Source: Bdellovibrio sp. 22V | GTDB lineage: Bacteria > Bdellovibrionota > Bdellovibrionia > Bdellovibrionales > Bdellovibrionaceae | Assembly (NCBI RefSeq): GCF_030169785.1 | Contig: NZ_CP125854.1 | Span: 1 to 64,000, forward strand | Direction: 5' to 3' | Length of the DNA: 64,000 bases | Shown: positions 1 through 64,000 of the stretch, piece after piece | Numbering within the stretch: the first letter of the stretch is position 1 | Layout of the letters: every line of letters begins with the position of its first letter | Notes under the pieces: generated by a model | The model's input: the letters and a program-made list of their open reading frames with translations, nothing else | What the model was told of the DNA's origin: nothing | Database searches by the model: none | Program-made: the position numbers and the translations under genes

Positions 1-96
1 TATTTTTATTATATTATTATTTCTTTTGGGTTTTTTTGTTTTTTTGTTCCTTTGTTTTGTGGGGCGGGGGTTTTTTTTTTTAAAAAAAAAAAAAAA
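1..96. other. Homopolymer-rich, probably damaged contig end
   Basis: The first 96 bases are T-runs broken by G-runs, ending in eleven Ts directly followed by sixteen As. Nothing like this occurs elsewhere in the window. Recognisable BatA coding sequence begins immediately afterwards. The simplest reading is low-quality sequence at a contig edge. A genuine low-complexity tract cannot be excluded from the sequence alone. Confidence 0.6.
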
Positions 97-1020
97 ACGC
101 CGACGCTGCAGTTTGGTTCTGTGGAGCTTCTTAAGACGGTAACGCCCTCACTGCGCACGCGTCTTATGCACGTGCCGACGGCTTTGAAAGCAGCGGGGTT
201 GGTTTTCGTCATCATGGCACTGGCGCGCCCACAAACGATGAACACGAAGATCCGTAAGAATGTCGAAGGTATTGATATTGTGATTTGCCTCGACGTTTCG
301 GATAGCATGTTGATCGAAGATATGAAGCCGCTGAATCGTTTGGAGGCGGCGAAAGAGACTATTAAACAATTTATCGAAGGCCGCAGTTCCGATCGTATCG
401 GTCTTGTGGTTTTCGCCGGTGAGTCGTTTACATTGGTGCCGCCGACTTTGGATTACCAGTTGATTCTTCAGCGCGTGAATGAAATCACGTCTGCCTCCAG
501 TGCGAAAATCAAAGATGGAACGGCATTGGGTGTTTCGATGGCCAATGCTGCAGGTCGCTTGAAAGATTCCCAAGCAAAAAGCCGCGTGATGATTTTTATG
601 ACGGACGGAGAGAACAACTCTGGCACGATCGATCCTGAAACAGGTCTTGAAATTGCCAAGGGTTACGGGATCAAAGTTTATTCGATCGGTATCGGTAAAG
701 ACGGGCCAACGCGCATTCCGGTGTATACGCGAGATATTTTTGGCCAGAAAATCAAAACTTATCAGCCTTTCGAAAGTGCCGTGAATGACGATCTTTTAGG
801 AAGAATGGCGTCCGAGACCGGCGGAAAATATTATCGTGCGACGAATGAAGGCTCTCTTAAGAAAGTCTTTAACGACATTGATAGTCTCGAAAAAACGAAA
901 ATCGACGTGAATAAGTTCACCAACTACACCGAAAAATTCCCTCCGTATTTGGTGACGGGAATTATTCTTTATCTGGCGGGATTGCTCCTAGGCCGTTCTT
1001 GGTTAAGGAGGGTGCCGTAA
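52..1020 (+). CDS. batA: BatA-type VWA-domain membrane protein, 5' end unreliable
   Basis: This is a von Willebrand factor A (VWA) domain protein of the Bat (Bacteroides aerotolerance) type, expected in the inner membrane with the VWA domain on one face. The metal-ion-dependent adhesion motif DVSDS lies at residues 81-85 and a TDGENN loop follows. A transmembrane helix is predicted near residues 45-57, ahead of the ALARPQ signature, and another at the C-terminus. The normal family N-terminus (a hydrophobic helix before KTPTLQFGSVELL) is replaced here by homopolymer-encoded residues. The frame stays open to base 1, so the TTG at 52 is only nominal and the real start is probably missing or corrupted. 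The next gene is also a VWA protein, overlapping as TAATG. Family call firm, start not. Confidence 0.8.
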   Translation: MFCGAGVFFFKKKKKTPTLQFGSVELLKTVTPSLRTRLMHVPTALKAAGLVFVIMALARPQTMNTKIRKNVEGIDIVICLDVSDSMLIEDMKPLNRLEAAKETIKQFIEGRSSDRIGLVVFAGESFTLVPPTLDYQLILQRVNEITSASSAKIKDGTALGVSMANAAGRLKDSQAKSRVMIFMTDGENNSGTIDPETGLEIAKGYGIKVYSIGIGKDGPTRIPVYTRDIFGQKIKTYQPFESAVNDDLLGRMASETGGKYYRATNEGSLKKVFNDIDSLEKTKIDVNKFTNYTEKFPPYLVTGIILYLAGLLLGRSWLRRVP

Positions 1021-2084
1021 TGTTCAGATTTGAAAACATCGCCGCCTTCAATTACCTTTGGCTGATTCCGGCTATTATTGTGATCGGATTTTTCTTTGAT
1101 CGTCGCTCACGCAAACAAATGCAAGAGGCGATTGGTTCGCGTCTTTATCCGTTTCTTTCAAGCTCGGTGTCTTCGAAGAAACGCAAAATCAAAACAACAT
1201 TGCAGGTTTTAGCAGTGTTCTTTTTTGTTCTAGCTCTGGCACGCCCGCAAATGGGAGAAAGCCAGCAAGAAGTCAAAAGTGAAGGTGTGGAAATTATCTT
1301 CGCCGTCGACGTTTCGGAAAGTATGATGGCCGAAGATGTGAAACCGTCGCGCTTGGCGCAAGCCAAAGTGGAGCTCAGTCGTTTGATTGACCTTATGCCG
1401 GGCAATAAAGTCGGCGTGGTCGCATTCGCCGGTTCGGCAGCACTTCTTTCCCCATTAACGAATGATCCTGGCGCCATTAAAATGTATCTGGAATCTTTAG
1501 AACCAAGCTCTGTTTCCTCCCAAGGGACGAACTTTACTGATGCTTTGAAAACGGCGAAGGAAGCTTTCGAGCGCGGCGGGGTTTCAACGGATGAAGTTGT
1601 CAAAGTCACGCGTGTGATCTTGATTGCCTCTGACGGTGAAGACCACGAGCAGGGTGCTTTAGATGAAGCGCAAAAAATGGCGAAAGAAGGCATTCGCATT
1701 TTCACTTTGGCTTACGGAACTGAAAAGGGCGGCGCGATTCCTGTTCGCGACGGTATGGGTTTCCTTAAAGGTTATAAAAAAGATCGCCAGGGTCAGACCG
1801 TTCTTACGACGGTCAAAGGTGATGCGCTGAGAGCATTAGCGGAAGCAGGCCAAGGCAGTTTCTATTTCGCTACCTTTGGCGGAGATCAAACGAAATTGTT
1901 AGTTGAAGACATCAGCAAGCTCGAAAGAACACAGTTTGATTCGACCGTGGCAACCCAATACGAAGAAAGATTTCAGACGTTCTTGTTGATAGGAATAATT
2001 TTAGCTCTTCTTGAGTTGTTCTTAGGGGAACGCCGCGCCGGATTTAGATTCTGGAAAGGCCGTTACGAGGTGCCTCCATCATGA
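1020..2084 (+). CDS. batB: BatB-type VWA-domain membrane protein
   Basis: Second VWA-domain protein of the cluster, 354 residues from ATG 1020, chosen because an AAGGAGG ribosome-binding site sits just upstream and the ATG overlaps the batA stop as TAATG. A transmembrane helix near residues 11-24 is followed by a second helix ending in the ALARPQ signature. The VWA motif reads DVSES, then a SDGEDHEQ loop. A C-terminal helix precedes the basic tail. It is about 35-40% similar by eye to the upstream protein, consistent with the tandem BatA/BatB arrangement. Bat proteins are thought to form a periplasm-facing complex linked to MoxR ATPases and envelope or oxidative stress; no moxR is inside the window. 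Confidence 0.85.
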   Translation: MFRFENIAAFNYLWLIPAIIVIGFFFDRRSRKQMQEAIGSRLYPFLSSSVSSKKRKIKTTLQVLAVFFFVLALARPQMGESQQEVKSEGVEIIFAVDVSESMMAEDVKPSRLAQAKVELSRLIDLMPGNKVGVVAFAGSAALLSPLTNDPGAIKMYLESLEPSSVSSQGTNFTDALKTAKEAFERGGVSTDEVVKVTRVILIASDGEDHEQGALDEAQKMAKEGIRIFTLAYGTEKGGAIPVRDGMGFLKGYKKDRQGQTVLTTVKGDALRALAEAGQGSFYFATFGGDQTKLLVEDISKLERTQFDSTVATQYEERFQTFLLIGIILALLELFLGERRAGFRFWKGRYEVPPS

Positions 2085-2833
2085 TGCGTGTAACTTCAAC
2101 CTCCCTGGCTGTCATTGTCTTTTTGTCTGTTGCAGGATGCGGTCCCGGTCGACCTCATTTGCAGACGTTGGAGTCGAACCGCGAAGGGAATAAAGCGCTC
2201 AAAGCTCAAAACTTCCAAACGGCGATGGATAAATATCTTGAAGCTCTTCGCCACGATCCTTTCGTAGGGCAATTGCATTTAAATTTGGGTTTGACGTTTG
2301 AAGGCGGACAACAGGCCGAAAAAGCTTTACAGTCCTACAAAGAAGCCGAAGCTTTGGCCGAGAAAGAAAAAAACGGCGAGCTTCTTTTCATGGCTCGATT
2401 CAATCGCGCGCAACTTTTGGGGAAAGCCAAAAAGATCGACGAAGCTTTGGAAGTTTATCAAAAAGCATTGGAAGTCATTCCGTCATCCAATGAAGTGAAG
2501 GTCAATATTGAACTCCTCACGCAGAACCAACAGGGACAAGGCGGCGGAGAGAATAAAGACCAACAACAGCAAGGCAATCAAGGTCAGCAACAACAGAATC
2601 AACAAGGCCAAGATCAGAAAGATCAAAAGGATCAAAAAGATCAAGAGCAGAAAGATGAACCGAAGCAGGTTCAGCAGTCGCCGAAATACAAGCCTCGTCC
2701 TTTCAAAGGACAAGAGCTTTCCGAAGGCGACGTAAAAAAGATTCTGGGAGAGCTCAAACAGCAGGAAGAAAAAATCCGTGCTGAGTACAATCGTAAAGAA
2801 GTGAAGGAGCAGCCTCGTGATAAAGACTGGTAA
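2081..2833 (+). CDS. batC: BatC-type TPR lipoprotein
   Basis: Lipoprotein of 250 residues whose signal peptide ends in the lipobox VAGC (Cys20). Residues about 30-145 form tetratricopeptide-like helical repeats (for example the NKALKAQNFQTAMDKYLEAL stretch). Residues about 150-197 are extremely Q/K/D-rich (QQQQGNQ, DQKDQKDQKD), a flexible polar linker typical of BatC proteins. The start ATG 2081 overlaps the batB stop as ATGA, and the 3' end overlaps batD by 17 bases, so the four genes are probably translated as one operon. Role: scaffold of the Bat complex in the periplasm, inferred from family and context. The linker accounts for the long leucine-rich frame on the opposite strand. Confidence 0.82.
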   Translation: MMRVTSTSLAVIVFLSVAGCGPGRPHLQTLESNREGNKALKAQNFQTAMDKYLEALRHDPFVGQLHLNLGLTFEGGQQAEKALQSYKEAEALAEKEKNGELLFMARFNRAQLLGKAKKIDEALEVYQKALEVIPSSNEVKVNIELLTQNQQGQGGGENKDQQQQGNQGQQQQNQQGQDQKDQKDQKDQEQKDEPKQVQQSPKYKPRPFKGQELSEGDVKKILGELKQQEEKIRAEYNRKEVKEQPRDKDW

Positions 2834-4790
2834 TTTTCTGTTCTTTCTGAGTATTTTGTTTTGGACGTTTTTTGCTCAGGCGAACACGACCGTACAAACA
2901 ACCGTCGATCGCAATGAAATGGGAATGGGGGACACTTTCACTTTAACAGTGGCGGTGGTTTCAACCGATGAGGTCAACATCCAAGACCCGCGTATTCCGG
3001 ATTTGGACGGGTTTGATCTTTTGAATAACTGGCAATCAACGGCGGTGGCGCAAAAACTTGTGAACACGCCTTCAGGAATGCAGTTCGAAACTCAGCGCCG
3101 CAAAGAATTTCATTATATGTTGAGTCCGAAAAGACCGGGCGCCTTAAGTGTTTCGTCTTTTGAAGTCGTCGTTGATGGCAAGGTTCATCGCACGCAACCG
3201 ATCGTTATCAAAGTGGGTGCGCCTGGCAGCGGAGCTCCTCCGCCAGCGAAAAAGCGTCCTGGGCAAATGCCAGGCTTCGACGATCCTTTTGAAGACATGG
3301 ATAACGCGGAAGAGGAGATTTTCAATCAGCTTCTTCGGCAAAGACAGAAATTGTTGCAACAACAAATGCAACAGATGGTTCCCGATGAGCCGCAATGGCC
3401 TTCGGCAACGGGATTGCCGGAAGCCGCCTTTCGCAGTCTGCCGACAAATCCGAATGAAGCATTTTTTATTTCCGTTGAAGTGGACAAGACCGAAGTTTAC
3501 GAAGGCGAACAGGTCACTGTGAACTGGTATATCTATACGCGCGGTCAGATGGAAACTTTAGATCGTTTGAAGTTTCCAAGTTTGAAAGGTTTTTGGAAAG
3601 AGATCATCGAAGAAGTTCCTTCCATTCAGTTCAGCGAAGAGATCGTCAACGGTGTTCCTTGGAAAAAAGCTCTTTTAGCATCGCACGCTCTTTTCCCGAT
3701 TAAACCGGGGACAGCGACGATTGATGAATACAAAATCAAATCGCGCGTGCGTTTGCCGGCGCAGGGTTTTGGTTTTTACGGCCGCCCTTATGAATACACG
3801 AAAAGTTCAGCGCGTGTTCCGATCAAGGTGAAACCTTTGCCGGTGGAAGGTCGCCCTTCCGACTTCACGGGAGCCGTTGGACAATTTGAACTTCATTCAA
3901 GCGTTGAGCATCAATCCGTTCCGGTGAATCAGCCGTTCAGTTTTCGCGTGCGTTTTGAAGGTGCGGGAAATGCCAAGCTGATTGATCTGCCGGCGATGAC
4001 ATTGCCGGCGGGTCTTGAACAATACGACACGAAATCGGAATCGAAGTTTTTTAAAAATGGTCGCAGCTATAAAGAATTCGAAGTTCTTTTGATTCCTCGA
4101 CAAGAGGGTGAAATGACCATTCCCGCTTTGAATGTCAGCATGTTTGATCCGCAAACCAGCAAGTATTACACAAGAACGGCGCCCGCAATCACCCTGAAAG
4201 TCGTGAACAATCCGAATGCTCCGGTGGGATCTTCTTCGCGTCTGGCCGATGTTAAAAAAGCTGCGGAACCTAAAGTGGTGGAAAATCGTTTGCCAGATCC
4301 GATCATGACATGGCAGCCGGCGGCGGAAGCCAGCGTTGTCTATCGTCCGTGGTTTTGGGCTTTGATTTACGCGAGCGTTTTAGCAGGTCTTCTGGTGAAA
4401 GCTCAGCGCATGTTTGGCTGGGGACGCCGTCGCCGCACTTTGAAAGAGCTTGTGCAAAAACGTTACAAAGTCGTTGATGCGGCCCTTGCAAAACAAGACT
4501 ATCGCAAAGTGGGCGTTGAAATGACCAATATCTTCTACACCGTCCTTGGCGAAGTTGCGGGCGCGGGCGGCGCTTCACTAGAAATTACAAGGCTTCTTGA
4601 GATGGTCCCGCCAAGCTTGCGTCGCGATCACGGAACGGACATCGCGCAAACCTTTGAGATCTTCCAAACCATGAGCTTCGCACCCGAAGAAATGTTGGGC
4701 TCTTTGAAAACACCGGCAGTCATGAGAACCAACGTCGAACACGGTAAAAAAGTGATCAGTGACGTCATCGCCGCCGGTGAAGTCGAGTAA
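2817..4790 (+). CDS. batD: BatD family (oxygen tolerance) protein
   Basis: A 657-residue exported protein. A signal peptide ends near FAQA (residue 22). It is followed by immunoglobulin-like beta domains typical of BatD, starting TTVDRNEMGMGDTFTLTV. A Q/M-rich insert lies near residues 150-200, and a transmembrane helix near 510-530 (WFWALIYASVLAGLLV) precedes a cytoplasmic helical tail. GTG 2817 is used, with GAAGGAG eight bases upstream inside batC. It is the last gene of the batABCD run; the next gene has its own leader about 80 bases on. In other bacteria BatD acts with the VWA proteins and is linked to aerotolerance and stress survival. The precise molecular function is not known. Confidence 0.83.
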   Translation: MIKTGNFLFFLSILFWTFFAQANTTVQTTVDRNEMGMGDTFTLTVAVVSTDEVNIQDPRIPDLDGFDLLNNWQSTAVAQKLVNTPSGMQFETQRRKEFHYMLSPKRPGALSVSSFEVVVDGKVHRTQPIVIKVGAPGSGAPPPAKKRPGQMPGFDDPFEDMDNAEEEIFNQLLRQRQKLLQQQMQQMVPDEPQWPSATGLPEAAFRSLPTNPNEAFFISVEVDKTEVYEGEQVTVNWYIYTRGQMETLDRLKFPSLKGFWKEIIEEVPSIQFSEEIVNGVPWKKALLASHALFPIKPGTATIDEYKIKSRVRLPAQGFGFYGRPYEYTKSSARVPIKVKPLPVEGRPSDFTGAVGQFELHSSVEHQSVPVNQPFSFRVRFEGAGNAKLIDLPAMTLPAGLEQYDTKSESKFFKNGRSYKEFEVLLIPRQEGEMTIPALNVSMFDPQTSKYYTRTAPAITLKVVNNPNAPVGSSSRLADVKKAAEPKVVENRLPDPIMTWQPAAEASVVYRPWFWALIYASVLAGLLVKAQRMFGWGRRRRTLKELVQKRYKVVDAALAKQDYRKVGVEMTNIFYTVLGEVAGAGGASLEITRLLEMVPPSLRRDHGTDIAQTFEIFQTMSFAPEEMLGSLKTPAVMRTNVEHGKKVISDVIAAGEVE

Positions 4791-4872
4791 GCATTCTAAG
4801 GCATTGATAATCGACACTGGACCTGAACGGGTTCTCTTTCGAGGAGTATGATGAGGCGAGAAGGGAGGACTT

Positions 4873-5364
4873 ATGAAGGACTTCCATGATTTTCATCGAC
4901 CTTCGCAGTCGGAATTAAAAAGCAAACTCTCGCCCTTGCAATACGAAGTCACACAGATGGAAGGGACCGAGCGTCCTTTCAACAATAAATACTGGGATAA
5001 CAAGGAACCTGGAATCTATGTTGATATCGTTTCAGGAGAACCGCTTTTTAGTTCGAAAGATAAATACGATTCGGGAACGGGTTGGCCTAGTTTTACGAAG
5101 CCTTTGAATCCTGAATTTATCATCACCCAATTGGATCGCACGCTGTCTTTACCTCGCACGGAAGTGCGCAGTAAACACGGGGATAATCACCTGGGTCACA
5201 TTTTCAACGATGGCCCCTCGCCTTCAGGGAAACGGTACTGCATGAACTCAGCGGCCCTGCGTTTTATTCCTGTGAAAGATCTTGAAAAAGAAGGTTATGG
5301 CGAGTTCTTGCGGCTTTTTCAAGAGCAAGAAGGGGAGCCGGAAGCTGGAGCGCCGGGCTATTGA
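4873..5364 (+). CDS. msrB: Peptide-methionine (R)-S-oxide reductase MsrB
   Basis: Repairs methionine-R-sulfoxide in proteins. The 163-residue protein aligns along its length with single-domain Msr[48 protein letters not shown] and the catalytic [11 protein letters not shown] (Cys123). The zinc-binding CxxC pairs of many MsrBs are absent, as in the Bacillus-type subfamily. Thr69 stands at the position where the resolving cysteine usually lies (GCGWPSF), and Cys123 is the only cysteine. It is therefore a one-Cys enzyme that would need thioredoxin or another thiol to reduce the sulfenic acid directly. No signal peptide is seen, so it is cytoplasmic. ATG 4873 follows a GGGAGGA site. Confidence 0.93.
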
Positions 5365-5461
5365 TTCTCAATGCATTTTCGATTTCCTGTTTTTTTGAAA
5401 TTGCATTGGAATTTGCGAAAGAAGCCTTTAAGTTTCCTCCGATTTTTAAAAGGAGAAAACA

Positions 5462-5788
5462 ATGCGCTTCATTCTTGCATCTTTGACTTTGATTCTTTCA
5501 ACGACAGCTTTTGCTCAGCAAGACAACTGTCAAAAATACGCAACGAAAAATCGTTACATGACGGCGATTAAAACGGTGGCGGCTCACGTAGAATATTCCA
5601 TCGACGAGCTTTGCACATTGCCAAAAGTTTTGGATATCGAAGCGCAACCTTCGCGCGTGATCACACCAAAAGGGGATGTGATTCCTCACGTGCGCGTACA
5701 ACTTCATATGGCATACGAAAGCTGCTTGTACATGGTTCGTGACGCCGACCAGGTCATCACTTCCAGCCGTTGCTACTCTGGTTGGTAA
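5462..5788 (+). CDS. Small secreted hypothetical protein
   Basis: A 108-residue protein with a clear signal peptide cleaved after TAFA (about residue 18). The mature part is about 90 residues with four cysteines (DNC, ELC, ESC, SRC), which probably form two disulfides in the periplasm. An AAAAGGAG site precedes ATG 5462. No family is recognised. Its stop codon directly abuts the stop of the convergent sirtuin gene, with no base between them. Confidence 0.7.
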   Translation: MRFILASLTLILSTTAFAQQDNCQKYATKNRYMTAIKTVAAHVEYSIDELCTLPKVLDIEAQPSRVITPKGDVIPHVRVQLHMAYESCLYMVRDADQVITSSRCYSGW

Positions 5789-6505
5789 TCACTCCTCCGA
5801 GCTGAAGAACTCTTTGATGAAACGTGGGACTTCGCTGGAAGCGGGGCCCACGTAGTGTTCGCTGAAGGCCGAAGAGATTTCGGTGTCTTTGAGATTGATT
5901 TCTATTTTCTTAGCTTTCCAGGCCAGGCGCACGAAACCGGCAGCGGGGTAAACATTGCCGCTGGTCCCGATTGAAATAAAATAATCGGCCTTTTCCAAGG
6001 CCTCATAGATTTCCTCCATGTGATGGGGCATCTCGCCGAACCACACGATGTCGGGGCGAACGCCTCCCGTGCGCCCACAATTTAAGCATTTCTGATCTAC
6101 GTCGAGGTCTAAAAGCCATTCATAGTGTTCGTCACAATAGAGGCAAAAAACTTTGTCGAGGCGGCCGTGCATATGGCGCAGGTTCTTTGAGCCCGCGCGG
6201 CGGTGCAGGTTATCCACGTTTTGGGTCACGAGAAGAAAGTGGCCTTCCCACTTTTTCTCCAACTCTGCCAGCGCTAAATGGGCGGGATTTGGTTGAATTT
6301 TCGGGTCTTGCAGTTGGGCCCGTCTCAGGTTGTAAAAGCGCTGAACCAGAGCGGGATTGCGGGCGAAGGCCTCGGGGGTGGCGACATCTTCGATTCGATG
6401 CTCCTCCCAAAGTCCATCTTGGTCGCGAAACGTGCGAATGCCGCTCTCTGCAGAGATCCCCGCACCTGTGAGAATCACTATGTTCTTAAAAAGCCTTAAG
6501 TCCAT
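5789..6505 (-). CDS. cobB: NAD-dependent protein deacylase, sirtuin (CobB type)
   Basis: Sir2-family enzyme that removes acyl groups from lysine using NAD+. The 238-residue protein begins with the NAD-binding GAGISAESGIRTFRD motif, then the TQNVDNLHRRAG motif with the catalytic His in HMHG. A zinc-ribbon follows (CLYC ... CLNCGRTGGVRPD, four cysteines) and then VWFGEMP. The FYNLRR segment supplies the Tyr and Arg that class III sirtuins such as CobB use to bind succinyl or malonyl groups, so desuccinylase activity is plausible. It is transcribed alone, convergent with the small secreted protein and divergent from aconitase. Confidence 0.93.
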   Translation of the reverse strand: MDLRLFKNIVILTGAGISAESGIRTFRDQDGLWEEHRIEDVATPEAFARNPALVQRFYNLRRAQLQDPKIQPNPAHLALAELEKKWEGHFLLVTQNVDNLHRRAGSKNLRHMHGRLDKVFCLYCDEHYEWLLDLDVDQKCLNCGRTGGVRPDIVWFGEMPHHMEEIYEALEKADYFISIGTSGNVYPAAGFVRLAWKAKKIEINLKDTEISSAFSEHYVGPASSEVPRFIKEFFSSEE

Positions 6506-6533
6506 TTATGCCTCGCACAAACCTGTGGAAACG

Positions 6534-6562
6534 TTGAGCTTTCAACTGATTTTCATTAGGAT
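6534..6562 (+). promoter_or_regulatory. Candidate sigma-70-type promoter for aconitase
   Basis: TTGAGC and TAGGAT hexamers are separated by 17 bases, about 30 bases before the aconitase start. The placement and spacing fit a housekeeping promoter. This is a reading by eye only. Confidence 0.4.
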
Positions 6563-6591
6563 GGGGCGTTCTTCAAAGAAAGGCAATTACA

Positions 6592-8850
6592 ATGGCTTCT
6601 AAAATCGAAACGTCACCTGAAATGGTGCAGAACGTTTACAAGAAGACAGCAGAAAGATTGGCTGTCGTTCGCAATCGTTTGAACCGCCCTTTGACTTTGG
6701 CGGAGAAAATTTTGTTCGGTCACTTGGATGATCCACAAAATCAAGAATTGGTTCGTGGTGAGAGCTTTCTTCTTCTCAGACCAGACCGTGTGGCGATGCA
6801 AGATGCGACTGCACAAATGGCTTTATTGCAATTCATGCTTGCTGGAAAAGACGAAGCAGCCGTTCCTTCAACAGTTCACTGCGATCACTTGATCCAAGCT
6901 TACAAAGGCAAAGACGCCGACATGAACGCTTCGAACATCTCGAACAAAGAGGTTTTCGAATTCTTGGCGACAACGTCTTCTCGTTACAACATCGGCTTCT
7001 GGAGACCTGGCGCCGGTATCATTCATCAAGTTATTCTAGAAAACTACGCTTTCCCGGGCGGTTTGATGATCGGGACAGACTCTCACACTCCGAATGCGGG
7101 TGGTTTGGGTATGTGTGCAGTAGGTGTTGGTGGATCTGACGCTTCTGACGTGATGGTAGGACTTCCTTGGGAAGTTAAAAATCCAAAATTGATCGGCGTT
7201 CACTTGAAAGGAAAACTTTCCGGTTGGGCTTCTGCCAAAGACGTGATCTTGAAACTTTGCGGAATGCTAACTGTAAAAGGTGGTACGGATAAAATCGTTG
7301 AGTACTTCGGTGAAGGCACTCACTCCATCTCTTGTACTGGTAAAGCGACAATCACAAACATGGGCGCTGAATTGGGCGCGACATGCTCTGTATTCCCTTA
7401 CGATGACAGAATGGCAGCCTACTTGAAATCCACAGGCCGTGACGAGTTGGCGAAGATCGCCGACGGTCACAAAGACATCTTGTCTGCGGATGCGGACGTT
7501 GTTGCAAATCCTGGCAAATACTTCGACGAAGTTTACGAAATCGATTTGTCCGCTTTGGAACCTCACCTTGTAGGTCCTCACACTCCAGACTTGGCTCGTC
7601 CGATTTCTGCTTTGAAGAAAGAAGCGGCTGAAAAAGGTTACACTTTGAAGATCTCTTCAGCGTTGATCGGTTCTTGCACGAACTCTTCTTACGAAGATAT
7701 CGGCCGTGCGGCTTTCGTCGCGAAACAAGCGATGGAAATCGGCGTGAAAATGAATCAGCCGTTCCTTGTGTCTCCGGGCTCTACACAGATCCAAAAGACT
7801 ATTGAACGGGACGGTCAAATGTTGACGTTCAACGAAGTCGGCGCGACAGTTCTTGCGAACGCTTGCGGTCCTTGCATCGGTCAATGGAAACGTGACGACG
7901 TAAAAACAGGCGAGAAAAATACAATCGTAACTTCTTTCAACCGTAACTTCCGCGCTCGTAACGACGCGAACCCAGAGACACTGGCGTTCATCGGATCTCC
8001 CGAGATCGTAATGGCGTTGGGTCTTGCGGGCCGTTTGGACTTCAACCCTGCCACAGACGAGTTGGAAGGACCAAAAGGTAAAATCAAATTGCAAGCTCCC
8101 GTCGCACCGGAACTTCCTGCTCAAGGTTTTATCCCTGATACAGAAGGTTACCAAAAGCCAGCGGGTGCTCAGGCGCAAGTGGCTGTCAGCCCGACGTCAG
8201 AGCGTTTGCAACTTCTTTCTCCGTTCACAAAATGGGATGGTAAGGACTTCGTCGACAATCTCGTGCTTGCAAAAGCAAAAGGCAAATGTACGACAGACCA
8301 TATCTCTCCGGGCGGTAAGTGGTTGAACTACCGTGGTCACTTGGACAACATCTCTAACAATATGTTGTTGGGCGCAGACAATGCGTTCACAGGTGAAATC
8401 GGTAAAGGTAAAAACTTGTTGGACGGAACAACAGCGGAATTCGCTCAGGTCGCTCGTGCTTACCAAAAAGCGAAAAAAGGCTGGGTGATCATCGGTGATG
8501 AAAACTACGGTGAAGGTTCTTCTCGTGAGCACGCGGCAATGTCGCCAAGATTCTTGGGCTGTACTGCGGTTATCACGAAATCATTTGCTCGTATCCACGA
8601 GACCAACTTGAAGAAACAAGGTGTTCTAGCTTTGACTTTCGTAAATCCAAAAGACTACGACAAGATCCAAGAAGAAGATCATGTCAGCCTTGTAGATCTT
8701 AAAGATCTAGCTCCAGGCAAAAACGTGAAAATGAACATCAAACACAAAGATGGTTCAACAGAGTCTATCGAGTTGAAACACACGTACAACGCGGAACAGT
8801 TGAAATGGTTCCGTGCGGGAAGTGCGTTGAACTTGATTCGCGGACTTTAA
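6592..8850 (+). CDS. acn: Aconitate hydratase
   Basis: Interconverts citrate and isocitrate in the TCA cycle. The 752-residue length and the N-terminal region resemble the mitochondrial-type aconitase rather than the 890-residue AcnA form. The [4Fe-4S] ligands are Cys362 ([12 protein letters not shown]), Cys425 and Cys428 ([11 protein letters not shown]). The C-terminal swivel domain carries [15 protein letters not shown]. It is cytoplasmic. ATG 6592 follows AAAGGCAAT with a moderate ribosome-binding site. The gene is monocistronic: it has its own promoter candidate and a strong terminator. It works with the SucAB-LpdA complex encoded further along the window. Confidence 0.96.
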
Positions 8851-8881
8851 TCTATAAATTGAAATCCGTTTTCCAAAAAAG

Positions 8882-8919
8882 AAGCCATGGTCGTAAAGCC
8901 ATGGCTTTCTTTTTTTTTC
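8882..8919 (+). terminator. Rho-independent terminator after aconitase
   Basis: A nine-base stem, AAGCCATGG with CCATGGCTT, has an eight-base loop and is followed by a long T run interrupted by one C. It lies about 30 bases after the aconitase stop. Confidence 0.88.
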
Positions 8920-8980
8920 AGTTTCTTGGCTGGACGTCTCTTTTACTTTGGCCGAAATTCTGCCATATTCTAAAGAACCC

Positions 8981-9466
8981 ATGGCATTGCAACTTTCATT
9001 CAGTATCAGCGATAAATGCACGACCATTCTGCTTAAGGGCAGTTTGAATGAATACTCGTCGGCTCTCGACGGTGTTGAGGTTAATCCCAATTTTGATTTG
9101 AACATTGATCTTAAAGATCTGACAGCGATCAACTCGTTGGGGATCCGCAATTTTCAGAACTGGATCCATCGGATCAAATGCGCGAAGCTGAGACTGTTTT
9201 ATTGCCCGCGCGCTTTTGTGAATCAGCTGAACTTGGTTGAGGGGTTTCTTCCCGATAAGGCAGAAATCGAAAGCTTCTTTGTGCCGTATTATTCCGAGCG
9301 CACAGGGGAGGACGCCAAAGTTCTCTTCACTAAATTCCTCGAATACAAAAAAGTCGACGGTAAAATTCAACTAAAAATTCCCGAAATGTTTGATTCCCAA
9401 GATCAAAAAATGGAATTGGACGTTTTCAAAGATCAGTACTTCCGTTTCCTGGATAAATATTACTAA
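8981..9466 (+). CDS. STAS-like domain protein of unknown role
   Basis: About 161 residues from ATG 8981; a TTG at 8948 in the same frame is possible but has no better ribosome-binding site. The first 90 residues look like a STAS (anti-sigma-factor-antagonist) fold: beta strands, then IDLKDLTAINSLGIRNFQNW, where the INS serine lies where STAS proteins are phosphorylated. A basic helix-rich half follows, ending FRFLDKYY. The weak similarity makes the fold an inference. There is no signal peptide or membrane segment. It lies between the aconitase terminator and a convergent solute-binding-protein gene. Confidence 0.68.
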   Translation: MALQLSFSISDKCTTILLKGSLNEYSSALDGVEVNPNFDLNIDLKDLTAINSLGIRNFQNWIHRIKCAKLRLFYCPRAFVNQLNLVEGFLPDKAEIESFFVPYYSERTGEDAKVLFTKFLEYKKVDGKIQLKIPEMFDSQDQKMELDVFKDQYFRFLDKYY

Positions 9467-9474
9467 AGACTTCT

Positions 9475-10275
9475 TTAGGGCCGGAGGGGCTTCGATGGTG
9501 TTCGAGCCGGCGCCGGCGCATTGACCGGAGTGCTTAAAGTCAGCTTGTACTTCTCACAAACTGTTTGCAGAAAATTATTTTTACGAAGCTCTTCAAGGTG
9601 CGAATTGATTCTTCGAACTTGCGCCATGGCGACAGATTTTTTCGAGAAGACGATGCTGTAATAGGTTTCTTCCCCCAGCTTAGGAACTTCAACCAACGCG
9701 CTTTTCGTTTTTTCAATCCAAGCCAAAGCCACGTCGCGATTGGCGTAGACTGCCGAATAGTTTTTATTTTCAGCTTTTCGCAAAGTGACGGTGACTGAAG
9801 TCTCCGGAAGAATTTTAAATTTTTTGTCGGTGAACTCGTGCACGCGCTGTAAGCTGACTTCGGTCATCGAAGGCGAGATCACGCCGATAGACATTCCCGC
9901 CAGATCATCATAGCTTTTTATTTTCCGTACTTTTTCAGGTAAGCCAAAAAAAGAATACCCCGTTTTAAAGACCTTATCGCTGTAAAACAAAGCGGACTCG
10001 CGCTGCGGGGAGGGGCCTAAAGGACATCCGATGTCGGCCTCTCCGGATTTCAGACGAGAGAGGGCTTCTCGCAGGTTCACGATTTTGAATTTGCAGGAAG
10101 CCTCTTCCATTTGACAAATTTTTTGAAGAATTTCGTAACAGGCGCCCTGAATCCCTTCAGAGCCTGACTTAAAATAATAGGGCTCATAGTCAAAACCCAC
10201 AACATTGTATGCATTCACTGAGAATGGAAAGAGCGCGCAGAAAATGAAAAGAGCCAAAGAGCTGCGTCTGTGCAT
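9475..10275 (-). CDS. Periplasmic solute-binding protein, family 3
   Basis: A 266-residue protein with a signal peptide (MHRRSSLALFIFCALFPFS, cleaved near VNA). The fold of extracellular amino-acid-binding (SBP_bac_3) proteins is evident in the segments FDYEPYYF, IQGACYEILQKIC, LKSGEADIGCPLGPSPQRE and YDDLAGMSIGVISPSMTE. The tail is rich in alanine and proline. No permease or ATPase gene lies next to it, so it may be an orphan binding protein or a sensor-type periplasmic domain rather than part of a full importer. Ligand unknown. Confidence 0.8.
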   Translation of the reverse strand: MHRRSSLALFIFCALFPFSVNAYNVVGFDYEPYYFKSGSEGIQGACYEILQKICQMEEASCKFKIVNLREALSRLKSGEADIGCPLGPSPQRESALFYSDKVFKTGYSFFGLPEKVRKIKSYDDLAGMSIGVISPSMTEVSLQRVHEFTDKKFKILPETSVTVTLRKAENKNYSAVYANRDVALAWIEKTKSALVEVPKLGEETYYSIVFSKKSVAMAQVRRINSHLEELRKNNFLQTVCEKYKLTLSTPVNAPAPARTPSKPLRP

Positions 10276-10345
10276 GAACTCAGACTAGCCGACGCGAGTT
10301 GTATGTTTGAGTTACGGCGTCCCTGCTTGCGAAAAAACAGATGTG

Positions 10346-10840
10346 TTATAAGTTGTTAAAAAAATACTTCGGCCCGATCGTGAGCCAGACGAAAAAGGCG
10401 ATGGAATTAAAAAGAATCGCCCACAAAAGTCGGTTGCGGCTGACACGACTTAATGGCTGTTCTGTTTTAAGGACACGGTAGCCTTGCGCCATAGAATACA
10501 AATTGCAAAGAACCGGAATAAAAACACAGCCCAGAATCGCATTCAGAAGAGCTTTCTTTGCCAAAGCTTGTGTTGCTTCCAAAGGCTCTTCGCTGACGAT
10601 TTGCAAACGAGGCGTCTCTTTATTCTCGAGAGCTTGCGACGCCTCCATGTACTCGTATTCTGGAATTTCTAAAGTGAGTTTGCCAAGAAGCTGACCGAAG
10701 TGGGGAGCCACACCGCGAGTTTGTTCGTCGCGAACGCGGGGGTGAAGACCGTGCGATTCCAAATAGGATTTAATGACCTGGGCTTCCCCAAAGTCGGCAC
10801 AATCCATCAGAAAGACATATCCCGATTTATTTTCGTTCAT
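10346..10840 (-). CDS. DUF2007-like signal-transducer domain membrane protein
   Basis: A 164-residue protein. Residues about 8-70 resemble the small DUF2007 domain, a PII-like ferredoxin fold seen here as DFGEAQVIKSYLESHGLHPRVRD. Two hydrophobic helices at the C-terminus (ALLNAILGCVFIPVLCNLYS and LLWAILFNSIAFFVWL) make it a membrane-anchored protein with the domain probably in the cytoplasm. It starts 9 bases after the stop of the Tat-exported flavoprotein gene, so the two are co-transcribed. No biochemical role can be assigned. Confidence 0.72.
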   Translation of the reverse strand: MNENKSGYVFLMDCADFGEAQVIKSYLESHGLHPRVRDEQTRGVAPHFGQLLGKLTLEIPEYEYMEASQALENKETPRLQIVSEEPLEATQALAKKALLNAILGCVFIPVLCNLYSMAQGYRVLKTEQPLSRVSRNRLLWAILFNSIAFFVWLTIGPKYFFNNL

Positions 10841-10849
10841 CTCTGAAGA

Positions 10850-12463
10850 TTACTTCAAAGACGATACGGCTTCAAGAGCTGCTTGGTGTGAAGCCTCAAA
10901 ACACGGTGTCATCCAGTTATCCTGATTCGCGAAATGAATTCGTGTGCCTACCGGAGCTGCGGCCGCTTTTGCCGTGCCTTCGACGATCATTCCCGCGCGT
11001 GAAATCGGCAGCGCGTGCCCCCAACGAGTCATGCGAATGCCGTGAATGTCGTTTTGTGAAAGCTTCATCGCTTCTAAAACAGGTTGGATGTCTTGCAAGT
11101 ACTTCGTTTTGTATTTGTCGTGCGAAACCGGGTTGAACAAAAACTGACGGGCACCATCGTAAGCAATACCGTGGTAAAGAGTCAGCACGCCATGCTGAGT
11201 TTGATCTTGCTGGCCCCAAGTGCCGAAGCAGATGTCCGTGAAACTGCGATCACCTCTGTTCATTGGCGTTGGTGAAGGCGGGACTTTGCCTTGCAGGCAA
11301 TAAAGTTCGTAGCTGGGGCTTTGAATTGGATTTTTTGTGATGATGTTTCCGACCAAGTAAGCGCGATACGGCAGCATATGAACGATGTCGGCTTGCTCTT
11401 TCGGCATTTCAGGAAGCAGACGGCGAGCCACAAACTTCGGGCACGCCATAATCACGTTGTTAGCGCGGATCTTTTTAAGAGCGCCCATGCCGTCTTCGTA
11501 CACCACCGTCACAGAATCGCCTTCGTGTTTTACGCGCAAAACCATGCAACCGGAGCGAAGCGAATTGTCTCCGCTCACAGAGCGGATTTTTTGCGCCATC
11601 TTGTGCGCGACGTAAGCGTTTCCGCCCGGGTAAGCGAGAAGAGCGCCAGTTTCAGAAGAAATAAAACCGAGATATTGGAATGCCGAAAGCTCATCCGTCG
11701 AACCGCAGAAAGAACTCCAGCCGTACAATTGCATGTATTCACGAAGATGCGGGTGAAGATCGCCGAACTCTTTCGTGATCCATTCATCCACCGTCAACTT
11801 GTCATATTCTTTGGCGAAGTCGCCCTCGAAGCTAAAGTCCGCTTCGTTGTAGATCTCTACCAAGCGCTTATGAAGTTTTTTGAAATCGTTTTCTTTACCA
11901 GGAGAAGTGCGGCCTTCCCAGAAAGGTTTTGTGAAAGTCTTGTTGTAAAAAACGGTCGTGTCTTCACCGGACTCTTTACGAGCTTTCCCCCAAATGCCAA
12001 GGTCGCGAAGAATATTCGCAAGATCGGATTTTTCATCGGGCTCTGCAAGATAGGCAGCGCCGATAGAGTAACAAGCGTCTTTATAGAGTTCGCCTTTGGT
12101 ATTTCCACCAAGGCGCGTATCTTGTTCAAGCAGTGCGAACTTCTTTCCGCGCAAATAATAAGCGGCGCAAAGACCCGCGATACCGCCGCCAACGACAACG
12201 ACGTCAAGCTCTTCCGTGACTTTAGGCTCTCCGCCTTTTTTCTCAAGGTAACCGTCGATATTCCAAAGAATGTCGTGCGGGCGGTCGATGTTGTCGCCGT
12301 TGAAATCAAGACTGTTTGGCTCATCCGCGGAAACTTTTGCAATTGGCAAATCGTCTGTGAGTTTCGAAGAAACCCATTGCGATCCTTGCGCCAAGGATTT
12401 TGCAGGAAGAGTTGATAGAGCTGCGAGGGAAACACCGGTCTTTAAAAAATCACGTCTTTGCAT
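10850..12463 (-). CDS. Tat-exported FAD-dependent amine-oxidase-like protein
   Basis: A 537-residue flavoprotein. The N-terminus MQRRDFLKTGVSLAALS is a twin-arginine (Tat) signal peptide, so the folded, FAD-loaded enzyme should be exported to the periplasm. After it comes the dinucleotide-binding motif VVVGGGIAGLCAAYYL and the following LLEQDTRLGGN, both typical of the flavin amine oxidase / phytoene desaturase superfamily. The C-terminus has the FAD-contacting RMTRWGHALPISRAG and WMTPCFEASHQAALEA segments. Substrate is unknown. The first gene of a two-gene operon with the DUF2007-like protein. The long frame running antisense through it is a shadow. Confidence 0.85.
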   Translation of the reverse strand: MQRRDFLKTGVSLAALSTLPAKSLAQGSQWVSSKLTDDLPIAKVSADEPNSLDFNGDNIDRPHDILWNIDGYLEKKGGEPKVTEELDVVVVGGGIAGLCAAYYLRGKKFALLEQDTRLGGNTKGELYKDACYSIGAAYLAEPDEKSDLANILRDLGIWGKARKESGEDTTVFYNKTFTKPFWEGRTSPGKENDFKKLHKRLVEIYNEADFSFEGDFAKEYDKLTVDEWITKEFGDLHPHLREYMQLYGWSSFCGSTDELSAFQYLGFISSETGALLAYPGGNAYVAHKMAQKIRSVSGDNSLRSGCMVLRVKHEGDSVTVVYEDGMGALKKIRANNVIMACPKFVARRLLPEMPKEQADIVHMLPYRAYLVGNIITKNPIQSPSYELYCLQGKVPPSPTPMNRGDRSFTDICFGTWGQQDQTQHGVLTLYHGIAYDGARQFLFNPVSHDKYKTKYLQDIQPVLEAMKLSQNDIHGIRMTRWGHALPISRAGMIVEGTAKAAAAPVGTRIHFANQDNWMTPCFEASHQAALEAVSSLK

Positions 12464-12486
12464 GGCGTCTAAATAAGAGTTTCCCT

Positions 12487-12522
12487 AAAAAAGCACAAGA
12501 GGAGACTCGGGGTCTCCTCTTG
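12487..12522 (-). terminator. Rho-independent terminator (minus strand)
   Basis: An eleven-base perfect stem (CAAGAGGAGAC with GTCTCCTCTTG), a five-base loop and, on the minus strand, six Ts. It ends transcription of the small secreted protein gene before the flavoprotein gene. Confidence 0.85.
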
Positions 12523-12542
12523 TTGAGAACAAATTGAGATTC

Positions 12543-13073
12543 TTAGTGCGGCTGAACAGAGTCGTCGCATGAAGGCACCGTGTAAGTTTTTCTAAAGAGA
12601 TACTCGAGACGGTCGTTCTTGTTGGCAAAGAGATGGCGGTACACAGGAATGCTGACCGTAAGAGGATAAGACCCTCTAACCACGACGTCTTTACAAATGC
12701 GCTGATTCGTATTCCAGAAGCAGTCCTCGACAGTGTGTTTGTAATTGATCGGCGTGGAAAGATATTGACGGTCCACTTCAACAACTTCCTGGCGGTCACC
12801 GTAAGTGCGTGTTTCCGTAATGCCAACAGGCTTGAGTGTTCGCAAGCGATCTCCGTCAACACACACGAACATGTAGTCAATCGAACGGCCCATATAAACC
12901 GTCGGAGCTTTCGGTTGCAGAATTGGGTTACGCAGAATCTCGTCCCACGACATATCAGAAGAATAAGCGCGAGAATAATTGTGCACGTAAGCGTGAGGGC
13001 CTTCGTCAGAAGCGGAGGCAGAAACTGCGGAAAAAGAAGCCATGGCTAACAAAAGAGTCAAAAGTCGTTTCAT
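12543..13073 (-). CDS. Secreted hypothetical protein
   Basis: A 176-residue protein with a signal peptide (MKRLLTLLLAMASFSAVSASA). The mature part is polar, with several cysteines (FVCVD, DCFWN, RICKD, SCDD) that could form disulfides in the periplasm. No family is recognised. An AGGAG site (minus strand) lies just before ATG 13073, and a strong terminator follows. About 215 bases separate it from the divergent HD-hydrolase gene. That gap must hold both promoters; I see no clear motif in it. Confidence 0.7.
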   Translation of the reverse strand: MKRLLTLLLAMASFSAVSASASDEGPHAYVHNYSRAYSSDMSWDEILRNPILQPKAPTVYMGRSIDYMFVCVDGDRLRTLKPVGITETRTYGDRQEVVEVDRQYLSTPINYKHTVEDCFWNTNQRICKDVVVRGSYPLTVSIPVYRHLFANKNDRLEYLFRKTYTVPSCDDSVQPH

Positions 13074-13288
13074 TGTAAAATTCTCCTAAAATAGTAAAAA
13101 GATTTTTGTCTTCTCTATGCGCAAAGAGAGCGGGCCTACTATTGAGTGCAACAAGACAAGGGCTCAAGTTACCGTCCCGTAAATGGCTGGCTTCGTGAGG
13201 ATAACTGTTCAGGAAAATTCCACCTAACGCCTTGTTTCACGAAGAAAAGGCATGAAACTCCCAGCATCTTCATGTACTCAGTCCAACC

Positions 13289-13864
13289 ATGAAATTGGAA
13301 ATGCCCCTGCTCACAGAAAAATTGAACAAGCCTGAAATTATCGAGAAATCCTGGGTGATCACTCTTTCAGGTAAACGTTTTAGTATTCTTAATCCAGATC
13401 CGGATGCGGTGAAGATTGAAGACATCGCTTGTGCATTGGCTCGTCAGGCTCGTTTTAACGGGCACACGCGTTTCTTTTATAGCGTGGGTCAACATTCTTG
13501 CCTGGGTGCGGAAGTATCTCCGACGAAAGAGATCGGTTTGCACATGCTCTTTCATGATGCGACAGAGGCGTATATTGGCGATCTTGTTTCGCCGGTTAAG
13601 GCTTTGCTGCCAGATTTTGAAATTATCGAGTCACGCATTCATTGGGCCATTTCGCAAAAATTCAATCTTGAGTTTCCTCTTCCTAAAGTCGTGAAACAGA
13701 TCGACCGTCGTTTGCTCGCTACAGAAGTGCGCGACTTAATCACGAAAGATTTAAAATCTTGGAATATCGGCGAAGAAGAGCCGTTTGATTTCCCGATCAT
13801 TCCTTGGCCGCCGGAAGTTACGGAAGCTCGCTTCCTTGAGATCGCACGAAATCTTTTGAAATAG
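13289..13864 (+). CDS. HD-domain phosphohydrolase (YfbR-like)
   Basis: A 191-residue cytoplasmic protein with the metal-binding HD signature: His69 (VGQHS), His89-Asp90 (LFHDATEAYIGDLVSPVK) and Asp139 (KQIDRR). This arrangement matches the YfbR/YedD-type 5'-nucleotidase and related HD hydrolases. The likely substrates are deoxynucleoside monophosphates or another phosphate ester; the specificity is an inference. The last 47 bases overlap the 3' end of the convergent histidine-kinase gene. An alternative ATG lies 12 bases downstream. Confidence 0.8.
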   Translation: MKLEMPLLTEKLNKPEIIEKSWVITLSGKRFSILNPDPDAVKIEDIACALARQARFNGHTRFFYSVGQHSCLGAEVSPTKEIGLHMLFHDATEAYIGDLVSPVKALLPDFEIIESRIHWAISQKFNLEFPLPKVVKQIDRRLLATEVRDLITKDLKSWNIGEEEPFDFPIIPWPPEVTEARFLEIARNLLK

Positions 13865-16382
13865 CTGTCGTCAGCGAATCCATCAGCGTGCTTTTGCGGA
13901 TGGGTTTTGTAAGGAAGCTGAGGCCGGGAATGGTCTCTGCCTTCTTCATCGTTTCTTCCAAGGCATCCGCCGTTACAAGCAGTATCGGTCTTTGTGGCAG
14001 GCCCTTTTCGCTTTCATACGCGCGCACTCGCTCTGCCGCTTCAAAGCCGTCCATAACAGGCATGCGCACGTCAAGAATCAGAACGTCGCAAGGATTCTTC
14101 ATATAGCTCTGTAAAGCTTCTTCTCCATTCATGGTGTAGTGAACGGACCAGCTTTTTCCTTCAAAGTAAGCTTTGTAGAGTTCTTGATTTCCCATGTCGT
14201 CGTCCGCGACCAGAACATTGAGTTCGTTCGGAATATTTGATCGAACAGAAGTGCCATCCGCAGCCACAGGATCTTTATGCTCTTTTCTATGCGGGCGTTT
14301 ACCCAGAAAGCCAGAGGCCGTTAAAACTTCACTTAAAAGCAGGGGAGAAGATTCAATCACCGGCGCCGACAGCCCCGGGTATTTTTCCAAGAGCTCTTCT
14401 TTGTGTCCTAAGAAGATCATATTCCCCGCATGCGCCAGTTTTTTTATGTCCGCTTTCGAAAATTCCGAGCCGATTGTATCAAGCAGGTACCAGCGATTTT
14501 TGCTTGTCTCCGCCGGAGGAACTTCAGACACGCTTGGGATTTGAGTGAAAACGACCGACGAATGCATTGAAAGAGGTTTCGTTGATTTTTCCAAAAGCAT
14601 GTCGGAAGAGATCAGAATAAATTCGCGCATGGCACTGTCAGGCGGGCGATAATATTCAATGGAGTGACTCGGATCCAGCACCTCAATATCCAGATCGACT
14701 TGGAAGAGCGACCCTTTTTTGGGAACGGACTGAACACTCAAGCGACCTTCGAGTTTGCGCACAAGCTCTTTCACGATAGCTAAGCCCAGACCGACGCCAC
14801 CTTCAGAAAAGGCATAAGAATTTTCCACCTGAAAGAAGGCATCGAAAATCTTTTGGAGTTTGTCATGTTGAATTCCGATGCCGGTATCTTCTACTTCAAA
14901 ACGCAGCGTTTGGATATTTTCAGTCAGAGATCTCAACACCGAGGCACGCAGTGTGACGTGGCCTTCGCTGGTGTACTTACAGGCATTGCGAAGTAGGTTG
15001 AGCAAGATTTGGCGAAGGCGACTGGGATCACACTTCACAAGCGTCGGAAGATTAAAATCGAATTCCACGTAAAGGCGTAAATTCTTTTTCGCACAATCGC
15101 GGCCGGAAATTTTTGCGACATCGGAAAGGAAGTGCAGAAGATGAAAGTTTCGCGGCTGTAATTGAATTTCATTAGTTTCTGATTTCGCAAGATCCAAAAG
15201 GTCTTCAATCATCGAAAGCAAATGATTTCCCGATGAACGCATGCTGCTCAGATAATCGCGAAGTTTCCTGTCGGTATCTTTTTCTTCGCAAAGATCAATC
15301 ATCCCTAGAATAAGATTTAGCGGTGTGCGGATTTCGTGACTGATATTGCCCAGAAAGCGGGTTTTTGTGATAAGCGCTTCTTGCAGCTCCTGGTGGATTT
15401 TCTCCAGATCGTGCGTCTTATCAATGACCATACGACTGACGACTCTGTTTTGTGTGACAAGCACCCAGAAAAGATAAGAAATAATCAGAGTGATAAAGAC
15501 GCTTAGAAGTCCCGTAATTAAAGAGGGCTTAATGCGATCGCCGTCCTGAATGTAGTTAAAGTGAAACTGAACTTTCAGAGCCGCTTGTTCCGGATCGCCA
15601 AGACTCAGGGTTTGTAAAGCGGGGCCATCGGCGTCGGCCGTTTTTCTGCTGCTGGCTTTAATTGTCTTCTTTGCGCCGTCAGAGGCCACCGTCCACGCAA
15701 AGCCGGTTTTGCTGTCTTCGATATCAATCGTTTCCGAAGGACGCAGATCTGTTTTTTCAAAAAGGGCAATCAAAGGCGCTGTAAATACAAAAAATATTTT
15801 TCCATGCGCGCGCGATTGCAAAATATAAGTGATCAGCGGCGTTCCATTGTGTTCATGAAGAACCGCCTGACTGTAACCTTTGTGAACAAAAAGTTCTTCG
15901 ATGGAAGCGCGGATCTCGCGACTCATCGAATTTTCTTTAACAAGGGGGAGGGACGATGTCGGTGTTTTGATCTGCGATATCATTTTAAGTTTGATATCGC
16001 CGTTGGAGCGCCATGAAATCAGCTGAACAATCGAAAACTTTTGAAAGATAGTGTAGGGAAGTGACTGCGCCAATACGGCGCTGTCTTTCTTATAATCGCT
16101 AGGCCGTGTGCCTAAGTACTCTTCATAAGACTGAATGCGCAGAATGCTATTGGAAATCAAGAGATCCAAGGACTGCAGATATTCTTTGGATTTTTTAAAA
16201 GACTCGGCCCGCTGATCGCTGATTTCGCGCTCATGCATCTTACTGTAAATATATTGAGACAGTGACAGGCCAAGGACAAACGTCAGAATGGGAATGAATA
16301 AAAAAGCTTTAGAGCCCTTTTTAAAAGCATTCTGTGCCAAAATGAATAACTTTTTGAGATCGAACGTTTTCATTAGATCCAT
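13818..16382 (-). CDS. Hybrid sensor histidine kinase with receiver domain
   Basis: Membrane-bound kinase, about 854 residues from ATG 16382 (a TTG 24 bases upstream is also in frame; neither has a strong ribosome-binding site). Order of parts: a transmembrane helix near residues 26-47, a periplasmic sensor region of about 240 residues, a second helix near 289-310, a HisKA domain with phosphorylatable His349 (GNISHEIRTPLN), an HATPase domain (LLNLLRNACKY, DTGIGI, GVGLGLAIV), a linker region and a C-terminal receiver with phosphoacceptor Asp771 (LILDVRMPVMDG) and the lysine of FLTKP. The Hpt gene is divergent next door, suggesting a phosphorelay. The signal sensed is unknown. Confidence 0.9.
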   Translation of the reverse strand: MDLMKTFDLKKLFILAQNAFKKGSKAFLFIPILTFVLGLSLSQYIYSKMHEREISDQRAESFKKSKEYLQSLDLLISNSILRIQSYEEYLGTRPSDYKKDSAVLAQSLPYTIFQKFSIVQLISWRSNGDIKLKMISQIKTPTSSLPLVKENSMSREIRASIEELFVHKGYSQAVLHEHNGTPLITYILQSRAHGKIFFVFTAPLIALFEKTDLRPSETIDIEDSKTGFAWTVASDGAKKTIKASSRKTADADGPALQTLSLGDPEQAALKVQFHFNYIQDGDRIKPSLITGLLSVFITLIISYLFWVLVTQNRVVSRMVIDKTHDLEKIHQELQEALITKTRFLGNISHEIRTPLNLILGMIDLCEEKDTDRKLRDYLSSMRSSGNHLLSMIEDLLDLAKSETNEIQLQPRNFHLLHFLSDVAKISGRDCAKKNLRLYVEFDFNLPTLVKCDPSRLRQILLNLLRNACKYTSEGHVTLRASVLRSLTENIQTLRFEVEDTGIGIQHDKLQKIFDAFFQVENSYAFSEGGVGLGLAIVKELVRKLEGRLSVQSVPKKGSLFQVDLDIEVLDPSHSIEYYRPPDSAMREFILISSDMLLEKSTKPLSMHSSVVFTQIPSVSEVPPAETSKNRWYLLDTIGSEFSKADIKKLAHAGNMIFLGHKEELLEKYPGLSAPVIESSPLLLSEVLTASGFLGKRPHRKEHKDPVAADGTSVRSNIPNELNVLVADDDMGNQELYKAYFEGKSWSVHYTMNGEEALQSYMKNPCDVLILDVRMPVMDGFEAAERVRAYESEKGLPQRPILLVTADALEETMKKAETIPGLSFLTKPIRKSTLMDSLTTAISKDFVRSQGSELP

Positions 16383-16410
16383 ACTGAAGAAGGCCTGTGG
16401 ATTCAATGTT

Positions 16411-16441
16411 AATTGGGTTTGAAGGTTTCTTCAAACCAATT
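16411..16441. promoter_or_regulatory. Imperfect inverted repeat between divergent kinase and Hpt genes
   Basis: AATTGGGTTTGAAG and CTTCAAACCAATT form an inverted repeat with a four-base spacer and a single extra G in one arm. It lies 29 bases from the kinase start and about 53 bases before the Hpt start. A TTGAAG at 16419-16424 with TAAATT 17 bases on could be a promoter for Hpt that overlaps it. The layout suggests an operator or a hairpin; this is inference. Confidence 0.5.
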
Positions 16442-16494
16442 TAAATTCAGTACATAATGGAGGCGATAGCGTCTGCTTTAAAAGGAGAATAAAT

Positions 16495-16902
16495 ATGGAA
16501 GCGGAAAAAGATTTGGCAGATGTACGCAGTCGTCTTCTTAGTATGGAGGATTTTGATGCGCATGCCTTTGATCACTTACTGGAAGACACGACGCCGACGA
16601 CGGTTTTGCGAATTCTTGCGCGATTCAGCCAGACGCTTCACGAAAGTATTCCCGCTTTGGAGCACAGCAAAGACGCCGGCGAAGTGGAGCCGATCTGGAA
16701 AACATCCCACAAGCTGGCGGGGTCCGCGGCGATGCTGGGTTTCAAAGGTTTCGGAGAAAAGTCCAAGAAATTAAGCTTTCAGCTGCGCGGTTCTTTTGCG
16801 TTGAATTTACATTCCGAAGAGCTTCACGGTTATATGCGAGAAGCCCGAGAATTGTCGAACCATTTGGATAAGATTTTTTCCAACAAGAATACCTATCTCT
16901 AG
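16495..16902 (+). CDS. Histidine phosphotransfer (Hpt) domain protein
   Basis: A 135-residue single-domain Hpt protein. The phosphorylated histidine is His72 in KTSHKLAGSAAMLGF, a good match to the Hpt motif, inside a four-helix bundle. A Shine-Dalgarno AAAGGAG precedes ATG 16495. It is the natural intermediate for relay of phosphate from the adjacent hybrid kinase's receiver to a separate response regulator, either the OmpR-type gene that converges on it or the two lone receivers beyond. Stop codons of this gene and the regulator overlap by four bases (CTAG). Confidence 0.88.
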   Translation: MEAEKDLADVRSRLLSMEDFDAHAFDHLLEDTTPTTVLRILARFSQTLHESIPALEHSKDAGEVEPIWKTSHKLAGSAAMLGFKGFGEKSKKLSFQLRGSFALNLHSEELHGYMREARELSNHLDKIFSNKNTYL

Positions 16903-17600
16903 GTTGTCTTCACAGTTGCCTTATAACCGGCGCTCAAGACAGTCTCTACTTTGACGGAGCTCTCGTTGATTTTCTTACGTAAATGACTGACGTGAGCATC
17001 CACAGTCCGCTCCGTCACGTATTTGCCAACGCCCCAAACCTGATCAATCAGCTGTTCACGGCTGTAAACCTGACCGGGATGGGTGCAAAGAATTTTGAGA
17101 ATTTTAAATTCGAAAGGCGTGAGTTCGATCTGCACGATTCCTTTTTGCGTTGAGTGATGCTCAACGCACATTCTGTTGGAATCGATAAAGAGATCTCCTA
17201 ATTGGATTTGCGAAGCATTTTGCGCATAAGCTTGCGACGTTCGTAACCGAGCATCCACGCGAGCGCGCAATTCGCTGGAGTTAGGCGGTTTGGAAATATA
17301 ATCATCCGCGCCGATTCCGAAGGCCGCGACTTTGCTGATCACGTCGTCGTCGGTGCTGAGAACAATGATAGGAATGTTTTTATTTTTAAAAGCGTCTTTT
17401 AATTCCGGCAGGATTTTCATGCCATTTCCGTCAGGCAGCGAAATATCCAGAAGAATAAGATCAAAACTTTCTCGACCGGTTTGAATCAATTTAAAAGCAT
17501 CATTAATAGACTCCGCCTGAGTCAAAGAGTGATTCTTCAGGACGGAAGTCAAATATATAAAAAACTCAGTGCTGTCTTCGACGCACAGTATTTTAGCCAT
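16899..17600 (-). CDS. OmpR/PhoB-family response regulator
   Basis: A 233-residue transcription factor. The receiver domain has the acidic pocket (Glu8, Asp9), phosphoacceptor Asp52 (LILLDISLPDGNG) and the conserved lysine in ISKPPN. The C-terminal half is a winged helix-turn-helix: LTPFEFKILKILCTHPGQVY, SREQLIDQVWG and the recognition part RTVDAHVSHLRKKI. It binds DNA when phosphorylated, probably through the kinase/Hpt relay encoded alongside. The gene runs convergent with Hpt and divergent from the lone-receiver operon. Confidence 0.93.
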   Translation of the reverse strand: MAKILCVEDSTEFFIYLTSVLKNHSLTQAESINDAFKLIQTGRESFDLILLDISLPDGNGMKILPELKDAFKNKNIPIIVLSTDDDVISKVAAFGIGADDYISKPPNSSELRARVDARLRTSQAYAQNASQIQLGDLFIDSNRMCVEHHSTQKGIVQIELTPFEFKILKILCTHPGQVYSREQLIDQVWGVGKYVTERTVDAHVSHLRKKINESSVKVETVLSAGYKATVKTT

Positions 17601-17700
17601 ATAGGAAATTTAAGCAGTGTTTTGCGATTTCATCAAACCATTTTAGCGCCAAAAGCAAAAGCGGCTTTTCATGATGATCTCAGTGGTGAGGAGGTTGTCT

Positions 17701-18156
17701 ATGGAGACAGTTTTAGAAAATAAGAACGAAATGCAGAACTTTTTTACGGGTGCGTTGAATACGACAGCCCCCTATAAATTTTTGGTCGTGGAAGATGATG
17801 AGTCGCAATGGCCACTTTGGGAAAATATTATTAAGACGACGTTTCCCAATTCAGAAGTGGATTATCAGCCGACCGAAGCCGGAGCGGAAGCTTTGCTTCG
17901 TCATTCTTTCCATGTCGAACAGCCTTATGATGTGGTGATTTCAGATATCTTTTTGGAAGGTGATGAAACAGGAATCGACTTGTGGACTCGCTTTGGTGAA
18001 GTTTCGGGACACTTCGTGTTTGTCAGTAGCATGACCTTAGGAAGTTTCGATTCCATCATCAATAACATCCGCACGTCTTCGTCGATTTTACCGGTGTACT
18101 TGCAAAAGCCCCTCTCGTCGCGTCTTTGCAAGGAAGTTATTAAAAGCCTTCTCTAA
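17701..18156 (+). CDS. Stand-alone receiver-domain protein
   Basis: Receiver (REC) domain protein of 151 residues from ATG 17701, chosen because GGTGAGGAGG lies directly upstream. The acidic pair is in VVEDDES, the phosphoacceptor is Asp82 (VVISDIFLEG) and the conserved lysine is in LQKPLS. No output domain exists. It shares a distinctive tryptophan motif (WPLWENI) with the similar protein encoded at 18502 (RPLWEFV), so the two are paralogues. Single-domain receivers usually act by protein contact or as phosphate sinks in a relay. Confidence 0.85.
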   Translation: METVLENKNEMQNFFTGALNTTAPYKFLVVEDDESQWPLWENIIKTTFPNSEVDYQPTEAGAEALLRHSFHVEQPYDVVISDIFLEGDETGIDLWTRFGEVSGHFVFVSSMTLGSFDSIINNIRTSSSILPVYLQKPLSSRLCKEVIKSLL

Positions 18157-18173
18157 AATAAAGGAGCACGTTT

Positions 18174-18479
18174 ATGACCCATGTTGAAATTAAAAATGAA
18201 GAAATGACCCCGACAGATAAAACCCAGTTCTTGATTGCCTGTGGTCGGTCTCTTGAAAAGGTGACCGCCTCGGCTCCTTCAGACAGTCTTGTGAATATGG
18301 TCGTTGATTATGATGGCGACGACTACTTTGTCAGCTTTGACCTGATTTCCGGAGACCTTTCCTTCACAGCTGTTGGAACGGCAAGAAGTCCTTTTGTTGC
18401 GCTGGAAAAAGCCAATAAAGACTCTATGGATCGTATCAGTAAATGGACTTTGTCGCGCAAGATAGAAACCGCTTCTTAA
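18174..18479 (+). CDS. Small protein between two receiver genes, weak HPF-like look
   Basis: A 101-residue cytoplasmic protein without membrane or signal segments. The segment FVSFDLISGDLSFTAVGTAR, followed by a helix SPFVALEKANKDSMDRISKW, vaguely recalls the beta-beta-alpha end of ribosome-hibernation (HPF/RaiA) domains. The similarity is too weak to assign a function. It is the middle gene of a three-gene run with receivers on both sides, with ribosome-binding sites at AAAGGAG and an AAGGAAG before the next gene. It may regulate or partner the receivers. Confidence 0.68.
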   Translation: MTHVEIKNEEMTPTDKTQFLIACGRSLEKVTASAPSDSLVNMVVDYDGDDYFVSFDLISGDLSFTAVGTARSPFVALEKANKDSMDRISKWTLSRKIETAS

Positions 18480-18501
18480 TGAACGTCAGGCAAGGAAGCT
18501 T

Positions 18502-18897
18502 ATGAAAAATAGAGTTTTGATCGTTGAGGATGATTTGGCGCTCAGACCCCTTTGGGAGTTCGTACTGCTTAAGCAGTTTACGGAATATCACCTGGATTGG
18601 GCGATGAGCGCGGAAGAAGCCAAACAAATGCTCTCTGCTTCCATCAAATTCGATGCTCCGTACGCTTTGATTGTAACGGATTTCTTTTTGATGGGAGTGG
18701 AGACAGGACTGGATGTTCTTCGCCACGCCGCCCGCGGTTTTCACCACTGTCCTATTATTCTGGTGTCGCAAGTCGATGAGGATATTTTACGGCGTGTTTA
18801 CGGTGAAGCCCTTGAAGATATGCTTGTGCTCACCAAGCCTGTGTCGGCTTCCCAGTGTGGCGGGGCTCTAGATAAGTTTTTCTCTGTGGATAAATAA
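18502..18897 (+). CDS. Stand-alone receiver-domain protein (paralogue)
   Basis: A 131-residue receiver without output domain. The acidic pair is Asp10-Asp11 (VEDDLALRPLWE), the phosphoacceptor is Asp60 (LIVTDFFLMG), and the conserved lysine is in VLTKPVSA. It resembles the protein encoded at 17701 throughout, including the GxETGLDVL stretch after the phosphoacceptor. The pair probably arose by duplication. It is the last gene of the three-gene operon. A 70-base gap then separates it from the convergent transposase-like gene. Confidence 0.86.
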   Translation: MKNRVLIVEDDLALRPLWEFVLLKQFTEYHLDWAMSAEEAKQMLSASIKFDAPYALIVTDFFLMGVETGLDVLRHAARGFHHCPIILVSQVDEDILRRVYGEALEDMLVLTKPVSASQCGGALDKFFSVDK

Positions 18898-18967
18898 AAC
18901 TGGTCCCTTTAATTGTAGGCAGAGACTCACCCTCGCAAAGGCTGTGATTGGTTTGCTCCTCAGTGAA

Positions 18968-19858
18968 TTATCTCGCTGGATTGTGAATCAAGAACAGGTT
19001 GTGATAAAGAGCGTACATCGCTAGATGCAGACTTAATCTTTCCGGCTTTTTTGTCGTATTCCAAGTCCTTCGAAAGATCCGATTTACGCTGGCTCGAAAC
19101 ATGGCATAGGAATGATTTAAACTAAAAAGAGGATCATATCCTCCGCCTTTAAGCTCTCCTTGCCCAACTACGCAGCCTCTTTGTCCTTTGTATGCTTTAT
19201 GACGGCATTTGGGAAAAAATCGCGCGACATCCGGAAGATAGTGCGGATTTTCATCGGATTTTATAAGAGCATTTTCGCAAACATAAGGTCTTAATTCTTT
19301 AAAAAGCTCAATTCGCTTACTTTTACGCTCGTCTTTTCGACGGCCATATTTTTTAAGAGATCGTTTTACAAGGAGTCCTTTTGCCGGCATCCGTGCAACT
19401 TTAAAACCTATTATCCTTCTTGAACCAGTTTCTATGGCAGCAATAACGGACAAAGGCTTAAGCTTGCTATGCTCAAAAGTTTCAAGATCATCAAATTCAA
19501 TTTCGGTAGATACGGGATACCTTTTTCGGTCTTCGAGCAAATAATGATAAGAAGCTAGTCCTAAGAAGATAAATTTCCGAATCACGGTTTTGCGATTTAC
19601 TCTAAAGATAAAAGCCGCACGTCGCTGCGAAACTCCACTCACAAAAACTTCAAAAAGCCTGGGGTTCAGATGTCTTTTTCGTTGGCGGTAACAAGGACTG
19701 AAAGTAGCCAGAGAAAAATGCTTTTTACACGGTTTACAGAAATATCGACTTTGACGGGTTTGATCGCTTTGGCGAAGAAAACTTCCGTGAGAAACGATAA
19801 TATCACGAGATTCGGAAGAGGAGTTTTGTTGATGGCAATAAGGACAAGCAAGAGACAT
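18968..19858 (-). CDS. Transposase-like protein, IS1/IS1595 type, single copy here
   Basis: A 296-residue protein with a zinc-ribbon at the N-terminus (CPYC then CKPC), a helix-turn-helix-like part (SQRRAAFIFRVNRKTVIRKF) and a DDE-type catalytic region. Candidate acidic residues are Asp in EFDDLETFEH, Asp in LIKSDENPH and Glu in TTKKPERLSLHLAMY. The fold and the RRTWNTTKKPE ending resemble IS1 and IS1595 transposases. No terminal inverted repeats or target duplications were seen around it, so it may be a fixed or domesticated gene or an isolated copy. Its ATG sits one base from a strong hairpin, so translation may be limited. The gene looks AT-richer than its neighbours by eye. Confidence 0.72.
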   Translation of the reverse strand: MSLACPYCHQQNSSSESRDIIVSHGSFLRQSDQTRQSRYFCKPCKKHFSLATFSPCYRQRKRHLNPRLFEVFVSGVSQRRAAFIFRVNRKTVIRKFIFLGLASYHYLLEDRKRYPVSTEIEFDDLETFEHSKLKPLSVIAAIETGSRRIIGFKVARMPAKGLLVKRSLKKYGRRKDERKSKRIELFKELRPYVCENALIKSDENPHYLPDVARFFPKCRHKAYKGQRGCVVGQGELKGGGYDPLFSLNHSYAMFRASVNRIFRRTWNTTKKPERLSLHLAMYALYHNLFLIHNPAR

Positions 19859-19859
19859 A

Positions 19860-19890
19860 ATGGCAAGGGATTAGGCAAAGCCCTTGCCAT
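19860..19890 (-). repeat. Perfect hairpin at the transposase-like start codon
   Basis: Ten-base arms ATGGCAAGGG and CCCTTGCCAT with an eleven-base loop end one base before the transposase ATG (minus strand). In the mRNA it would shield the initiation region, which otherwise lacks a Shine-Dalgarno. It could also end transcription from the OmpA-like gene, although no T run follows. Confidence 0.6.
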
Positions 19891-19910
19891 CAACAATTAA
19901 AGGATCCAGT

Positions 19911-20558
19911 TTAAGATTTCTTAGGAACTTTGGATTCGTCGACAGTGATTTCAATTTCCACGCGACGATTTTTAGCGCGAGCTTCTTTTGTTTTCGCTGG
20001 ATCCACAGGGTTCATAGAGCCCATACCGATGGCTGTGACAGTTCCTGCTGGAATACCTGCCGCCACAAGCTGTCTGCGAACAGCATCCGCGCGATGTTGA
20101 GAAAGTGGGTTGTTCACAACAGCCGCACCTGTATCGTCTGTGTAACCTTTGATCGTCAGTACGTTCTCTGGATACTTCTTCATGATCGCAGCCAGCTCAT
20201 TGATGTTCGTCGCTGCCGCCGGTTTCAAATCAGATTTGCCTGTGTCGAAAAGAATGTCGCTTTTCAATTTCGTGATAAGGCCTTGTTCTGTTCTTTTTGT
20301 TTCAGCGATTTTCGCCAATTCCTTTGCTTGTTGATCCATGCGATGCCCGACAGCGCCGCCGAGACCCGCACCGATAGCAGCACCAATCAAAGCGCCTTCG
20401 TTGCGTTTGCCTGTTTGATGCCCGATCACTGCACCTGCAAGACCGCCGATCGCCGCGCCAATACCTGCGCCTTTTGCCGTGTTAGGGTTTTCTTTAGTTG
20501 ATGCACAGCCTGCAGATAAAATCGCCGCAGCTGTTCCGATAAGAATTAGCTTCTTCAT
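19911..20558 (-). CDS. OmpA-family lipoprotein with glycine zipper
   Basis: A 215-residue outer-membrane lipoprotein. Lipobox SAGC (Cys18) follows the signal helix. Residues about 30-75 are a glycine-zipper (GAGIGAAIGGLAGAVIG, GALIGAAIGAGLGGAVG), which usually forms a membrane-inserted hairpin. The C-terminal domain is the OmpA peptidoglycan-binding type (DILFDTGKSDLKPAA, KGYTDDTGAAVVNNPLSQHR, RAKNRRVEI with the diaminopimelate-binding Asp and Arg). It tethers outer membrane to peptidoglycan, similar to YiaD/Pal proteins. AGGAG lies before ATG 20558, and it is divergent from the SIMPL gene. Confidence 0.93.
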   Translation of the reverse strand: MKKLILIGTAAAILSAGCASTKENPNTAKGAGIGAAIGGLAGAVIGHQTGKRNEGALIGAAIGAGLGGAVGHRMDQQAKELAKIAETKRTEQGLITKLKSDILFDTGKSDLKPAAATNINELAAIMKKYPENVLTIKGYTDDTGAAVVNNPLSQHRADAVRRQLVAAGIPAGTVTAIGMGSMNPVDPAKTKEARAKNRRVEIEITVDESKVPKKS

Positions 20559-20722
20559 GAAGACTCCTTGTTAAAGAGTTTTATTATCGAGACATCTTCT
20601 TCCGAAGCGCAAGATTGGAGTCGGCGCGTCCATCCTAAGTCGGGGCGTTAGTTTGAAACTTCGTTTACCTGCCGGGGTGAATGGTTTACGCTTTTCCGAG
20701 TGAACCTTGGAAAGGACATCTT

Positions 20723-21439
20723 ATGAAAAGAATTTTAGGATCGGTTCTAGTGGCAATCTCTCTTTTGGCTAGCGGGGCCCATGCGGAAGACAAGTTGATC
20801 GTCGTCAACGGTGTCGCGGAAAAATCACTCGACCCCAATATGGTTCACTTGAACGTGGAAGTTTGGAGCAAAGCTGCAACGGCCAAACAGGCCCAACAAT
20901 TGGCAGCAAATCAATTTAAAGCCGTTAAAAAAAGTTTCGATGATTTTAAAATCAAAAAAGAAGACATCCAAACCGAGAACTATGCTCTGAATCCCGAATA
21001 CGAGTACGAACAAAAAACCGGTCGCAATAAAATGATCGGCTTCCGCGTAAGCCAAAGTCTGGTGGTCACTCTTCGTAAGGTCGAGGACGCGGGCGCTTTC
21101 CTGGATTCTTTGGTCACAGAAAAGAAGGCAATGGATTCAGGTGTCAACGTCAACAACCTGACTTGGGACTCTGACAAAAGAAATCAAGTCGAAACAGCGG
21201 CGCTCGGCGATGCGGTTCGCGCAGCGAAAATGAAAGCGGAAGAAATCGCAAAAGCGGCGGGTGTGAAAGTGAAAGGCGTTTCGCGTATCAGTCACATGAC
21301 GTCTAATAACAATCCACCATCGCCGGTCTTTCGTAATTTCGGAATGAAGTCGGCAGTCATGGAGGCGGCTTCAACAGATGTAGCTCCAGGGCAAATCAAA
21401 GTGCGCGTTGAAGTGACAGCTGAGTACGATATCAACTAA
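20723..21439 (+). CDS. SIMPL-domain (DUF541) periplasmic protein
   Basis: A 238-residue protein with a signal peptide (MKRILGSVLVAISLLASGAH, cleaved near AHA) and a SIMPL (DUF541) domain. Typical pieces are LIVVNGVAEKSLDPNMVHL, IQTENYALNPEYEYE, VSQSLVVTLRKVEDAGAFLD and AVRAAKMKAEEIAKAAGV. SIMPL proteins form periplasmic oligomers of unsettled function, linked with stress resistance and surface signalling. ATG 20723 is used because GGAAAGGA sits before it; an upstream ATG in frame has no such site. The stop overlaps the convergent SleB-like gene by four bases (CTAA). Confidence 0.9.
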   Translation: MKRILGSVLVAISLLASGAHAEDKLIVVNGVAEKSLDPNMVHLNVEVWSKAATAKQAQQLAANQFKAVKKSFDDFKIKKEDIQTENYALNPEYEYEQKTGRNKMIGFRVSQSLVVTLRKVEDAGAFLDSLVTEKKAMDSGVNVNNLTWDSDKRNQVETAALGDAVRAAKMKAEEIAKAAGVKVKGVSRISHMTSNNNPPSPVFRNFGMKSAVMEAASTDVAPGQIKVRVEVTAEYDIN

Positions 21440-22146
21440 TAAGCGAAAAACTGAACGCATTCGTTGCTGAATGCGTTCCCGTCAATCTTGACGCCTTTCA
21501 GATAAGCTTTTTGGGCTTTTCGTTTTGTCAGGTCGGCCCACGCCACAGGCGGCTGAGTGGCCTGCGAACTTTGCGGATAATAAAAATGTGTTGGTGCTTT
21601 TGTGAAAGGACTTTTCTTTCCTTCCACAAGAATTTTGTTAGCGGCACTTGTTGCATGCTGCCAATACGTTTTCCATTTCGGATGTTCTGTCGGGCAGAGG
21701 AAGAGTTTCGAGTAAGATGATTTCTTAGAAACCGCCGGATTGAATTGCGCTTTCTTAAAAATCACGCCGCGATAGCCTTTGCCAAAACTTTGTGCGTAAC
21801 GAGGATTTTTCGCTGCCAGCTCGACCCGGCTGTGCACGCCCCAGGCAATGCTTTCATAAACGGAGGCGCCGTATTTCGCGCATTTTTCCATGTTTGTGGA
21901 AATACCTTCAGCGAAAGTCAGTCGCGCCAGAAGTTCAAAATCCGTCAGTTTGTTTTTTTCCACAATGGCTTCATTCGACTCATCCCCGGCGCGCTTCAGA
22001 CACGTTGGAGACTGCAGAATCGTGTTCATGGCCATTTTAGAAAGACCTTCGTTGCTGGTGCTGCAAGGAAGGCAAGAAGCGTCGTTGGCTTGCGCCGAAA
22101 AGCTGATGACAACAAAACCAAGCAGAGAGCCAACGAACTTCTTCAT
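21436..22146 (-). CDS. SleB-like cell-wall hydrolase, secreted
   Basis: A 236-residue protein with a signal peptide (MKKFVGSLLGFVVISFSAQA). The core follows the Hydrolase_2 / SleB lytic transglycosylase pattern: catalytic glutamate Glu80 in LARLTFAEG, then SVYESIAWGVHSRVELA and YGKGYRGVIFKKAQFNPA-like sequence. Such enzymes cut peptidoglycan in spores or during wall remodelling. In a predatory Bdellovibrio-type cell, use on prey or its own wall is plausible. Five or so cysteines suggest periplasmic disulfides. It is the last of a group of minus-strand genes, in tail-to-tail overlap with the SIMPL gene. Confidence 0.75.
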   Translation of the reverse strand: MKKFVGSLLGFVVISFSAQANDASCLPCSTSNEGLSKMAMNTILQSPTCLKRAGDESNEAIVEKNKLTDFELLARLTFAEGISTNMEKCAKYGASVYESIAWGVHSRVELAAKNPRYAQSFGKGYRGVIFKKAQFNPAVSKKSSYSKLFLCPTEHPKWKTYWQHATSAANKILVEGKKSPFTKAPTHFYYPQSSQATQPPVAWADLTKRKAQKAYLKGVKIDGNAFSNECVQFFAY

Positions 22147-22147
22147 T

Positions 22148-22693
22148 CTATTGCACCGGGAATAAATATGTTGTGGTCATAGCGCTTTTCTCTGTGATCG
22201 AGTGAATCTCGTAGATTTCAATCACAGCACCTTCTTGTTTCAAGTTACGCTCAAGCATGTAGTCGTTCACGCGCGGATAGACTTTCAAGGGGCCAATGCC
22301 CGGGGAACCCGTGAAAACCGCGACCACATATTTTTTTGCAGGAATTTCGCCCGCGTGAAGGTTTTCCGGAAGGTTCGCAGGAACTGTTTCCACGATGCAG
22401 CCGACTTTCGAGCGAAGGCGCGCTTCTTCCACTGTTTGCGGATCATCCAAATATTCACCAAAAGTACGGCCGCAAGGTGCACCCTGAGATTGCATGTACT
22501 TTTCAACCTGTTCGATCACCTTGTTCACTTTGTGATAAGGACCGACATGTTCAATAAAAACTGTTTTAAAAGGCCCTTGCGAGGATTCGCTGATGTCCAC
22601 GCCTTTAAAAGCGCCCAGATAAGTGGCCAAGAAGACCCCGAAAGAAATCAACATCACACCGATAAACAACAATACGTACTTCATAATATTCAT
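22148..22693 (-). CDS. Membrane-anchored GyrI-like effector-binding protein
   Basis: A 181-residue protein. One transmembrane helix at residues 4-25 (YVLLFIGVMLISFGVFLATY) is followed by a GyrI-like small-molecule-binding domain (KTVFIEHVGPYHKVNKVIEQ, KVGCIVETV, YVVAVFTGSPGIGPLKVYPR, AVIEIYEI). The helix places the ligand pocket outside the cytoplasmic membrane, which is unusual for a GyrI/AraC-effector type domain. It sits one base from the SleB-like gene and directly downstream of the thioredoxin-like gene, so they are likely co-transcribed. Ligand unknown. Confidence 0.8.
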   Translation of the reverse strand: MNIMKYVLLFIGVMLISFGVFLATYLGAFKGVDISESSQGPFKTVFIEHVGPYHKVNKVIEQVEKYMQSQGAPCGRTFGEYLDDPQTVEEARLRSKVGCIVETVPANLPENLHAGEIPAKKYVVAVFTGSPGIGPLKVYPRVNDYMLERNLKQEGAVIEIYEIHSITEKSAMTTTYLFPVQ

Positions 22694-22694
22694 A

Positions 22695-23243
22695 TTAAAT
22701 CCACTTGATTGAGCAGCCCATAGAAGGCGTTTGATCTTCAGAGAGTTTTTCTCCGTTATTTAATTTTTTAACAGCTTCGAAAAGCTCACGTTTCGTGACT
22801 TTGTTTTCGTCTTTCCAAGAATCGTCCAGGCGACCGCGGTAGGAAAGTTTGTGATCTTTGTCATAAACAAAGAAATCCGGCGTGCAAACGGCGCCAAAGG
22901 CTTTTGCCACATCCTGCGTTTTATCCTGCAGATAAATGAAAGGATATTTTTTTTCCTCAGCGCGTTTTTTCAGATTTTCAAAAGAGTCTTCCGGATAAGT
23001 GACTTCATCATTGGCGCAAATCGCGACCACGGGAACATTCATCTTTTGCAAATCGTGACCTAACTGAATCAGGCGGTCTTCAACCGCTTTCACGTAAGGA
23101 CAGTGATTGCAGATAAACATCACAACCAAAGGCGATCCTTTGGGGAAATTCTTAAGACCATACGACTTTCCGTCGACACCCAGCAGGTTGAAATCGGGGC
23201 AGTCATTACCGATGTCTGGAAAAGGAGTGAATGTCGTTGCCAT
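22695..23243 (-). CDS. Thioredoxin/peroxiredoxin-like family protein
   Basis: A 182-residue protein with a thioredoxin-like fold. The redox motif CNHCPYV (Cys45 and Cys48) follows LVVMFI, and the NDCPDFNLLGVDGKSYGLKN start is of the AhpC/TSA type. The rest matches the uncharacterised group of thioredoxin-family proteins with CNHCPYVKA. No signal peptide, so it is cytoplasmic. It could reduce disulfides or peroxides. GGAGG precedes ATG 23243 and it lies ten bases from birA, in the same transcription direction. Confidence 0.85.
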   Translation of the reverse strand: MATTFTPFPDIGNDCPDFNLLGVDGKSYGLKNFPKGSPLVVMFICNHCPYVKAVEDRLIQLGHDLQKMNVPVVAICANDEVTYPEDSFENLKKRAEEKKYPFIYLQDKTQDVAKAFGAVCTPDFFVYDKDHKLSYRGRLDDSWKDENKVTKRELFEAVKKLNNGEKLSEDQTPSMGCSIKWI

Positions 23244-23252
23244 AGAACCTCC

Positions 23253-24002
23253 TTACAAATCCATCCAGCTGATTTTTTTATCGCCAATATGCAGGCTGCC
23301 ATCGGCTTCCAATCCTGTGTACTTTTCTTTCAACAGGGGATGAAAGTTGAGCGCCATCAAAAGAGAAAGCTGGTCCGTAGGGCTGAGTTGTTCCTCGCAA
23401 TGAGAAACGGCATCTGTCAATTCAAACAGAAAACGATCCAAGAAAGCGAGATAGTCCTGACCTAAAAGCGGAACACCTGTCGGCAAAGACTCAATCAAGC
23501 TGGTCGCTGTTTCAAGTTCCGGCGACGCCGTGACGTTAAAGCCGAAGCCCACGATCAAGCGCACGTCATCACCTTGCACCAAGGTCTCAAGCAAAATGCC
23601 GGCGACTTTTTTATCACCAATGTAAATATCATTCGGAGCTTTAAGATTCCAGGGCAGGAACGGCCACGTTGCCGTGCAAGCTCTATAGACCGCCAAGCCT
23701 ACCAGGCATGCCGTCGTTGGCTGCGGTTTTACACTTAACAAGAAAGACCAGGAAGAAAGAAGTGAGCTGCCTGGTTGCGCATCCAACCATGTGTTTTTTC
23801 CGCGCCCACGGCCCGCTGTTTGATGATCGGTCAGATACAGACATAAAGACTCTTGCAAAAGATTTTCTTCAAACGCTTCGCTTTTCGCCAAAGCATTGGT
23901 GCTGTCTTGTTGCGATTTATAAGAAACAAAAAGATGGTTGTTCTCCGCCCATTGCGAAGTGATTTGCCCGATGCGAATATCCGCCAAAGGAGTGTCTGTC
24001 AT
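23253..24002 (-). CDS. birA: Biotin--acetyl-CoA-carboxylase ligase
   Basis: Attaches biotin to the carrier protein of acetyl-CoA carboxylase. The 249-residue protein shows TAGRGRGKNTW (the biotinyl-adenylate loop) and KAPNDIYIGDKKVAGILLE with the conserved lysine, and GFGFNV. There is no N-terminal DNA-binding region, so it is a plain ligase rather than a BirA repressor. ATG 24002 is chosen because GGGAGGA lies directly before it and the ATG overlaps the nadC stop as TAATG. Co-transcribed with nadC. Confidence 0.92.
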   Translation of the reverse strand: MTDTPLADIRIGQITSQWAENNHLFVSYKSQQDSTNALAKSEAFEENLLQESLCLYLTDHQTAGRGRGKNTWLDAQPGSSLLSSWSFLLSVKPQPTTACLVGLAVYRACTATWPFLPWNLKAPNDIYIGDKKVAGILLETLVQGDDVRLIVGFGFNVTASPELETATSLIESLPTGVPLLGQDYLAFLDRFLFELTDAVSHCEEQLSPTDQLSLLMALNFHPLLKEKYTGLEADGSLHIGDKKISWMDL

Positions 24003-24826
24003 TAGTCCTCCCACTGAAATACAAGGCTGACGTCCGCGCAGGGAGCCGAGTGAGTCAAAGCGCCGACAGAAATATAATTCACGCCGATCTCTGCGACAGA
24101 GCGAACTCTTTGTAGGTTCATATTGCCGCTGGCTTCGGTTTCGATTTCCGCCGGGATCATCGCCAAGGCTTTCTTAAGTGTCTCATTATCCATATTGTCG
24201 AGAAGAAGACGTTGCGCCTTCATTTCAACGGCCTCTTTGACTTCTTCTAAAGTGCGAGCTTCAACTTCAATAGGCAATTGGCTGTGCTCACGAACGCGCG
24301 TGATAGCTTGTTTGATGCCGCCCATAACGGAAATGTGATTGTCTTTAATCAAGATAGCATCACTGAGATTCATGCGGTGATTGACGCCGCCACCGTGAAC
24401 GACGGCTTTCTTTTCCAGTTCACGAAAGGCTGGAGTCGTCTTGCGCGTATCGAGAATTTTTGTTTTTGTTCCCGCGATCTCTTTCACGAAGCGACGCGTG
24501 TGTGTCGCAATCCCGGACAAGTGACCCAAGAAATTCAGAGCGACACGCTCGGCTTTCAGGATTTGTACAAGGTCGCCTTCAATCGTGCAGATGATTTGAT
24601 TTTTTAGAACTTCGTCGCCTTCTTCGAAATGCCACTTCACGCGGGCGCTTGGCTCTAAGGCTTGCATGGATTGTTCAAAAGCCATCGCGCCAGATAAAAC
24701 GATGTCTTCCTTGGCTTTCAAGCGGGCGCGACCGGGACGAGGTTTAAGAGCTAAAGATTCTGTCGTAACATCGCCGTGAGGCATGTCTTCTTTGATGGCA
24801 GCGCGAATGAGTTCAAGCAACGTCAT
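24002..24826 (-). CDS. nadC: Quinolinate phosphoribosyltransferase
   Basis: Converts quinolinate and PRPP to nicotinate mononucleotide, a step in NAD synthesis. The 274-residue protein carries family signatures EDMPHGDVTTESL at the start, TRKTTPAFRELEKKAVVHGG, NHRMNLSDAILIKDNHI, VEARTLEEVKEAVE and ISVGALTHSA. Cytoplasmic and complete. First gene of a minus-strand run nadC-birA-thioredoxin-GyrI-like-SleB-like. Upstream lie about 50 bases before the RomR-like gene, which points the same way. Confidence 0.96.
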   Translation of the reverse strand: MTLLELIRAAIKEDMPHGDVTTESLALKPRPGRARLKAKEDIVLSGAMAFEQSMQALEPSARVKWHFEEGDEVLKNQIICTIEGDLVQILKAERVALNFLGHLSGIATHTRRFVKEIAGTKTKILDTRKTTPAFRELEKKAVVHGGGVNHRMNLSDAILIKDNHISVMGGIKQAITRVREHSQLPIEVEARTLEEVKEAVEMKAQRLLLDNMDNETLKKALAMIPAEIETEASGNMNLQRVRSVAEIGVNYISVGALTHSAPCADVSLVFQWED

Positions 24827-24876
24827 TTCTGTAGACCTCTTTCACAAGCACGTTCGCGCTTGTGAGGCCCGGCGTG

Positions 24877-25941
24877 CTAGATGGACTTTTCTGTTTCGCG
24901 GAGGATTTTATTGATTTCTTCGCGGATCACACGTTCCGCGATCTCGGGAAGGACTTTCCAGCAAATGGATTCAATCACTTCGCGAGCTTCCTCACGAACA
25001 ATCTTTTCCATCATATTTGCGTTCAAGTCCACCTTGGATTGTGTATTGGGCTGAGCATTAGAGGCCGCTGTTTTGGCAGTTCCTTTTTGCAGCGTCTCCA
25101 TCATTTGCTCTTTCACGGATTTTTCTACTTTGGAAACAAAAGAATCTGCAGGAATTTTCGTTTTTGTTCCCGCAGAAGGCTCGGGCTTGGCAAAGCTGAT
25201 TTCTTCAAAATCGCCGTCCATTTCGATATGCGCTTGTGAAAGTTCATCATCTTGCGGAATCACAAACTTTGACGCGAAATCGTTGGATTCCGTCTCTGGC
25301 AAATTGATTTTGAATTTCGTGAGATCTTGGTGCGCCCATCCGCCTTCATCGTGTTCGTCTTCCGCTTTCGGCGTTGTCAAAGGAACCGCTGAAAACTCTT
25401 CGCCGGAAACCTCTAAAGGATGGGCTTCCGCGCTTTCGATTTCAGGAAGAGCCGCAAAGCCTTCTTCTTTAGCTTCAGGGATTGCGTAAATATCTTCGCT
25501 CTGCTCTGTCGGTGTTTCTTCAAACTCCGGCATTTCAGGGAAGCTTAAAAAATTAGAGATAGGATTCGATTTTGTTTTTTGGACAAGATCTGTCACAATG
25601 GAGCGCAAGTGATCGGCATCAAAAGGCTTTTCAAGACGACGGTCCGCGCGGCATTCTGTGGCTTTGGCTTCATCGATTTCCATGAAACCACTCCACATTA
25701 AAACAACAGGAATGTGAGCTGTTTCAGGATCGTTTTTGATATCCGCGCAAACTTCGTAACCTGAGCGTTTTGTCAAAAGAACATCGGCGAAGATGATCTC
25801 AGGTTTGAAGGATTTGGTGACAGATAAGACATCGAGGCCTACGGGAACTGCCTTGACCTCGACACCGAAGTCAGACAATGCCAGTTGCATTACTTTTTTG
25901 ATTGTGGAACTCTCATCTGCAAGTAAGACGCGTAAAGCCAT
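24877..25941 (-). CDS. RomR-like response regulator
   Basis: A 354-residue protein with an N-terminal receiver (acidic pair Asp9-Glu10, phosphoacceptor Asp53 in IIFADVLLTKRSGYEVC, lysine in LEKPFDAD), a long acidic and proline-poor linker (about 125-270) and a conserved C-terminal helical region (MEKIVREEAREVIESICW, LPEIAERVIREEINKIL). No DNA-binding domain. This build matches RomR of Myxococcus and Bdellovibrio, which sets cell polarity with MglA and is required for prey entry in Bdellovibrio. RomR identity is inferred from architecture. Other delta-type regulators share the C-terminal segment, so it may instead be a paralogue. Confidence 0.72.
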   Translation of the reverse strand: MALRVLLADESSTIKKVMQLALSDFGVEVKAVPVGLDVLSVTKSFKPEIIFADVLLTKRSGYEVCADIKNDPETAHIPVVLMWSGFMEIDEAKATECRADRRLEKPFDADHLRSIVTDLVQKTKSNPISNFLSFPEMPEFEETPTEQSEDIYAIPEAKEEGFAALPEIESAEAHPLEVSGEEFSAVPLTTPKAEDEHDEGGWAHQDLTKFKINLPETESNDFASKFVIPQDDELSQAHIEMDGDFEEISFAKPEPSAGTKTKIPADSFVSKVEKSVKEQMMETLQKGTAKTAASNAQPNTQSKVDLNANMMEKIVREEAREVIESICWKVLPEIAERVIREEINKILRETEKSI

Positions 25942-25989
25942 AATGAAAGTAAAATAGGAATTTGCGAACTAGTCAAGGAAACTTAAAGC

Positions 25990-27069
25990 GTGAACAGAAT
26001 CGATCGATATACATCATGGTTATTTTGGGGTTATTTCATCGGCGGGCTTTTGGTCTTTTTGACGATCTTTACCGCTGTGGATGCCATGTCCACGATGGTG
26101 AACTATAAGGGCGTTACGACGACAGCTCTCCTAAACTACTATCTGTATTCTTTTCCAGAGATTATTCAGAAACTTCTTCCGGTCGCCTGTTTAATGGGCA
26201 CGATTCTGACCCTTTCTAGCTTGAACAAAGCTAATGAACTCGTTGCGTTATTTGCCAGCGGGATGAGCCTCCTGCGCATTTCTTTGCCGGTTTTATCGTG
26301 GGTCGTAATGGTTTCGGCGGTGGGGTATTGGGCGACCGACCGGGTGCTGCCGAAAACAATGAAAGAAAAGAATTATATTTTCTATTACGACATCAAAAAA
26401 GAGCCGCATCGTTTTTCCACGATCAAGACGGACAAGATTTGGTATCGCTCGAAAAATTCTATTTTTAATATTCAGACGTTGAATGCCAAAGGAGATCGTG
26501 CTCAGGGACTGACGATGTATTTCTTTAATGAAGCCTGGGATCTCGTGCAAATGATCACCGCGCGTGATGTGGAGATCAAAGGGGCGCAATGGCTTCTGGA
26601 GCATGGGGCCGTGACGGTCTTTTCGAAGGACTCAAGCTTTCCTTTAACAAGTCAATTTAAGAAAAAGAATATCGTGATGGCCGAGGACTCCAAAGACCTG
26701 CAAAGCGCAGGGCAGACGGCCGATATGATGTCACAAAAAGAACTCAAGCACTTTATCGAAAAGAACAAAAATGCCGGCTTGGATACGGTGGCTTACGAGG
26801 TCGACTATCACGCTAAAATCAGCTTTGCTTTTGCCGGGTTGGTGATGTGTCTTTTAGGCATCCCTTTTAGTGTCGGCAGGGCCCGTTCCGGCGGAACGAT
26901 GCTGAATATCGGGATCTGTCTGGGCTTGGTCTTTGCCTATTATGTATTTTATTCCTCGGGAATCACTTTAGGGCAGCATGGAACCGTTCCGCCATATATC
27001 GCAGCATGGGCCCCCAATATTGTGATGTCGATCTTGGCCTTGGTCCTTCTCAAAAGGCTGAAACGTTGA
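25990..27069 (+). CDS. LptF/LptG-family permease (lipopolysaccharide export)
   Basis: A 359-residue polytopic inner-membrane protein of the YjgP/YjgQ family. N-terminal helices (YTSWLFWGYFIGGLLVFLTI, then LLPVACLMGTILTLSSL) precede the LNKANELVALFASGMSLLRI signature, a periplasmic beta-jellyroll-like part and C-terminal helices (YHAKISFAFAGLVMCLLGIP, ILALVLLKRLKR). LptF and LptG pair with LptB to move LPS to the periplasmic face for Lpt bridge transport. Which of the two it is cannot be settled. GTG 25990 is used. The partner gene is not in the window. Confidence 0.88.
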   Translation: MNRIDRYTSWLFWGYFIGGLLVFLTIFTAVDAMSTMVNYKGVTTTALLNYYLYSFPEIIQKLLPVACLMGTILTLSSLNKANELVALFASGMSLLRISLPVLSWVVMVSAVGYWATDRVLPKTMKEKNYIFYYDIKKEPHRFSTIKTDKIWYRSKNSIFNIQTLNAKGDRAQGLTMYFFNEAWDLVQMITARDVEIKGAQWLLEHGAVTVFSKDSSFPLTSQFKKKNIVMAEDSKDLQSAGQTADMMSQKELKHFIEKNKNAGLDTVAYEVDYHAKISFAFAGLVMCLLGIPFSVGRARSGGTMLNIGICLGLVFAYYVFYSSGITLGQHGTVPPYIAAWAPNIVMSILALVLLKRLKR

Positions 27070-27096
27070 TATAATGGAGGCCTCCCGGAGGTTCCT

Positions 27097-27702
27097 ATGA
27101 TCATGAAAATCCTCACATTCCCTGACCCGAAGTTGCGCGAAGTTTCGCAACCGGTAGAAACCTTTGGTCCCGAGCTGAAGAAGCTCGCCGATGACATGAT
27201 CGAGACAATGTATGACGCGAATGGCATCGGCTTGGCAGCTCCGCAAGTAGGTGAGTTAAAACGCATGGTCGTGATCGACACGCGTCCTAAAGACGACAAA
27301 GGTCGACGCTACAAGTACGAAGAAATGACGGAACTAGAAAAAGCAGTTCCGCAACCTCTGGTTCTGATCAATCCACAAATCGTTAAAGGCGAAGGCAAAA
27401 CAACTTTTGATGAAGGTTGCTTGTCGATCCCTGGCTATTACGAAACTGTCGAGCGCTATAACTATATCGAAATGAAAGCCTACGATGTGAACGGCAAAGA
27501 GTTTATCGTGAAGACCGACGGTCTTCTTGCGATTTGCATGCAGCACGAATTGGATCATCTCGAAGGCACATTGTTCATCGATCACTTGAGTTTCGTTAAA
27601 GGCAACAAAATCAAAAATCAGATCAAAAAGTACGGCTACCCTGTGAAAGAAAAGGCGGAGGAAGCTGGAGACTCATCAGATAGAGAAAAGTTGGAAGTGT
27701 GA
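27097..27702 (+). CDS. def: Peptide deformylase
   Basis: Removes the formyl group from nascent proteins. The 201-residue metalloenzyme shows all three motifs: GIGLAAPQVG, EGCLSIPG (metal Cys) and QHELDHLEGTLFIDHL (two metal histidines and catalytic Glu). C-terminal extension is acidic. CGGAGG precedes ATG 27097; a second ATG two codons on is also possible. Followed by fmt, whose GTG start overlaps the stop as GTGA, the usual def-fmt operon. Confidence 0.97.
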   Translation: MIMKILTFPDPKLREVSQPVETFGPELKKLADDMIETMYDANGIGLAAPQVGELKRMVVIDTRPKDDKGRRYKYEEMTELEKAVPQPLVLINPQIVKGEGKTTFDEGCLSIPGYYETVERYNYIEMKAYDVNGKEFIVKTDGLLAICMQHELDHLEGTLFIDHLSFVKGNKIKNQIKKYGYPVKEKAEEAGDSSDREKLEV

Positions 27703-28646
27703 GCAAGGTCCGCGTCTGTTTTCTAGGTACTCCTGAATTTGCCGTGACCTCTTTGAAAGCTCTTCTTGAAGACGAGCACTTTGAGGTTGTCGGAGTTGTG
27801 ACTCAACCTGATCGTCCCGCGGGGCGCAAGCTGCAATTGACTCCAAGTCCTGTGAAAACTCTTGCGCAGGCGCATGGACTGAAAGTTCTCGCTCCGGAGT
27901 CTTTAAAAGCCAATCAGCTTATTCTTGATGAAATTGCGAGCTGGGGTGCTGAAGTCGGCGTGGTCGTTGCCTTTGGACAGATCCTTACGCAAAGCTTTTT
28001 GGATTCGTTTCGTTTCGGCTGCGTGAATGTGCACGGCTCGATTCTGCCGCGTTGGCGGGGGGCGGCTCCCATTCAGCGCGCGATTGAAGCAGGAGATGTT
28101 GAATCCGGTGTGACTTTGCAGAAGATGGTGAAGAAGCTGGATGCTGGTGACATCATCGGTATTCGCCGTGTGAAGATCACTCCCGAGATGAACGCGTTAG
28201 AACTGCATGATCAATTGGCGCTTTTAGGTGCTGACTTATTGCGTGTCGAATTGATGGATTACGTGCGTGGAAATTTGGCGCCGGTCCCGCAAAACGAAGC
28301 GGAAGTCACCATCGCTAAAAAAATTGAAAAGATGGAATCCTTGATCGACTGGTCCGCCTCGGCGAAATCCATTGATGGCAAGATCCGCGGATTCGTCTAC
28401 GGTCCTGGCACGTACACTTTGCTTCAAGGCAAAAAACTGAAACTGCATAAAGGCACACCCGTTGCCGGTATCGTAACGGCCGAGCCTGGAACGATCACGT
28501 CCGTGCATGATGATTCATTTTCCGTCGCGACGGGCGAAGGTATTTTGCGAATTTACGAAGTCCAGCCAGAGTCCCGCAATCGTATGAAAGTGGAAGACTT
28601 CTTGAAAGGACATCCTCTTAAAGTCGGAGATAAAATCGGTGTCTAA
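27699..28646 (+). CDS. fmt: Methionyl-tRNA formyltransferase
   Basis: Formylates initiator Met-tRNA using 10-formyl-tetrahydrofolate. The 315-residue protein has the N-terminal Rossmann start RVCFLGTPEFAVTSLKALL, the VTQPDRPAGRKL stretch, and the catalytic/folate motif HGSILPRWRGAAPIQRAIEAGD, followed by the C-terminal oligonucleotide-binding fold domain. It starts at GTG 27699 and overlaps both def and rpe, so the three are translationally coupled. Confidence 0.97.
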   Translation: MSKVRVCFLGTPEFAVTSLKALLEDEHFEVVGVVTQPDRPAGRKLQLTPSPVKTLAQAHGLKVLAPESLKANQLILDEIASWGAEVGVVVAFGQILTQSFLDSFRFGCVNVHGSILPRWRGAAPIQRAIEAGDVESGVTLQKMVKKLDAGDIIGIRRVKITPEMNALELHDQLALLGADLLRVELMDYVRGNLAPVPQNEAEVTIAKKIEKMESLIDWSASAKSIDGKIRGFVYGPGTYTLLQGKKLKLHKGTPVAGIVTAEPGTITSVHDDSFSVATGEGILRIYEVQPESRNRMKVEDFLKGHPLKVGDKIGV

Positions 28647-29274
28647 GCTTGTCGCTCCCTCTATTTTGTCGGCGGATTTTGCGAATCTTGAAAAAGAGAT
28701 CAAGGCCGTAGCGGCAGCGGGAGCGGATTGGATTCACGTCGATGTGATGGACGGACATTTTGTGCCGAATATCACAATCGGAATTCCAGTGGTGAAAGCT
28801 CTGAAAAAAGTTTCGCCGTTGCCTTTGGATGTGCATCTAATGATCGAAGAGCCTGAACGCTATGTTGAAGAATTCATCAAAGCGGGCAGTGACTATCTTA
28901 CGATTCATGTTGAAGCGACAAAAGATTCAGCGGGTGTTCTAAAACGCATTCGGGAGCTGGGCGCAAAAGCCGGCATCACATTGCGACCTCGCACTTCTTT
29001 GAACGAAGTGCTGCCATTGCTTCCATTGTGCGATTTGGTTTTAGTAATGACTGTGGAGCCGGGATTTGGCGGGCAAAGTTTTATGCACGATCAAATTGAA
29101 AAGATTTCGATCTTGCGCCAAGAAATTCGCGATCAAAAATTGAATTGTCTGATTGAAGTCGATGGCGGTATTAATGCCGAGACGGCGAAGCTTTGCCATG
29201 AGGCAGATGTATTCGTTGCCGGCAGTTATGTTTTCGGTCGTGATTATAAAACCGCGATTGCTAGTCTTAAGTAA
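28639..29274 (+). CDS. rpe: Ribulose-phosphate 3-epimerase
   Basis: Interconverts ribulose-5-phosphate and xylulose-5-phosphate in the pentose-phosphate pathway. The 211-residue TIM-barrel enzyme begins LVAPSILSADFANLEKEI and contains HVDVMDGHFVPNITIG, DVHLMIEEP, MTVEPGFGGQSF and EVDGGINAETA, which carry the metal-binding and catalytic acidic residues. GTG 28639 overlaps the fmt stop by eight bases. Third gene of def-fmt-rpe. Confidence 0.97.
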   Translation: MSKLVAPSILSADFANLEKEIKAVAAAGADWIHVDVMDGHFVPNITIGIPVVKALKKVSPLPLDVHLMIEEPERYVEEFIKAGSDYLTIHVEATKDSAGVLKRIRELGAKAGITLRPRTSLNEVLPLLPLCDLVLVMTVEPGFGGQSFMHDQIEKISILRQEIRDQKLNCLIEVDGGINAETAKLCHEADVFVAGSYVFGRDYKTAIASLK

Positions 29275-29357
29275 ATTATCTTGTATATACTCAGAAAAAC
29301 GTTTTCTCCCTTGAGTCTGCTTCCTTGGAAATAAAGGATGTGCTCAGAGGGTAGATT

Positions 29358-30938
29358 ATGGCACATGCTCAGCAACACACGCATTCCTTGTGGCAAGAGA
29401 CGACCGTTTTTCCTACTTTTCCTCCACTCGCAACATCGGTTTCTACGGATGTCTGTGTGGTCGGGGCAGGTATCGCAGGTTTAATGACTGCGTATCGCCT
29501 GCTGCAAAAGGGCCGTCGAGTCGTCGTCATCGATAAAGATCCGCTTGGCTTTAATGAGACAGCTCATTCCACAGCTCATCTTGTAAGCGCGCTTGATGAC
29601 CGCTTCTTTAAACTGCGAAAAACTCACGGCCGCGAAGGCGCGCGTCTGGCTTACAGCAGTCATGCCGCCGCTGTCGATCTGATCGAAAACATTGTCGCCA
29701 CCGAAGGCATTGAGTGCGGATTTAAACGTCTTAACGGTTACCTCTTTTTAGCCGAAGAACATGACAAGCGTTATTTGGAGCGGGAAAAGGCGGCGGCTTT
29801 AGACGCCGGTTGTTTTGACGTTTCTATAGTTGCTGAACCCGAAGAGGAATTCTTTGAAGCGGGACAGTGCTTGCGTTTTCCTCGACAAGCTCAAATGGAT
29901 CCGGCGAAATTTATGTTGGGATTGTGCGAGAATATTCGCAAAAGAGGCGGTTTGATTTTTCCGGAAACTAAAGGCGATAAATTTCAAGGCGGACTTTCCG
30001 CTTACGTCGAAACCTCCGAGGGGCATCGCGTTTCCTGCCAAGATATTGTTGTCGCAACGAATGTGCCTATCAACGATTGGATGACCGTTCACATAAAGGA
30101 AGCTGCTTATCGAACGTACGTGATCGGTCTTAAAGTTCCGCGTGAACGTCGCTTGCCCGCACTTTTTTGGGATACGACAGATCCGTATCACTATGTGCGT
30201 TTTGCTTCAGATCCTCTGAAAGACTACGACGTCGTCCTTGTCGGCGGTGAGGATCATCGGGTGGGCCAAATCAGTGATCCTGAAAACAGTTTTTCAAGAC
30301 TGCGCGACTGGGCCGCTCGGCGCCTTAGGATTGAGGGGGAGGTTGTCAGCTCCTGGTCGGGGCAGATCGTAGAGCCCATGGACGGGCTCGCTTATATTGG
30401 TCGAAATCCAGGCGACCATGACAACGTTTACATCGCCACGGGGGACTCTGGCAATGGGACCACTCATGGAGCTATCGCTTCTATGATTATCTCGGATCTT
30501 ATTGTGGCGGGAGAGCATCCATGGGCCGATCTTTATGATCCCCGCCGTTTCAACTGGCGTGGTATCACGCGATTCATTTCCGAAAACTTTCAAAACAGTG
30601 TTCAGTATCGCGACTGGATATCCAGTGGTGACAATAAAGATTTGGAAGAGTTGTTGCCCGGCGAAGGCTGCGTGATTTCCGAAGGTCTTACGAAAACGGC
30701 CGTGCTTCGCAATGAAGATGGCGGCTTTCAGCGTTTGTCAGCGACCTGTCCTCACATGGGGGGCGTTGTGCGCTGGAATGAAGCTGAAGAAACGTGGGAT
30801 TGTCCCGTGCATGGCTCTCGTTTCAACAAAAACGGTGAAGTTTTGAATGGCCCCGCCAAAAACAATCTTTCACCGGAACAGCGACCTGCGGAAGAACCGA
30901 CGCCTCCGCGCAAGAAGGAAGACAGTTTGGATGTTTAG
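29358..30938 (+). CDS. FAD-dependent oxidoreductase with C-terminal Rieske domain
   Basis: A 526-residue enzyme. The N-terminal part is a DadA/glycine-oxidase-type FAD domain with the VVGAGIAGLMTAYRLLQKGR dinucleotide motif. The C-terminal part is a Rieske [2Fe-2S] domain with Cys464-x-His466 (CPHMGG) and Cys482-xx-His485 (CPVHGSRF). Fusion of a DAO-like flavoprotein and a Rieske centre is known in several bacteria, where the enzyme can pass electrons to the iron-sulfur cluster, but substrate and partner are unknown. The stop overlaps the slyX stop by four bases (TTAG). Confidence 0.9.
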   Translation: MAHAQQHTHSLWQETTVFPTFPPLATSVSTDVCVVGAGIAGLMTAYRLLQKGRRVVVIDKDPLGFNETAHSTAHLVSALDDRFFKLRKTHGREGARLAYSSHAAAVDLIENIVATEGIECGFKRLNGYLFLAEEHDKRYLEREKAAALDAGCFDVSIVAEPEEEFFEAGQCLRFPRQAQMDPAKFMLGLCENIRKRGGLIFPETKGDKFQGGLSAYVETSEGHRVSCQDIVVATNVPINDWMTVHIKEAAYRTYVIGLKVPRERRLPALFWDTTDPYHYVRFASDPLKDYDVVLVGGEDHRVGQISDPENSFSRLRDWAARRLRIEGEVVSSWSGQIVEPMDGLAYIGRNPGDHDNVYIATGDSGNGTTHGAIASMIISDLIVAGEHPWADLYDPRRFNWRGITRFISENFQNSVQYRDWISSGDNKDLEELLPGEGCVISEGLTKTAVLRNEDGGFQRLSATCPHMGGVVRWNEAEETWDCPVHGSRFNKNGEVLNGPAKNNLSPEQRPAEEPTPPRKKEDSLDV

Positions 30939-31138
30939 TAATGGGGCGGTTTTTCGCCAGGTCCGCGAACGTTGTCGCCGTCGCCGAGACCTTCAAGTCT
31001 TTTTGTTAAAGTTGTCAGAAGGCCTTCGAGTTTGTCGATGGTTTTCTGTTGTTCGTAAAGAACTTGGTTTAGTTCTTCGATCATATACTCTTGATGAGCG
31101 ATTTTGGTTTCGATGTCGATAAAGCGCTGCTCTGACAT
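30935..31138 (-). CDS. slyX: SlyX family protein
   Basis: A 67-residue cytoplasmic protein. It is predicted to be a coiled coil (RFIDIETKIAHQEYMIEELN, YEQQKTIDKLEGLLTTLTKR) followed by a proline-ended tail with PGEKPPHY, which is the SlyX signature. Function unknown; in E. coli it is a small conserved protein near slyD. GGAGAG lies before ATG 31138. Convergent with the Rieske flavoprotein gene. Confidence 0.9.
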   Translation of the reverse strand: MSEQRFIDIETKIAHQEYMIEELNQVLYEQQKTIDKLEGLLTTLTKRLEGLGDGDNVRGPGEKPPHY

Positions 31139-31203
31139 AATCTCTCCTCGCGGTGCGAGACTATGCCCTGGCCCGCGAGAAAAGTCATCGGGGATTTCAC
31201 TTT

Positions 31204-31575
31204 CTAGAAAATTCCGTTTTTATTGGGAGAATCTTTCAAAACTTCCTGTCCCACGTCCCACAATTCCACGATTTTATCGTTCTCGATACGGAAAATATGA
31301 ATCACCGCGATCGTGGCAGAGTTATGGTTGCTGCGAATAATTTCTGAAAAAGTCATGACGTGATTGCCGTCCTCCAGCACTTTTTTGACGGTCAAAGTTT
31401 TGTTGGGTGTCGCTTTGTGCGCATCCTCCATCGCATGCATCAAGGCTTCGCGGTCGCCTTTAAAGTATTGATTGTGATGAATGAAATTGGCAGCCACGTA
31501 TTTTTCATAAGCGTTGCGAACGTCACCGGCAGCAGCGGATTTTAGGAAGGCAATAGCGATTTCTTTTTTTTGCAT
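31204..31575 (-). CDS. NTF2-like / SnoaL-like protein
   Basis: A 123-residue protein with the alpha+beta barrel of the SnoaL/NTF2-like family: helices at the start (AIAFLKSAAAGDVRNAYEKY), the NFIHHNQYFKGDREA segment typical of this family and IHIFRIENDKIVELWDVGQE near the end. Such proteins are small binding or isomerase folds; this family (often near polyketide or stress genes) has no common reaction. Cytoplasmic. GAGGAT lies upstream of ATG 31575, and the Nudix gene precedes it on the same strand. Confidence 0.82.
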   Translation of the reverse strand: MQKKEIAIAFLKSAAAGDVRNAYEKYVAANFIHHNQYFKGDREALMHAMEDAHKATPNKTLTVKKVLEDGNHVMTFSEIIRSNHNSATIAVIHIFRIENDKIVELWDVGQEVLKDSPNKNGIF

Positions 31576-31600
31576 ACGTAAATCCTCTCATTGAGTTTTC

Positions 31601-32143
31601 TTATGGATCGGGATTGCGCTCAACCTGTTTCGCGGGCGTCTGCATCGTCATTGTTTCGAGCAAGCGTCCGTTTTCCAAATATACGGCGCCCTCACTCCGG
31701 GCTTGTGCCATCAAAGTGCTTGCGACTCTTTTGGCAACGAGGGGAGTGAGCATGACAAACGCCGCTTCAAGGTCGACAAATTTGTAATCGCGCAATTCGT
31801 AAGGGTCTAGACTTATAGCTTGCGCTTGTTTTTCAGAGAGCTCCTTGGCGCCAAAAAGAAACTGGATGTATTCTCCTTTGACGTCTTGATTGGAAATATA
31901 GTCGATAGAGATCAGATGGGTCGGCTCGATGGTAATGCCAAGTTCTTCGAAGATCTCGCGATGAAGCGCCTCTAAAGGAGATTCTTCGCCTTGCACGGTC
32001 CCACCCGGTAAAATCCATCCTGTGGCGTAGGTCGGCTGCAAAATAAGAAGGTCCTGCTTGTAGAAGAGCAGCGCGCCGGCCCCAATACGTTTTTTGGGAA
32101 GAGATTCGTAGAATTCTCTGTCGTCTTTGTAGTTTCGTAACAT
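31601..32143 (-). CDS. Nudix hydrolase
   Basis: A 180-residue enzyme with a perfect Nudix box: Gly48, Glu54, Arg62-Glu63, Glu66-Glu67 and Gly69, spaced as G-x5-E-x7-REUxEExGU. Nudix enzymes hydrolyse nucleoside diphosphates linked to another group (X). The substrate is not predictable. A GAGGGCTT site lies before ATG 32143. It precedes the NTF2-like gene, and the pair may be co-transcribed. The N-terminal region has no signal peptide. Confidence 0.92.
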   Translation of the reverse strand: MLRNYKDDREFYESLPKKRIGAGALLFYKQDLLILQPTYATGWILPGGTVQGEESPLEALHREIFEELGITIEPTHLISIDYISNQDVKGEYIQFLFGAKELSEKQAQAISLDPYELRDYKFVDLEAAFVMLTPLVAKRVASTLMAQARSEGAVYLENGRLLETMTMQTPAKQVERNPDP

Positions 32144-32272
32144 AAGCCCTCCAGAGGCCGAAGGTCCAGCGCGAGGTCTGTGTCGAGAGAGGATTCGTTG
32201 ACCGATCCCGAGAGTCCTTTCAAAATTTTAAACGAATCCCTAATTTATATGGGTTACAAAAGGAGAAACTTC

Positions 32273-32800
32273 ATGAAAAAGCTTTTAGCGGTATTTGCTG
32301 TAGTACTTGGCTTTTCGACTGTGTCACATGCTGATTTGTTGGTAGAGCCTTACCTTGGCTACGAAATGGGAACGACCAAAGATCAGGACGGAAAAATCGA
32401 AGGTACTCAACTGGGTTTGCGTTTAGGTTATGCATCCCCTGTGATGTTCTGGGCTGCTCTTGATGGGACGTTGGGCGTGAGCGCTAAATTCAAACCAGAT
32501 TCAGGAAGTGATGAGGATGCAAAAAGAACTTCCGTCTATGGCGTTGTAGGTATCGATCTTCCAATTCTTTTGAGAGGTTGGGTTGGTTACGGATTTCTCA
32601 ATGAAGTTGACTTAGACGACACTGGAAAGCTTAAAGGCACAAGCTACAAAGTAGGCGTGGGCTTCACGGGTCTTCCATTTATTTCTCTGAACTTAGAATA
32701 TTTGGACGAAAAGTTCACAGAGCGCGGTGGAGTCGATCTTGGAACAGATATGACAAATAAATCCTACGTCCTTTCCGTATCTCTTCCTTTAGAACTCTAA
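32273..32800 (+). CDS. Outer-membrane beta-barrel protein
   Basis: A 175-residue protein with a signal peptide (MKKLLAVFAVVLGFSTVSHA) followed by alternating amphipathic strands (LLVEPYLGYEMGTTKD, GTQLGLRLGYASPVM, YGVVGIDLPILLRGWVGYG, KSYVLSVSLPLEL), typical of a small eight-stranded OmpW/OmpX-like barrel. It ends in a C-terminal Leu rather than Phe. ATG 32273 is used because AAAAGGAG precedes it. A terminator follows 20 bases on. Function unknown. Confidence 0.85.
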   Translation: MKKLLAVFAVVLGFSTVSHADLLVEPYLGYEMGTTKDQDGKIEGTQLGLRLGYASPVMFWAALDGTLGVSAKFKPDSGSDEDAKRTSVYGVVGIDLPILLRGWVGYGFLNEVDLDDTGKLKGTSYKVGVGFTGLPFISLNLEYLDEKFTERGGVDLGTDMTNKSYVLSVSLPLEL

Positions 32801-32821
32801 TTCCGAGCAAGACAAAAAACT

Positions 32822-32857
32822 AAAAAAAAGGGAGTTCCAGCAACTCCCTTTTTTTTT
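32822..32857. terminator. Bidirectional terminator after the beta-barrel gene
   Basis: GGGAGTT and AACTCCC with a five-base loop, flanked by A8 and T9, can stop transcription on either strand. It follows the beta-barrel stop by about 20 bases. Confidence 0.9.
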
Positions 32858-32858
32858 G

Positions 32859-32968
32859 AAAAGGTGCCTGCTTCTTTTTTCTGGCTATGCTGCGTCAGTT
32901 TTCCGCAAAATCGCTCTCTGCGGGCCTTGTGACACGGTATTGCCAGAAAAAAGAAGCAGGCACCTTTT
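32859..32968. repeat. Palindromic element with perfect 27-base inverted arms
   Basis: Arms at 32859-32885 and 32942-32968 are exact inverse complements over 27 bases, starting AAAAGGTGCCTGC and ending GCAGGCACCTTTT, around a 56-base centre. It lies between the beta-barrel terminator and hutH. The size and perfect arms look like a REP- or MITE-type mobile palindrome. No other copy is visible in the window. Confidence 0.75.
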
Positions 32969-33023
32969 GCCTAAAATAGAGTGAATGCGCTAGGATGCGG
33001 GACTTTCAGGAGAATCCGCAAAT

Positions 33024-34559
33024 ATGCAAATTACTGGTGAAAATATCACGCTCGAAAGTCTTTACGAAATTGCTCATAATCCGAAAATAAAAGCGGTGCT
33101 TTCTGCTTCTGGAAAAGCGAAGATGCAACAATCTCGCGATTACATTGAAGGCCGCATTTCCAGCGGTGAAGTGATGTACGGTGTAAATACCGGCTTTGGT
33201 GCTTTTTCTTCCGTGCGTATTTCTGACGAACAAATCGAACAGTTGCAAAGAAACCTCATCCGCTCTCACTCGATGGGTGTGGGCGCACCATTCACAAAAA
33301 CTGAAACGCGCGCGATGATGGTTTTGCGTGCGAATGCTTTGGCGAAAGGTCATAGCGGCATTCGTCCGTTGGTGGTTGAGAAAATTTTGGAATTCCTCAA
33401 TAACGATATTATTCCTGTGGTACCGTCGCAAGGTTCCGTGGGAGCCAGCGGTGACCTAGCTCCGCTTTCGCACTTGGCATTGGCAATCATTGGTGAGGGC
33501 GAAGCTTGGGGAGCAGACGGTAAAGCCGTTCCTGTGCAAAAACTTCTTCAAGAAAAAAATATCCAAGCATTGGATTTGAAAGCGAAAGAGGGTCTTTCCA
33601 TGATCAATGGTTGTCAGGTGATGACATCCATCGGTCTCCTTTCAGTATGGGAAGCTCGACGTCTTTTGTGGATGGCAGACTTGGCTGGAGCGATGTCTCT
33701 AGAAGGTTTGCGTGGGACGCGCAAAGCTTTTGATCCTTTAATCTCGGCGACTCGTCCTCATCCGGGAGAGGCGAAAACAGCGCGCAACTTAATGAAACTT
33801 ATGGGCGCGACAAGTGAGATCGCGGAAAGCCACGCTGTGAACGATCCCCGTGTTCAAGATGCGTATTCGCTTCGCTGTATGCCAGCAGTTCATGGAGCGG
33901 CGAAAGATGCTCTTCGTTACGTAGTCAAAGTTTTGGAAACGGAAGCGAACTCTTCAACGGACAATCCTTTGGTTTTTGCCGAAGCGAACAAGGTTCTTTC
34001 CTGCGGGAACTTCCACGGGATGCCGGTAGCCCACGCGATGGATTTCGCGGGCATCGCGATTTCTTCACAAGCCAGCATCAGCGAATGCCGTATTTCCAAA
34101 ATGATTTCAACACAGATGAGTGAATTGCCGGCGTTCTTAACTCCGAATGGCGGTTTGAACTCAGGTCATATGATCGTGCAAGTCGCGGCGGCTTCTTTGG
34201 TGAGCGAGAACAAAGTTTTGGCGCATCCTGCGAGCGTGGATTCCATTCCGACATCCGCGGAAAAAGAAGACCATGTTTCCATGGGCACGATCGCGGCAAG
34301 AAAGTTTGCGCAGATTTTAAGAAATGCGGAAAACGTCGTGGCGATGGAAATGCTCTCAGCATGTCAAGCGATGGACTTGCTGGCTCCGCTAAAACCAAAC
34401 GCTGCGGTGAAGGCCGCTTTTGAGCACATTCGTAAAACAGTGCCTTTCGCAAAAGAAGATCGCATCTTCTCGAAAGATGTGGAAGCGATCAAAGCAATGA
34501 TGAATTCCAATGAACTTATTAACGTCGTCCAAAACACTGTGGGCGAACTTGAGTGGTAG
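33024..34559 (+). CDS. hutH: Histidine ammonia-lyase
   Basis: Removes ammonia from histidine to give urocanate, the first step of histidine breakdown. The 511-residue protein has the MIO-forming Ala141-Ser142-Gly143 in SVGASGDLAPLSHLAL, YGVNTGFGAFS, the N-terminal signature QLQRNLIRSHSMGVG, and DNPLVFAEAN. Cytoplasmic tetramer expected. AGGAG precedes the start. It lies 10 bases from hutU, in the same direction, with its promoter probably between the palindromic element and the start. Confidence 0.97.
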   Translation: MQITGENITLESLYEIAHNPKIKAVLSASGKAKMQQSRDYIEGRISSGEVMYGVNTGFGAFSSVRISDEQIEQLQRNLIRSHSMGVGAPFTKTETRAMMVLRANALAKGHSGIRPLVVEKILEFLNNDIIPVVPSQGSVGASGDLAPLSHLALAIIGEGEAWGADGKAVPVQKLLQEKNIQALDLKAKEGLSMINGCQVMTSIGLLSVWEARRLLWMADLAGAMSLEGLRGTRKAFDPLISATRPHPGEAKTARNLMKLMGATSEIAESHAVNDPRVQDAYSLRCMPAVHGAAKDALRYVVKVLETEANSSTDNPLVFAEANKVLSCGNFHGMPVAHAMDFAGIAISSQASISECRISKMISTQMSELPAFLTPNGGLNSGHMIVQVAAASLVSENKVLAHPASVDSIPTSAEKEDHVSMGTIAARKFAQILRNAENVVAMEMLSACQAMDLLAPLKPNAAVKAAFEHIRKTVPFAKEDRIFSKDVEAIKAMMNSNELINVVQNTVGELEW

Positions 34560-34568
34560 GAGAGTAAA

Positions 34569-36215
34569 ATGTCTCGCGTGGTAAAAGCTCCAACAGGAAA
34601 CAAAATGGTTTGTAAGGGCTGGTTGCAAGAAGCCGCCTACAGAATGATTCAAAACAACTTGGACCCTATGGTGGCGGAGCGCCCAGAAGATCTTGTCGTT
34701 TACGGCGGTATCGGTAAAGCGGCTCGCAACTGGGAAAGCTTTGATAAAATTCTTGAAGCTCTAAAGAATCTTGAAAACGACGAAACTCTTCTTGTGCAAT
34801 CGGGAAAACCGATTGGCATCCTTAAAACTCACGAAGATGCTCCTCGCGTTTTGCTTGCCAACTCGAACCTTGTTCCGAAGTGGGCGACGTGGGAAGTTTT
34901 CAACGAACTCGATAAAAAAGGCCTGATGATGTACGGTCAGATGACAGCGGGTTCTTGGATTTACATCGGAACTCAAGGCATTATCCAAGGAACTTATGAG
35001 TCCTTCGTTGAAGCCGGTCGCCAACATTTTGGCGGCAACCTTAAAGGCCGCGTGATTTTGACAGCGGGTCTTGGTGGAATGGGCGGAGCACAACCTCTTG
35101 CCGGAGTTTTCGCCGGAGCGTGCGTGCTGGCTGTTGAGGTCGATCCGACTCGTATCGAAAAACGCCTTGAAACAAAATACGTGGATGAAGTGGCGACGGA
35201 TATTGATGATGCCATTGCACGCATTCGCAAATACACGGCAGCAGGCGAAGCGAAGTCCGTCGCGTTGCTTGGCAATATGGCGACAGTCATTCACCAGTTG
35301 TTGGAAAAGAATTTCATTCCTGATCTTTTGACGGATCAAACATCCGCGCATGATCCTTTGGTTGGTTATATCCCTGAAGGTTATACAGTCGAGACTGCGA
35401 AAACTTTCCGCGAGAAAGATCAAAAAGCTTATCTAGATGCGGCCTATGCAGCGATGGCGAAACATGTGCGCGGTATGCTGGCGATGAAAGATCGCGGCGC
35501 TGTGACTTTTGATTACGGTAATAACTTGCGTGCCCGCGCTTACGAAGCAGGTGTTACGAATGCCTTCGATTATCCTGGTTTCGTACCGGCTTTCATCCGT
35601 CCGTTGTTCTGCAAAGGCAGCGGTCCTTTCCGCTGGGTGGCTTTGTCTGGTGATCCAAACGATATCAAAGTGACTGACAATGCGATGAGAGAGCTTTTCC
35701 CGCACAAGAAAGACCTTCTTCGCTGGCTGGATATGGCGGAAGAGCGCATTGCTTTCCAAGGCTTGCCAGCGCGTATCTGCTGGCTTGAATACGGCGAGCG
35801 GGCGAAAGCCGGCTTGATGTTCAACAAGCTTGTTGCTGAAGGCAAAGTCAAAGCGCCGATCGTGATCGGGCGCGACCATTTGGATTGCGGCTCGGTCGCA
35901 TCACCAAATCGTGAAACGGAGGCGATGAAAGACGGTTCAGACGCAGTCAGCGACTGGGCTCTTCTCAATGCTCTTGTAAACACAGCGTGTGGCGCAACGT
36001 GGGTCAGCTTGCACCATGGCGGTGGCGTAGGCATGGGTTACTCTCAGCACGCCGGCCAAGTCATCGTCGCAGACGGTACAGAGAAAGCCGCGCGCCGCTT
36101 GGAAAGAGTTTTGACGGCAGATCCAGCAATGGGTGTGTTCAGACATCTGGATGCCGGTTATGAACTTGCAAAAGAAGTAGCGATTGAAAGAGGCGTTAAG
36201 AGTCTTTGGATTTAA
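34569..36215 (+). CDS. hutU: Urocanate hydratase
   Basis: Converts urocanate to imidazolonepropionate. The 548-residue NAD+-dependent enzyme begins [20 protein letters not shown] and has the characteristic [51 protein letters not shown] and [20 protein letters not shown] regions. The product is the substrate of HutI, whose gene begins at 63031. Followed by a strong terminator. Confidence 0.97.
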
Positions 36216-36250
36216 ACGACCGAGACTAAACTCAATCAGTCATAACGAAG

Positions 36251-36277
36251 AATGGGCTCTAAAAGAGCCCATTTTTT
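36251..36277 (+). terminator. Rho-independent terminator after hutU
   Basis: AATGGGCTCT and AGAGCCCATT form a ten-base stem with a three-base loop, followed by TTTTT. It ends the hutHU operon. Confidence 0.9.
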
Positions 36278-36282
36278 GTTTC

Positions 36283-36341
36283 GGGCTTCTGCCCTCGCCC
36301 CGTCGGGGCTTGCGCGCAAAAATGCCTTCCTGGCATTTTTG
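36283..36341. repeat. Cluster of three small hairpins
   Basis: GGGC/GCCC (36283-36294), GCCCC/GGGGC (36297-36309) and a ten-base CAAAAATGCC/GGCATTTTTG hairpin (36317-36341) follow one another. The last could end transcription of the minus-strand basic-protein gene. The string of hairpins also looks like a REP-type element. Confidence 0.55.
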
Positions 36342-36347
36342 TATTGT

Positions 36348-36698
36348 CTAGTGTCTTCCCTGAGGATTCAGCGGATTTTGTGGGGAAGATACTTTTGTTC
36401 TGGGTTTGATTTTCGGAGCCGCCGCACGAAGAGAATTGCGGTTTGTCACTTTCATTTTTGGTTGCACCGTAAGACTATTGCCATGTTGTTGCGCTTCAGA
36501 GATGGATTCAGCACCTTTTCTTTGCGGTTGAACTCTGTGTGGTTTCGCAGGTCCTTTCGCAGCCACTTTTTTCTTAGAAGCTGTGCGAGATTTTGCCGTT
36601 AGTTTGTTAAGAGCCGTGCCTTTCTTACCCGATGTAGCACGTTTCTTTGTGACGGTTTTCTTTTTTCCACTGGCTTTGCGCGTTTGTTTTTTTCTCAT
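36348..36698 (-). CDS. Lysine-rich histone H1-like protein
   Basis: A 116-residue, strongly basic protein. The first half is Lys/Arg/Ser/Ala/Thr rich (KKQTRKASGKKKTVTKK, SGKKGTALNKLTAKSR, SKKKVAAKGPAKPHR), like eukaryotic H1 tails and the H1-like proteins of some bacteria. The second half is neutral and contains NSLTVQPKMKVTNRNSLRAA. It may bind DNA or RNA non-specifically, but this is inferred from composition. Extreme composition makes coding doubtful by other means. A GGAGTC (minus-strand) site lies upstream of ATG 36698. Confidence 0.66.
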   Translation of the reverse strand: MRKKQTRKASGKKKTVTKKRATSGKKGTALNKLTAKSRTASKKKVAAKGPAKPHRVQPQRKGAESISEAQQHGNSLTVQPKMKVTNRNSLRAAAPKIKPRTKVSSPQNPLNPQGRH

Positions 36699-36893
36699 GG
36701 TTTTCGACTCCTTTGTGTCGAAAATTGTTTTCTACTTCGCGACTCAGAGTCATGTTTCAATAATTTCATCTTCTCTTTTTTTGTTATCTCTCACTGTTTG
36801 CCGAAAACCACTTGCCGGAGCTTGTTATAAGACTTATTGCGAGGCGAGGTATTCAGGAGTTCCATGAAGGTGACACGAGAGGAGGGCCGTTTT

Positions 36894-37895
36894 ATGCAAC
36901 ATGCTCGTCAACGCCATTCCAAGCTTCTTCTGAGTTTTTTCTTTCTCTTAATATTGTCGATTCTAAATCTAGACGCCAAGGCGCAAGGACCTGACGTCGT
37001 CAGGGTCGGGAACTTAAAGTTCGCGCATTACGGAGCCATCAGTTATTTATCCGAATTCTGCAGTAAATATAATTTGAAAGTCACAGAGCGCGTCTTTGCC
37101 AAAGGTCTCGACATCGTTCCAGCAATTATCGCAGGTGAAATCGACGTTGCTGCCAGTGCCGCCGACGCTGCCATCGCGGGCCGAGCCGGGGGCGCGCCCA
37201 TCTATGCCGTCGCCGGTTTTGCTAAGGGCGGAGCCCGCATTGTGGTTCGAACCGACTTAAAAATAAAATCCGTCAAAGAATTGAAAGGCAAGAAAGTGGG
37301 AGTCGCGCGGGGAGGTGCCCAAGAACTTCTTCTTTACGCTGAACTTGCGAAACACAATCTTACTTGGTCAGATCAGCCTGGCAAAGATGTGCGGATTGTC
37401 TTCATGGCTTTTGCCGATTTGAATCAAGCCTTACAATCTAAAAATATCGATGCCATGTCACAGAGCGAGCCGCAGTCTTCCCAGGCGATCAACAAAGGCT
37501 ACGGTGTGGAACTCGTTAAACCCTACGACACCCCTATGGGGGAACCTATCCGAACTCTCGTAATGACGGAAAATATGTACAACAAGAAGAAACCGGTGGC
37601 CGAGCGCTTTATGAAATGTTTCGTCGAGGCGACAAAAACATTTATCGAAAAACCGGATCTTGCGCAGAAATACGTCATTGAAAAAATGTTCAAGGGCCAA
37701 ATCACTCCGCAAGACTTCAAAGATGCAATGGATAACGCCGATTACACTTATGATTTGACGGTGGAGCACATGCAAATCACCACGGATTTTATGGTGAAGT
37801 ATGGCGTCGGCAGAATGAGAAATCCGCCTAAAGCAACAGACTGGGTGAAATTGGATCTTTTGGCGGAAGCGAAAAAATCTTTAGGAGTTCCTTAG
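36894..37895 (+). CDS. NMT1/SsuA-type ABC substrate-binding protein
   Basis: A 333-residue periplasmic protein with a signal peptide (HSKLLLSFFFLLILSILNL, cleaved near AKA). It has the NMT1/SsuA pattern: VRVGNLKFAHYGAISYLSEF, GLDIVPAIIAGEIDVAASAA, VKELKGKKVGVARGGAQELL. Such proteins bind nitrate, sulfonates, taurine or thiamine precursors. ATG 36894 follows GAGGAGGG; an upstream start at 36837 in the same frame has no clear site. First gene of a three-gene importer with a permease and ATPase; substrate unknown. Confidence 0.85.
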   Translation: MQHARQRHSKLLLSFFFLLILSILNLDAKAQGPDVVRVGNLKFAHYGAISYLSEFCSKYNLKVTERVFAKGLDIVPAIIAGEIDVAASAADAAIAGRAGGAPIYAVAGFAKGGARIVVRTDLKIKSVKELKGKKVGVARGGAQELLLYAELAKHNLTWSDQPGKDVRIVFMAFADLNQALQSKNIDAMSQSEPQSSQAINKGYGVELVKPYDTPMGEPIRTLVMTENMYNKKKPVAERFMKCFVEATKTFIEKPDLAQKYVIEKMFKGQITPQDFKDAMDNADYTYDLTVEHMQITTDFMVKYGVGRMRNPPKATDWVKLDLLAEAKKSLGVP

Positions 37896-37905
37896 GAGAG
37901 TTCAG

Positions 37906-38721
37906 TTGAAGATGAATTGGGCTTCGACATTAAAAGGAATTTGGGTACCGGCTCTTATCATCATTGTGTGGGAGGCGGTCGTCCGTTTTGGCTTTGTGAA
38001 TCCGCAGATTCTGCCTTCTCCCTCCGCCGTCGTGATCAGGTGGTATCATTATCTCCTTCCGACGGAAGCGTATGATCCGCAAGTGAGTTCCTATGCCGGC
38101 TGGATGTTTTCCGGCGAACTCATTCGCGATTTGATTTCAAGTTTCTATCGTGTGGCCGTTGGATTTTTAATTGGTGCGGGACTGGCTTTGCCGCTCGGTC
38201 TGTTGATGGGCGGCAGCACTCATATTTACGACTACATGAATCCGTTGATTCAAGTTCTTCGTCCAATCCCGCCTATTGCTTTTATTCCGCTGGCAATTTT
38301 GTGGTTTGGCTTGGGCGATCCTCCCGCTGTTTTTCTGATCGCTCTGGGCGCTTTTTTTCCGGTGCTGATGAACACAATCGTCGGAGTGCGAGCCGTCGAC
38401 AATATTTACGTGCGGGCCGCTCGCAATTTGGGGGCGTCGCGCACGCAGATGTTTATTAAGATTATTCTTCCGGCAGCGATGCCTTACATTCTCAGCGGCG
38501 TGCGCATCGGTATAGGAACGGGTTTCATCTGTATGATTGTGGCGGAGATGATCGCCGTTAATAACGGTCTTGGCTATCGTATCTTAGAAGCCCGGGAATA
38601 TTTTTGGTCCGACAAAATTATTGCGGGTATGTTTTCCATCGGTCTTTTAGGTTTAGCGATTGATACAGGTGTGAGCCGTCTTAACAATTATCTTTTGCGC
38701 TGGCATCGAGGTCTGGAATGA
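37906..38721 (+). CDS. ABC transporter permease (SsuC/TauC type)
   Basis: A 271-residue inner-membrane protein with about six helices. The family's EAA loop is visible as RAARNLGASRTQMFIKIILP AAMPYILSG in two parts, followed by GTGFICMIVAEMIA. TTG 37906 is next to TAGGAGAG, and ATG 37912 is also possible. Likely pore of the importer with the NMT1-type binding protein and the ATPase. Confidence 0.88.
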   Translation: MKMNWASTLKGIWVPALIIIVWEAVVRFGFVNPQILPSPSAVVIRWYHYLLPTEAYDPQVSSYAGWMFSGELIRDLISSFYRVAVGFLIGAGLALPLGLLMGGSTHIYDYMNPLIQVLRPIPPIAFIPLAILWFGLGDPPAVFLIALGAFFPVLMNTIVGVRAVDNIYVRAARNLGASRTQMFIKIILPAAMPYILSGVRIGIGTGFICMIVAEMIAVNNGLGYRILEAREYFWSDKIIAGMFSIGLLGLAIDTGVSRLNNYLLRWHRGLE

Positions 38722-39518
38722 ATACGCAATCCCAGATTGAAATTGATCACGTCCATAAAGTTTTTAAGGGCCAGGGGCAGGACGTGGTGGCTCTGAAAGA
38801 TATCGACTTTACAATCCCACAGGGTCAGTTTTTGTGTTTGCTAGGACCGTCGGGTTGTGGGAAGTCGACATTGCTTAATGCGATCGCGGGATTTTCATTA
38901 CCCACGCAAGGAACCGTTCGGGTCGAAGGAAAAGTGATTGAAGCTCCGGGGCCTGATCGCGGTATGGTTTTCCAGGAATACGCGTTGTTTCCGTGGATGA
39001 CAGTGGAAGACAATATCACTTTTGGCTTGAAGCTTCGCAAAGACGCACCGGAAAAGATAGAAAAGAAACTCAACGAGTTATTGCAGATGCTGAAGCTTTC
39101 GGATTTTCGCGATCGTTATCCTAAAGATCTTTCGGGCGGAATGCGGCAACGGGTTGCTATCGCACGGGTTCTCGCTTTAGATTCACAGATTATGCTAATG
39201 GATGAACCCTTCGGAGCTTTGGATGCATTGACTCGAAGAAGCCTGCAGGATGAGCTTTTAAAGCTCTGGAGCCAAGTGAAGAAAACAATTGTCTTTGTCA
39301 CGCACTCCATTGAGGAATCCATTTATCTGGCCGACCGAATCATCGTGATGAGTTATCGCCCGGGAACTGTGAAGAAAGATATCACCGTCAATATTCCGCG
39401 TCCGCGCAACCCGGCGTCTCCGGAGTTCAATGATTTAAAAAGAGAAATATCCCAACTCGTGATGGCCGAGCAGTCGCGTTTTGAAGAAGCGCAATTAAAG
39501 AGCACCACCGGAGATTAA
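38718..39518 (+). CDS. ABC transporter ATPase (SsuB/TauB type)
   Basis: A 266-residue ATPase with Walker A GPSGCGKST, Q-loop MVFQEYALFPW, signature LSGGMRQR, Walker B LMDEPFGALD and the H-loop VFVTHSIEES. The order and the PWMTVEDN segment match nitrate/sulfonate/taurine importers. ATG 38718 overlaps the permease stop as ATGA. The stop overlaps that of the convergent membrane-protein gene by four bases (TTAA). Confidence 0.93.
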   Translation: MNTQSQIEIDHVHKVFKGQGQDVVALKDIDFTIPQGQFLCLLGPSGCGKSTLLNAIAGFSLPTQGTVRVEGKVIEAPGPDRGMVFQEYALFPWMTVEDNITFGLKLRKDAPEKIEKKLNELLQMLKLSDFRDRYPKDLSGGMRQRVAIARVLALDSQIMLMDEPFGALDALTRRSLQDELLKLWSQVKKTIVFVTHSIEESIYLADRIIVMSYRPGTVKKDITVNIPRPRNPASPEFNDLKREISQLVMAEQSRFEEAQLKSTTGD

Positions 39519-39946
39519 TCTTCGTGATAAACGTTTGTCGTGATTTTGCTGCGACTCATTTGCATCGCGCGCAGACTCATTTGTGCAATTAGAAATCCGA
39601 TACACGTAAAGGCACAGCCCAAAGCGAAAGTCGTTCCTGTCGAGATCGCTCCTAATTTTAAAAAGTGCAACATCGAAGGGGCTTCCGTGTAAGAGAGCTT
39701 CAAGGAGTTGCGAATAAGAAGCGGAAGGATATACCCCAAGGTCATTAAGAAAGAATTTTCCAGGATATGCAGAGGTTTTTTAGCGAGAAAGCCGTTCACT
39801 AAAAAAAGCAGGCAGAGGAAATTGACAGAATCTCCGACAAAATCCCAATTGTAAGACTGATAAACGAGAACCACAGAACCGGAAAAGAAGAGAACGTAGT
39901 AAACCCACAAATTCCGGCAGTGCAGAAATGACCCGTCTTTTGCCAT
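39515..39946 (-). CDS. Polytopic membrane protein, unknown function
   Basis: A 143-residue protein with four predicted helices: VYYVLFFSGSVVLVYQ, SVNFLCLLFLVNGFLA, SFLMTLGYILPLLI and FALGCAFTCIGFLIAQ. Both ends are polar, and several cysteines and tryptophans punctuate the helices. No family is recognised. It is convergent with the importer ATPase, sharing four bases of stop codon. Confidence 0.68.
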   Translation of the reverse strand: MAKDGSFLHCRNLWVYYVLFFSGSVVLVYQSYNWDFVGDSVNFLCLLFLVNGFLAKKPLHILENSFLMTLGYILPLLIRNSLKLSYTEAPSMLHFLKLGAISTGTTFALGCAFTCIGFLIAQMSLRAMQMSRSKITTNVYHED

Positions 39947-40028
39947 CTGTTAACACTCCTTTATAGAAATCTTAACAGAGGCTCTGTGGATTGAAACAGT
40001 GTGACCGTAACTTAATAGTTCCCTGGAC

Positions 40029-40727
40029 CTAGGGCTGAGGGCAATGGCAGTCTTTGAATCGGCAAGAAAGAAGTTTTCCGTGGTTGTTGAATTGGAACTC
40101 GAAAACTTTCTTGTCGTGCATTTCCAAACTGACCGTAGATCCGTCTTTAAGAAGCAATTGGGACTTAGCTTCGTGCTTTGTGACTGTTCCCTGCGCGAGC
40201 AGAGACTCCACAGTTTCATTGCCTTTAAGAGGTAAACGCTCGGGATAACCCTCTTCATCTAATTTGAAAAAGCGGATTTCTTTCGTGTTGGGGCTGTTGC
40301 TGTTATCGGAAGTGATCACATGCACACGGCGTTTTGAACCGTCCGCCAAAGTCAGATGATAATTCTCTAAAGAAATTTCTTCTGTTTTAACGCCGACACT
40401 TTTTTGCAGATATTCAATAAGAGCTTCGGGAGTCGCAATGGCCTGTGCTGCCACTTCAGGCGCGCATTTTTGCAAGGACTCTAAGAAATTGTCTTTGTTT
40501 GTTGCAGACGCTTCCGGAGCTTGTCCTTTTTCTCCCAAGAAAGAATCGTCGGCTTCGCTGGACTCTTGATCCTCTTCCGGAGTTTGTACGTCCTGTGCAA
40601 CCGCGCCGTTGATCGCTGCTTGCTTTTGGTGAAACAAAATATGCAAGAAGTAATAGTCCGCAAGAAGGCCCAACCCGAAAAGGACAAGGGCCCAAGTAAT
40701 CCACGTTTTAAAAGAAATCGATTTCAT
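40029..40727 (-). CDS. Membrane-anchored periplasmic hypothetical protein
   Basis: A 232-residue protein. One N-terminal helix (TWITWALVLFGLGLLADYYF) anchors it. A Ser/Glu/Gln-rich acidic linker follows (about residues 40-80), then a polar domain with four cysteines near both ends (KCAPE, SCRF, CHC). The C-terminus CRFKDCHCPQP could form disulfides, so a periplasmic orientation is expected. No family recognised. Its ATG is 14 bases from the stop of the upstream papain-like gene, so the two are co-transcribed. Confidence 0.68.
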   Translation of the reverse strand: MKSISFKTWITWALVLFGLGLLADYYFLHILFHQKQAAINGAVAQDVQTPEEDQESSEADDSFLGEKGQAPEASATNKDNFLESLQKCAPEVAAQAIATPEALIEYLQKSVGVKTEEISLENYHLTLADGSKRRVHVITSDNSNSPNTKEIRFFKLDEEGYPERLPLKGNETVESLLAQGTVTKHEAKSQLLLKDGSTVSLEMHDKKVFEFQFNNHGKLLSCRFKDCHCPQP

Positions 40728-40741
40728 AGTTCCTTATACTC

Positions 40742-42046
40742 TTAATCTTTAAGATCCGGACTCCAAGCGTCCCATGATTGACATGATCTTGCACGCTGCG
40801 AAGGCCCACGCGCCTCGCCCCAGCGATATTCCGCAGTCTCATGTGGATTGTTGGAAATAAGTCCCGCAAACATGCGGCGTTTGAATTCAGCCAAGTCTAT
40901 GCGACGGCCAGGCAGATATTCAGTCACGCAAACGGACGCAGAAGAAACGCCTTGAGCTGTCATCATGCGAGCTTCATTGGCTGCAGACTGTTGGATCGCA
41001 GGGAAGATCTTGTTCAATTGAGCAACAATCTCAGCACTCAACTGATTGCCACCGTTGATGTGCAGAATCTCGCGATAAGCACGACGCAAAGACATCAAGT
41101 CGTCATAAACGCGACGGTCTCTGTTAGGGGTGGAGTACGTGTCGTAAGTCGCATAGTCCATGCAGCGGGAATTTTTCTTAATGTAGGCAAGACCCTCATT
41201 CACCGAAGGAATGCGCTCCGTAAAGCCCACGCAGCTCATCTTAAGCAGACGACTGATCATTTGGTTGTCGGTCTCTTGACGAAGAGCCAAACGGCCTTGC
41301 ACGTAGCGATTCCATTTGTTCAATGGAACGCGATATTGCTCCTCGCTATATCCCGGAACTTCCCAAACGGGTTTGTTGATATGACTTGCCGGTCTCCAAC
41401 CGCGCAGACCCGCGTGGCCTGCAGGAGAGAAATCGCCTTCAAACACCCATTCTGGATTTGGCCAAGACTGACGTTCTTGCAAACCAAAACCTGAAGTGGC
41501 GCCGACAACAGAGTTGTAAACCAAGTGCGGTACACCGATAGAAAGAATTTCTTTAATTGTCCAAGAGTGGTGATTCTTTTTTGTCGTCAGAATCAAAGCG
41601 CCGCTGCGAACTGTGTCGCGGCTGATGGCGATAGGATATGTATCGTTCGGAAGTGAACGCGTGCTCATTGTTTGATAAATGAATACCAAGAAATTGCGAA
41701 CGCGTTCGATCTCGCTTTTGCTGTCCCAACGGCTCATTTTATTTGAAAGAGTTTTGCCTGAAGACGTCGGATCTTGTGCGACAAACGGCAAACGATTTTC
41801 ATAGGCGAAAACAATACGCATAGAATAAACGGTATCAGCGCAGTCGACGCGCAAACCATAATAAGGATTGTTTTGTCCGTTCGGCAAAGTCTTGCGCGAA
41901 AAGAAATCCGTGCGCCACTCTGTGCGAACCCATTCCGCAAAACGATTTTCGTAAGCAGGGGACCACGCGTTGACGTCAGACCAAACGGCCGCCTGTGCCG
42001 AGAAGCCGAGAAGTAGGGAGATTAAGAATAAACCGGGACGAAACAT
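40742..42046 (-). CDS. Secreted protein with papain-like (NlpC/P60-like) active-site look
   Basis: A 434-residue secreted protein (signal peptide MFRPGLFLISLLLGFSAQAA). Cys69 in YGLRVDCADTVYSMRIVF and the pair His159-His160 in ILTTKKNHHSWTIKEI lie in the spacing and surroundings typical of NlpC/P60 or transglutaminase-type cysteine hydrolases (Cys at the start of a helix, His at a beta strand). Later parts are helical, with two Cys pairs. If correct it would cut or cross-link peptidoglycan or peptides. The family call is a weak inference. Confidence 0.62.
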   Translation of the reverse strand: MFRPGLFLISLLLGFSAQAAVWSDVNAWSPAYENRFAEWVRTEWRTDFFSRKTLPNGQNNPYYGLRVDCADTVYSMRIVFAYENRLPFVAQDPTSSGKTLSNKMSRWDSKSEIERVRNFLVFIYQTMSTRSLPNDTYPIAISRDTVRSGALILTTKKNHHSWTIKEILSIGVPHLVYNSVVGATSGFGLQERQSWPNPEWVFEGDFSPAGHAGLRGWRPASHINKPVWEVPGYSEEQYRVPLNKWNRYVQGRLALRQETDNQMISRLLKMSCVGFTERIPSVNEGLAYIKKNSRCMDYATYDTYSTPNRDRRVYDDLMSLRRAYREILHINGGNQLSAEIVAQLNKIFPAIQQSAANEARMMTAQGVSSASVCVTEYLPGRRIDLAEFKRRMFAGLISNNPHETAEYRWGEARGPSQRARSCQSWDAWSPDLKD

Positions 42047-42177
42047 GTCACTCTCCTTGGAAGTGTTACACGATCGCAGGGGTATATTGCTCCCTAGTAA
42101 GGATCAATGAATTCTTTTTACTGCATTGCGTGCTCTGTCGAATTTTCCAATGCATAGCGTTAGTATCCGCCTTGTTT

Positions 42178-42912
42178 ATGCAAAAACGTCTCAAAATCCC
42201 TCTTATCGTGGTCATTTTTCTGCTTTCGAGCTGTCAGCCGAAGGAAGAGGTCGTCACTCGCGAAAAACTTCTGTCGCAAGGTTTTGCGATGATGGATCAG
42301 GGAAGAAACGATGAAGCCATTTCTTACTTTGAAGATCTTGTGCAAAAGGATCCTCATTTTCACGTGAAGCTGGCTTTGGCATCCGCATTGGCAGCTCGAG
42401 CCGGAGTGAAGATTCAAGAGATCTATTCTTTTGTTACCGTCAGAAGTTTTGAAGTGAAACAAGTTTCGTTGTCGTCTCTGCCGCTCGACAAACAAACGCG
42501 GGAATTATTGAAAGAAGTCTCTCGCTTTTCTGCACACTGGGAAAAGATCCCGGCCTTGGCAAAAAGCGGTCGTCGCGATATTCACGCAGCCCTTAAAGTT
42601 TTGCAGGAAGAAAAAGCTCCTGGCGCTCGTCTTTATGCCGCCACTTTGCGTGTGATTTTACTGAAGTCGTCGATACAAGAGGGAATGCAGAATTGGGAAA
42701 TAAAAGAGAAGCGTCGCGTTTGCCTTGAAGATCTAAAAGTCTATGTGGAGTGGTCACTTCGAATTGTCGAAGGACTGCGTGTTCTCAGCGAAGATTTGCA
42801 AATCGCTTTTCCTGAAAAACGGGCGGTATTGCAGCAGTGGCAGCAAGATCTGCAAAAACTAAAAGACGAAGCCCAACACATTTCCTGGCCTGAGGAGGAG
42901 ACGTGTTTTTGA
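42178..42912 (+). CDS. TPR-like lipoprotein
   Basis: A 244-residue lipoprotein: signal helix LKIPLIVVIFLLSSC with lipobox LSSC, then a TPR-like start (LLSQGFAMMDQGRNDEAISY, FEDLVQKDPHFHVKLALASA) and a helical remainder. ATG 42178 is the start that gives this lipobox; the same frame stays open upstream but the longer form lacks any export feature. It is the first of three overlapping genes with an outer-membrane-like protein and a membrane protein. They may form an envelope complex. Confidence 0.74.
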   Translation: MQKRLKIPLIVVIFLLSSCQPKEEVVTREKLLSQGFAMMDQGRNDEAISYFEDLVQKDPHFHVKLALASALAARAGVKIQEIYSFVTVRSFEVKQVSLSSLPLDKQTRELLKEVSRFSAHWEKIPALAKSGRRDIHAALKVLQEEKAPGARLYAATLRVILLKSSIQEGMQNWEIKEKRRVCLEDLKVYVEWSLRIVEGLRVLSEDLQIAFPEKRAVLQQWQQDLQKLKDEAQHISWPEEETCF

Positions 42913-43919
42913 AATGTCTTCCTTTTTTGTTTTTGAGCTCTCTGTGTAGTGCTGCGACGTTGTCTCCGGTATTGCGCGAGGGGAGTACGCGTTTTCTTTC
43001 TCGTTCTTTGGGAAGCGCTTGTTACACTCTGGACAGCGTGCAAAGAGGCCTTCCCTGTAATCCGGCGGCTATTGCAAAAGAGCGTAAACCGCGCTTTGAC
43101 CTCGATCTTTTTTTGGGAAGCGACATCCAAAATATCAAAGACTCCGAAAATCTTTTAAATGGCCATGACGAAGAGGGCACGGTGGCGCGTTTGCTTGCGC
43201 GAAGAGATTCCATAGACGGCGAGATTTCTTTAGAAGCTTCTTTTCAAAGTTCTAATTGGGGTGTGTCTGTCGAGCCTTATCGTTTGGTGTCTATCACACG
43301 AATTGAAAATCCTGCTTTGCCGATGATGGACATGGTGATCGCTGAAGAAAAAAGCGTGAAAGGCCAAATCGGGTCTTACGTTAATGATAACTTTTATGCG
43401 GGACTGCAATTGCGTTACACGCACGTCAAATTTATCGGCGAGTACTTCGCCGTCAGTGAAGCCTTTGCAGGAGATAAAGCGGAACTTTTTAGCACTCGCA
43501 CTCAAGAACTTTTTTATGTGGAGCCCGGTTTCTTGTACGCGTGGGAAAATCTCGCATGGCAACCGCAGATTTCCGCGATGCTTTCGCAGTGGGGAGTCAC
43601 GAGTGAAAAATCCGATGAGTATCCTATTACTCCTCAAGGTCTGCTGGGCGCTTCCGTTAAACCGCTCGTTCCTTTGGGACTTTTTGAAGTCGGAATTCAG
43701 TTTGAAGTGAACTCCGAAACCAAGAATGCCCGCGACGCATTTCGCGCGGCCTTTAGCTATCAATTGGGGATTTTGCAGGCGGTATTAAGTGTTTCGGAGT
43801 ACGATCACTCTGCAGGTTTTCTTGTTGGCTACAAACATTTTACCGGTGGCCTTACATACTGGAGTGAACAAGAACGCGAGAGTCGCGCCGTCTTTATTCA
43901 GCTAGGAGCGACGCTGTGA
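42903..43919 (+). CDS. Outer-membrane-protein-like secreted protein
   Basis: A 338-residue protein with a signal peptide (MFLKCLPFLFLSSLCSA) and a mature part dominated by alternating-hydrophobicity strands (SIDGEISLEASFQSSNWGVS, QIGSYVNDNFYAGLQLRYTH, QPQISAMLSQWGV), ending in FIQLGATL, as in outer-membrane barrels. The N-terminal LGSACYTLDSVQRGLPCNPA is like that of uncharacterised Bdellovibrio outer-membrane proteins. GTG 42903 has GAGGAGGAG before it and overlaps the preceding gene. Function unknown. Confidence 0.75.
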   Translation: MFLKCLPFLFLSSLCSAATLSPVLREGSTRFLSRSLGSACYTLDSVQRGLPCNPAAIAKERKPRFDLDLFLGSDIQNIKDSENLLNGHDEEGTVARLLARRDSIDGEISLEASFQSSNWGVSVEPYRLVSITRIENPALPMMDMVIAEEKSVKGQIGSYVNDNFYAGLQLRYTHVKFIGEYFAVSEAFAGDKAELFSTRTQELFYVEPGFLYAWENLAWQPQISAMLSQWGVTSEKSDEYPITPQGLLGASVKPLVPLGLFEVGIQFEVNSETKNARDAFRAAFSYQLGILQAVLSVSEYDHSAGFLVGYKHFTGGLTYWSEQERESRAVFIQLGATL

Positions 43920-44476
43920 AGTTGGTCGGCATTTTTCTTTTTATCTTGTGGGTCGTTTCCCCATCCTGGGCTCTTGAAAGAGAAGTGAGTTACGACGGAT
44001 CACCGAACTGGAATGAGTTTCGTCATTTTGTTTTAGAGCAACAATACGAAGACGAAAAAATGGGTTTGGCTTATATGATTTCCGGCGCTGTGGCAGCGGT
44101 CGGCGGAACTATCGGGTATTATCAATCGGAAGAACTTTTCAGCCGCACGATTTTTGCGATCACTTCGAACGTAGGTCTGGCGGCGATGGGCCTGGGGGCC
44201 AGCTATTATTGGACGGGGAACGAGGTCGATTCGTTCTTTTACGCCATTGACGGATCGTCTTTGTCTTTGGCGGAGAAAAACGAAGTTTTACAGCGCTATC
44301 TCTTCAAGGATCGTGAAGAAAAAAGAAAACGTCGCTGGATTCGCGTGGCCACCTACGCTTTGATTGCGGCGGCCAATTTTTATAGTGCTTCCCGGGAAGA
44401 AAGCGCGGATTTGCGTTCCGTTTTCTATTTTTTGGGTGGAGCAAATACGGTTTTAGCAATCAGTTATAGTTTTTAA
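43916..44476 (+). CDS. Membrane protein, unknown function
   Basis: A 186-residue protein with a signal or anchor helix (LVGIFLFILWVVSPSWA) and further hydrophobic segments (MGLAYMISGAVAAVGGTIGY, TSNVGLAAMGLGASYYW, WIRVATYALIAAANFYSA, YFLGGANTVLAISY). No family recognised. GTG 43916 has AGGAG upstream and overlaps the previous gene as GTGA. It ends by overlapping the convergent fibre gene by four bases (TTAA). Confidence 0.7.
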   Translation: MKLVGIFLFILWVVSPSWALEREVSYDGSPNWNEFRHFVLEQQYEDEKMGLAYMISGAVAAVGGTIGYYQSEELFSRTIFAITSNVGLAAMGLGASYYWTGNEVDSFFYAIDGSSLSLAEKNEVLQRYLFKDREEKRKRRWIRVATYALIAAANFYSASREESADLRSVFYFLGGANTVLAISYSF

Positions 44477-46236
44477 TTATTATTTACAGGGCGACAGCAG
44501 TACTGCATGTAAGTGTTCGTAATAGTGTACTCGTTCACTCCGTAAGCGCCACCGACTGTGTCGCAAGATATGGCTGTTGCTGTCGCTCCGCCGAAGACGG
44601 CATTGATGAACGTCATTTCACCCACAGTCATTTTTCCATTCTTACAAGCATTGATAATTTGGCCCGCACTGCAAAGATCTCCTTTGTTGGCGGAGCAGTT
44701 ATCTAATGTCTGTGTGAAGTTTCCTGTCATTCCCAGTCTCTTGATACAGAATTGCGAGCCGCGATCGACGAGCAGCCAACCTGAATCACAGCCTCTTTTG
44801 CGCAAGACCCATTTTTGATTTGCGCCGTCGAAAACTAACGAGTCGCCATCGGCATAACCCGCAGAAACGTCGACCATCTTACCTTGAATTTTCGCGACTG
44901 TCGGGGATGGGTAAGTGCCGCCCAAATCTCCCGAGGCCGTTCCGTTCGGTGGCAGAGATGTGGGGAATGAAATCGAAGTATTGCTTGCTGCTGTGATCCG
45001 ACCTTGCTGATCCACGGTGATCGTAGGCACCATGGTCGCTCCGCCATAAGTCGCCGGTGTTACGGAGGTGTTCGCAAGAGAGAGCGTGCCTGAGTTTGTG
45101 ATCGTACCGCCAGTTAGACCCGTACCCGCAGCAACGGAGACAACCGTTCCCGCGTTAGTCGTGTCAGCCGCCGCTTTCCATTTTGCACCATCATATTTTA
45201 GAACCTGACCTGTCGACGGAGCAACAGTGTCTACGAGCACGCCTTGGATTCTTGTGACAGTGGTCGCTCCCGTCGCGCCCGTGACGTCGCCACTTAAATT
45301 GATATTGATGTTGTTACACTGCCACGTATTTGTCACAGAGACGAAACCCAAAGTCTGATTTGCTCCGCACGATGCCGGCATTTGCGAGACGTCAATTTTG
45401 TTATTAAGACTTGTCGCCAGTCCCGTAATATTCCCGATCGTGATTTCAGAGCTGATCCAATTTGCACCGTCATATTTTAAAAACTGATTGGCAGTTCCGG
45501 TCGGAAGTGGTGAAGCCGCGGCCGGAGCCGGCACGCATGAAAGTGTTGATCCATTTGCAGTTAGAATATTTCCGTTACTACAAGCGGGAAGCGGTTGTTT
45601 TGCAAACGCCGCGACGGTCGGATCCGTTTCATTTTTTAAATAAGCAGAAGAACTGCCATTGGCTAAGTTCATTAACTGCGTCGCTTCCGCAACGGTAAGA
45701 GACGGCACTGTGCCGCCGTCAACTCGAAGAAGGTTTGGGGCTGTATAACCGGAAACTTGCGAAGCATTTTGCGCCTCTTTGGCTTCCGTCGAGTACGGGA
45801 CGGCCTTAATCACATGGTCTGGAGAGAAACTCTGCCAATTCGCTCCGTCAAAAAAAGAAACTTTTAAAAGTCGTTCGTCAGAAAGAGCCGGGGTGTACGT
45901 TGTACCGCCCTCACAGTTAAGAAGACTTTTGTTGGAAAAAACGGCTTCAACTGTCGCAACCGGGCTTGTCGGGAAAACGCGCGTGCCTGAACCTAGCGAT
46001 AAGCTAAATCGTCCCTTTGTTTCAGCCAGATTCACGTTTATGATCTGCTCGCGATAAAGTGTACATTGCCCATCGGGGCTTGTAACCGAAAGAAGAAAAC
46101 TGACGGCGGAGTTGTCAAACGGTGTGTCGTCGGGCTTTAAGATTCTTCCACTCACATGATAACCAGAGGCCTCTGCTTGCGAGACCATCAAGAAAAAGAG
46201 TAGTAAAAGAGAAGACGCAAAGTTCCTCGGTTTCAT
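44473..46236 (-). CDS. Trimeric fibre-like adhesin (MAT-type)
   Basis: A 587-residue secreted protein (signal peptide ends near AEA). A beta head (YHVSGRILKPDDTPF...) about residues 25-150 ends in AVPYSTEAKEAQNASQVSG. A phage-tail-fibre-like stalk follows with repeated YDGAxW units (LKYDGANWISSE, LKYDGAKWKAA) and low-complexity T/G/S runs such as VVSVAAGTGLTGGTI. The cysteine-rich tip (about 480-587) includes GCDSGWLLVDRGSQFCIK, LDNCSANKGDLCSAGQII and YMQYCCRPVNNN. This build is that of the mosaic adhesive trimer (MAT) fibres of Bdellovibrio bacteriovorus, which bind prey. Family is inferred from architecture. Receptor unknown. A small lipoprotein gene precedes it. Confidence 0.83.
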   Translation of the reverse strand: MKPRNFASSLLLLFFLMVSQAEASGYHVSGRILKPDDTPFDNSAVSFLLSVTSPDGQCTLYREQIINVNLAETKGRFSLSLGSGTRVFPTSPVATVEAVFSNKSLLNCEGGTTYTPALSDERLLKVSFFDGANWQSFSPDHVIKAVPYSTEAKEAQNASQVSGYTAPNLLRVDGGTVPSLTVAEATQLMNLANGSSSAYLKNETDPTVAAFAKQPLPACSNGNILTANGSTLSCVPAPAAASPLPTGTANQFLKYDGANWISSEITIGNITGLATSLNNKIDVSQMPASCGANQTLGFVSVTNTWQCNNININLSGDVTGATGATTVTRIQGVLVDTVAPSTGQVLKYDGAKWKAAADTTNAGTVVSVAAGTGLTGGTITNSGTLSLANTSVTPATYGGATMVPTITVDQQGRITAASNTSISFPTSLPPNGTASGDLGGTYPSPTVAKIQGKMVDVSAGYADGDSLVFDGANQKWVLRKRGCDSGWLLVDRGSQFCIKRLGMTGNFTQTLDNCSANKGDLCSAGQIINACKNGKMTVGEMTFINAVFGGATATAISCDTVGGAYGVNEYTITNTYMQYCCRPVNNN

Positions 46237-46300
46237 TCCCTTATCTTTTCGGAATGATTCGTATAAATCCGAAGTTATTTGTAGAAAATTTGTTCGAAAT

Positions 46301-46573
46301 TTATTGGACGTGAGAGTTCAAAATAAGACTGTAGCCACCGGCAGAACGACGAGGTTTCCCCGTGTCCTCTTTTGAAACAGAAATCTCAAGCTGATACCCT
46401 TCGGCCGTTTGCGCGGTGCTGGCGACGGCATTTTCAACGCTAAGACTCGTACGTAAAGTTGAATCTCCTGCCGCAGGAGTTTTACTTCGTAGCATGGTCA
46501 CTTGTGGTGTTACGTCGGAACACCCGCTCAAAAGTCCTGCTGTTATGAAGAGTCCTAAAATAAATGTTTTCAC
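46301..46573 (-). CDS. Small lipoprotein upstream of the fibre gene
   Basis: A 90-residue lipoprotein from GTG 46573: signal helix TFILGLFITAGLLSGC with lipobox LSGC, then about 75 polar residues (VTPQVTMLRSKTPAAGDSTL, YQLEISVSKEDTGKPRRSAG). A longer in-frame start at TTG 46597 lacks any advantage. It lies 64 bases from the fibre gene and in the same direction, so it may be an anchor or partner. No family recognised. Confidence 0.7.
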   Translation of the reverse strand: MKTFILGLFITAGLLSGCSDVTPQVTMLRSKTPAAGDSTLRTSLSVENAVASTAQTAEGYQLEISVSKEDTGKPRRSAGGYSLILNSHVQ

Positions 46574-46674
46574 ATGAGACTTATCGGAACCGGCCAATCT
46601 GGACTTTAGGACCTTCAGTTTTCAGTGAAATAAACAGATAAGGAGTTGATAAGAATTGGAAAAGGAGAAAATCG

Positions 46675-48105
46675 GTGAAGCACTCTAGGGCATCCTTTTG
46701 GTTTTATACATTCTTTTGTTTCGCTTCGTTTGCGATGTTCGGCGTGTACAGCGCTTATAACTCTCCCGATAGCAGCGAGTTGGCTTCTTCCGCAGAAGAA
46801 CAAGTCATTCAACAGTTGAACAAGGTAAATAAGTCTTTGGTGTCTTTGAGCACGCCAAAAGATGACATGAGTTGTTCCTGCCAATTTGGCGGTGAACCGA
46901 ACATCTTGAGTTTTGAAAAACCTGAAGACTGCGGACCCGAGCGCAACTATTTGCAAGATAAGTTCGTGGCGTTTAAAAAGGCCGACACAAAAGGTCTTTT
47001 CTCTGCACCGAGAGATTATTCAAAAACCGCGAGCATTTTGCCTCGTAAGTGTGCTCTTTATATCATGAGACGTTTTTGGCGAGACCGCGCCCGCACTCCT
47101 GAAGAGAAAAGAGAAGCCGATCTTGAGCACAACCGTACGGCAGGTCCCAAAGAACAGCGTGACGTCAAAGATCTGAAAGATTACAAACACGACCCGCATT
47201 TGTTTTCAAAGTGCGACAAAGACGCGAATGGCACGCCCGAGCGTTACGGTCACAAAGCTTGTGTGACTGAAGACTATGTGAACTTGGTGTACAACTCTTT
47301 GATTGATGTTGCCGATTGTTTGGATGTGCCGGCGAAATTTATTGCGCCCAAACTTTCTAACGAAAGCGGTTTGCACGTCAATGCGTTCGGTCTTGTGAAT
47401 GACGGTGGTATCGGCCAATTCACAGATCAAGCCCTTGTCGACGTGGCTCAAAACTTCAACAATTTTAAAGGCCGTATCCTTAATAGCACGAAAGAATCCT
47501 GTCAGCGTTTGAAGTCGTTCCCGGGCGCAGTTCCAAGTTCTCCGGACGATATCATGACAGCGGATGCGAACCGTTGCCATGCGATTTCAACGCCGCCAAA
47601 CCCTCTTAGAAGTTTGGTTTACTATGGAATCTTCTATCACTCGACAAAAAGAAACGCGAACAATGCGTTTAACAAGTCAGCGGATTCTAAAGATCCGAAC
47701 TTCAAAAGTGCTGAAGAGCTTATGAAGCAGGCGGGGATCGGTTCTTACGATATCGAAACGGTGAAAGAGATGCTTTTTGTGATGGCTTACAACGCGGGCC
47801 CGGGTCGTCCTGCAGTTTTCTATCGTGAATGGTTGAAGTATCGTCTTGCGACGATCAAAAAGTATCCGATTACGAAAGCGGATTTCAATATGAACTATTG
47901 GCCTGAGCGCGATCAAATGAAAGCAAAAACAGGCGAAGCGCGTGTTAAAGCGATGAATAAAAAAGGCAAACCGTTGACGTTGGCTGAATATATGTTTGCA
48001 TATAAAGACTCTGTGTATATCGCGGCGGTGAAAGCTCAGGCGACGGTTTTGGATAAAGGATTGGGAGAAGGCACATGTACGGAAAATCACTTCTTAGAAC
48101 TGTAA
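46675..48105 (+). CDS. Lytic transglycosylase-like secreted protein
   Basis: A 476-residue protein with an N-terminal export helix (ASFWFYTFFCFASFAMFGVY). The SLT-type core has the catalytic glutamate Glu230 in KLSNESGLHVNAFG, the GGIGQFTDQALVDV stretch and MAYNAGPGR at the C-terminal side, all typical of lytic transglycosylases. The polar Cys-rich N-terminal half (CSCQFGGEP) is unusual. GTG 46675 has AAAAGGAG before it. It likely cuts peptidoglycan in the periplasm of self or prey. The next gene overlaps its end by 31 bases. Confidence 0.82.
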   Translation: MKHSRASFWFYTFFCFASFAMFGVYSAYNSPDSSELASSAEEQVIQQLNKVNKSLVSLSTPKDDMSCSCQFGGEPNILSFEKPEDCGPERNYLQDKFVAFKKADTKGLFSAPRDYSKTASILPRKCALYIMRRFWRDRARTPEEKREADLEHNRTAGPKEQRDVKDLKDYKHDPHLFSKCDKDANGTPERYGHKACVTEDYVNLVYNSLIDVADCLDVPAKFIAPKLSNESGLHVNAFGLVNDGGIGQFTDQALVDVAQNFNNFKGRILNSTKESCQRLKSFPGAVPSSPDDIMTADANRCHAISTPPNPLRSLVYYGIFYHSTKRNANNAFNKSADSKDPNFKSAEELMKQAGIGSYDIETVKEMLFVMAYNAGPGRPAVFYREWLKYRLATIKKYPITKADFNMNYWPERDQMKAKTGEARVKAMNKKGKPLTLAEYMFAYKDSVYIAAVKAQATVLDKGLGEGTCTENHFLEL

Positions 48106-48494
48106 TCGTTTCTTCCATTTTTGCAGGGTCTGTGGCGGTCGCTGCAAAAGCGAAAGTGGACGTTTATTCTGAGTTTCAAAAAAAGATCACTAAAATGGAA
48201 TCCGATCTTAAAAAAGAAAAAGATGCGGATAAACGCTATGATGCTTTTTTGCAAAGTTATAAGGAATTGAGCGACTTGCGCGCAAAGAATCCTCGTCAAG
48301 CGGAAGAAAAAGAAATCAACATGAGTCTTTTCATGGATACGTTGTCTTATCTTCCGGAAAAGAAGGATTTTAAAGCGGCTCAATGTCCCGAATATAAGAA
48401 AGAAGTGAATTCAATGATGAAGTCCTACGCCAAGGACCAAAAAGAGCCTTTCGTGGAAAAGGCTCAAGGCATTGTTGATCTTATCTGTAAGTAA
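48075..48494 (+). CDS. Secreted protein, paralogue of the protein at 49142
   Basis: A 139-residue exported protein (signal peptide MYGKSLLRTVIVSSIFAGSV, cleaved near VAA). The mature part is helical and charged (EFQKKITKMESDLKKEKDAD, DLRAKNPRQAEEKEINMSLF). It has a Cys in AAQCPEY and ends ICK. It resembles the protein encoded at 49142 in length and sequence order (YDAFLQSYKELSDLRAKNP against YTALNRVLSEIKSLRENSV, and Cys positions). ATG 48075 lies within the end of the transglycosylase gene. Function unknown. Confidence 0.72.
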   Translation: MYGKSLLRTVIVSSIFAGSVAVAAKAKVDVYSEFQKKITKMESDLKKEKDADKRYDAFLQSYKELSDLRAKNPRQAEEKEINMSLFMDTLSYLPEKKDFKAAQCPEYKKEVNSMMKSYAKDQKEPFVEKAQGIVDLICK

Positions 48495-48497
48495 TTT

Positions 48498-49034
48498 TTA
48501 GAGGCCTCGAATTTTCGAGGCCAAACGAACATCAGGAGCACACTCAGCTTCCTGATACTTCATCGGCACTGAATAACTTTGGCCGTCGATGTCCAAATCC
48601 AAAGCCAATTTATAAGAAAGATATTTTCCCGCGAAACTTGTATCTACCGTTTCGGAGGAATGGAAGCTCCAGGCTTTTACTTTGTGGCCGTTGATATCCT
48701 GTGCTTCGGTAGAACCCAGACAGTTCATGATAAGGCCATTTTGAATGGCGCATTTTGAGCGGGGCCATTCAAAGCGCAGAATCGTGGGAAGACTTGTCAG
48801 CACGGATGCTTTTTTAGCAAGCAGGGAAACGTCGTTGGGCGTAGCCACGCCATCAAAGATCGGCATGTATTTCGGTCCATTGTGGTGAAAGACTTCCACA
48901 ATAACCGTCGAGTTGACTTCGCGAATTAAGAAACTCGTAGTTGGATATTCTGTAATACAAGCCATCTCCATTTTGCCAGATGCAAAAGAGTCCAGTGAAA
49001 ATAACAAGGTTGCGAGAATAAAAAGATTTTTCAT
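48498..49034 (-). CDS. Secreted hypothetical protein
   Basis: A 178-residue protein from ATG 49034 (GAGG site nine bases upstream; a TTG 12 bases further is in frame), with signal peptide MKNLFILATLLFSLDSFASG. Mature part is a beta-rich domain with four cysteines (MACI, KCAI, NCLG, ECAP). Ends with RLASKIRGL. A GGCCTCGAA hairpin sits at the extreme 3' end of the gene. No family recognised. It is sandwiched between the two related helical secreted-protein genes, on the opposite strand. Confidence 0.7.
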   Translation of the reverse strand: MKNLFILATLLFSLDSFASGKMEMACITEYPTTSFLIREVNSTVIVEVFHHNGPKYMPIFDGVATPNDVSLLAKKASVLTSLPTILRFEWPRSKCAIQNGLIMNCLGSTEAQDINGHKVKAWSFHSSETVDTSFAGKYLSYKLALDLDIDGQSYSVPMKYQEAECAPDVRLASKIRGL

Positions 49035-49141
49035 GTGGTTCCTCAACGTTCTTGATTAAAAAAATATCAGCATTGGGATGATAGACCCAGTCGAGATTGA
49101 AAAAGTCGCGTGAACATTAGATAAAAGGGCTGGAGGTGAGC

Positions 49142-49573
49142 ATGAAAGTCTCCATTTTAGCGGTGGCAATATGGCTATTGGTCTTGGATGCTCATGGAGC
49201 GATACCGAGTAGCGACGCTATTCGAAGTCCTCGCAGCGTGCGGCAGCAAGTGGATAGCTATGCAGAGCTCTTGGAAAAAGAGGTCGCACAATCGAAGAAC
49301 AACCGGCAACGCTATACGGCTCTCAATCGAGTTCTGTCAGAAATCAAATCTCTTCGCGAAAACAGCGTCCCGCAAGGCGCTAAGGACGAAGCTCACATGG
49401 ATCTTTTAGTTTCTGTTTTAGAATCTATTCCTCAGGAAAAAAGTTTCAAACGCAAAGACTGCCTTCGCTATGAAAATGATTTGATCAATCAGTATGAACC
49501 GATGGCGGAAGAAGCTCCGGCAGAGCCCGCCGTTAAACCCGGATGGACGGTCTTACAATCACTCTGTAACTAA
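49142..49573 (+). CDS. Secreted protein, paralogue of the protein at 48075
   Basis: A 143-residue exported protein (signal peptide MKVSILAVAIWLLVLDAHGA). The mature part is helical and charged, with one Cys in the RKDCLRYEN stretch and an end in LCN. The order AELLEKEVAQSKNNRQRY, LSEIKSLRENSV, MDLLVSVLESIPQEKSFK, DCLRYENDLINQY matches the 48075 gene product. ATG 49142 has GGAGGTGAGC before it. The mature protein has an extra Pro/Ala-rich segment before its end. Function unknown. A terminator follows. Confidence 0.73.
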   Translation: MKVSILAVAIWLLVLDAHGAIPSSDAIRSPRSVRQQVDSYAELLEKEVAQSKNNRQRYTALNRVLSEIKSLRENSVPQGAKDEAHMDLLVSVLESIPQEKSFKRKDCLRYENDLINQYEPMAEEAPAEPAVKPGWTVLQSLCN

Positions 49574-49577
49574 AAAT

Positions 49578-49606
49578 AAAAAAGGGAGCTTGTGGCTCCC
49601 TTTTTT
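49578..49606. terminator. Bidirectional terminator between 49142 gene and lpdA
   Basis: AAAAAAGGGAGC with GCTCCCTTTTTT, loop five bases. It can stop the plus-strand gene and also lpdA coming the other way, eight bases beyond lpdA's stop. Confidence 0.9.
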
Positions 49607-49613
49607 GGGAAAA

Positions 49614-51023
49614 TTACATTTGTCTTTGGCGTTTTTCAACGGCCAGTGCGGCTTCACGCACGACTTCGCTGAGAGTCGGGTGGGCATGGAATGAACGCGC
49701 AAGATCTTCGCTGCTTCCACCGAATTCCATACAAACGATCACTTCATGAATCAATTCAGAGACGTTCGGTCCCACCATATGAGCGCCTAAAAGACGGTCG
49801 GTCTTTTTATCCGCGATGATTTTCACGAAACCTTCCGTGAAACCTTTTGCGCGAGCGCGGCCGTTGGCCATGAATGGGAACTTACCCACATTGATCTCAA
49901 GACCTTTTTCTTTTGCTTGTTCTTCTGTGATACCCACAGAGGCAATCTCTGGATGAGTGTAGATGACGCCCGGAACTGTGTTGTAGTTCACGTGGCCTGC
50001 ATGTCCTGCCAGCATTTCTGCAACCGCCACACCTTCCTCTTCCGCTTTATGCGCAAGCATCGGTCCTTGAATCACGTCGCCAATCGCATAAATGCCAGGG
50101 ATGTTGGTTTGATAGTGAGAGTCCACCGTGATGCGACCTTGTTGGTCTTTTTGAATTCCCATTTCTTCACAGCCCAATCCTGTTGAGAAAGGTTTGCGAC
50201 CTGTAGAAACCAGAACAACATCGGCCTTCAATGAGGCCGCTTTGCCATCGGCAAGAGCTTCATAAGTGACCTCTACGCCGTTGTTTTGCACGTTGGAGCC
50301 CGTAACTTTTGTTGAAAGAAGGAACTTCATACCTTCTTTCTCAAGATTTTTCTTAAGAACATTCATGCAGTCTTGATCCATCGGACCGCCCAAACGATTC
50401 GTGTACTCAATGACTGTCACTTGCGCGCCAAGACGTTGCCACACAGAACCCAGTTCAAGTCCGATCACGCCGCCACCGACAACGATCATTGTCTTCGGCA
50501 CTTGTGAAAGAGCCAGGGCACCTGTGTTAGAAACAATGCGCTTTTCATCGTATTTCAAGAAAGGAAGCTCCACCGGTACAGAGCCAGTCGCGATCATGAT
50601 ATTCTTTGTTGTTAGAACTTGTGTATTGCCATCTTCCGCTTTCACTTCCACTTTGCCGGGAGCGACGATTTTGCCGAAGCCTTGGAACGAGGTGATTTTA
50701 TTTTTCTTGAACAAGAACGCAATGCCTTCTGTGTTTTGCTTAACAACTTTGTCTTTGCGAGACATCATCGTTTGGAAATCCAATTCGACTTTTGCGACTT
50801 TCACACCGTGCGCGGCAAGATCATGTTGTGCCGCCTGATAGTGCTCGGAACTTTCAAGAAGAGCTTTGGATGGAATGCAGCCAACGTTAAGGCATGTACC
50901 GCCGAAAGTTTTATCTTTTTCAATAACAGCCGTTTTAAGACCCAATTGCGCGGCACGAATCGCGCCCACGTAACCACCGGGACCGGAACCAATGACAATA
51001 AGATCGAATTGTGTGTCAGCCAT
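49614..51023 (-). CDS. lpdA: Dihydrolipoamide dehydrogenase (E3)
   Basis: FAD enzyme that reoxidises the lipoyl group of 2-ketoacid dehydrogenase complexes, passing electrons to NAD+. The 469-residue protein has the GSGPGGYVGAIRAAQLG FAD motif, the redox-active pair Cys44-Cys49 in GGTCLNVGCIPSKALL, VVGGGVIGLELGSVW and the C-terminal His-Glu pair in SFHAHPTLSE. ATG 51023 has AAAGGA upstream. An upstream in-frame ATG (51056) is less likely. Same strand as sucB-sucA and separated by one lipoprotein gene. Confidence 0.97.
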   Translation of the reverse strand: MADTQFDLIVIGSGPGGYVGAIRAAQLGLKTAVIEKDKTFGGTCLNVGCIPSKALLESSEHYQAAQHDLAAHGVKVAKVELDFQTMMSRKDKVVKQNTEGIAFLFKKNKITSFQGFGKIVAPGKVEVKAEDGNTQVLTTKNIMIATGSVPVELPFLKYDEKRIVSNTGALALSQVPKTMIVVGGGVIGLELGSVWQRLGAQVTVIEYTNRLGGPMDQDCMNVLKKNLEKEGMKFLLSTKVTGSNVQNNGVEVTYEALADGKAASLKADVVLVSTGRKPFSTGLGCEEMGIQKDQQGRITVDSHYQTNIPGIYAIGDVIQGPMLAHKAEEEGVAVAEMLAGHAGHVNYNTVPGVIYTHPEIASVGITEEQAKEKGLEINVGKFPFMANGRARAKGFTEGFVKIIADKKTDRLLGAHMVGPNVSELIHEVIVCMEFGGSSEDLARSFHAHPTLSEVVREAALAVEKRQRQM

Positions 51024-51124
51024 AGAAGCGTCCTTTGTAGAGTATGAATACACCAAGATTTATACGTTATCTTAGCATCATTGGTCACGTAGGAAGCCTT
51101 GCATTAGGCCGATCAAGGTCGGGT

Positions 51125-51754
51125 TTATTTACTATAGACGACGTTGCCGCTAAGAACTTCAGGGCGCGTTGCCTCCGTTTTTCCATCGTGAGAGGCATCA
51201 TTGTATCCGAACATAAGGCTCCCTGGTTGGCTGCCCCAAGCCGTGCTAATGGGCTCTATGTAGTAGATATCATAAATGGGTGTGTTTGCTGACGGCATAA
51301 CCTCACCCCCACAAGTGGCGTTTAAAAGATTTCGAGATTGTCCTAGCGTCCAATCATTGATGCCGCAGTGTTGAGTGGTATTAAAATCAGAGGCTGTTGA
51401 AGCGTTAAACACAGTCATATCCAGGGTCTGAAGGGTCATATTGATATGCTTCATGCCGGAGTTTTCAACAACACCTCCCGGAATGACATAGGTCCCAGTC
51501 TGCGTGAGTTTATAATCCGGAACGGCACAAATAGGGTCGGAATAAACGTTTACAGTGGCAGTGTATTCTCCTTGGGTTGAGAAAGAGGTCGTCATCATGA
51601 AGGATGTTCCAGACGAGGTATACCCACAGGATGTTTTCCAAATGCCACCCTCCAGCGGAGGTGTCGTAAATAAATTGTCTAACGAGGGTTCACCGAATTC
51701 ATTACCGCACGCCGTAGTTAAGATGCAAATCGCCAATAGAAATATTTTTTTCAT
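51125..51754 (-). CDS. Lipoprotein of unknown function
   Basis: A 209-residue lipoprotein. Lipobox TTAC lies at the end of MKKIFLLAICILTTAC (Cys16). The mature part is beta-rich with five more cysteines, starting GNEFGEPSLDNLF and containing EGGIWKTSCGYTSSGTSFMM, YTATVNVYSDPICAV, TQHCGIND and ATCGGE. No family recognised. It lies between sucB and lpdA on the same strand but has its own gap; a terminator stands at its upstream side, so it is probably transcribed apart from sucB. Confidence 0.72.
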   Translation of the reverse strand: MKKIFLLAICILTTACGNEFGEPSLDNLFTTPPLEGGIWKTSCGYTSSGTSFMMTTSFSTQGEYTATVNVYSDPICAVPDYKLTQTGTYVIPGGVVENSGMKHINMTLQTLDMTVFNASTASDFNTTQHCGINDWTLGQSRNLLNATCGGEVMPSANTPIYDIYYIEPISTAWGSQPGSLMFGYNDASHDGKTEATRPEVLSGNVVYSK

Positions 51755-51818
51755 GGCTTAAAAATCGGTGAGATATCAATTATTCTGCAAACAATTTTCT
51801 GTTAACATGCGGGCCAAT

Positions 51819-51848
51819 AAAAAAGCCCGTTTCAAAACGGGCTTTTTT
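51819..51848. terminator. Bidirectional terminator after sucB
   Basis: AAAAAAGCCCGTTT with AAACGGGCTTTTTT and a two-base loop. Working on the minus strand it ends the sucA-sucB transcript, 11 bases after the sucB stop. Confidence 0.92.
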
Positions 51849-51858
51849 AATCGAATCT

Positions 51859-53142
51859 TTATACCTCAAGAAGAAGTCTTTCAGGATCTTCGACAAGTTC
51901 CTTGATCTTCACAAGGAAGCTCACAGCTTCTTTTCCGTCGATGATTCTGTGATCGTAAGTCAAAGCTACGTACATCATCGGGCGGATTTCAACTTTACCG
52001 TTGAGGGCCACCGGACGGTCTTGGATTTTGTGCAGACCCAAGATTGCCGATTGCGGGAAGTTCAAGATCGGAGTTGAAAGAAGAGAACCGAACACGCCAC
52101 CGTTTGTGATAGAGAAAGTTCCACCGCTCAAATCGTCGATAGAGATTTTTCCATCGCGGCCTTTCAAAGCCAAATCGCGAACGGCCATTTCGATGCCAGC
52201 CAAAGAAAGAGTGTCCGCGTCCTTCACAACGGGAACCATCAAGCCTTTCTCTGTAGAAACCGCGATACCGATGTTGTAGTAGTTATGGTACTCAAGATCA
52301 GTGCCGTTGATCCAAGCATTCACAGCTGGGTAGGATTTCAAAGCTTCAACAACAGCCTTTACGAAGAAACCGTTGAAGCCCAAGTTCAAGCCGTATTTTT
52401 CTTTGAACTTGTCTTTGTACTTTCCACGAAGCTCCATGACTTTACCCATGTCGATTTCGTTGAAAGTCGTCAAAAGAGCGGCCGTGTTTTGCGCTTCTTT
52501 CAATTTCTCTGCGATACGCTTGCGGATTGTCGTCATAGGAACAAGTTTTTTGTCGCCTTGTTTGGAAGGGCCGCGAGCTGCCATAACTTCCGCTGCAGAA
52601 ACTTGCGGAGCGGCCGTTTTTGCTGAAGGAGCTGCTGCCGCTGGTGCTGCCTTGCCGGCTCCAGCAGTGCTTGCATCTGCAGCAAGGACATCACCTTTTG
52701 TAAGGCGACCGTCTTTGCCAGTTCCGGCAATGGCCGAAGGCTCCAAACCTTTTTCAGTCACGATTCTTTGCACAGCAGGGGAGAGATGTTGATTTGCACC
52801 CGCTTGAGGTTGTGCCGCAGGGGCGCTTGGTGCTGGAGTTGCTGTTTCCGCTTTTGCTGGTTTGGCTGCCTCAGCGCCGCCTGCTGCTGCAGAAGGTTTT
52901 GCGTCTGTATCCAACGTTGCGACCGTTGCGCCGATTTTTACAACGGCACCAGCATCGTTGCCAGGAAGGATTGTAAGAACACCATCGTTCTCTGCAACCA
53001 CTTCAACACTGGCTTTGTCAGTCTCAAGAAGCATCAAGACTTCGTTACGTTTTACAAATTCGCCGGATTTTTTCGTCCAGCTTCCGATAGTTGCTTCCGT
53101 GATGGATTCCCCAACTGCGGGAACTTTGATCTCTTGTTTCAT
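51859..53142 (-). CDS. sucB: Dihydrolipoyllysine succinyltransferase (E2 of 2-oxoglutarate dehydrogenase)
   Basis: A 427-residue core enzyme of the 2-oxoglutarate dehydrogenase complex. The lipoyl domain has Lys43 in [14 protein letters not shown]-rich linker is followed by an E3-binding domain ([34 protein letters not shown]), a second P/A linker and the acyltransferase core with His398 and Asp402 ([15 protein letters not shown]). The N-terminal [13 protein letters not shown] is the succinyltransferase type. Overlap with sucA is absent: 44 bases separate them. Probably co-transcribed. Confidence 0.97.
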
Positions 53143-53186
53143 GTTGCAACGTCCTTTTCTTTTAAAAAATCAATTCAATGCGCGGT

Positions 53187-55889
53187 TTAGTTGAAGATCG
53201 CTTTAATAATATCCGCTTGTTCTACCTTGTGTCTGTGGATAGAGCCCGTCGCAGGAGAAGATCTCTCTGGGCGGCCTACATATTCAAACGCCAATTTCAA
53301 ACCTGCCTTCGCAACCACATCGCTGAACTTGAAGTACACATTTTGGAATGCACCCATATTCTTAGGTTCTTCCTGTGCCCAGATCAAAGTTTTCGCTTTG
53401 CTGTAAGATTTTAAAATCTCAGTCACTTGTTTTGCAGGGAATGGATAAATTTGCTCAAGACGTACAAGTGCGACATTATCCTTCTTCGTTTTTTCTCTTT
53501 CTTCCAAAAGTTCGTAGTAAAGTTTGCCGGAAACGAAAACCACCGTGTCCACTTTTGTTTTATCGACCGTGTCTGCGATCACTTCTTGGAAGCTGCCTTT
53601 CGCCAAATCTTCGATCGAAGAAACAGCGCGAGGGTGACGCAATAAAGATTTCGGCGACATGATCACAAGAGGCTTACGGAAGTCTCTGTGCATTTGTCTG
53701 CGCATGGCATGGTAAATCTGCGCCGGCGTCGTCAAGTTGCAGACTTGCATATTGTTCTGTGCACAAAGTTGCAAGAAGCGCTCAAGACGTGCGGAAGAGT
53801 GTTCAGGCCCTTGACCTTCGTAGCCGTGCGGAAGCAACAACACCAAGCCGCTCATTTGCTGCCACTTGGATTCAGCGGCTGCAAGATATTGATCGATCAC
53901 GATCTGCGCGCCATTCACGAAATCACCGAACTGAGCTTCCCAGATCACAAGCGAGCGAGGATCTTGCACAGAGTAACCATATTCGTATCCCATCACGCCG
54001 TACTCTGAAAGAATACTTTCCGCCACCAAAAGCTGTGCTTTCGGATTTACGTCGGCAAGAGGGAAGAAGCAGTTGCCCGTTTTGAAATCGTACATGCCGG
54101 CATGACGGTGAGTGAATGTGCCACGCACAACGTCTTCACCTGTCAAACGCACTGAAGTGCCTTCCTGTAGCAAAGAACCGTAAGCCAAAAGCTCACCCAT
54201 GCCCCAATCGATCATCTCTTTGCCCGTGCCCATCGCTTTGCGAGTCTCAAGAAGTTTGATGAGTTTTGGATGGGGGGTGAAGCTGGACGGATAAGAGCCA
54301 ATCTTCTCACCGATTTTTTTAAGGGCACTCAGATCAAAAGAAGTGTCTGCTGTTTTTTCAAAATCAGCCTCAGTCGCTTTGCGAAGACCTTTCCAATTTC
54401 CTTCAAACTTAAAGTTCTTAAGTTTCGGAGGATTCTTTTTTGTCTCTTCGTAAATGTTTTGCAGGCGATCCATCGCTTGCGTGTACAAGTCGTCGATGTA
54501 CTTTTGCTCAAGGCTGCCTTCAGCAACCAGTTTTTTGCCGTAAAGCTCGCGCACTGTCGCGTGGCTTTTGATCAATTCGTACATTTGCGGTTGCGTGAAC
54601 GCAGGTTCGTCACCTTCGTTGTGACCGAATTTACGGTAACAGATCAAGTTGATGACAACATCTTTGCCAAACTCTTGACGGTATCTCAAGGCGATATCCA
54701 TCGCACGCACCGCACTTTCAACGTCATCGCCGTTCACGTGAAGAACCGGCGTGAATGTCATCTTTGCTGTATCTGAAGCATAACGAGTTGAACGCGTGTC
54801 GAAGCCGTTTGTTGTAAAGCCGACTTGGTTATCAAGAATGATGTGGATCGTTCCGCCGGTCGTGTGAGATTTCACCGCCGCCATTTGCAAAACTTCTTGC
54901 ACGATACCTTGGCCTGCGAAAGCCGCATCACCGTGGATCAAAACTGGCACAACGTTCTTACGTCCGTTAGCGCCCAATTTATCTTGAGCCGCGCGCGCCA
55001 TACCTAAAGCCACAGCGTTCACAGTTTCCAAGTGCGAAGGGTTGTAAGCCAAAGTCACTTTGCAAGAGCCCGTCGCTGTTTTCTTTTCAGTCACGTAACC
55101 CAAGTGGTACTTCACGTCGTTGTCGAAATCCTCGATCGCTTCCGCCAATTGCAGAGGTCCGTTGAAATCTCCGAAAACGTACTCTTCGCCTTTACCAAAG
55201 AAATTCACAAGCATGTTCACGCGACCACGGTGAGCCATACCCATGAACACTTCTTGCACTTGCAAGCCCGTGCCTTTGTTAACCAAAGTTTCCATCATCG
55301 GCAGAACAGAGTCCGCACCTTCAACAGAGAAACGTTTTGTTCCGACATAACGTGTGTGGATGAATTTTTCCAAGGACTCCGCCTTCGTCAAAGAAGCCAA
55401 AGCGTTTTTCTTTTCATCCAAAGAAAGTTTGTGATTGTTGTTTTCAAATTCTTTTGTCAGCCACGCGTACTCTTTTGGAGAAGCGTCGCCCGCTTGCAAA
55501 GCCAAAGTGCCGCAGTAGATTTTTTTGAGCTGTGCGATGATATCAGAAAGAGTCGCGCCGGCTTTGCCAACCAATGAGCCGATTTGAAATTTTGCATTCA
55601 AATCTTTTTCGCTCAAACCAAAACGTTTCAAAGATACAAGTTCAGAAGCTTGCGCAGGGTAGAGCGGATTGATGTTTGCTTCCGTGTGGCCATCATTGCG
55701 ATACGCTTGAATCAACTGGAAGACAGCAAGTTCCTTGTCGGACATGCCGAATTTGCCTTCTTGAGCAAACTCCATCCCCTCGAAAAAACTTCTCCACTCA
55801 GGAGCAAGCGCTTCAGGATTGGATTTGAAATCAGCATAGAGTTGTTCGATGTACTCTAAGTTCGCACGATTGATGCCAGTGTTGTTCAC
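53187..55889 (-). CDS. sucA: 2-oxoglutarate dehydrogenase E1
   Basis: Thiamine-pyrophosphate enzyme that decarboxylates 2-oxoglutarate and succinylates SucB. The 900-residue protein starts with the E1-type arm (NLEYIEQLYADFKSNPEAL, EWRSFFEGM) and has the TPP-binding GDAAFAGQGIVQE and the VINLICYRKFGHNEGDEPAF region, plus YGYSVQDPRSLVIWEAQFGD and HGYEGQGPEHSSARLERFLQ. Cytoplasmic. The order sucA-sucB with lpdA further down matches a single complex. First gene of the operon, divergent from gpmA. Confidence 0.97.
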   Translation of the reverse strand: MNNTGINRANLEYIEQLYADFKSNPEALAPEWRSFFEGMEFAQEGKFGMSDKELAVFQLIQAYRNDGHTEANINPLYPAQASELVSLKRFGLSEKDLNAKFQIGSLVGKAGATLSDIIAQLKKIYCGTLALQAGDASPKEYAWLTKEFENNNHKLSLDEKKNALASLTKAESLEKFIHTRYVGTKRFSVEGADSVLPMMETLVNKGTGLQVQEVFMGMAHRGRVNMLVNFFGKGEEYVFGDFNGPLQLAEAIEDFDNDVKYHLGYVTEKKTATGSCKVTLAYNPSHLETVNAVALGMARAAQDKLGANGRKNVVPVLIHGDAAFAGQGIVQEVLQMAAVKSHTTGGTIHIILDNQVGFTTNGFDTRSTRYASDTAKMTFTPVLHVNGDDVESAVRAMDIALRYRQEFGKDVVINLICYRKFGHNEGDEPAFTQPQMYELIKSHATVRELYGKKLVAEGSLEQKYIDDLYTQAMDRLQNIYEETKKNPPKLKNFKFEGNWKGLRKATEADFEKTADTSFDLSALKKIGEKIGSYPSSFTPHPKLIKLLETRKAMGTGKEMIDWGMGELLAYGSLLQEGTSVRLTGEDVVRGTFTHRHAGMYDFKTGNCFFPLADVNPKAQLLVAESILSEYGVMGYEYGYSVQDPRSLVIWEAQFGDFVNGAQIVIDQYLAAAESKWQQMSGLVLLLPHGYEGQGPEHSSARLERFLQLCAQNNMQVCNLTTPAQIYHAMRRQMHRDFRKPLVIMSPKSLLRHPRAVSSIEDLAKGSFQEVIADTVDKTKVDTVVFVSGKLYYELLEEREKTKKDNVALVRLEQIYPFPAKQVTEILKSYSKAKTLIWAQEEPKNMGAFQNVYFKFSDVVAKAGLKLAFEYVGRPERSSPATGSIHRHKVEQADIIKAIFN

Positions 55890-56072
55890 GATGGTCTCCG
55901 CTAAGGGCTGCTTTTCTGTGCAGCCTCAAAAGGTCTATTTTCTTGCTGCCAATATTCAAAAATTTCGAGAGTTTGACACGCCTTAATGCGCAGCAAAAAC
56001 AGGAAGCTTTTGATACTAAAATCGGCCCCTGTCATGATAGTTCTTTTTCCTAGGAAATTGAAGGAGTTTAAC

Positions 56073-56819
56073 GTGTATAAGTTGGTGTTGGTCAGACACG
56101 GCGAAAGTGTATGGAATCAAGAGAATCGCTTCACGGGTTGGCAAGACGTAGATCTTTCTGAGAAAGGTCGAGCGGAAGCTCTAAAAGGTGGAAAAGCCCT
56201 CAAAGACAAAGGCTTTACATTCGACGTCGCTTATACGAGCGTGCTCAAAAGAGCGATAAAAACTCTGAATTTCATTTTGGATGAAGTCGATCAAGTGTGG
56301 CTTCCTGTACACAAAGACTGGCGTTTGAACGAAAGACACTACGGAGCTCTGCAAGGCTTGAATAAAGCAGAAACCGCAGCTCGTCATGGTGAGGACCAAG
56401 TGAAAATCTGGCGTCGCAGCTATGATGTTCCGCCACCGGCAATGGACGTGAACGATCCTCGTCATCCTTCTCATGACCCGCGTTATAAAGGTGTGGACCC
56501 AAAACTTCTGCCTAGCCAAGAGTCTTTGAAAGACACGGTGGCTCGTTTTCTACCTTTGTGGGGCGACACGATCGCGCCTGCTATTAAATCAGGCAAAAAA
56601 GTTTTGATTGTTGCTCACGGCAACAGCTTGCGGGCTTTGATGCAACACTTGGAAGGCATGACTCCTGACGAAATCATGGGAGTGAATATGCCGACCGGAA
56701 TTCCAATGATGTATGAATTGGACGCAAACTTGAAGGTTCTTAAGCGCGAATTCATCGGCGACCCTGAAGAAGTGAAGGCGGCGATCGAAGCCGTCGCGAA
56801 TCAGGGGAAGGCAAAATAG
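56073..56819 (+). CDS. gpmA: 2,3-bisphosphoglycerate-dependent phosphoglycerate mutase
   Basis: Interconverts 3- and 2-phosphoglycerate. The 248-residue protein opens with [18 protein letters not shown] (phosphorylated His9), has the [16 protein letters not shown] and [19 protein letters not shown] segments and the second catalytic [13 protein letters not shown] 56073 is chosen because GAAGGAG stands before it and the protein then begins at the conserved [11 protein letters not shown] 3' hairpin at 56865 follows. Confidence 0.95.
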
Positions 56820-56864
56820 TCATCTCTTTCTGAGCCAGACCTGCCTTCGTCGTGTCTTAACTTG

Positions 56865-56885
56865 AATCACCGGAAGGTGATTTTT
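56865..56885 (+). terminator. Terminator-like hairpin after gpmA
   Basis: AATCACC and GGTGATT with a GGAA loop, followed by three Ts. Flanking GTCTTA and TAAGAC can extend the stem. It ends the gpmA transcript about 45 bases after its stop. Confidence 0.7.
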
Positions 56886-56908
56886 AAGACATGATACAGG
56901 GGAGTGTC

Positions 56909-56936
56909 TTAAGTTTGATATCCTATCTGTCGATAC
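56909..56936 (+). promoter_or_regulatory. Candidate flagellar-sigma (FliA-like) promoter of the pseudopilin operon
   Basis: TTAAGTTT and GTCGATAC with 12 bases between them resemble the sigma-28 consensus TAAAGTTT-N11-GCCGATAA with two mismatches and one extra base in the spacing. It stands 22 bases before the first gene. Speculative. Confidence 0.3.
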
Positions 56937-56948
56937 GGACAGATAGGA
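56921..56948 (+). promoter_or_regulatory. Perfect inverted repeat overlapping the operon's ribosome-binding site
   Basis: TCCTATCTGTC and GACAGATAGGA are exact inverse complements around a six-base centre. The second arm runs into AGGAG, the ribosome-binding site of the gene at 56958. It is either an operator or an RNA hairpin that hides the site. Confidence 0.6.
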
Positions 56949-56957
56949 GAATTCGCC

Positions 56958-59765
56958 ATGAAACCACTCTCTTGGCTGGGACGTTCTGTCTTTCGCGGAA
57001 ATAATAAAGGTAGTGCCTTTGTTCAGGCACTCGTCGCCGTCGGCGTCGTCGGGACGATGCTTTATTATTTATCTCCTCAAGTTATTAAACACCGCCAACA
57101 AGTCACGAAAACGGCTTCTATTATTACGGCACGCCTTGCGCTTCACTCCATGGTGGATTTTACACTTCTTGGAATTAAACAGCGCTGGTGTTTTTCGGAA
57201 AGCTGGATGCCCGAGCCGTGTGCTCCTGGGGCTAATGCTTCGGTATTGCAAATTCTCAGTCATCCTCGCTCAGTCGAGCGTATTTTGATGAAAGATGACA
57301 CGATTGAGTATTTGCGTCTGATGGGGGTTTCTAACCCTGACAAAGTTCCTCTCGATCGTATTTATCATCGCATGCAGTTGAAGAACTTTTCAGCCATGCA
57401 TCCTGTTTATAAAATTATCGGTGATTTGAAAGGTTATAAAGTTGAAGCTATCGAAGTCGAGATCATGAGAGATCGTCGCGGCGTCATCCCCGAGTATGGT
57501 CGTGAAGTTTATCTTACGGTCTCTGTGAAACTTATCGGAGCCGATGGCGCCACAATCAAAGTAGGTTCTAGTGAGTTGAAAACGACGTCTCGTGTAGGTG
57601 TTTATCCTCGTGAAGTGGGAAGCTTCGGATTAATGGTTGCAGGCGATCTTCATTTGGATATGGCTTCAGGGGCAGGTTTAAAAGCAGGAGACGCTTACAT
57701 TAAAAGATTCCCGTCACGTGCTGAGCGTCTTCGTTATCCTGGTTTGATTTTCGAAAGTCCAGTGTTCGTCAACGGAAGCGTCTTTCTTCCCGATACGCCG
57801 CCTTTGAATCCTGGAGCGCCAGAAGGTGACACTGTTTATGCTCCCGTCACGTTCAAAGATAAAATTATTTTAGGGCAAGGTCCGATCATGAGAAAGGACC
57901 CAGAGACCGGAGCGATCAGTGAGTTCCGTCCGCGGACTTCAGGCTACGAGTCTGATCAGTTCTGGTCGAATGTGCGTCAGTTTGGTGGCTTTCAAAAAGG
58001 TGTCGAAGTTGACGGGGACCGAGACGAAGGGCTCGACTTTCTTTCTGGTTTAAGAACAGAAGCAAGCACAGCCGACCCGAACATGATGCAAAGATGTATC
58101 GAGTACAATCTCTCTAAATATGATCTGGGCCGTACATTCAATAGTAGAGTGACGGGTCAGTTGATGGATCGTAATAACAATAAGTTCAGCTACCGTATGG
58201 GATTAACGGATAAGAACCGCTTTAACCCGCAAACGGGTGAAGTGGATCAGCCGTCTGTAACTCGTTCAGGTTTCCTCGGAGAAATACTGAAAGGCTGGAA
58301 TCTCAGCAAGAATGTTGAAGCTGTTGCCCGTTACACTTTGTATTTTGGTCAGATGGAGATCACCGGAGAAATTCCAGATGACGGTCAAGTGACTTTAGAG
58401 CCTGAAATCAATTTGCGTCCTCTGAAAGACCGTATCAAGTCGCAAATTCAACAAGCGGACTCCGCTCTTCAATATGAAAAAAGCCGCTTGAATGACATGA
58501 CTCGTGAAATCGAGCAAATTGAAGGACGCCTCGGTGAGTTGCGTGCGGAGCTTCGCAATGAAGAGGAAAAGAAAAATCCAGATAAAGGAAGAATCGCTTC
58601 TTTGCAAAATCGTATCGAAAACAACGAAGACCGCTTGCGGGATGCTCGACGAGCGCGCGAACGTCAAAATCAGCAAGTTTTAGAGGCTGAAGAAAGATTG
58701 ACTTCGCTGAACAGGCAAGCAGCGGCATTGGCATCGAAAGATGGCGTGCAACCTAAAATTCACATCTCGATTAAAAAACCGACGGATCCAAGAAAACCGG
58801 GTGACAAAGAGTCGAATCCGACCTTCCGTGATCTTGAAGTTTCGTTTGAAAATGCAGAGCTGCTTATTAACGGAAACGGTGATCCGCAAAATATCAATTT
58901 GAAGTTTGAAGCCTATGACGTTTCTTATTTCCAAGGAACGTCACTTCGTACGTGGTCGCAACAAAACCAAGACAACACGAAGGGTTGGTTGATGTTCACG
59001 CGAAACGGCTTCGGTTTCAACTCTCCGCAAGCGTTAACCGACCGCTGGGGGAACTCGAAAGGGTCTCTTCCTGATGACGATCCTTATATTAACTATGATG
59101 AGCGTTGTTCGAACAGCGGTTTCTCGGCGTTCGGAACGGCGCAATGGTCACAGTCGTTTGCGCCGAACTCCAAACACTCTTGGTCATTCACGAACAAGTA
59201 TGACGATCGTGCGAATTTTGTGTTCAATGCCGGCAATGCTTACAAAGGTGTGAACACAAGCACAGCGACCTTCATTATTAAATCAATGGCAAAAGATTGT
59301 ATCATTACGTCGGAAGCCAATTTTGTTGCCGGTTTCATGACGTGTGAGCGGTTATACATCCAGGCGAGATCGACTCCTCTTCGTATCGTTGGTTCGTTCA
59401 TTGTCACCAACGGTGTATTCATCGACGACAAGGCATATGAACATGGCATACGTTGGAGTACAATTTATCATCCAATGGCAACCTACGAACTTCGCCAAGC
59501 TGGAATCTTGAAAGCTATGGACAACCAAAGTTGTTCAACGATCAATCGCTTCCCAGTATGGCATCCGATGCCATCGATGAAAGACGTCGCGAATCTCTAT
59601 CGTTGTAACGCTATTTCGTTACGTTCAAAAGCGGATCCGTTCCGCTGGACAGCGGTGGATCCTGATTGTGGATTATTGCCGAATCAGCCTGCCAAATCCA
59701 CAGTTTGTAAAAACCGTTTGGTCAGATTCTACGTTCTTGAAGTTTCTCGGGAGTCTGGAATATGA
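56958..59765 (+). CDS. Large pseudopilin-like protein with coiled coil
   Basis: A 935-residue protein. The N-terminus has a type-IV-prepilin-like leader: a short basic stretch, cleavage after Gly18 (RGNNKG then SAFVQALVAVGVVGTMLYYL), then a hydrophobic helix, though position +5 is Gln, not Glu, as in GspK/PilX proteins. It is followed by a large soluble region, a coiled coil at about residues 492-592 (EIEQIEGRLGELRAELRNEE) and a beta-rich C-terminal part with six or more cysteines. AGGAG precedes ATG 56958. It is the first of four genes in ATGA-overlap or near-overlap with two clear prepilins. Its size is extreme for a pilin-like protein. Confidence 0.75.
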   Translation: MKPLSWLGRSVFRGNNKGSAFVQALVAVGVVGTMLYYLSPQVIKHRQQVTKTASIITARLALHSMVDFTLLGIKQRWCFSESWMPEPCAPGANASVLQILSHPRSVERILMKDDTIEYLRLMGVSNPDKVPLDRIYHRMQLKNFSAMHPVYKIIGDLKGYKVEAIEVEIMRDRRGVIPEYGREVYLTVSVKLIGADGATIKVGSSELKTTSRVGVYPREVGSFGLMVAGDLHLDMASGAGLKAGDAYIKRFPSRAERLRYPGLIFESPVFVNGSVFLPDTPPLNPGAPEGDTVYAPVTFKDKIILGQGPIMRKDPETGAISEFRPRTSGYESDQFWSNVRQFGGFQKGVEVDGDRDEGLDFLSGLRTEASTADPNMMQRCIEYNLSKYDLGRTFNSRVTGQLMDRNNNKFSYRMGLTDKNRFNPQTGEVDQPSVTRSGFLGEILKGWNLSKNVEAVARYTLYFGQMEITGEIPDDGQVTLEPEINLRPLKDRIKSQIQQADSALQYEKSRLNDMTREIEQIEGRLGELRAELRNEEEKKNPDKGRIASLQNRIENNEDRLRDARRARERQNQQVLEAEERLTSLNRQAAALASKDGVQPKIHISIKKPTDPRKPGDKESNPTFRDLEVSFENAELLINGNGDPQNINLKFEAYDVSYFQGTSLRTWSQQNQDNTKGWLMFTRNGFGFNSPQALTDRWGNSKGSLPDDDPYINYDERCSNSGFSAFGTAQWSQSFAPNSKHSWSFTNKYDDRANFVFNAGNAYKGVNTSTATFIIKSMAKDCIITSEANFVAGFMTCERLYIQARSTPLRIVGSFIVTNGVFIDDKAYEHGIRWSTIYHPMATYELRQAGILKAMDNQSCSTINRFPVWHPMPSMKDVANLYRCNAISLRSKADPFRWTAVDPDCGLLPNQPAKSTVCKNRLVRFYVLEVSRESGI

Positions 59766-60253
59766 GGAAGTCATTGCTGAGAAACCAAAAAGGTATGTCA
59801 ATTATCGAGGCTTTGCTGGGTATGGCGATGATCACGCTTGTCGGTTCCTTCTTTATTTCCGGAACTTTAAGCATGCGTAAAGTGGCTAAAGAAAGCGGAA
59901 CTAAAAACTCGGTGTACAAGCAAATCAATGACGTCATCGAAAATATTCGTCCCAATGTTCGCATGTACCAAATTAATTATTACCCGACAGATGAAGCCCG
60001 CAACGCGGCTTTAGCGTTGGATAAGCTTCCAATGGCTTGGGGAAATGGAACCATCTCTACAGTTGAGAAATGTAAAGCTTGTCCAGGCCGTTATGGATTC
60101 GTTATTCAAGCGTATCCGGGAATGAAGGGACTTTATTTAGTAACCGTGCGACTTAGTCATAAAGAGTGGAGCCAAGGCAACGAATCTGCAAAAGATGCCG
60201 GTGCGAACTCTTATGGTTTCGTCGATTACCAGTTTGTGGTGAACTCGCAATGA
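59762..60253 (+). CDS. Pseudopilin (PilV/GspI-like)
   Basis: A 163-residue protein with a textbook prepilin leader: MRKSLLRNQKG then MSIIEALLGMAMITLVGSFF, with Glu at +5 of the mature protein (Glu16). It is a substrate for prepilin peptidase and would enter a pilus-like fibre. A small globular domain with a CKAC pair follows. ATG 59762 overlaps the preceding stop as ATGA. Confidence 0.85.
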   Translation: MRKSLLRNQKGMSIIEALLGMAMITLVGSFFISGTLSMRKVAKESGTKNSVYKQINDVIENIRPNVRMYQINYYPTDEARNAALALDKLPMAWGNGTISTVEKCKACPGRYGFVIQAYPGMKGLYLVTVRLSHKEWSQGNESAKDAGANSYGFVDYQFVVNSQ

Positions 60254-61218
60254 GACTGAATCAAAAAGGTTTTTCTTTAGCTGAAATGGTCGTCGGGGTC
60301 GCTCTCCTTGGAATTATGGGGATGGTGGCCGCTTCGTTCTTCGTATTCACAGCTAAGCAGAAAGAAGAAATCACAAACGAGATTGAAGATAAAGTCGATA
60401 ATATCATCGCGGAGCGCATGCTATTGAAGGACCTCAAAAATTCGGAGCCTTCATTTAACAATCTTGTAGTTACCGATGACTATGGTCGTCCTTTCTTTGA
60501 TTACGTGTCGGACGTTACCGATATCTCAGTGGATCAGGCAGAGCGTAAACTTACTCTGCAACTCGGGCGTCGCAATGAGCTTATCTTCCTTGTTTCAGCC
60601 GAGAAATTGCCAACGCTGATGTATACGCCAGCGACGGCTTATGATATGTCCAACGTAAATGGAAATCCGTTCAAGGCGGCCGATCTCACGTTCCGTTCTT
60701 TAAATAAGAACAACGAAGTTTATAAAGCTTCGAATGGAGCACTCTGGGGTGTGGGCACTATTTTAATGCTCGACTCGCCAGCAGCTGTTCGTGAGATGAC
60801 TCCGCTTGGTCCCAACTACAATCGCCCTGCGCGCTCTCCGATCTTTGTAGGAGTTGTGACGGCGGCAGGCGAGTCGCGTTTGAATCCAGTGATGTTGCCG
60901 AACTTTCTTAATCGCACGCACCCTATGTATCCGAATGAGACAATCAAAGACGAGGATTCGTTTTTAAGAGACATTCCGCCCATGGGGGGCGCGGCACCAC
61001 TTGTTCGCTTGAAAGCAGTGCGAATAATCAAGTATTATTTAGCTAAGGAATCAAAGGGGAACAAAATCAACCTATGGCGGTCATCTTTTAACGGAAGAGA
61101 TTTTGATCAAGGTCAGCTCTTCGCTGCGGATGTCACTGGGGTTGAGTTTTCTCGCAAAGATGCTCATGACTCATTGATTTATTATAAAATCATGCGTCCT
61201 GATAAAAGCGGGAAATAG
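60250..61218 (+). CDS. Pseudopilin (PilW/GspJ-like)
   Basis: A 322-residue protein beginning MRLNQKG then FSLAEMVVGVALLGIMGMVA, a prepilin leader with Glu at +5 of the mature protein (Glu12). It has a larger beta-rich globular domain, as in minor pseudopilins of the PilW/GspJ group. It is preceded by the previous pseudopilin's stop as ATGA. The order of prepilin-like genes resembles the minor pseudopilin clusters of type II secretion and type IV pili. Confidence 0.83.
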   Translation: MRLNQKGFSLAEMVVGVALLGIMGMVAASFFVFTAKQKEEITNEIEDKVDNIIAERMLLKDLKNSEPSFNNLVVTDDYGRPFFDYVSDVTDISVDQAERKLTLQLGRRNELIFLVSAEKLPTLMYTPATAYDMSNVNGNPFKAADLTFRSLNKNNEVYKASNGALWGVGTILMLDSPAAVREMTPLGPNYNRPARSPIFVGVVTAAGESRLNPVMLPNFLNRTHPMYPNETIKDEDSFLRDIPPMGGAAPLVRLKAVRIIKYYLAKESKGNKINLWRSSFNGRDFDQGQLFAADVTGVEFSRKDAHDSLIYYKIMRPDKSGK

Positions 61219-61244
61219 TAGGGGAACCAACAGAGGGGGCTTGT

Positions 61245-62399
61245 ATGTTACTCAATAAATGGCTTTGTTTGCCACTGACGGTGGTTATGGGCTTACAGGC
61301 CCAAGCAGAGCAACCAGCAGCAGTCAACTCCGGGGCTGGTGGCACGGCAGGATTTCAAGGAGTCGTACTTTCAGGGCAGGCATCGCGTGCTTCGACTGAA
61401 GGGATTACGATCAATATCGCGAATTCGTGCTTTGGAACAAACTTGCGACACGTGCAAAATCCAATTGCGAAAGATTCAATCATTACTTTTTATATTACTT
61501 TGAATGATAAAGGGACCAATAGACTTTATCATGTGAAATATCCAGCGGCAGTCGTCTCGCTTTCTGGAAATGCCAGTGAAGTGCGAATTCCTGACGGGGA
61601 TACCTCGGGCAATGGTGTTGTTGCCTCTTACGCCGGTAATAACGTGCGTATTACAGTGCCAATCAATTTCACAACGAAAGTGGATGAAGAAGGAAATATC
61701 AGCGATGACTTCGATGTGAAGTTGGGCGCTGTTCGTTTCCATCAAAGTTTTGCGCCCGGAAAAGAAACGGGACGTGAATACATGGGTTTCACTGGGGACC
61801 TATCCGGTAACGTTTATACGAGCCATTCAAAGGACGGAAAGCAGTATAGTATTTCTGCATTCTTCCCTGGTGAGAACGGTTTCTGCGGCGGTTATTTCTC
61901 TCCTCTTATGGTGTTCTTTGATGACAAACGTCCTCAGTTCAATGCTTCTGTGGATTTCCCATTGATCCCGGGCATGAAAACAAGATGGCCTGAAAAGGGT
62001 GCTCCTGGTGCCTTTATCGCTGTGGATCGTGATGGCGATAAGAAAATTACAAAAGCGGAAGAGCTTTTCGGAAACCTTGGCGATAAATATAAAAACGGTT
62101 TCGAAGCATTGCGTGAGTTTGATTCCAACAAAGACGACGTAATCGACGCCAAAGATAAAGAATTTGCGAAGCTTCTCTTGTGGTTTGATCGTAATGGAGA
62201 CGGTATCAGCGATGCCGGTGAATTGGTGCCATTGAAGAAACGAGTGAAGTCGATTTCGTTGAAATATGACTCCTCACAAACAAGTTCAATGGGAGACCGC
62301 GCCGAAGTTCGTGAACGCAGTACTTTTGTGTTCAAGGAAAAAGGCAAAGAAAAGCAAGGTGCTGTTATCGACTTGTGGTTTGCTCCACAACCGAAATAG
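61245..62399 (+). CDS. Secreted EF-hand calcium-binding protein
   Basis: A 384-residue secreted protein (signal peptide ending near AQA). An N-terminal beta domain (about 40-250) precedes three EF-hand-like calcium loops: DRDGDKKITKAEE (about 261), DSNKDDVIDAKD (about 292) and DRNGDGISDAGE (about 315). The first and third have all coordinating Asp/Glu positions. It lies 26 bases after the pseudopilin operon and ends at a terminator, so it is probably its last gene. Calcium might stabilise an assembled tip, like PilY1 in type IV pili; this is inference. Confidence 0.78.
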   Translation: MLLNKWLCLPLTVVMGLQAQAEQPAAVNSGAGGTAGFQGVVLSGQASRASTEGITINIANSCFGTNLRHVQNPIAKDSIITFYITLNDKGTNRLYHVKYPAAVVSLSGNASEVRIPDGDTSGNGVVASYAGNNVRITVPINFTTKVDEEGNISDDFDVKLGAVRFHQSFAPGKETGREYMGFTGDLSGNVYTSHSKDGKQYSISAFFPGENGFCGGYFSPLMVFFDDKRPQFNASVDFPLIPGMKTRWPEKGAPGAFIAVDRDGDKKITKAEELFGNLGDKYKNGFEALREFDSNKDDVIDAKDKEFAKLLLWFDRNGDGISDAGELVPLKKRVKSISLKYDSSQTSSMGDRAEVRERSTFVFKEKGKEKQGAVIDLWFAPQPK

Positions 62400-62419
62400 T
62401 CAAAGTTAAAAAGCAAATG

Positions 62420-62448
62420 AAAAACGGCGCTGAAAAAGCGCCGTTTTT
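62420..62448 (+). terminator. Rho-independent terminator after the EF-hand gene
   Basis: AAAACGGCGC with GCGCCGTTTT, a seven-base loop and further Ts. It ends the pseudopilin/EF-hand operon. Confidence 0.92.
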
Positions 62449-62492
62449 ATTTTATAAGACCTTTGTATTTTTGACGTCTTATAGTGCAGAGT

Positions 62493-62523
62493 TTGACTCT
62501 CTATGCAAGCGGCAGTCGATAAT
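62493..62523 (+). promoter_or_regulatory. Candidate promoter for hsp20
   Basis: TTGACT and GATAAT with 19 bases between them lie 20 to 50 bases before the hsp20 start. The spacing is a little long for a housekeeping promoter. No heat-shock sigma motif was recognised. Confidence 0.3.
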
Positions 62524-62545
62524 CTTCCTATCAAAAGGAGGATAT

Positions 62546-62989
62546 ATGCCTATGCGTTCTTTGGGTCCCTGGGTGGGTGGCCGTCGTGGGCCCAGTCACG
62601 ATTTAATGAGTCAGTTTGAGGAATTTATCAATGAATTTGATCGTGGTTTATCGCCCACTCGCCATGGTCAGTTCGATTTCTCTCCAGCGGTGGATCTGGA
62701 AGAAAAAGACAATGCCTATATCGTTACGGTGGATCTTCCTGGTATAAAAAGGGACGAAATCAAGGTCGATCTCTCCGAGAATATTCTGACCATCTCGGGC
62801 GAAAGAAAACGTGAAACTCAAGGCGAGGGAAAATACACCGAACGGTACTACGGTAAATTTGAGCGCAGCTTCTCTTTGCCGAACCAAATTGCCGGTGACA
62901 AGGTGAAGGCGGAGTTTAAAGACGGCGTTTTAAAGATCAACCTCCCCAAAGCTGAGGGTGCACGCAGTCAATCTATCAAGGTTATGTAG
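62546..62989 (+). CDS. Small heat-shock protein (Hsp20/alpha-crystallin)
   Basis: A 147-residue chaperone with the alpha-crystallin domain: FSPAVDLEEKDNAYIVTVDL, PGIKRDEIKVDLSENILTIS, GERKRETQGEGKYTERYYGK, FERSFSLPNQI, EFKDGVLKINLPKAE. Cytoplasmic. ATG 62546 follows AAAGGAGG. It binds unfolding proteins to stop aggregation. Its 3' end has a hairpin that reaches the next gene's start. Confidence 0.95.
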   Translation: MPMRSLGPWVGGRRGPSHDLMSQFEEFINEFDRGLSPTRHGQFDFSPAVDLEEKDNAYIVTVDLPGIKRDEIKVDLSENILTISGERKRETQGEGKYTERYYGKFERSFSLPNQIAGDKVKAEFKDGVLKINLPKAEGARSQSIKVM

Positions 62990-63008
62990 AGTTTCCTTGA
63001 TCCTCGAA

Positions 63009-63036
63009 GCCCATGTGTTTGAATGAGCATATGGGC
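63009..63036 (+). promoter_or_regulatory. Hairpin overlapping the hutI start codon
   Basis: GCCCATGTG and CATATGGGC can pair with one G-T wobble. The second arm holds the ATG of hutI, followed by ATTTTAC. It may end the hsp20 transcript or hide the start codon. Confidence 0.45.
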
Positions 63037-64000
63037 ATTTTACTTAAAAACATCTCCACACTTCTTACGTTGCAAGGCGCTTCTCAAAAAAAAGGACGCG
63101 GAATTCAAGAGCAGGATCTGAGTATTGCAAATCAAGCGGCTCTGTTGATTGAAAAAGATAAAATTGCCTGGGTGGGGCCGCATAAAAAACTTCCTAAAGA
63201 GTTCGCCAAAAAGAATCACAGAGAAATCGATCTGAAAGGGAAGACGGTACTTCCTGGATTTGTAGAATGCCACACTCATCTTGTCTTTGCTGGCGATCGC
63301 GCCGCTGAATTTGAGATGCGTAATCAAGGCGTGAGTTATCAGGAAATTTCCGCAAAAGGCGGAGGCATCCTTTCCACTGTTAAAAAAACGCGGGCAGCCT
63401 CCGTCAATGATTTGGCGAGTGTCGCGCAAAAGCGTGCGAGTCAGTTTATCGCCCAAGGTGTGACAACTCTTGAGGTGAAGTCTGGTTACGCTCTTAATTT
63501 AAAAGACGAAATGAAGATGTTGCAGGCGGCGCAAAAGATCGAAAACGTGCGCACGCTGAATACGTTTCTTGGCGCCCATGCTCTGCCGCCTGAATTTAAG
63601 TCTTATGAAGAGTATCTGGAGTTCCTCGGAAATGAAGTTCTTCCTGTCGTGAAGAAGAAAAATCTTGCTCGCCGGGTGGATGTTTTTATTGAAAAAGGAT
63701 TTTTCCCGGCAGAGGCTTCGGAGAAATATCTCCGCAAGGCTCAGGCGCTGGGGTTTGACGTTCTTATTCATGCAGATCAGCTTTCACTCAGCGGAGGCAG
63801 TGATGTGGCCGTGCGAGTTGGTGCGCTTTCAGGCGACCATCTGCTGCAACTGACGGAAAAAGAAATTAAAAATCTTGCGAAGTCAGAAACGACCTGTGTG
63901 CTTCTGCCGACAGCGGATCTTTATATGAAAACAAAATATCCCGCGGCGAGAGAAATGATTGCAGCCGGAGCGCGGGTGGCTTTGGCGACCGACTTCAATC
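63031..64000 (+). CDS. hutI: Imidazolonepropionase, 3' end outside the window
   Basis: Hydrolyses imidazolonepropionate to formiminoglutamate, the third step of histidine breakdown. 323 codons are present; the rest runs off the window. The amidohydrolase metal motif CHTHL follows PGFVE, then RAAEFEMRNQGVSYQEISAK, ITLEVKSGYAL-like EVKSGYALNLKDE, LGAHALPPEF and the later HADQLS and ATDFN. It starts at ATG 63031, with no strong ribosome-binding site before it. It lies 27 kb from hutHU and probably has its own transcript. Confidence 0.93.
   Translation, partial: MGILLKNISTLLTLQGASQKKGRGIQEQDLSIANQAALLIEKDKIAWVGPHKKLPKEFAKKNHREIDLKGKTVLPGFVECHTHLVFAGDRAAEFEMRNQGVSYQEISAKGGGILSTVKKTRAASVNDLASVAQKRASQFIAQGVTTLEVKSGYALNLKDEMKMLQAAQKIENVRTLNTFLGAHALPPEFKSYEEYLEFLGNEVLPVVKKKNLARRVDVFIEKGFFPAEASEKYLRKAQALGFDVLIHADQLSLSGGSDVAVRVGALSGDHLLQLTEKEIKNLAKSETTCVLLPTADLYMKTKYPAAREMIAAGARVALATDFN

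Follow-up and report, generated by a model that had tools for sequence, protein, structure and literature searches.

Does the small lipoprotein encoded just upstream of a mosaic adhesive trimer (MAT) fibre hold that fibre on the surface of a predatory bacterium? We addressed this question at a locus of Bdellovibrio sp. 22V, within a window of 64,000 nucleotides (NZ_CP125854.1, positions 1 to 64,000) from a single-contig genome of 3.60 Mb with 26 MAT heads. The initial annotation had placed a 587-residue fibre protein here and a lipoprotein gene 64 bases upstream, and both open reading frames were found as placed, separated by 64 bp. The features used below are as follows.

44473..46236, minus strand: MAT fibre gene, 587 aa, ATG start (NF053851 match, 8OKS tip match, synteny with Bd2740)
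45721..46206, minus strand: end of the signal peptide and MAT N-terminal head domain, aa 11-172 (NF053851 match)
44803..45516, minus strand: aa 241-478, stalk of repeated modules, YDGANW/YDGAKW and Cys-loop (resembles the stalks of other MATs)
44476..44793, minus strand: aa 482-587, tip that is C-type-lectin-like and rich in cysteine, with 8 Cys (phmmer match to 8OKS)
46301..46573, minus strand: small lipoprotein gene, 90 aa (mature form 73 aa), GTG start (lipobox LLSGC, MAT-linked homologues, purifying selection)
46319..46405, minus strand: lipoprotein aa 57-85, holding the C-terminal twin repeat GYQLEISV ... GYSLIL (motif common to the MAT-linked lipoproteins examined)
46675..48105, plus strand: divergently oriented, conserved neighbour gene encoding 476 aa, our synteny marker (identity of 73-75% where it adjoins the Bd2740-type pair in three genomes)

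The neighbour gene had no Pfam match; its by-eye name, lytic transglycosylase, lacked Pfam support and was dropped. Elsewhere in the same genome, positions 534000-543500 carry a tandem of three MAT genes.

The fibre belongs to the non-S74 class of MATs. MATs were recognised by a conserved, β-rich N-terminal domain of ~130 aa after a signal peptide and by a C-terminus that is either an S74 domain or another adhesive tip (NS74), and the fibre has the head together with an NS74 tip. The NCBIfam model NF053851 (Bdello_MAT_N) matched residues 11-172 at E 1e-50 (171.7 bits against a cut-off of 60), and residues 482-582 matched the solved tip of Bd2740 (PDB ID code 8OKS, residues 518-627) at E 3e-11 in phmmer. 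The similarity to known MAT fibres that had been set as a test of the assignment was therefore found at both ends of the protein. A Pfam scan of the 587 residues gave no match above threshold, and a search of the fibre for an S74 domain was likewise negative. The cysteine-rich tip described in the initial annotation was borne out, with 8 of the 14 cysteines lying in aa 482-587, but its YDGAxW stalk repeat held only in part: three such motifs occur (FDGANW at aa 129, YDGANW at aa 255, and YDGAKW at aa 348), at least as many appeared in none of 20,000 shuffles of the protein, and two lie in the stalk, whereas the first falls within the head. The stalk (aa 241-478) has many matches to other MAT stalks in the same genome, mostly at 40-58% identity, and the heads of many of these MATs match as well. 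The window fibre is thus a further example of an already known kind of MAT. By analogy with 8OKS and the published fibres (PMC10769870), it is presumably trimeric; an AlphaFold single-chain model, built on an alignment of two rows, had a pLDDT of 37 and was not used.

We compared the locus with that of the characterised MAT Bd2740 in strain HD100, which we identified as a 627-aa protein from its match to 8OKS at E 9e-74. An 843-aa MAT matching Bd2734 sits near it, in agreement with PMC10769870, and our count of 21 MAT heads in HD100 equals the number published there. The order of neighbour gene (75% identical), lipoprotein gene, and MAT gene is the same at the two loci, and the proteins share a head, a stalk, and a C-type-lectin-like tip family. 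Shared synteny and a shared tip family together identify the window fibre as the orthologue of Bd2740, which likewise has a homologous lipoprotein gene upstream. The two differ in length, 587 aa against 627 aa, the window stalk being shorter near the tip, and identity is 56% in the head but only 28% in the tip. Bd2740 is reported to be displayed on the cell surface, and its deletion to slow predation (PMC10769870, PMC11003981); among six MATs deleted, slowed predation on E. coli was seen for two, Bd2734 and Bd2740. The receptor-binding protein Mtd of a Bordetella phage has a C-type-lectin fold like that of the Bd2740-type tip and is reported to be the sole homologue whose mode of trimerisation matches that of Bd2740 (PMC10769870).

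As the initial annotation had proposed, the tip is the variable part of the fibre. Across eight orthologues, mean identity was 52% in the head, 54% in the stalk, and 47% in the mature lipoprotein but 33% in the tip, which is the fastest-diverging part of the fibre. Among three close relatives (L067, L068, and L070; genomes G001, G004, and G007), dN/dS was 0.08-0.13 for the tip, compared with 0.03-0.07 for the head and 0.01-0.03 for the neighbour gene. The tip is therefore the least constrained part yet on average under purifying selection, and positive selection on it is, on average, unsupported. Swapping of tips within the Bd2740 orthologue group is also unsupported, since most orthologous tips keep one lectin-type cysteine pattern; they look like products of fast substitution inside one lectin family. 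A search of the window's own genome gave no second copy of the tip. Mtd of the Bordetella phage is diversified by a retroelement. The reverse transcriptase family PF00078 was not found in the window's genome, so we reject a diversity-generating retroelement as a source of variation in the Mtd-like tip here. In the same three relatives, dS was 2-3 times as high in the fibre gene as in the lipoprotein gene beside it and in the neighbour gene, a rough figure near saturation, which suggests recombination of fibre alleles between lineages and means that fibre and lipoprotein do not have exactly the same history.

We then considered the small upstream gene. Its 90-aa product has a hydrophobic leader followed by the lipobox LLSGC, whose cysteine is invariant across 9 aligned sequences; lipidation at Cys18 and a location in the outer membrane are predicted. 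Position 46597 offers an alternative TTG start, but it is the GTG start to which the orthologues align. Small size, no match to any Pfam or NCBIfam model among the family members scanned, and a surrounding region in which no sigma-70 consensus promoter was recognised might together suggest a chance or regulatory reading frame beside a fibre gene that stands alone. That idea is contradicted by a dN/dS of 0.06-0.09 in the three close relatives and by retention of the lipobox in homologues, and we regard it as extremely improbable: the upstream open reading frame is a real gene.

To follow its distribution, we used 24 Bdellovibrio genomes, that of the window and 23 others. A single-sequence search of the 23 recovered 8 homologues in 7 genomes, and all 8 had a MAT gene directly downstream on the same strand, at ~20-60 bp. 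A profile built from these homologues revealed three further lipoprotein forms: diverged small lipoproteins of the CS(M/L/F)(D/E)AS type that precede MATs; lipoproteins of ~187 aa in many genomes, with an insert that appears Ig-like by eye and a stop codon overlapping the MAT start; and large lipoproteins that are not MAT-linked and whose ends resemble, by eye, RCC1, Ig-like, or sulfatase-modifying-enzyme domains. All aligned MAT-linked small forms end in a twin repeat, GYxVxxxV...GYxVxxxV (also written GYxLxxxV). With a profile of 16 mature forms, the 24 genomes gave 53 matches at E<1e-3, and in 32 of these a MAT head lay downstream at a distance of -130 to +150 bp. The fairest counts are 8/8 and 16/37, because MAT adjacency had been the reason for including 2 of the 16 forms in the profile; the latter (16 paired among the 37 matches outside the profile) corresponds to a binomial p of ~1e-22 at a 1% chance rate when shared ancestry is ignored, and shared descent makes the counts less independent than the binomial assumes. 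Linkage thus exceeded chance, and the pairing that the initial annotation had seen at one locus is real and recurrent. The two genes overlapped by 4 bp in 15 of 38 pairs.

In HD100, the pairs involve Bd2740, Bd2734, and the 922-aa MAT Bd3182. Bd2734 and Bd3182 have heads of the same family as the window fibre, each with an upstream twin-repeat lipoprotein gene that overlaps the fibre gene by 4 bp, but their tips (TNF-like in Bd2734, S74 in Bd3182) are unlike the window tip. The Bd2734 lipoprotein belongs to a different N-terminal class (CSMEAS), and that of Bd3182 is the longer, 187-aa form, carrying the Ig-like insert that the window lipoprotein lacks. Under their presumed locus tags, whose exact form is unconfirmed, we found no discussion of the HD100 lipoprotein genes in the Bdellovibrio papers searched, and the word “lipoprotein” is absent from the text of PMC10769870; the family and its pairing with MATs appear to be undescribed in the literature searched.

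The family also extends beyond MAT genes. Most of the matches that do not lie directly upstream of a MAT (21 of 53) represent a single near-universal copy (loci L210 and L216), which usually precedes a conserved “VVDVRRNITL” gene. In HD100 (L210; 3183000-3198000), two S74 MATs in tandem come immediately before this copy; MATs stand beside it in some species only, and elsewhere none is nearby. A second MAT-independent copy, of the TGFVSGSS type, lies in a conserved housekeeping neighbourhood (L211 and L212; G000:1421027). The lipoprotein family is present in 10 of the 20 genera of the taxonomic family, with some copies adjoining MATs. We dismissed the N-terminal motif CSDxxPxVxxLR as a MAT-specific mark, since it also occurs on RCC1/Ig-type lipoproteins. 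Large lipoproteins of ~860-1430 aa (L105, L106, L109, and L112) share it as C(S/T)DxxPxVxxLR and carry Ig-like and RCC1-like repeats or a sulfatase-modifying-enzyme-like end. This motif may be a sorting signal for Bdellovibrio surface lipoproteins.

The lipoprotein varies with the fibre head more than with the tip. Lipoprotein distance correlated with head distance at a partial Mantel r of 0.72-0.73 given the tip and with tip distance at 0.29-0.38 given the head; in one pair of loci (L195 and L197), the lipoproteins are 97% and the heads 96% identical, against 36% for the tips. Physical linkage can also produce this co-variation, because the head adjoins the lipoprotein on the DNA. A different kind of evidence came from a gene fusion in one genome (L110, 192-1814; G005:C1:1241000-1243600). 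It encodes 540 aa that begin with a lipobox and CSDINPEV, continue as a MAT stalk, and end in an S74 chaperone domain, without the usual MAT head; a gene with a MAT head follows 19 bp later. The fusion shows that the genus encodes a MAT-like fibre of lipoprotein type.

These observations are compatible with a two-gene adhesin unit in which the lipoprotein anchors the fibre head, a reading to which we assign a probability of roughly 0.5. The small lipoprotein would be exported and lipidated at its cysteine, and its conserved C-terminal twin β-repeat would bind the conserved head. This contact would tether to the outer membrane a trimer that would otherwise be soluble, with the head at the predator surface, the repeat stalk projecting outward, and the disulphide-rich, C-type-lectin-like tip touching prey. 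Binding of lipoprotein to head, anchoring, and both prey binding and the choice of prey by the window tip are all putative steps, proposed from sequence comparison. We favour anchoring because of the co-variation with the head, the L110 fusion, and the expectation of the MAT authors that the head binds a surface element, which they left unidentified (PMC10769870).

Roles in folding or export fit the data almost as well as anchoring. A periplasmic or outer-membrane chaperone, or an export or assembly factor, could escort the head or seed trimerisation; the upstream position and the 4-bp overlaps would suit a helper made just ahead of its client, the lipoprotein tracks the head, and it is short and of low predicted structure (an AlphaFold model at pLDDT about 43, from a two-row alignment, is unreliable and was not used). 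A lipoprotein-type start fused to a stalk, however, fits tethering better than escorting, and most MATs have no adjacent lipoprotein copy, so that we judge a chaperone or export factor to be rather unlikely. We think it quite unlikely that the protein is an independent surface lipoprotein, for example a second adhesive or structural element, that is merely co-expressed and makes no contact with the fibre. The family members that stand apart from MATs would agree with such independence, as would the occurrence of C(S/T)DxxPxVxxLR on lipoproteins without MATs, but the pairing recurs with MATs of different tip types, and the co-variation is closer with the head than with the tip.

Anchoring by a dedicated lipoprotein has a limit within the window's genome. 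Because an adjacent upstream copy stands beside only ~4 of its 26 MATs, a dedicated anchor would not be general unless the other fibres share one in trans. The lipoprotein family with the twin GYxLxxxV repeat could then be the surface element that holds MATs, through dedicated copies at some loci and the near-universal copy in trans; we propose this wider scheme tentatively and with some doubt.

The best evidence to date on how a predatory bacterium can recognise prey of many kinds comes from MAT fibres. Because the authors who described them call the partner of the fibre base unidentified (PMC10769870), the lipoprotein family matters as a candidate for it. Recurring before MAT genes, and preceding three MATs that have already been deleted and crystallised in HD100, this family provides a concrete, testable candidate for the element that may hold the base of the fibre.
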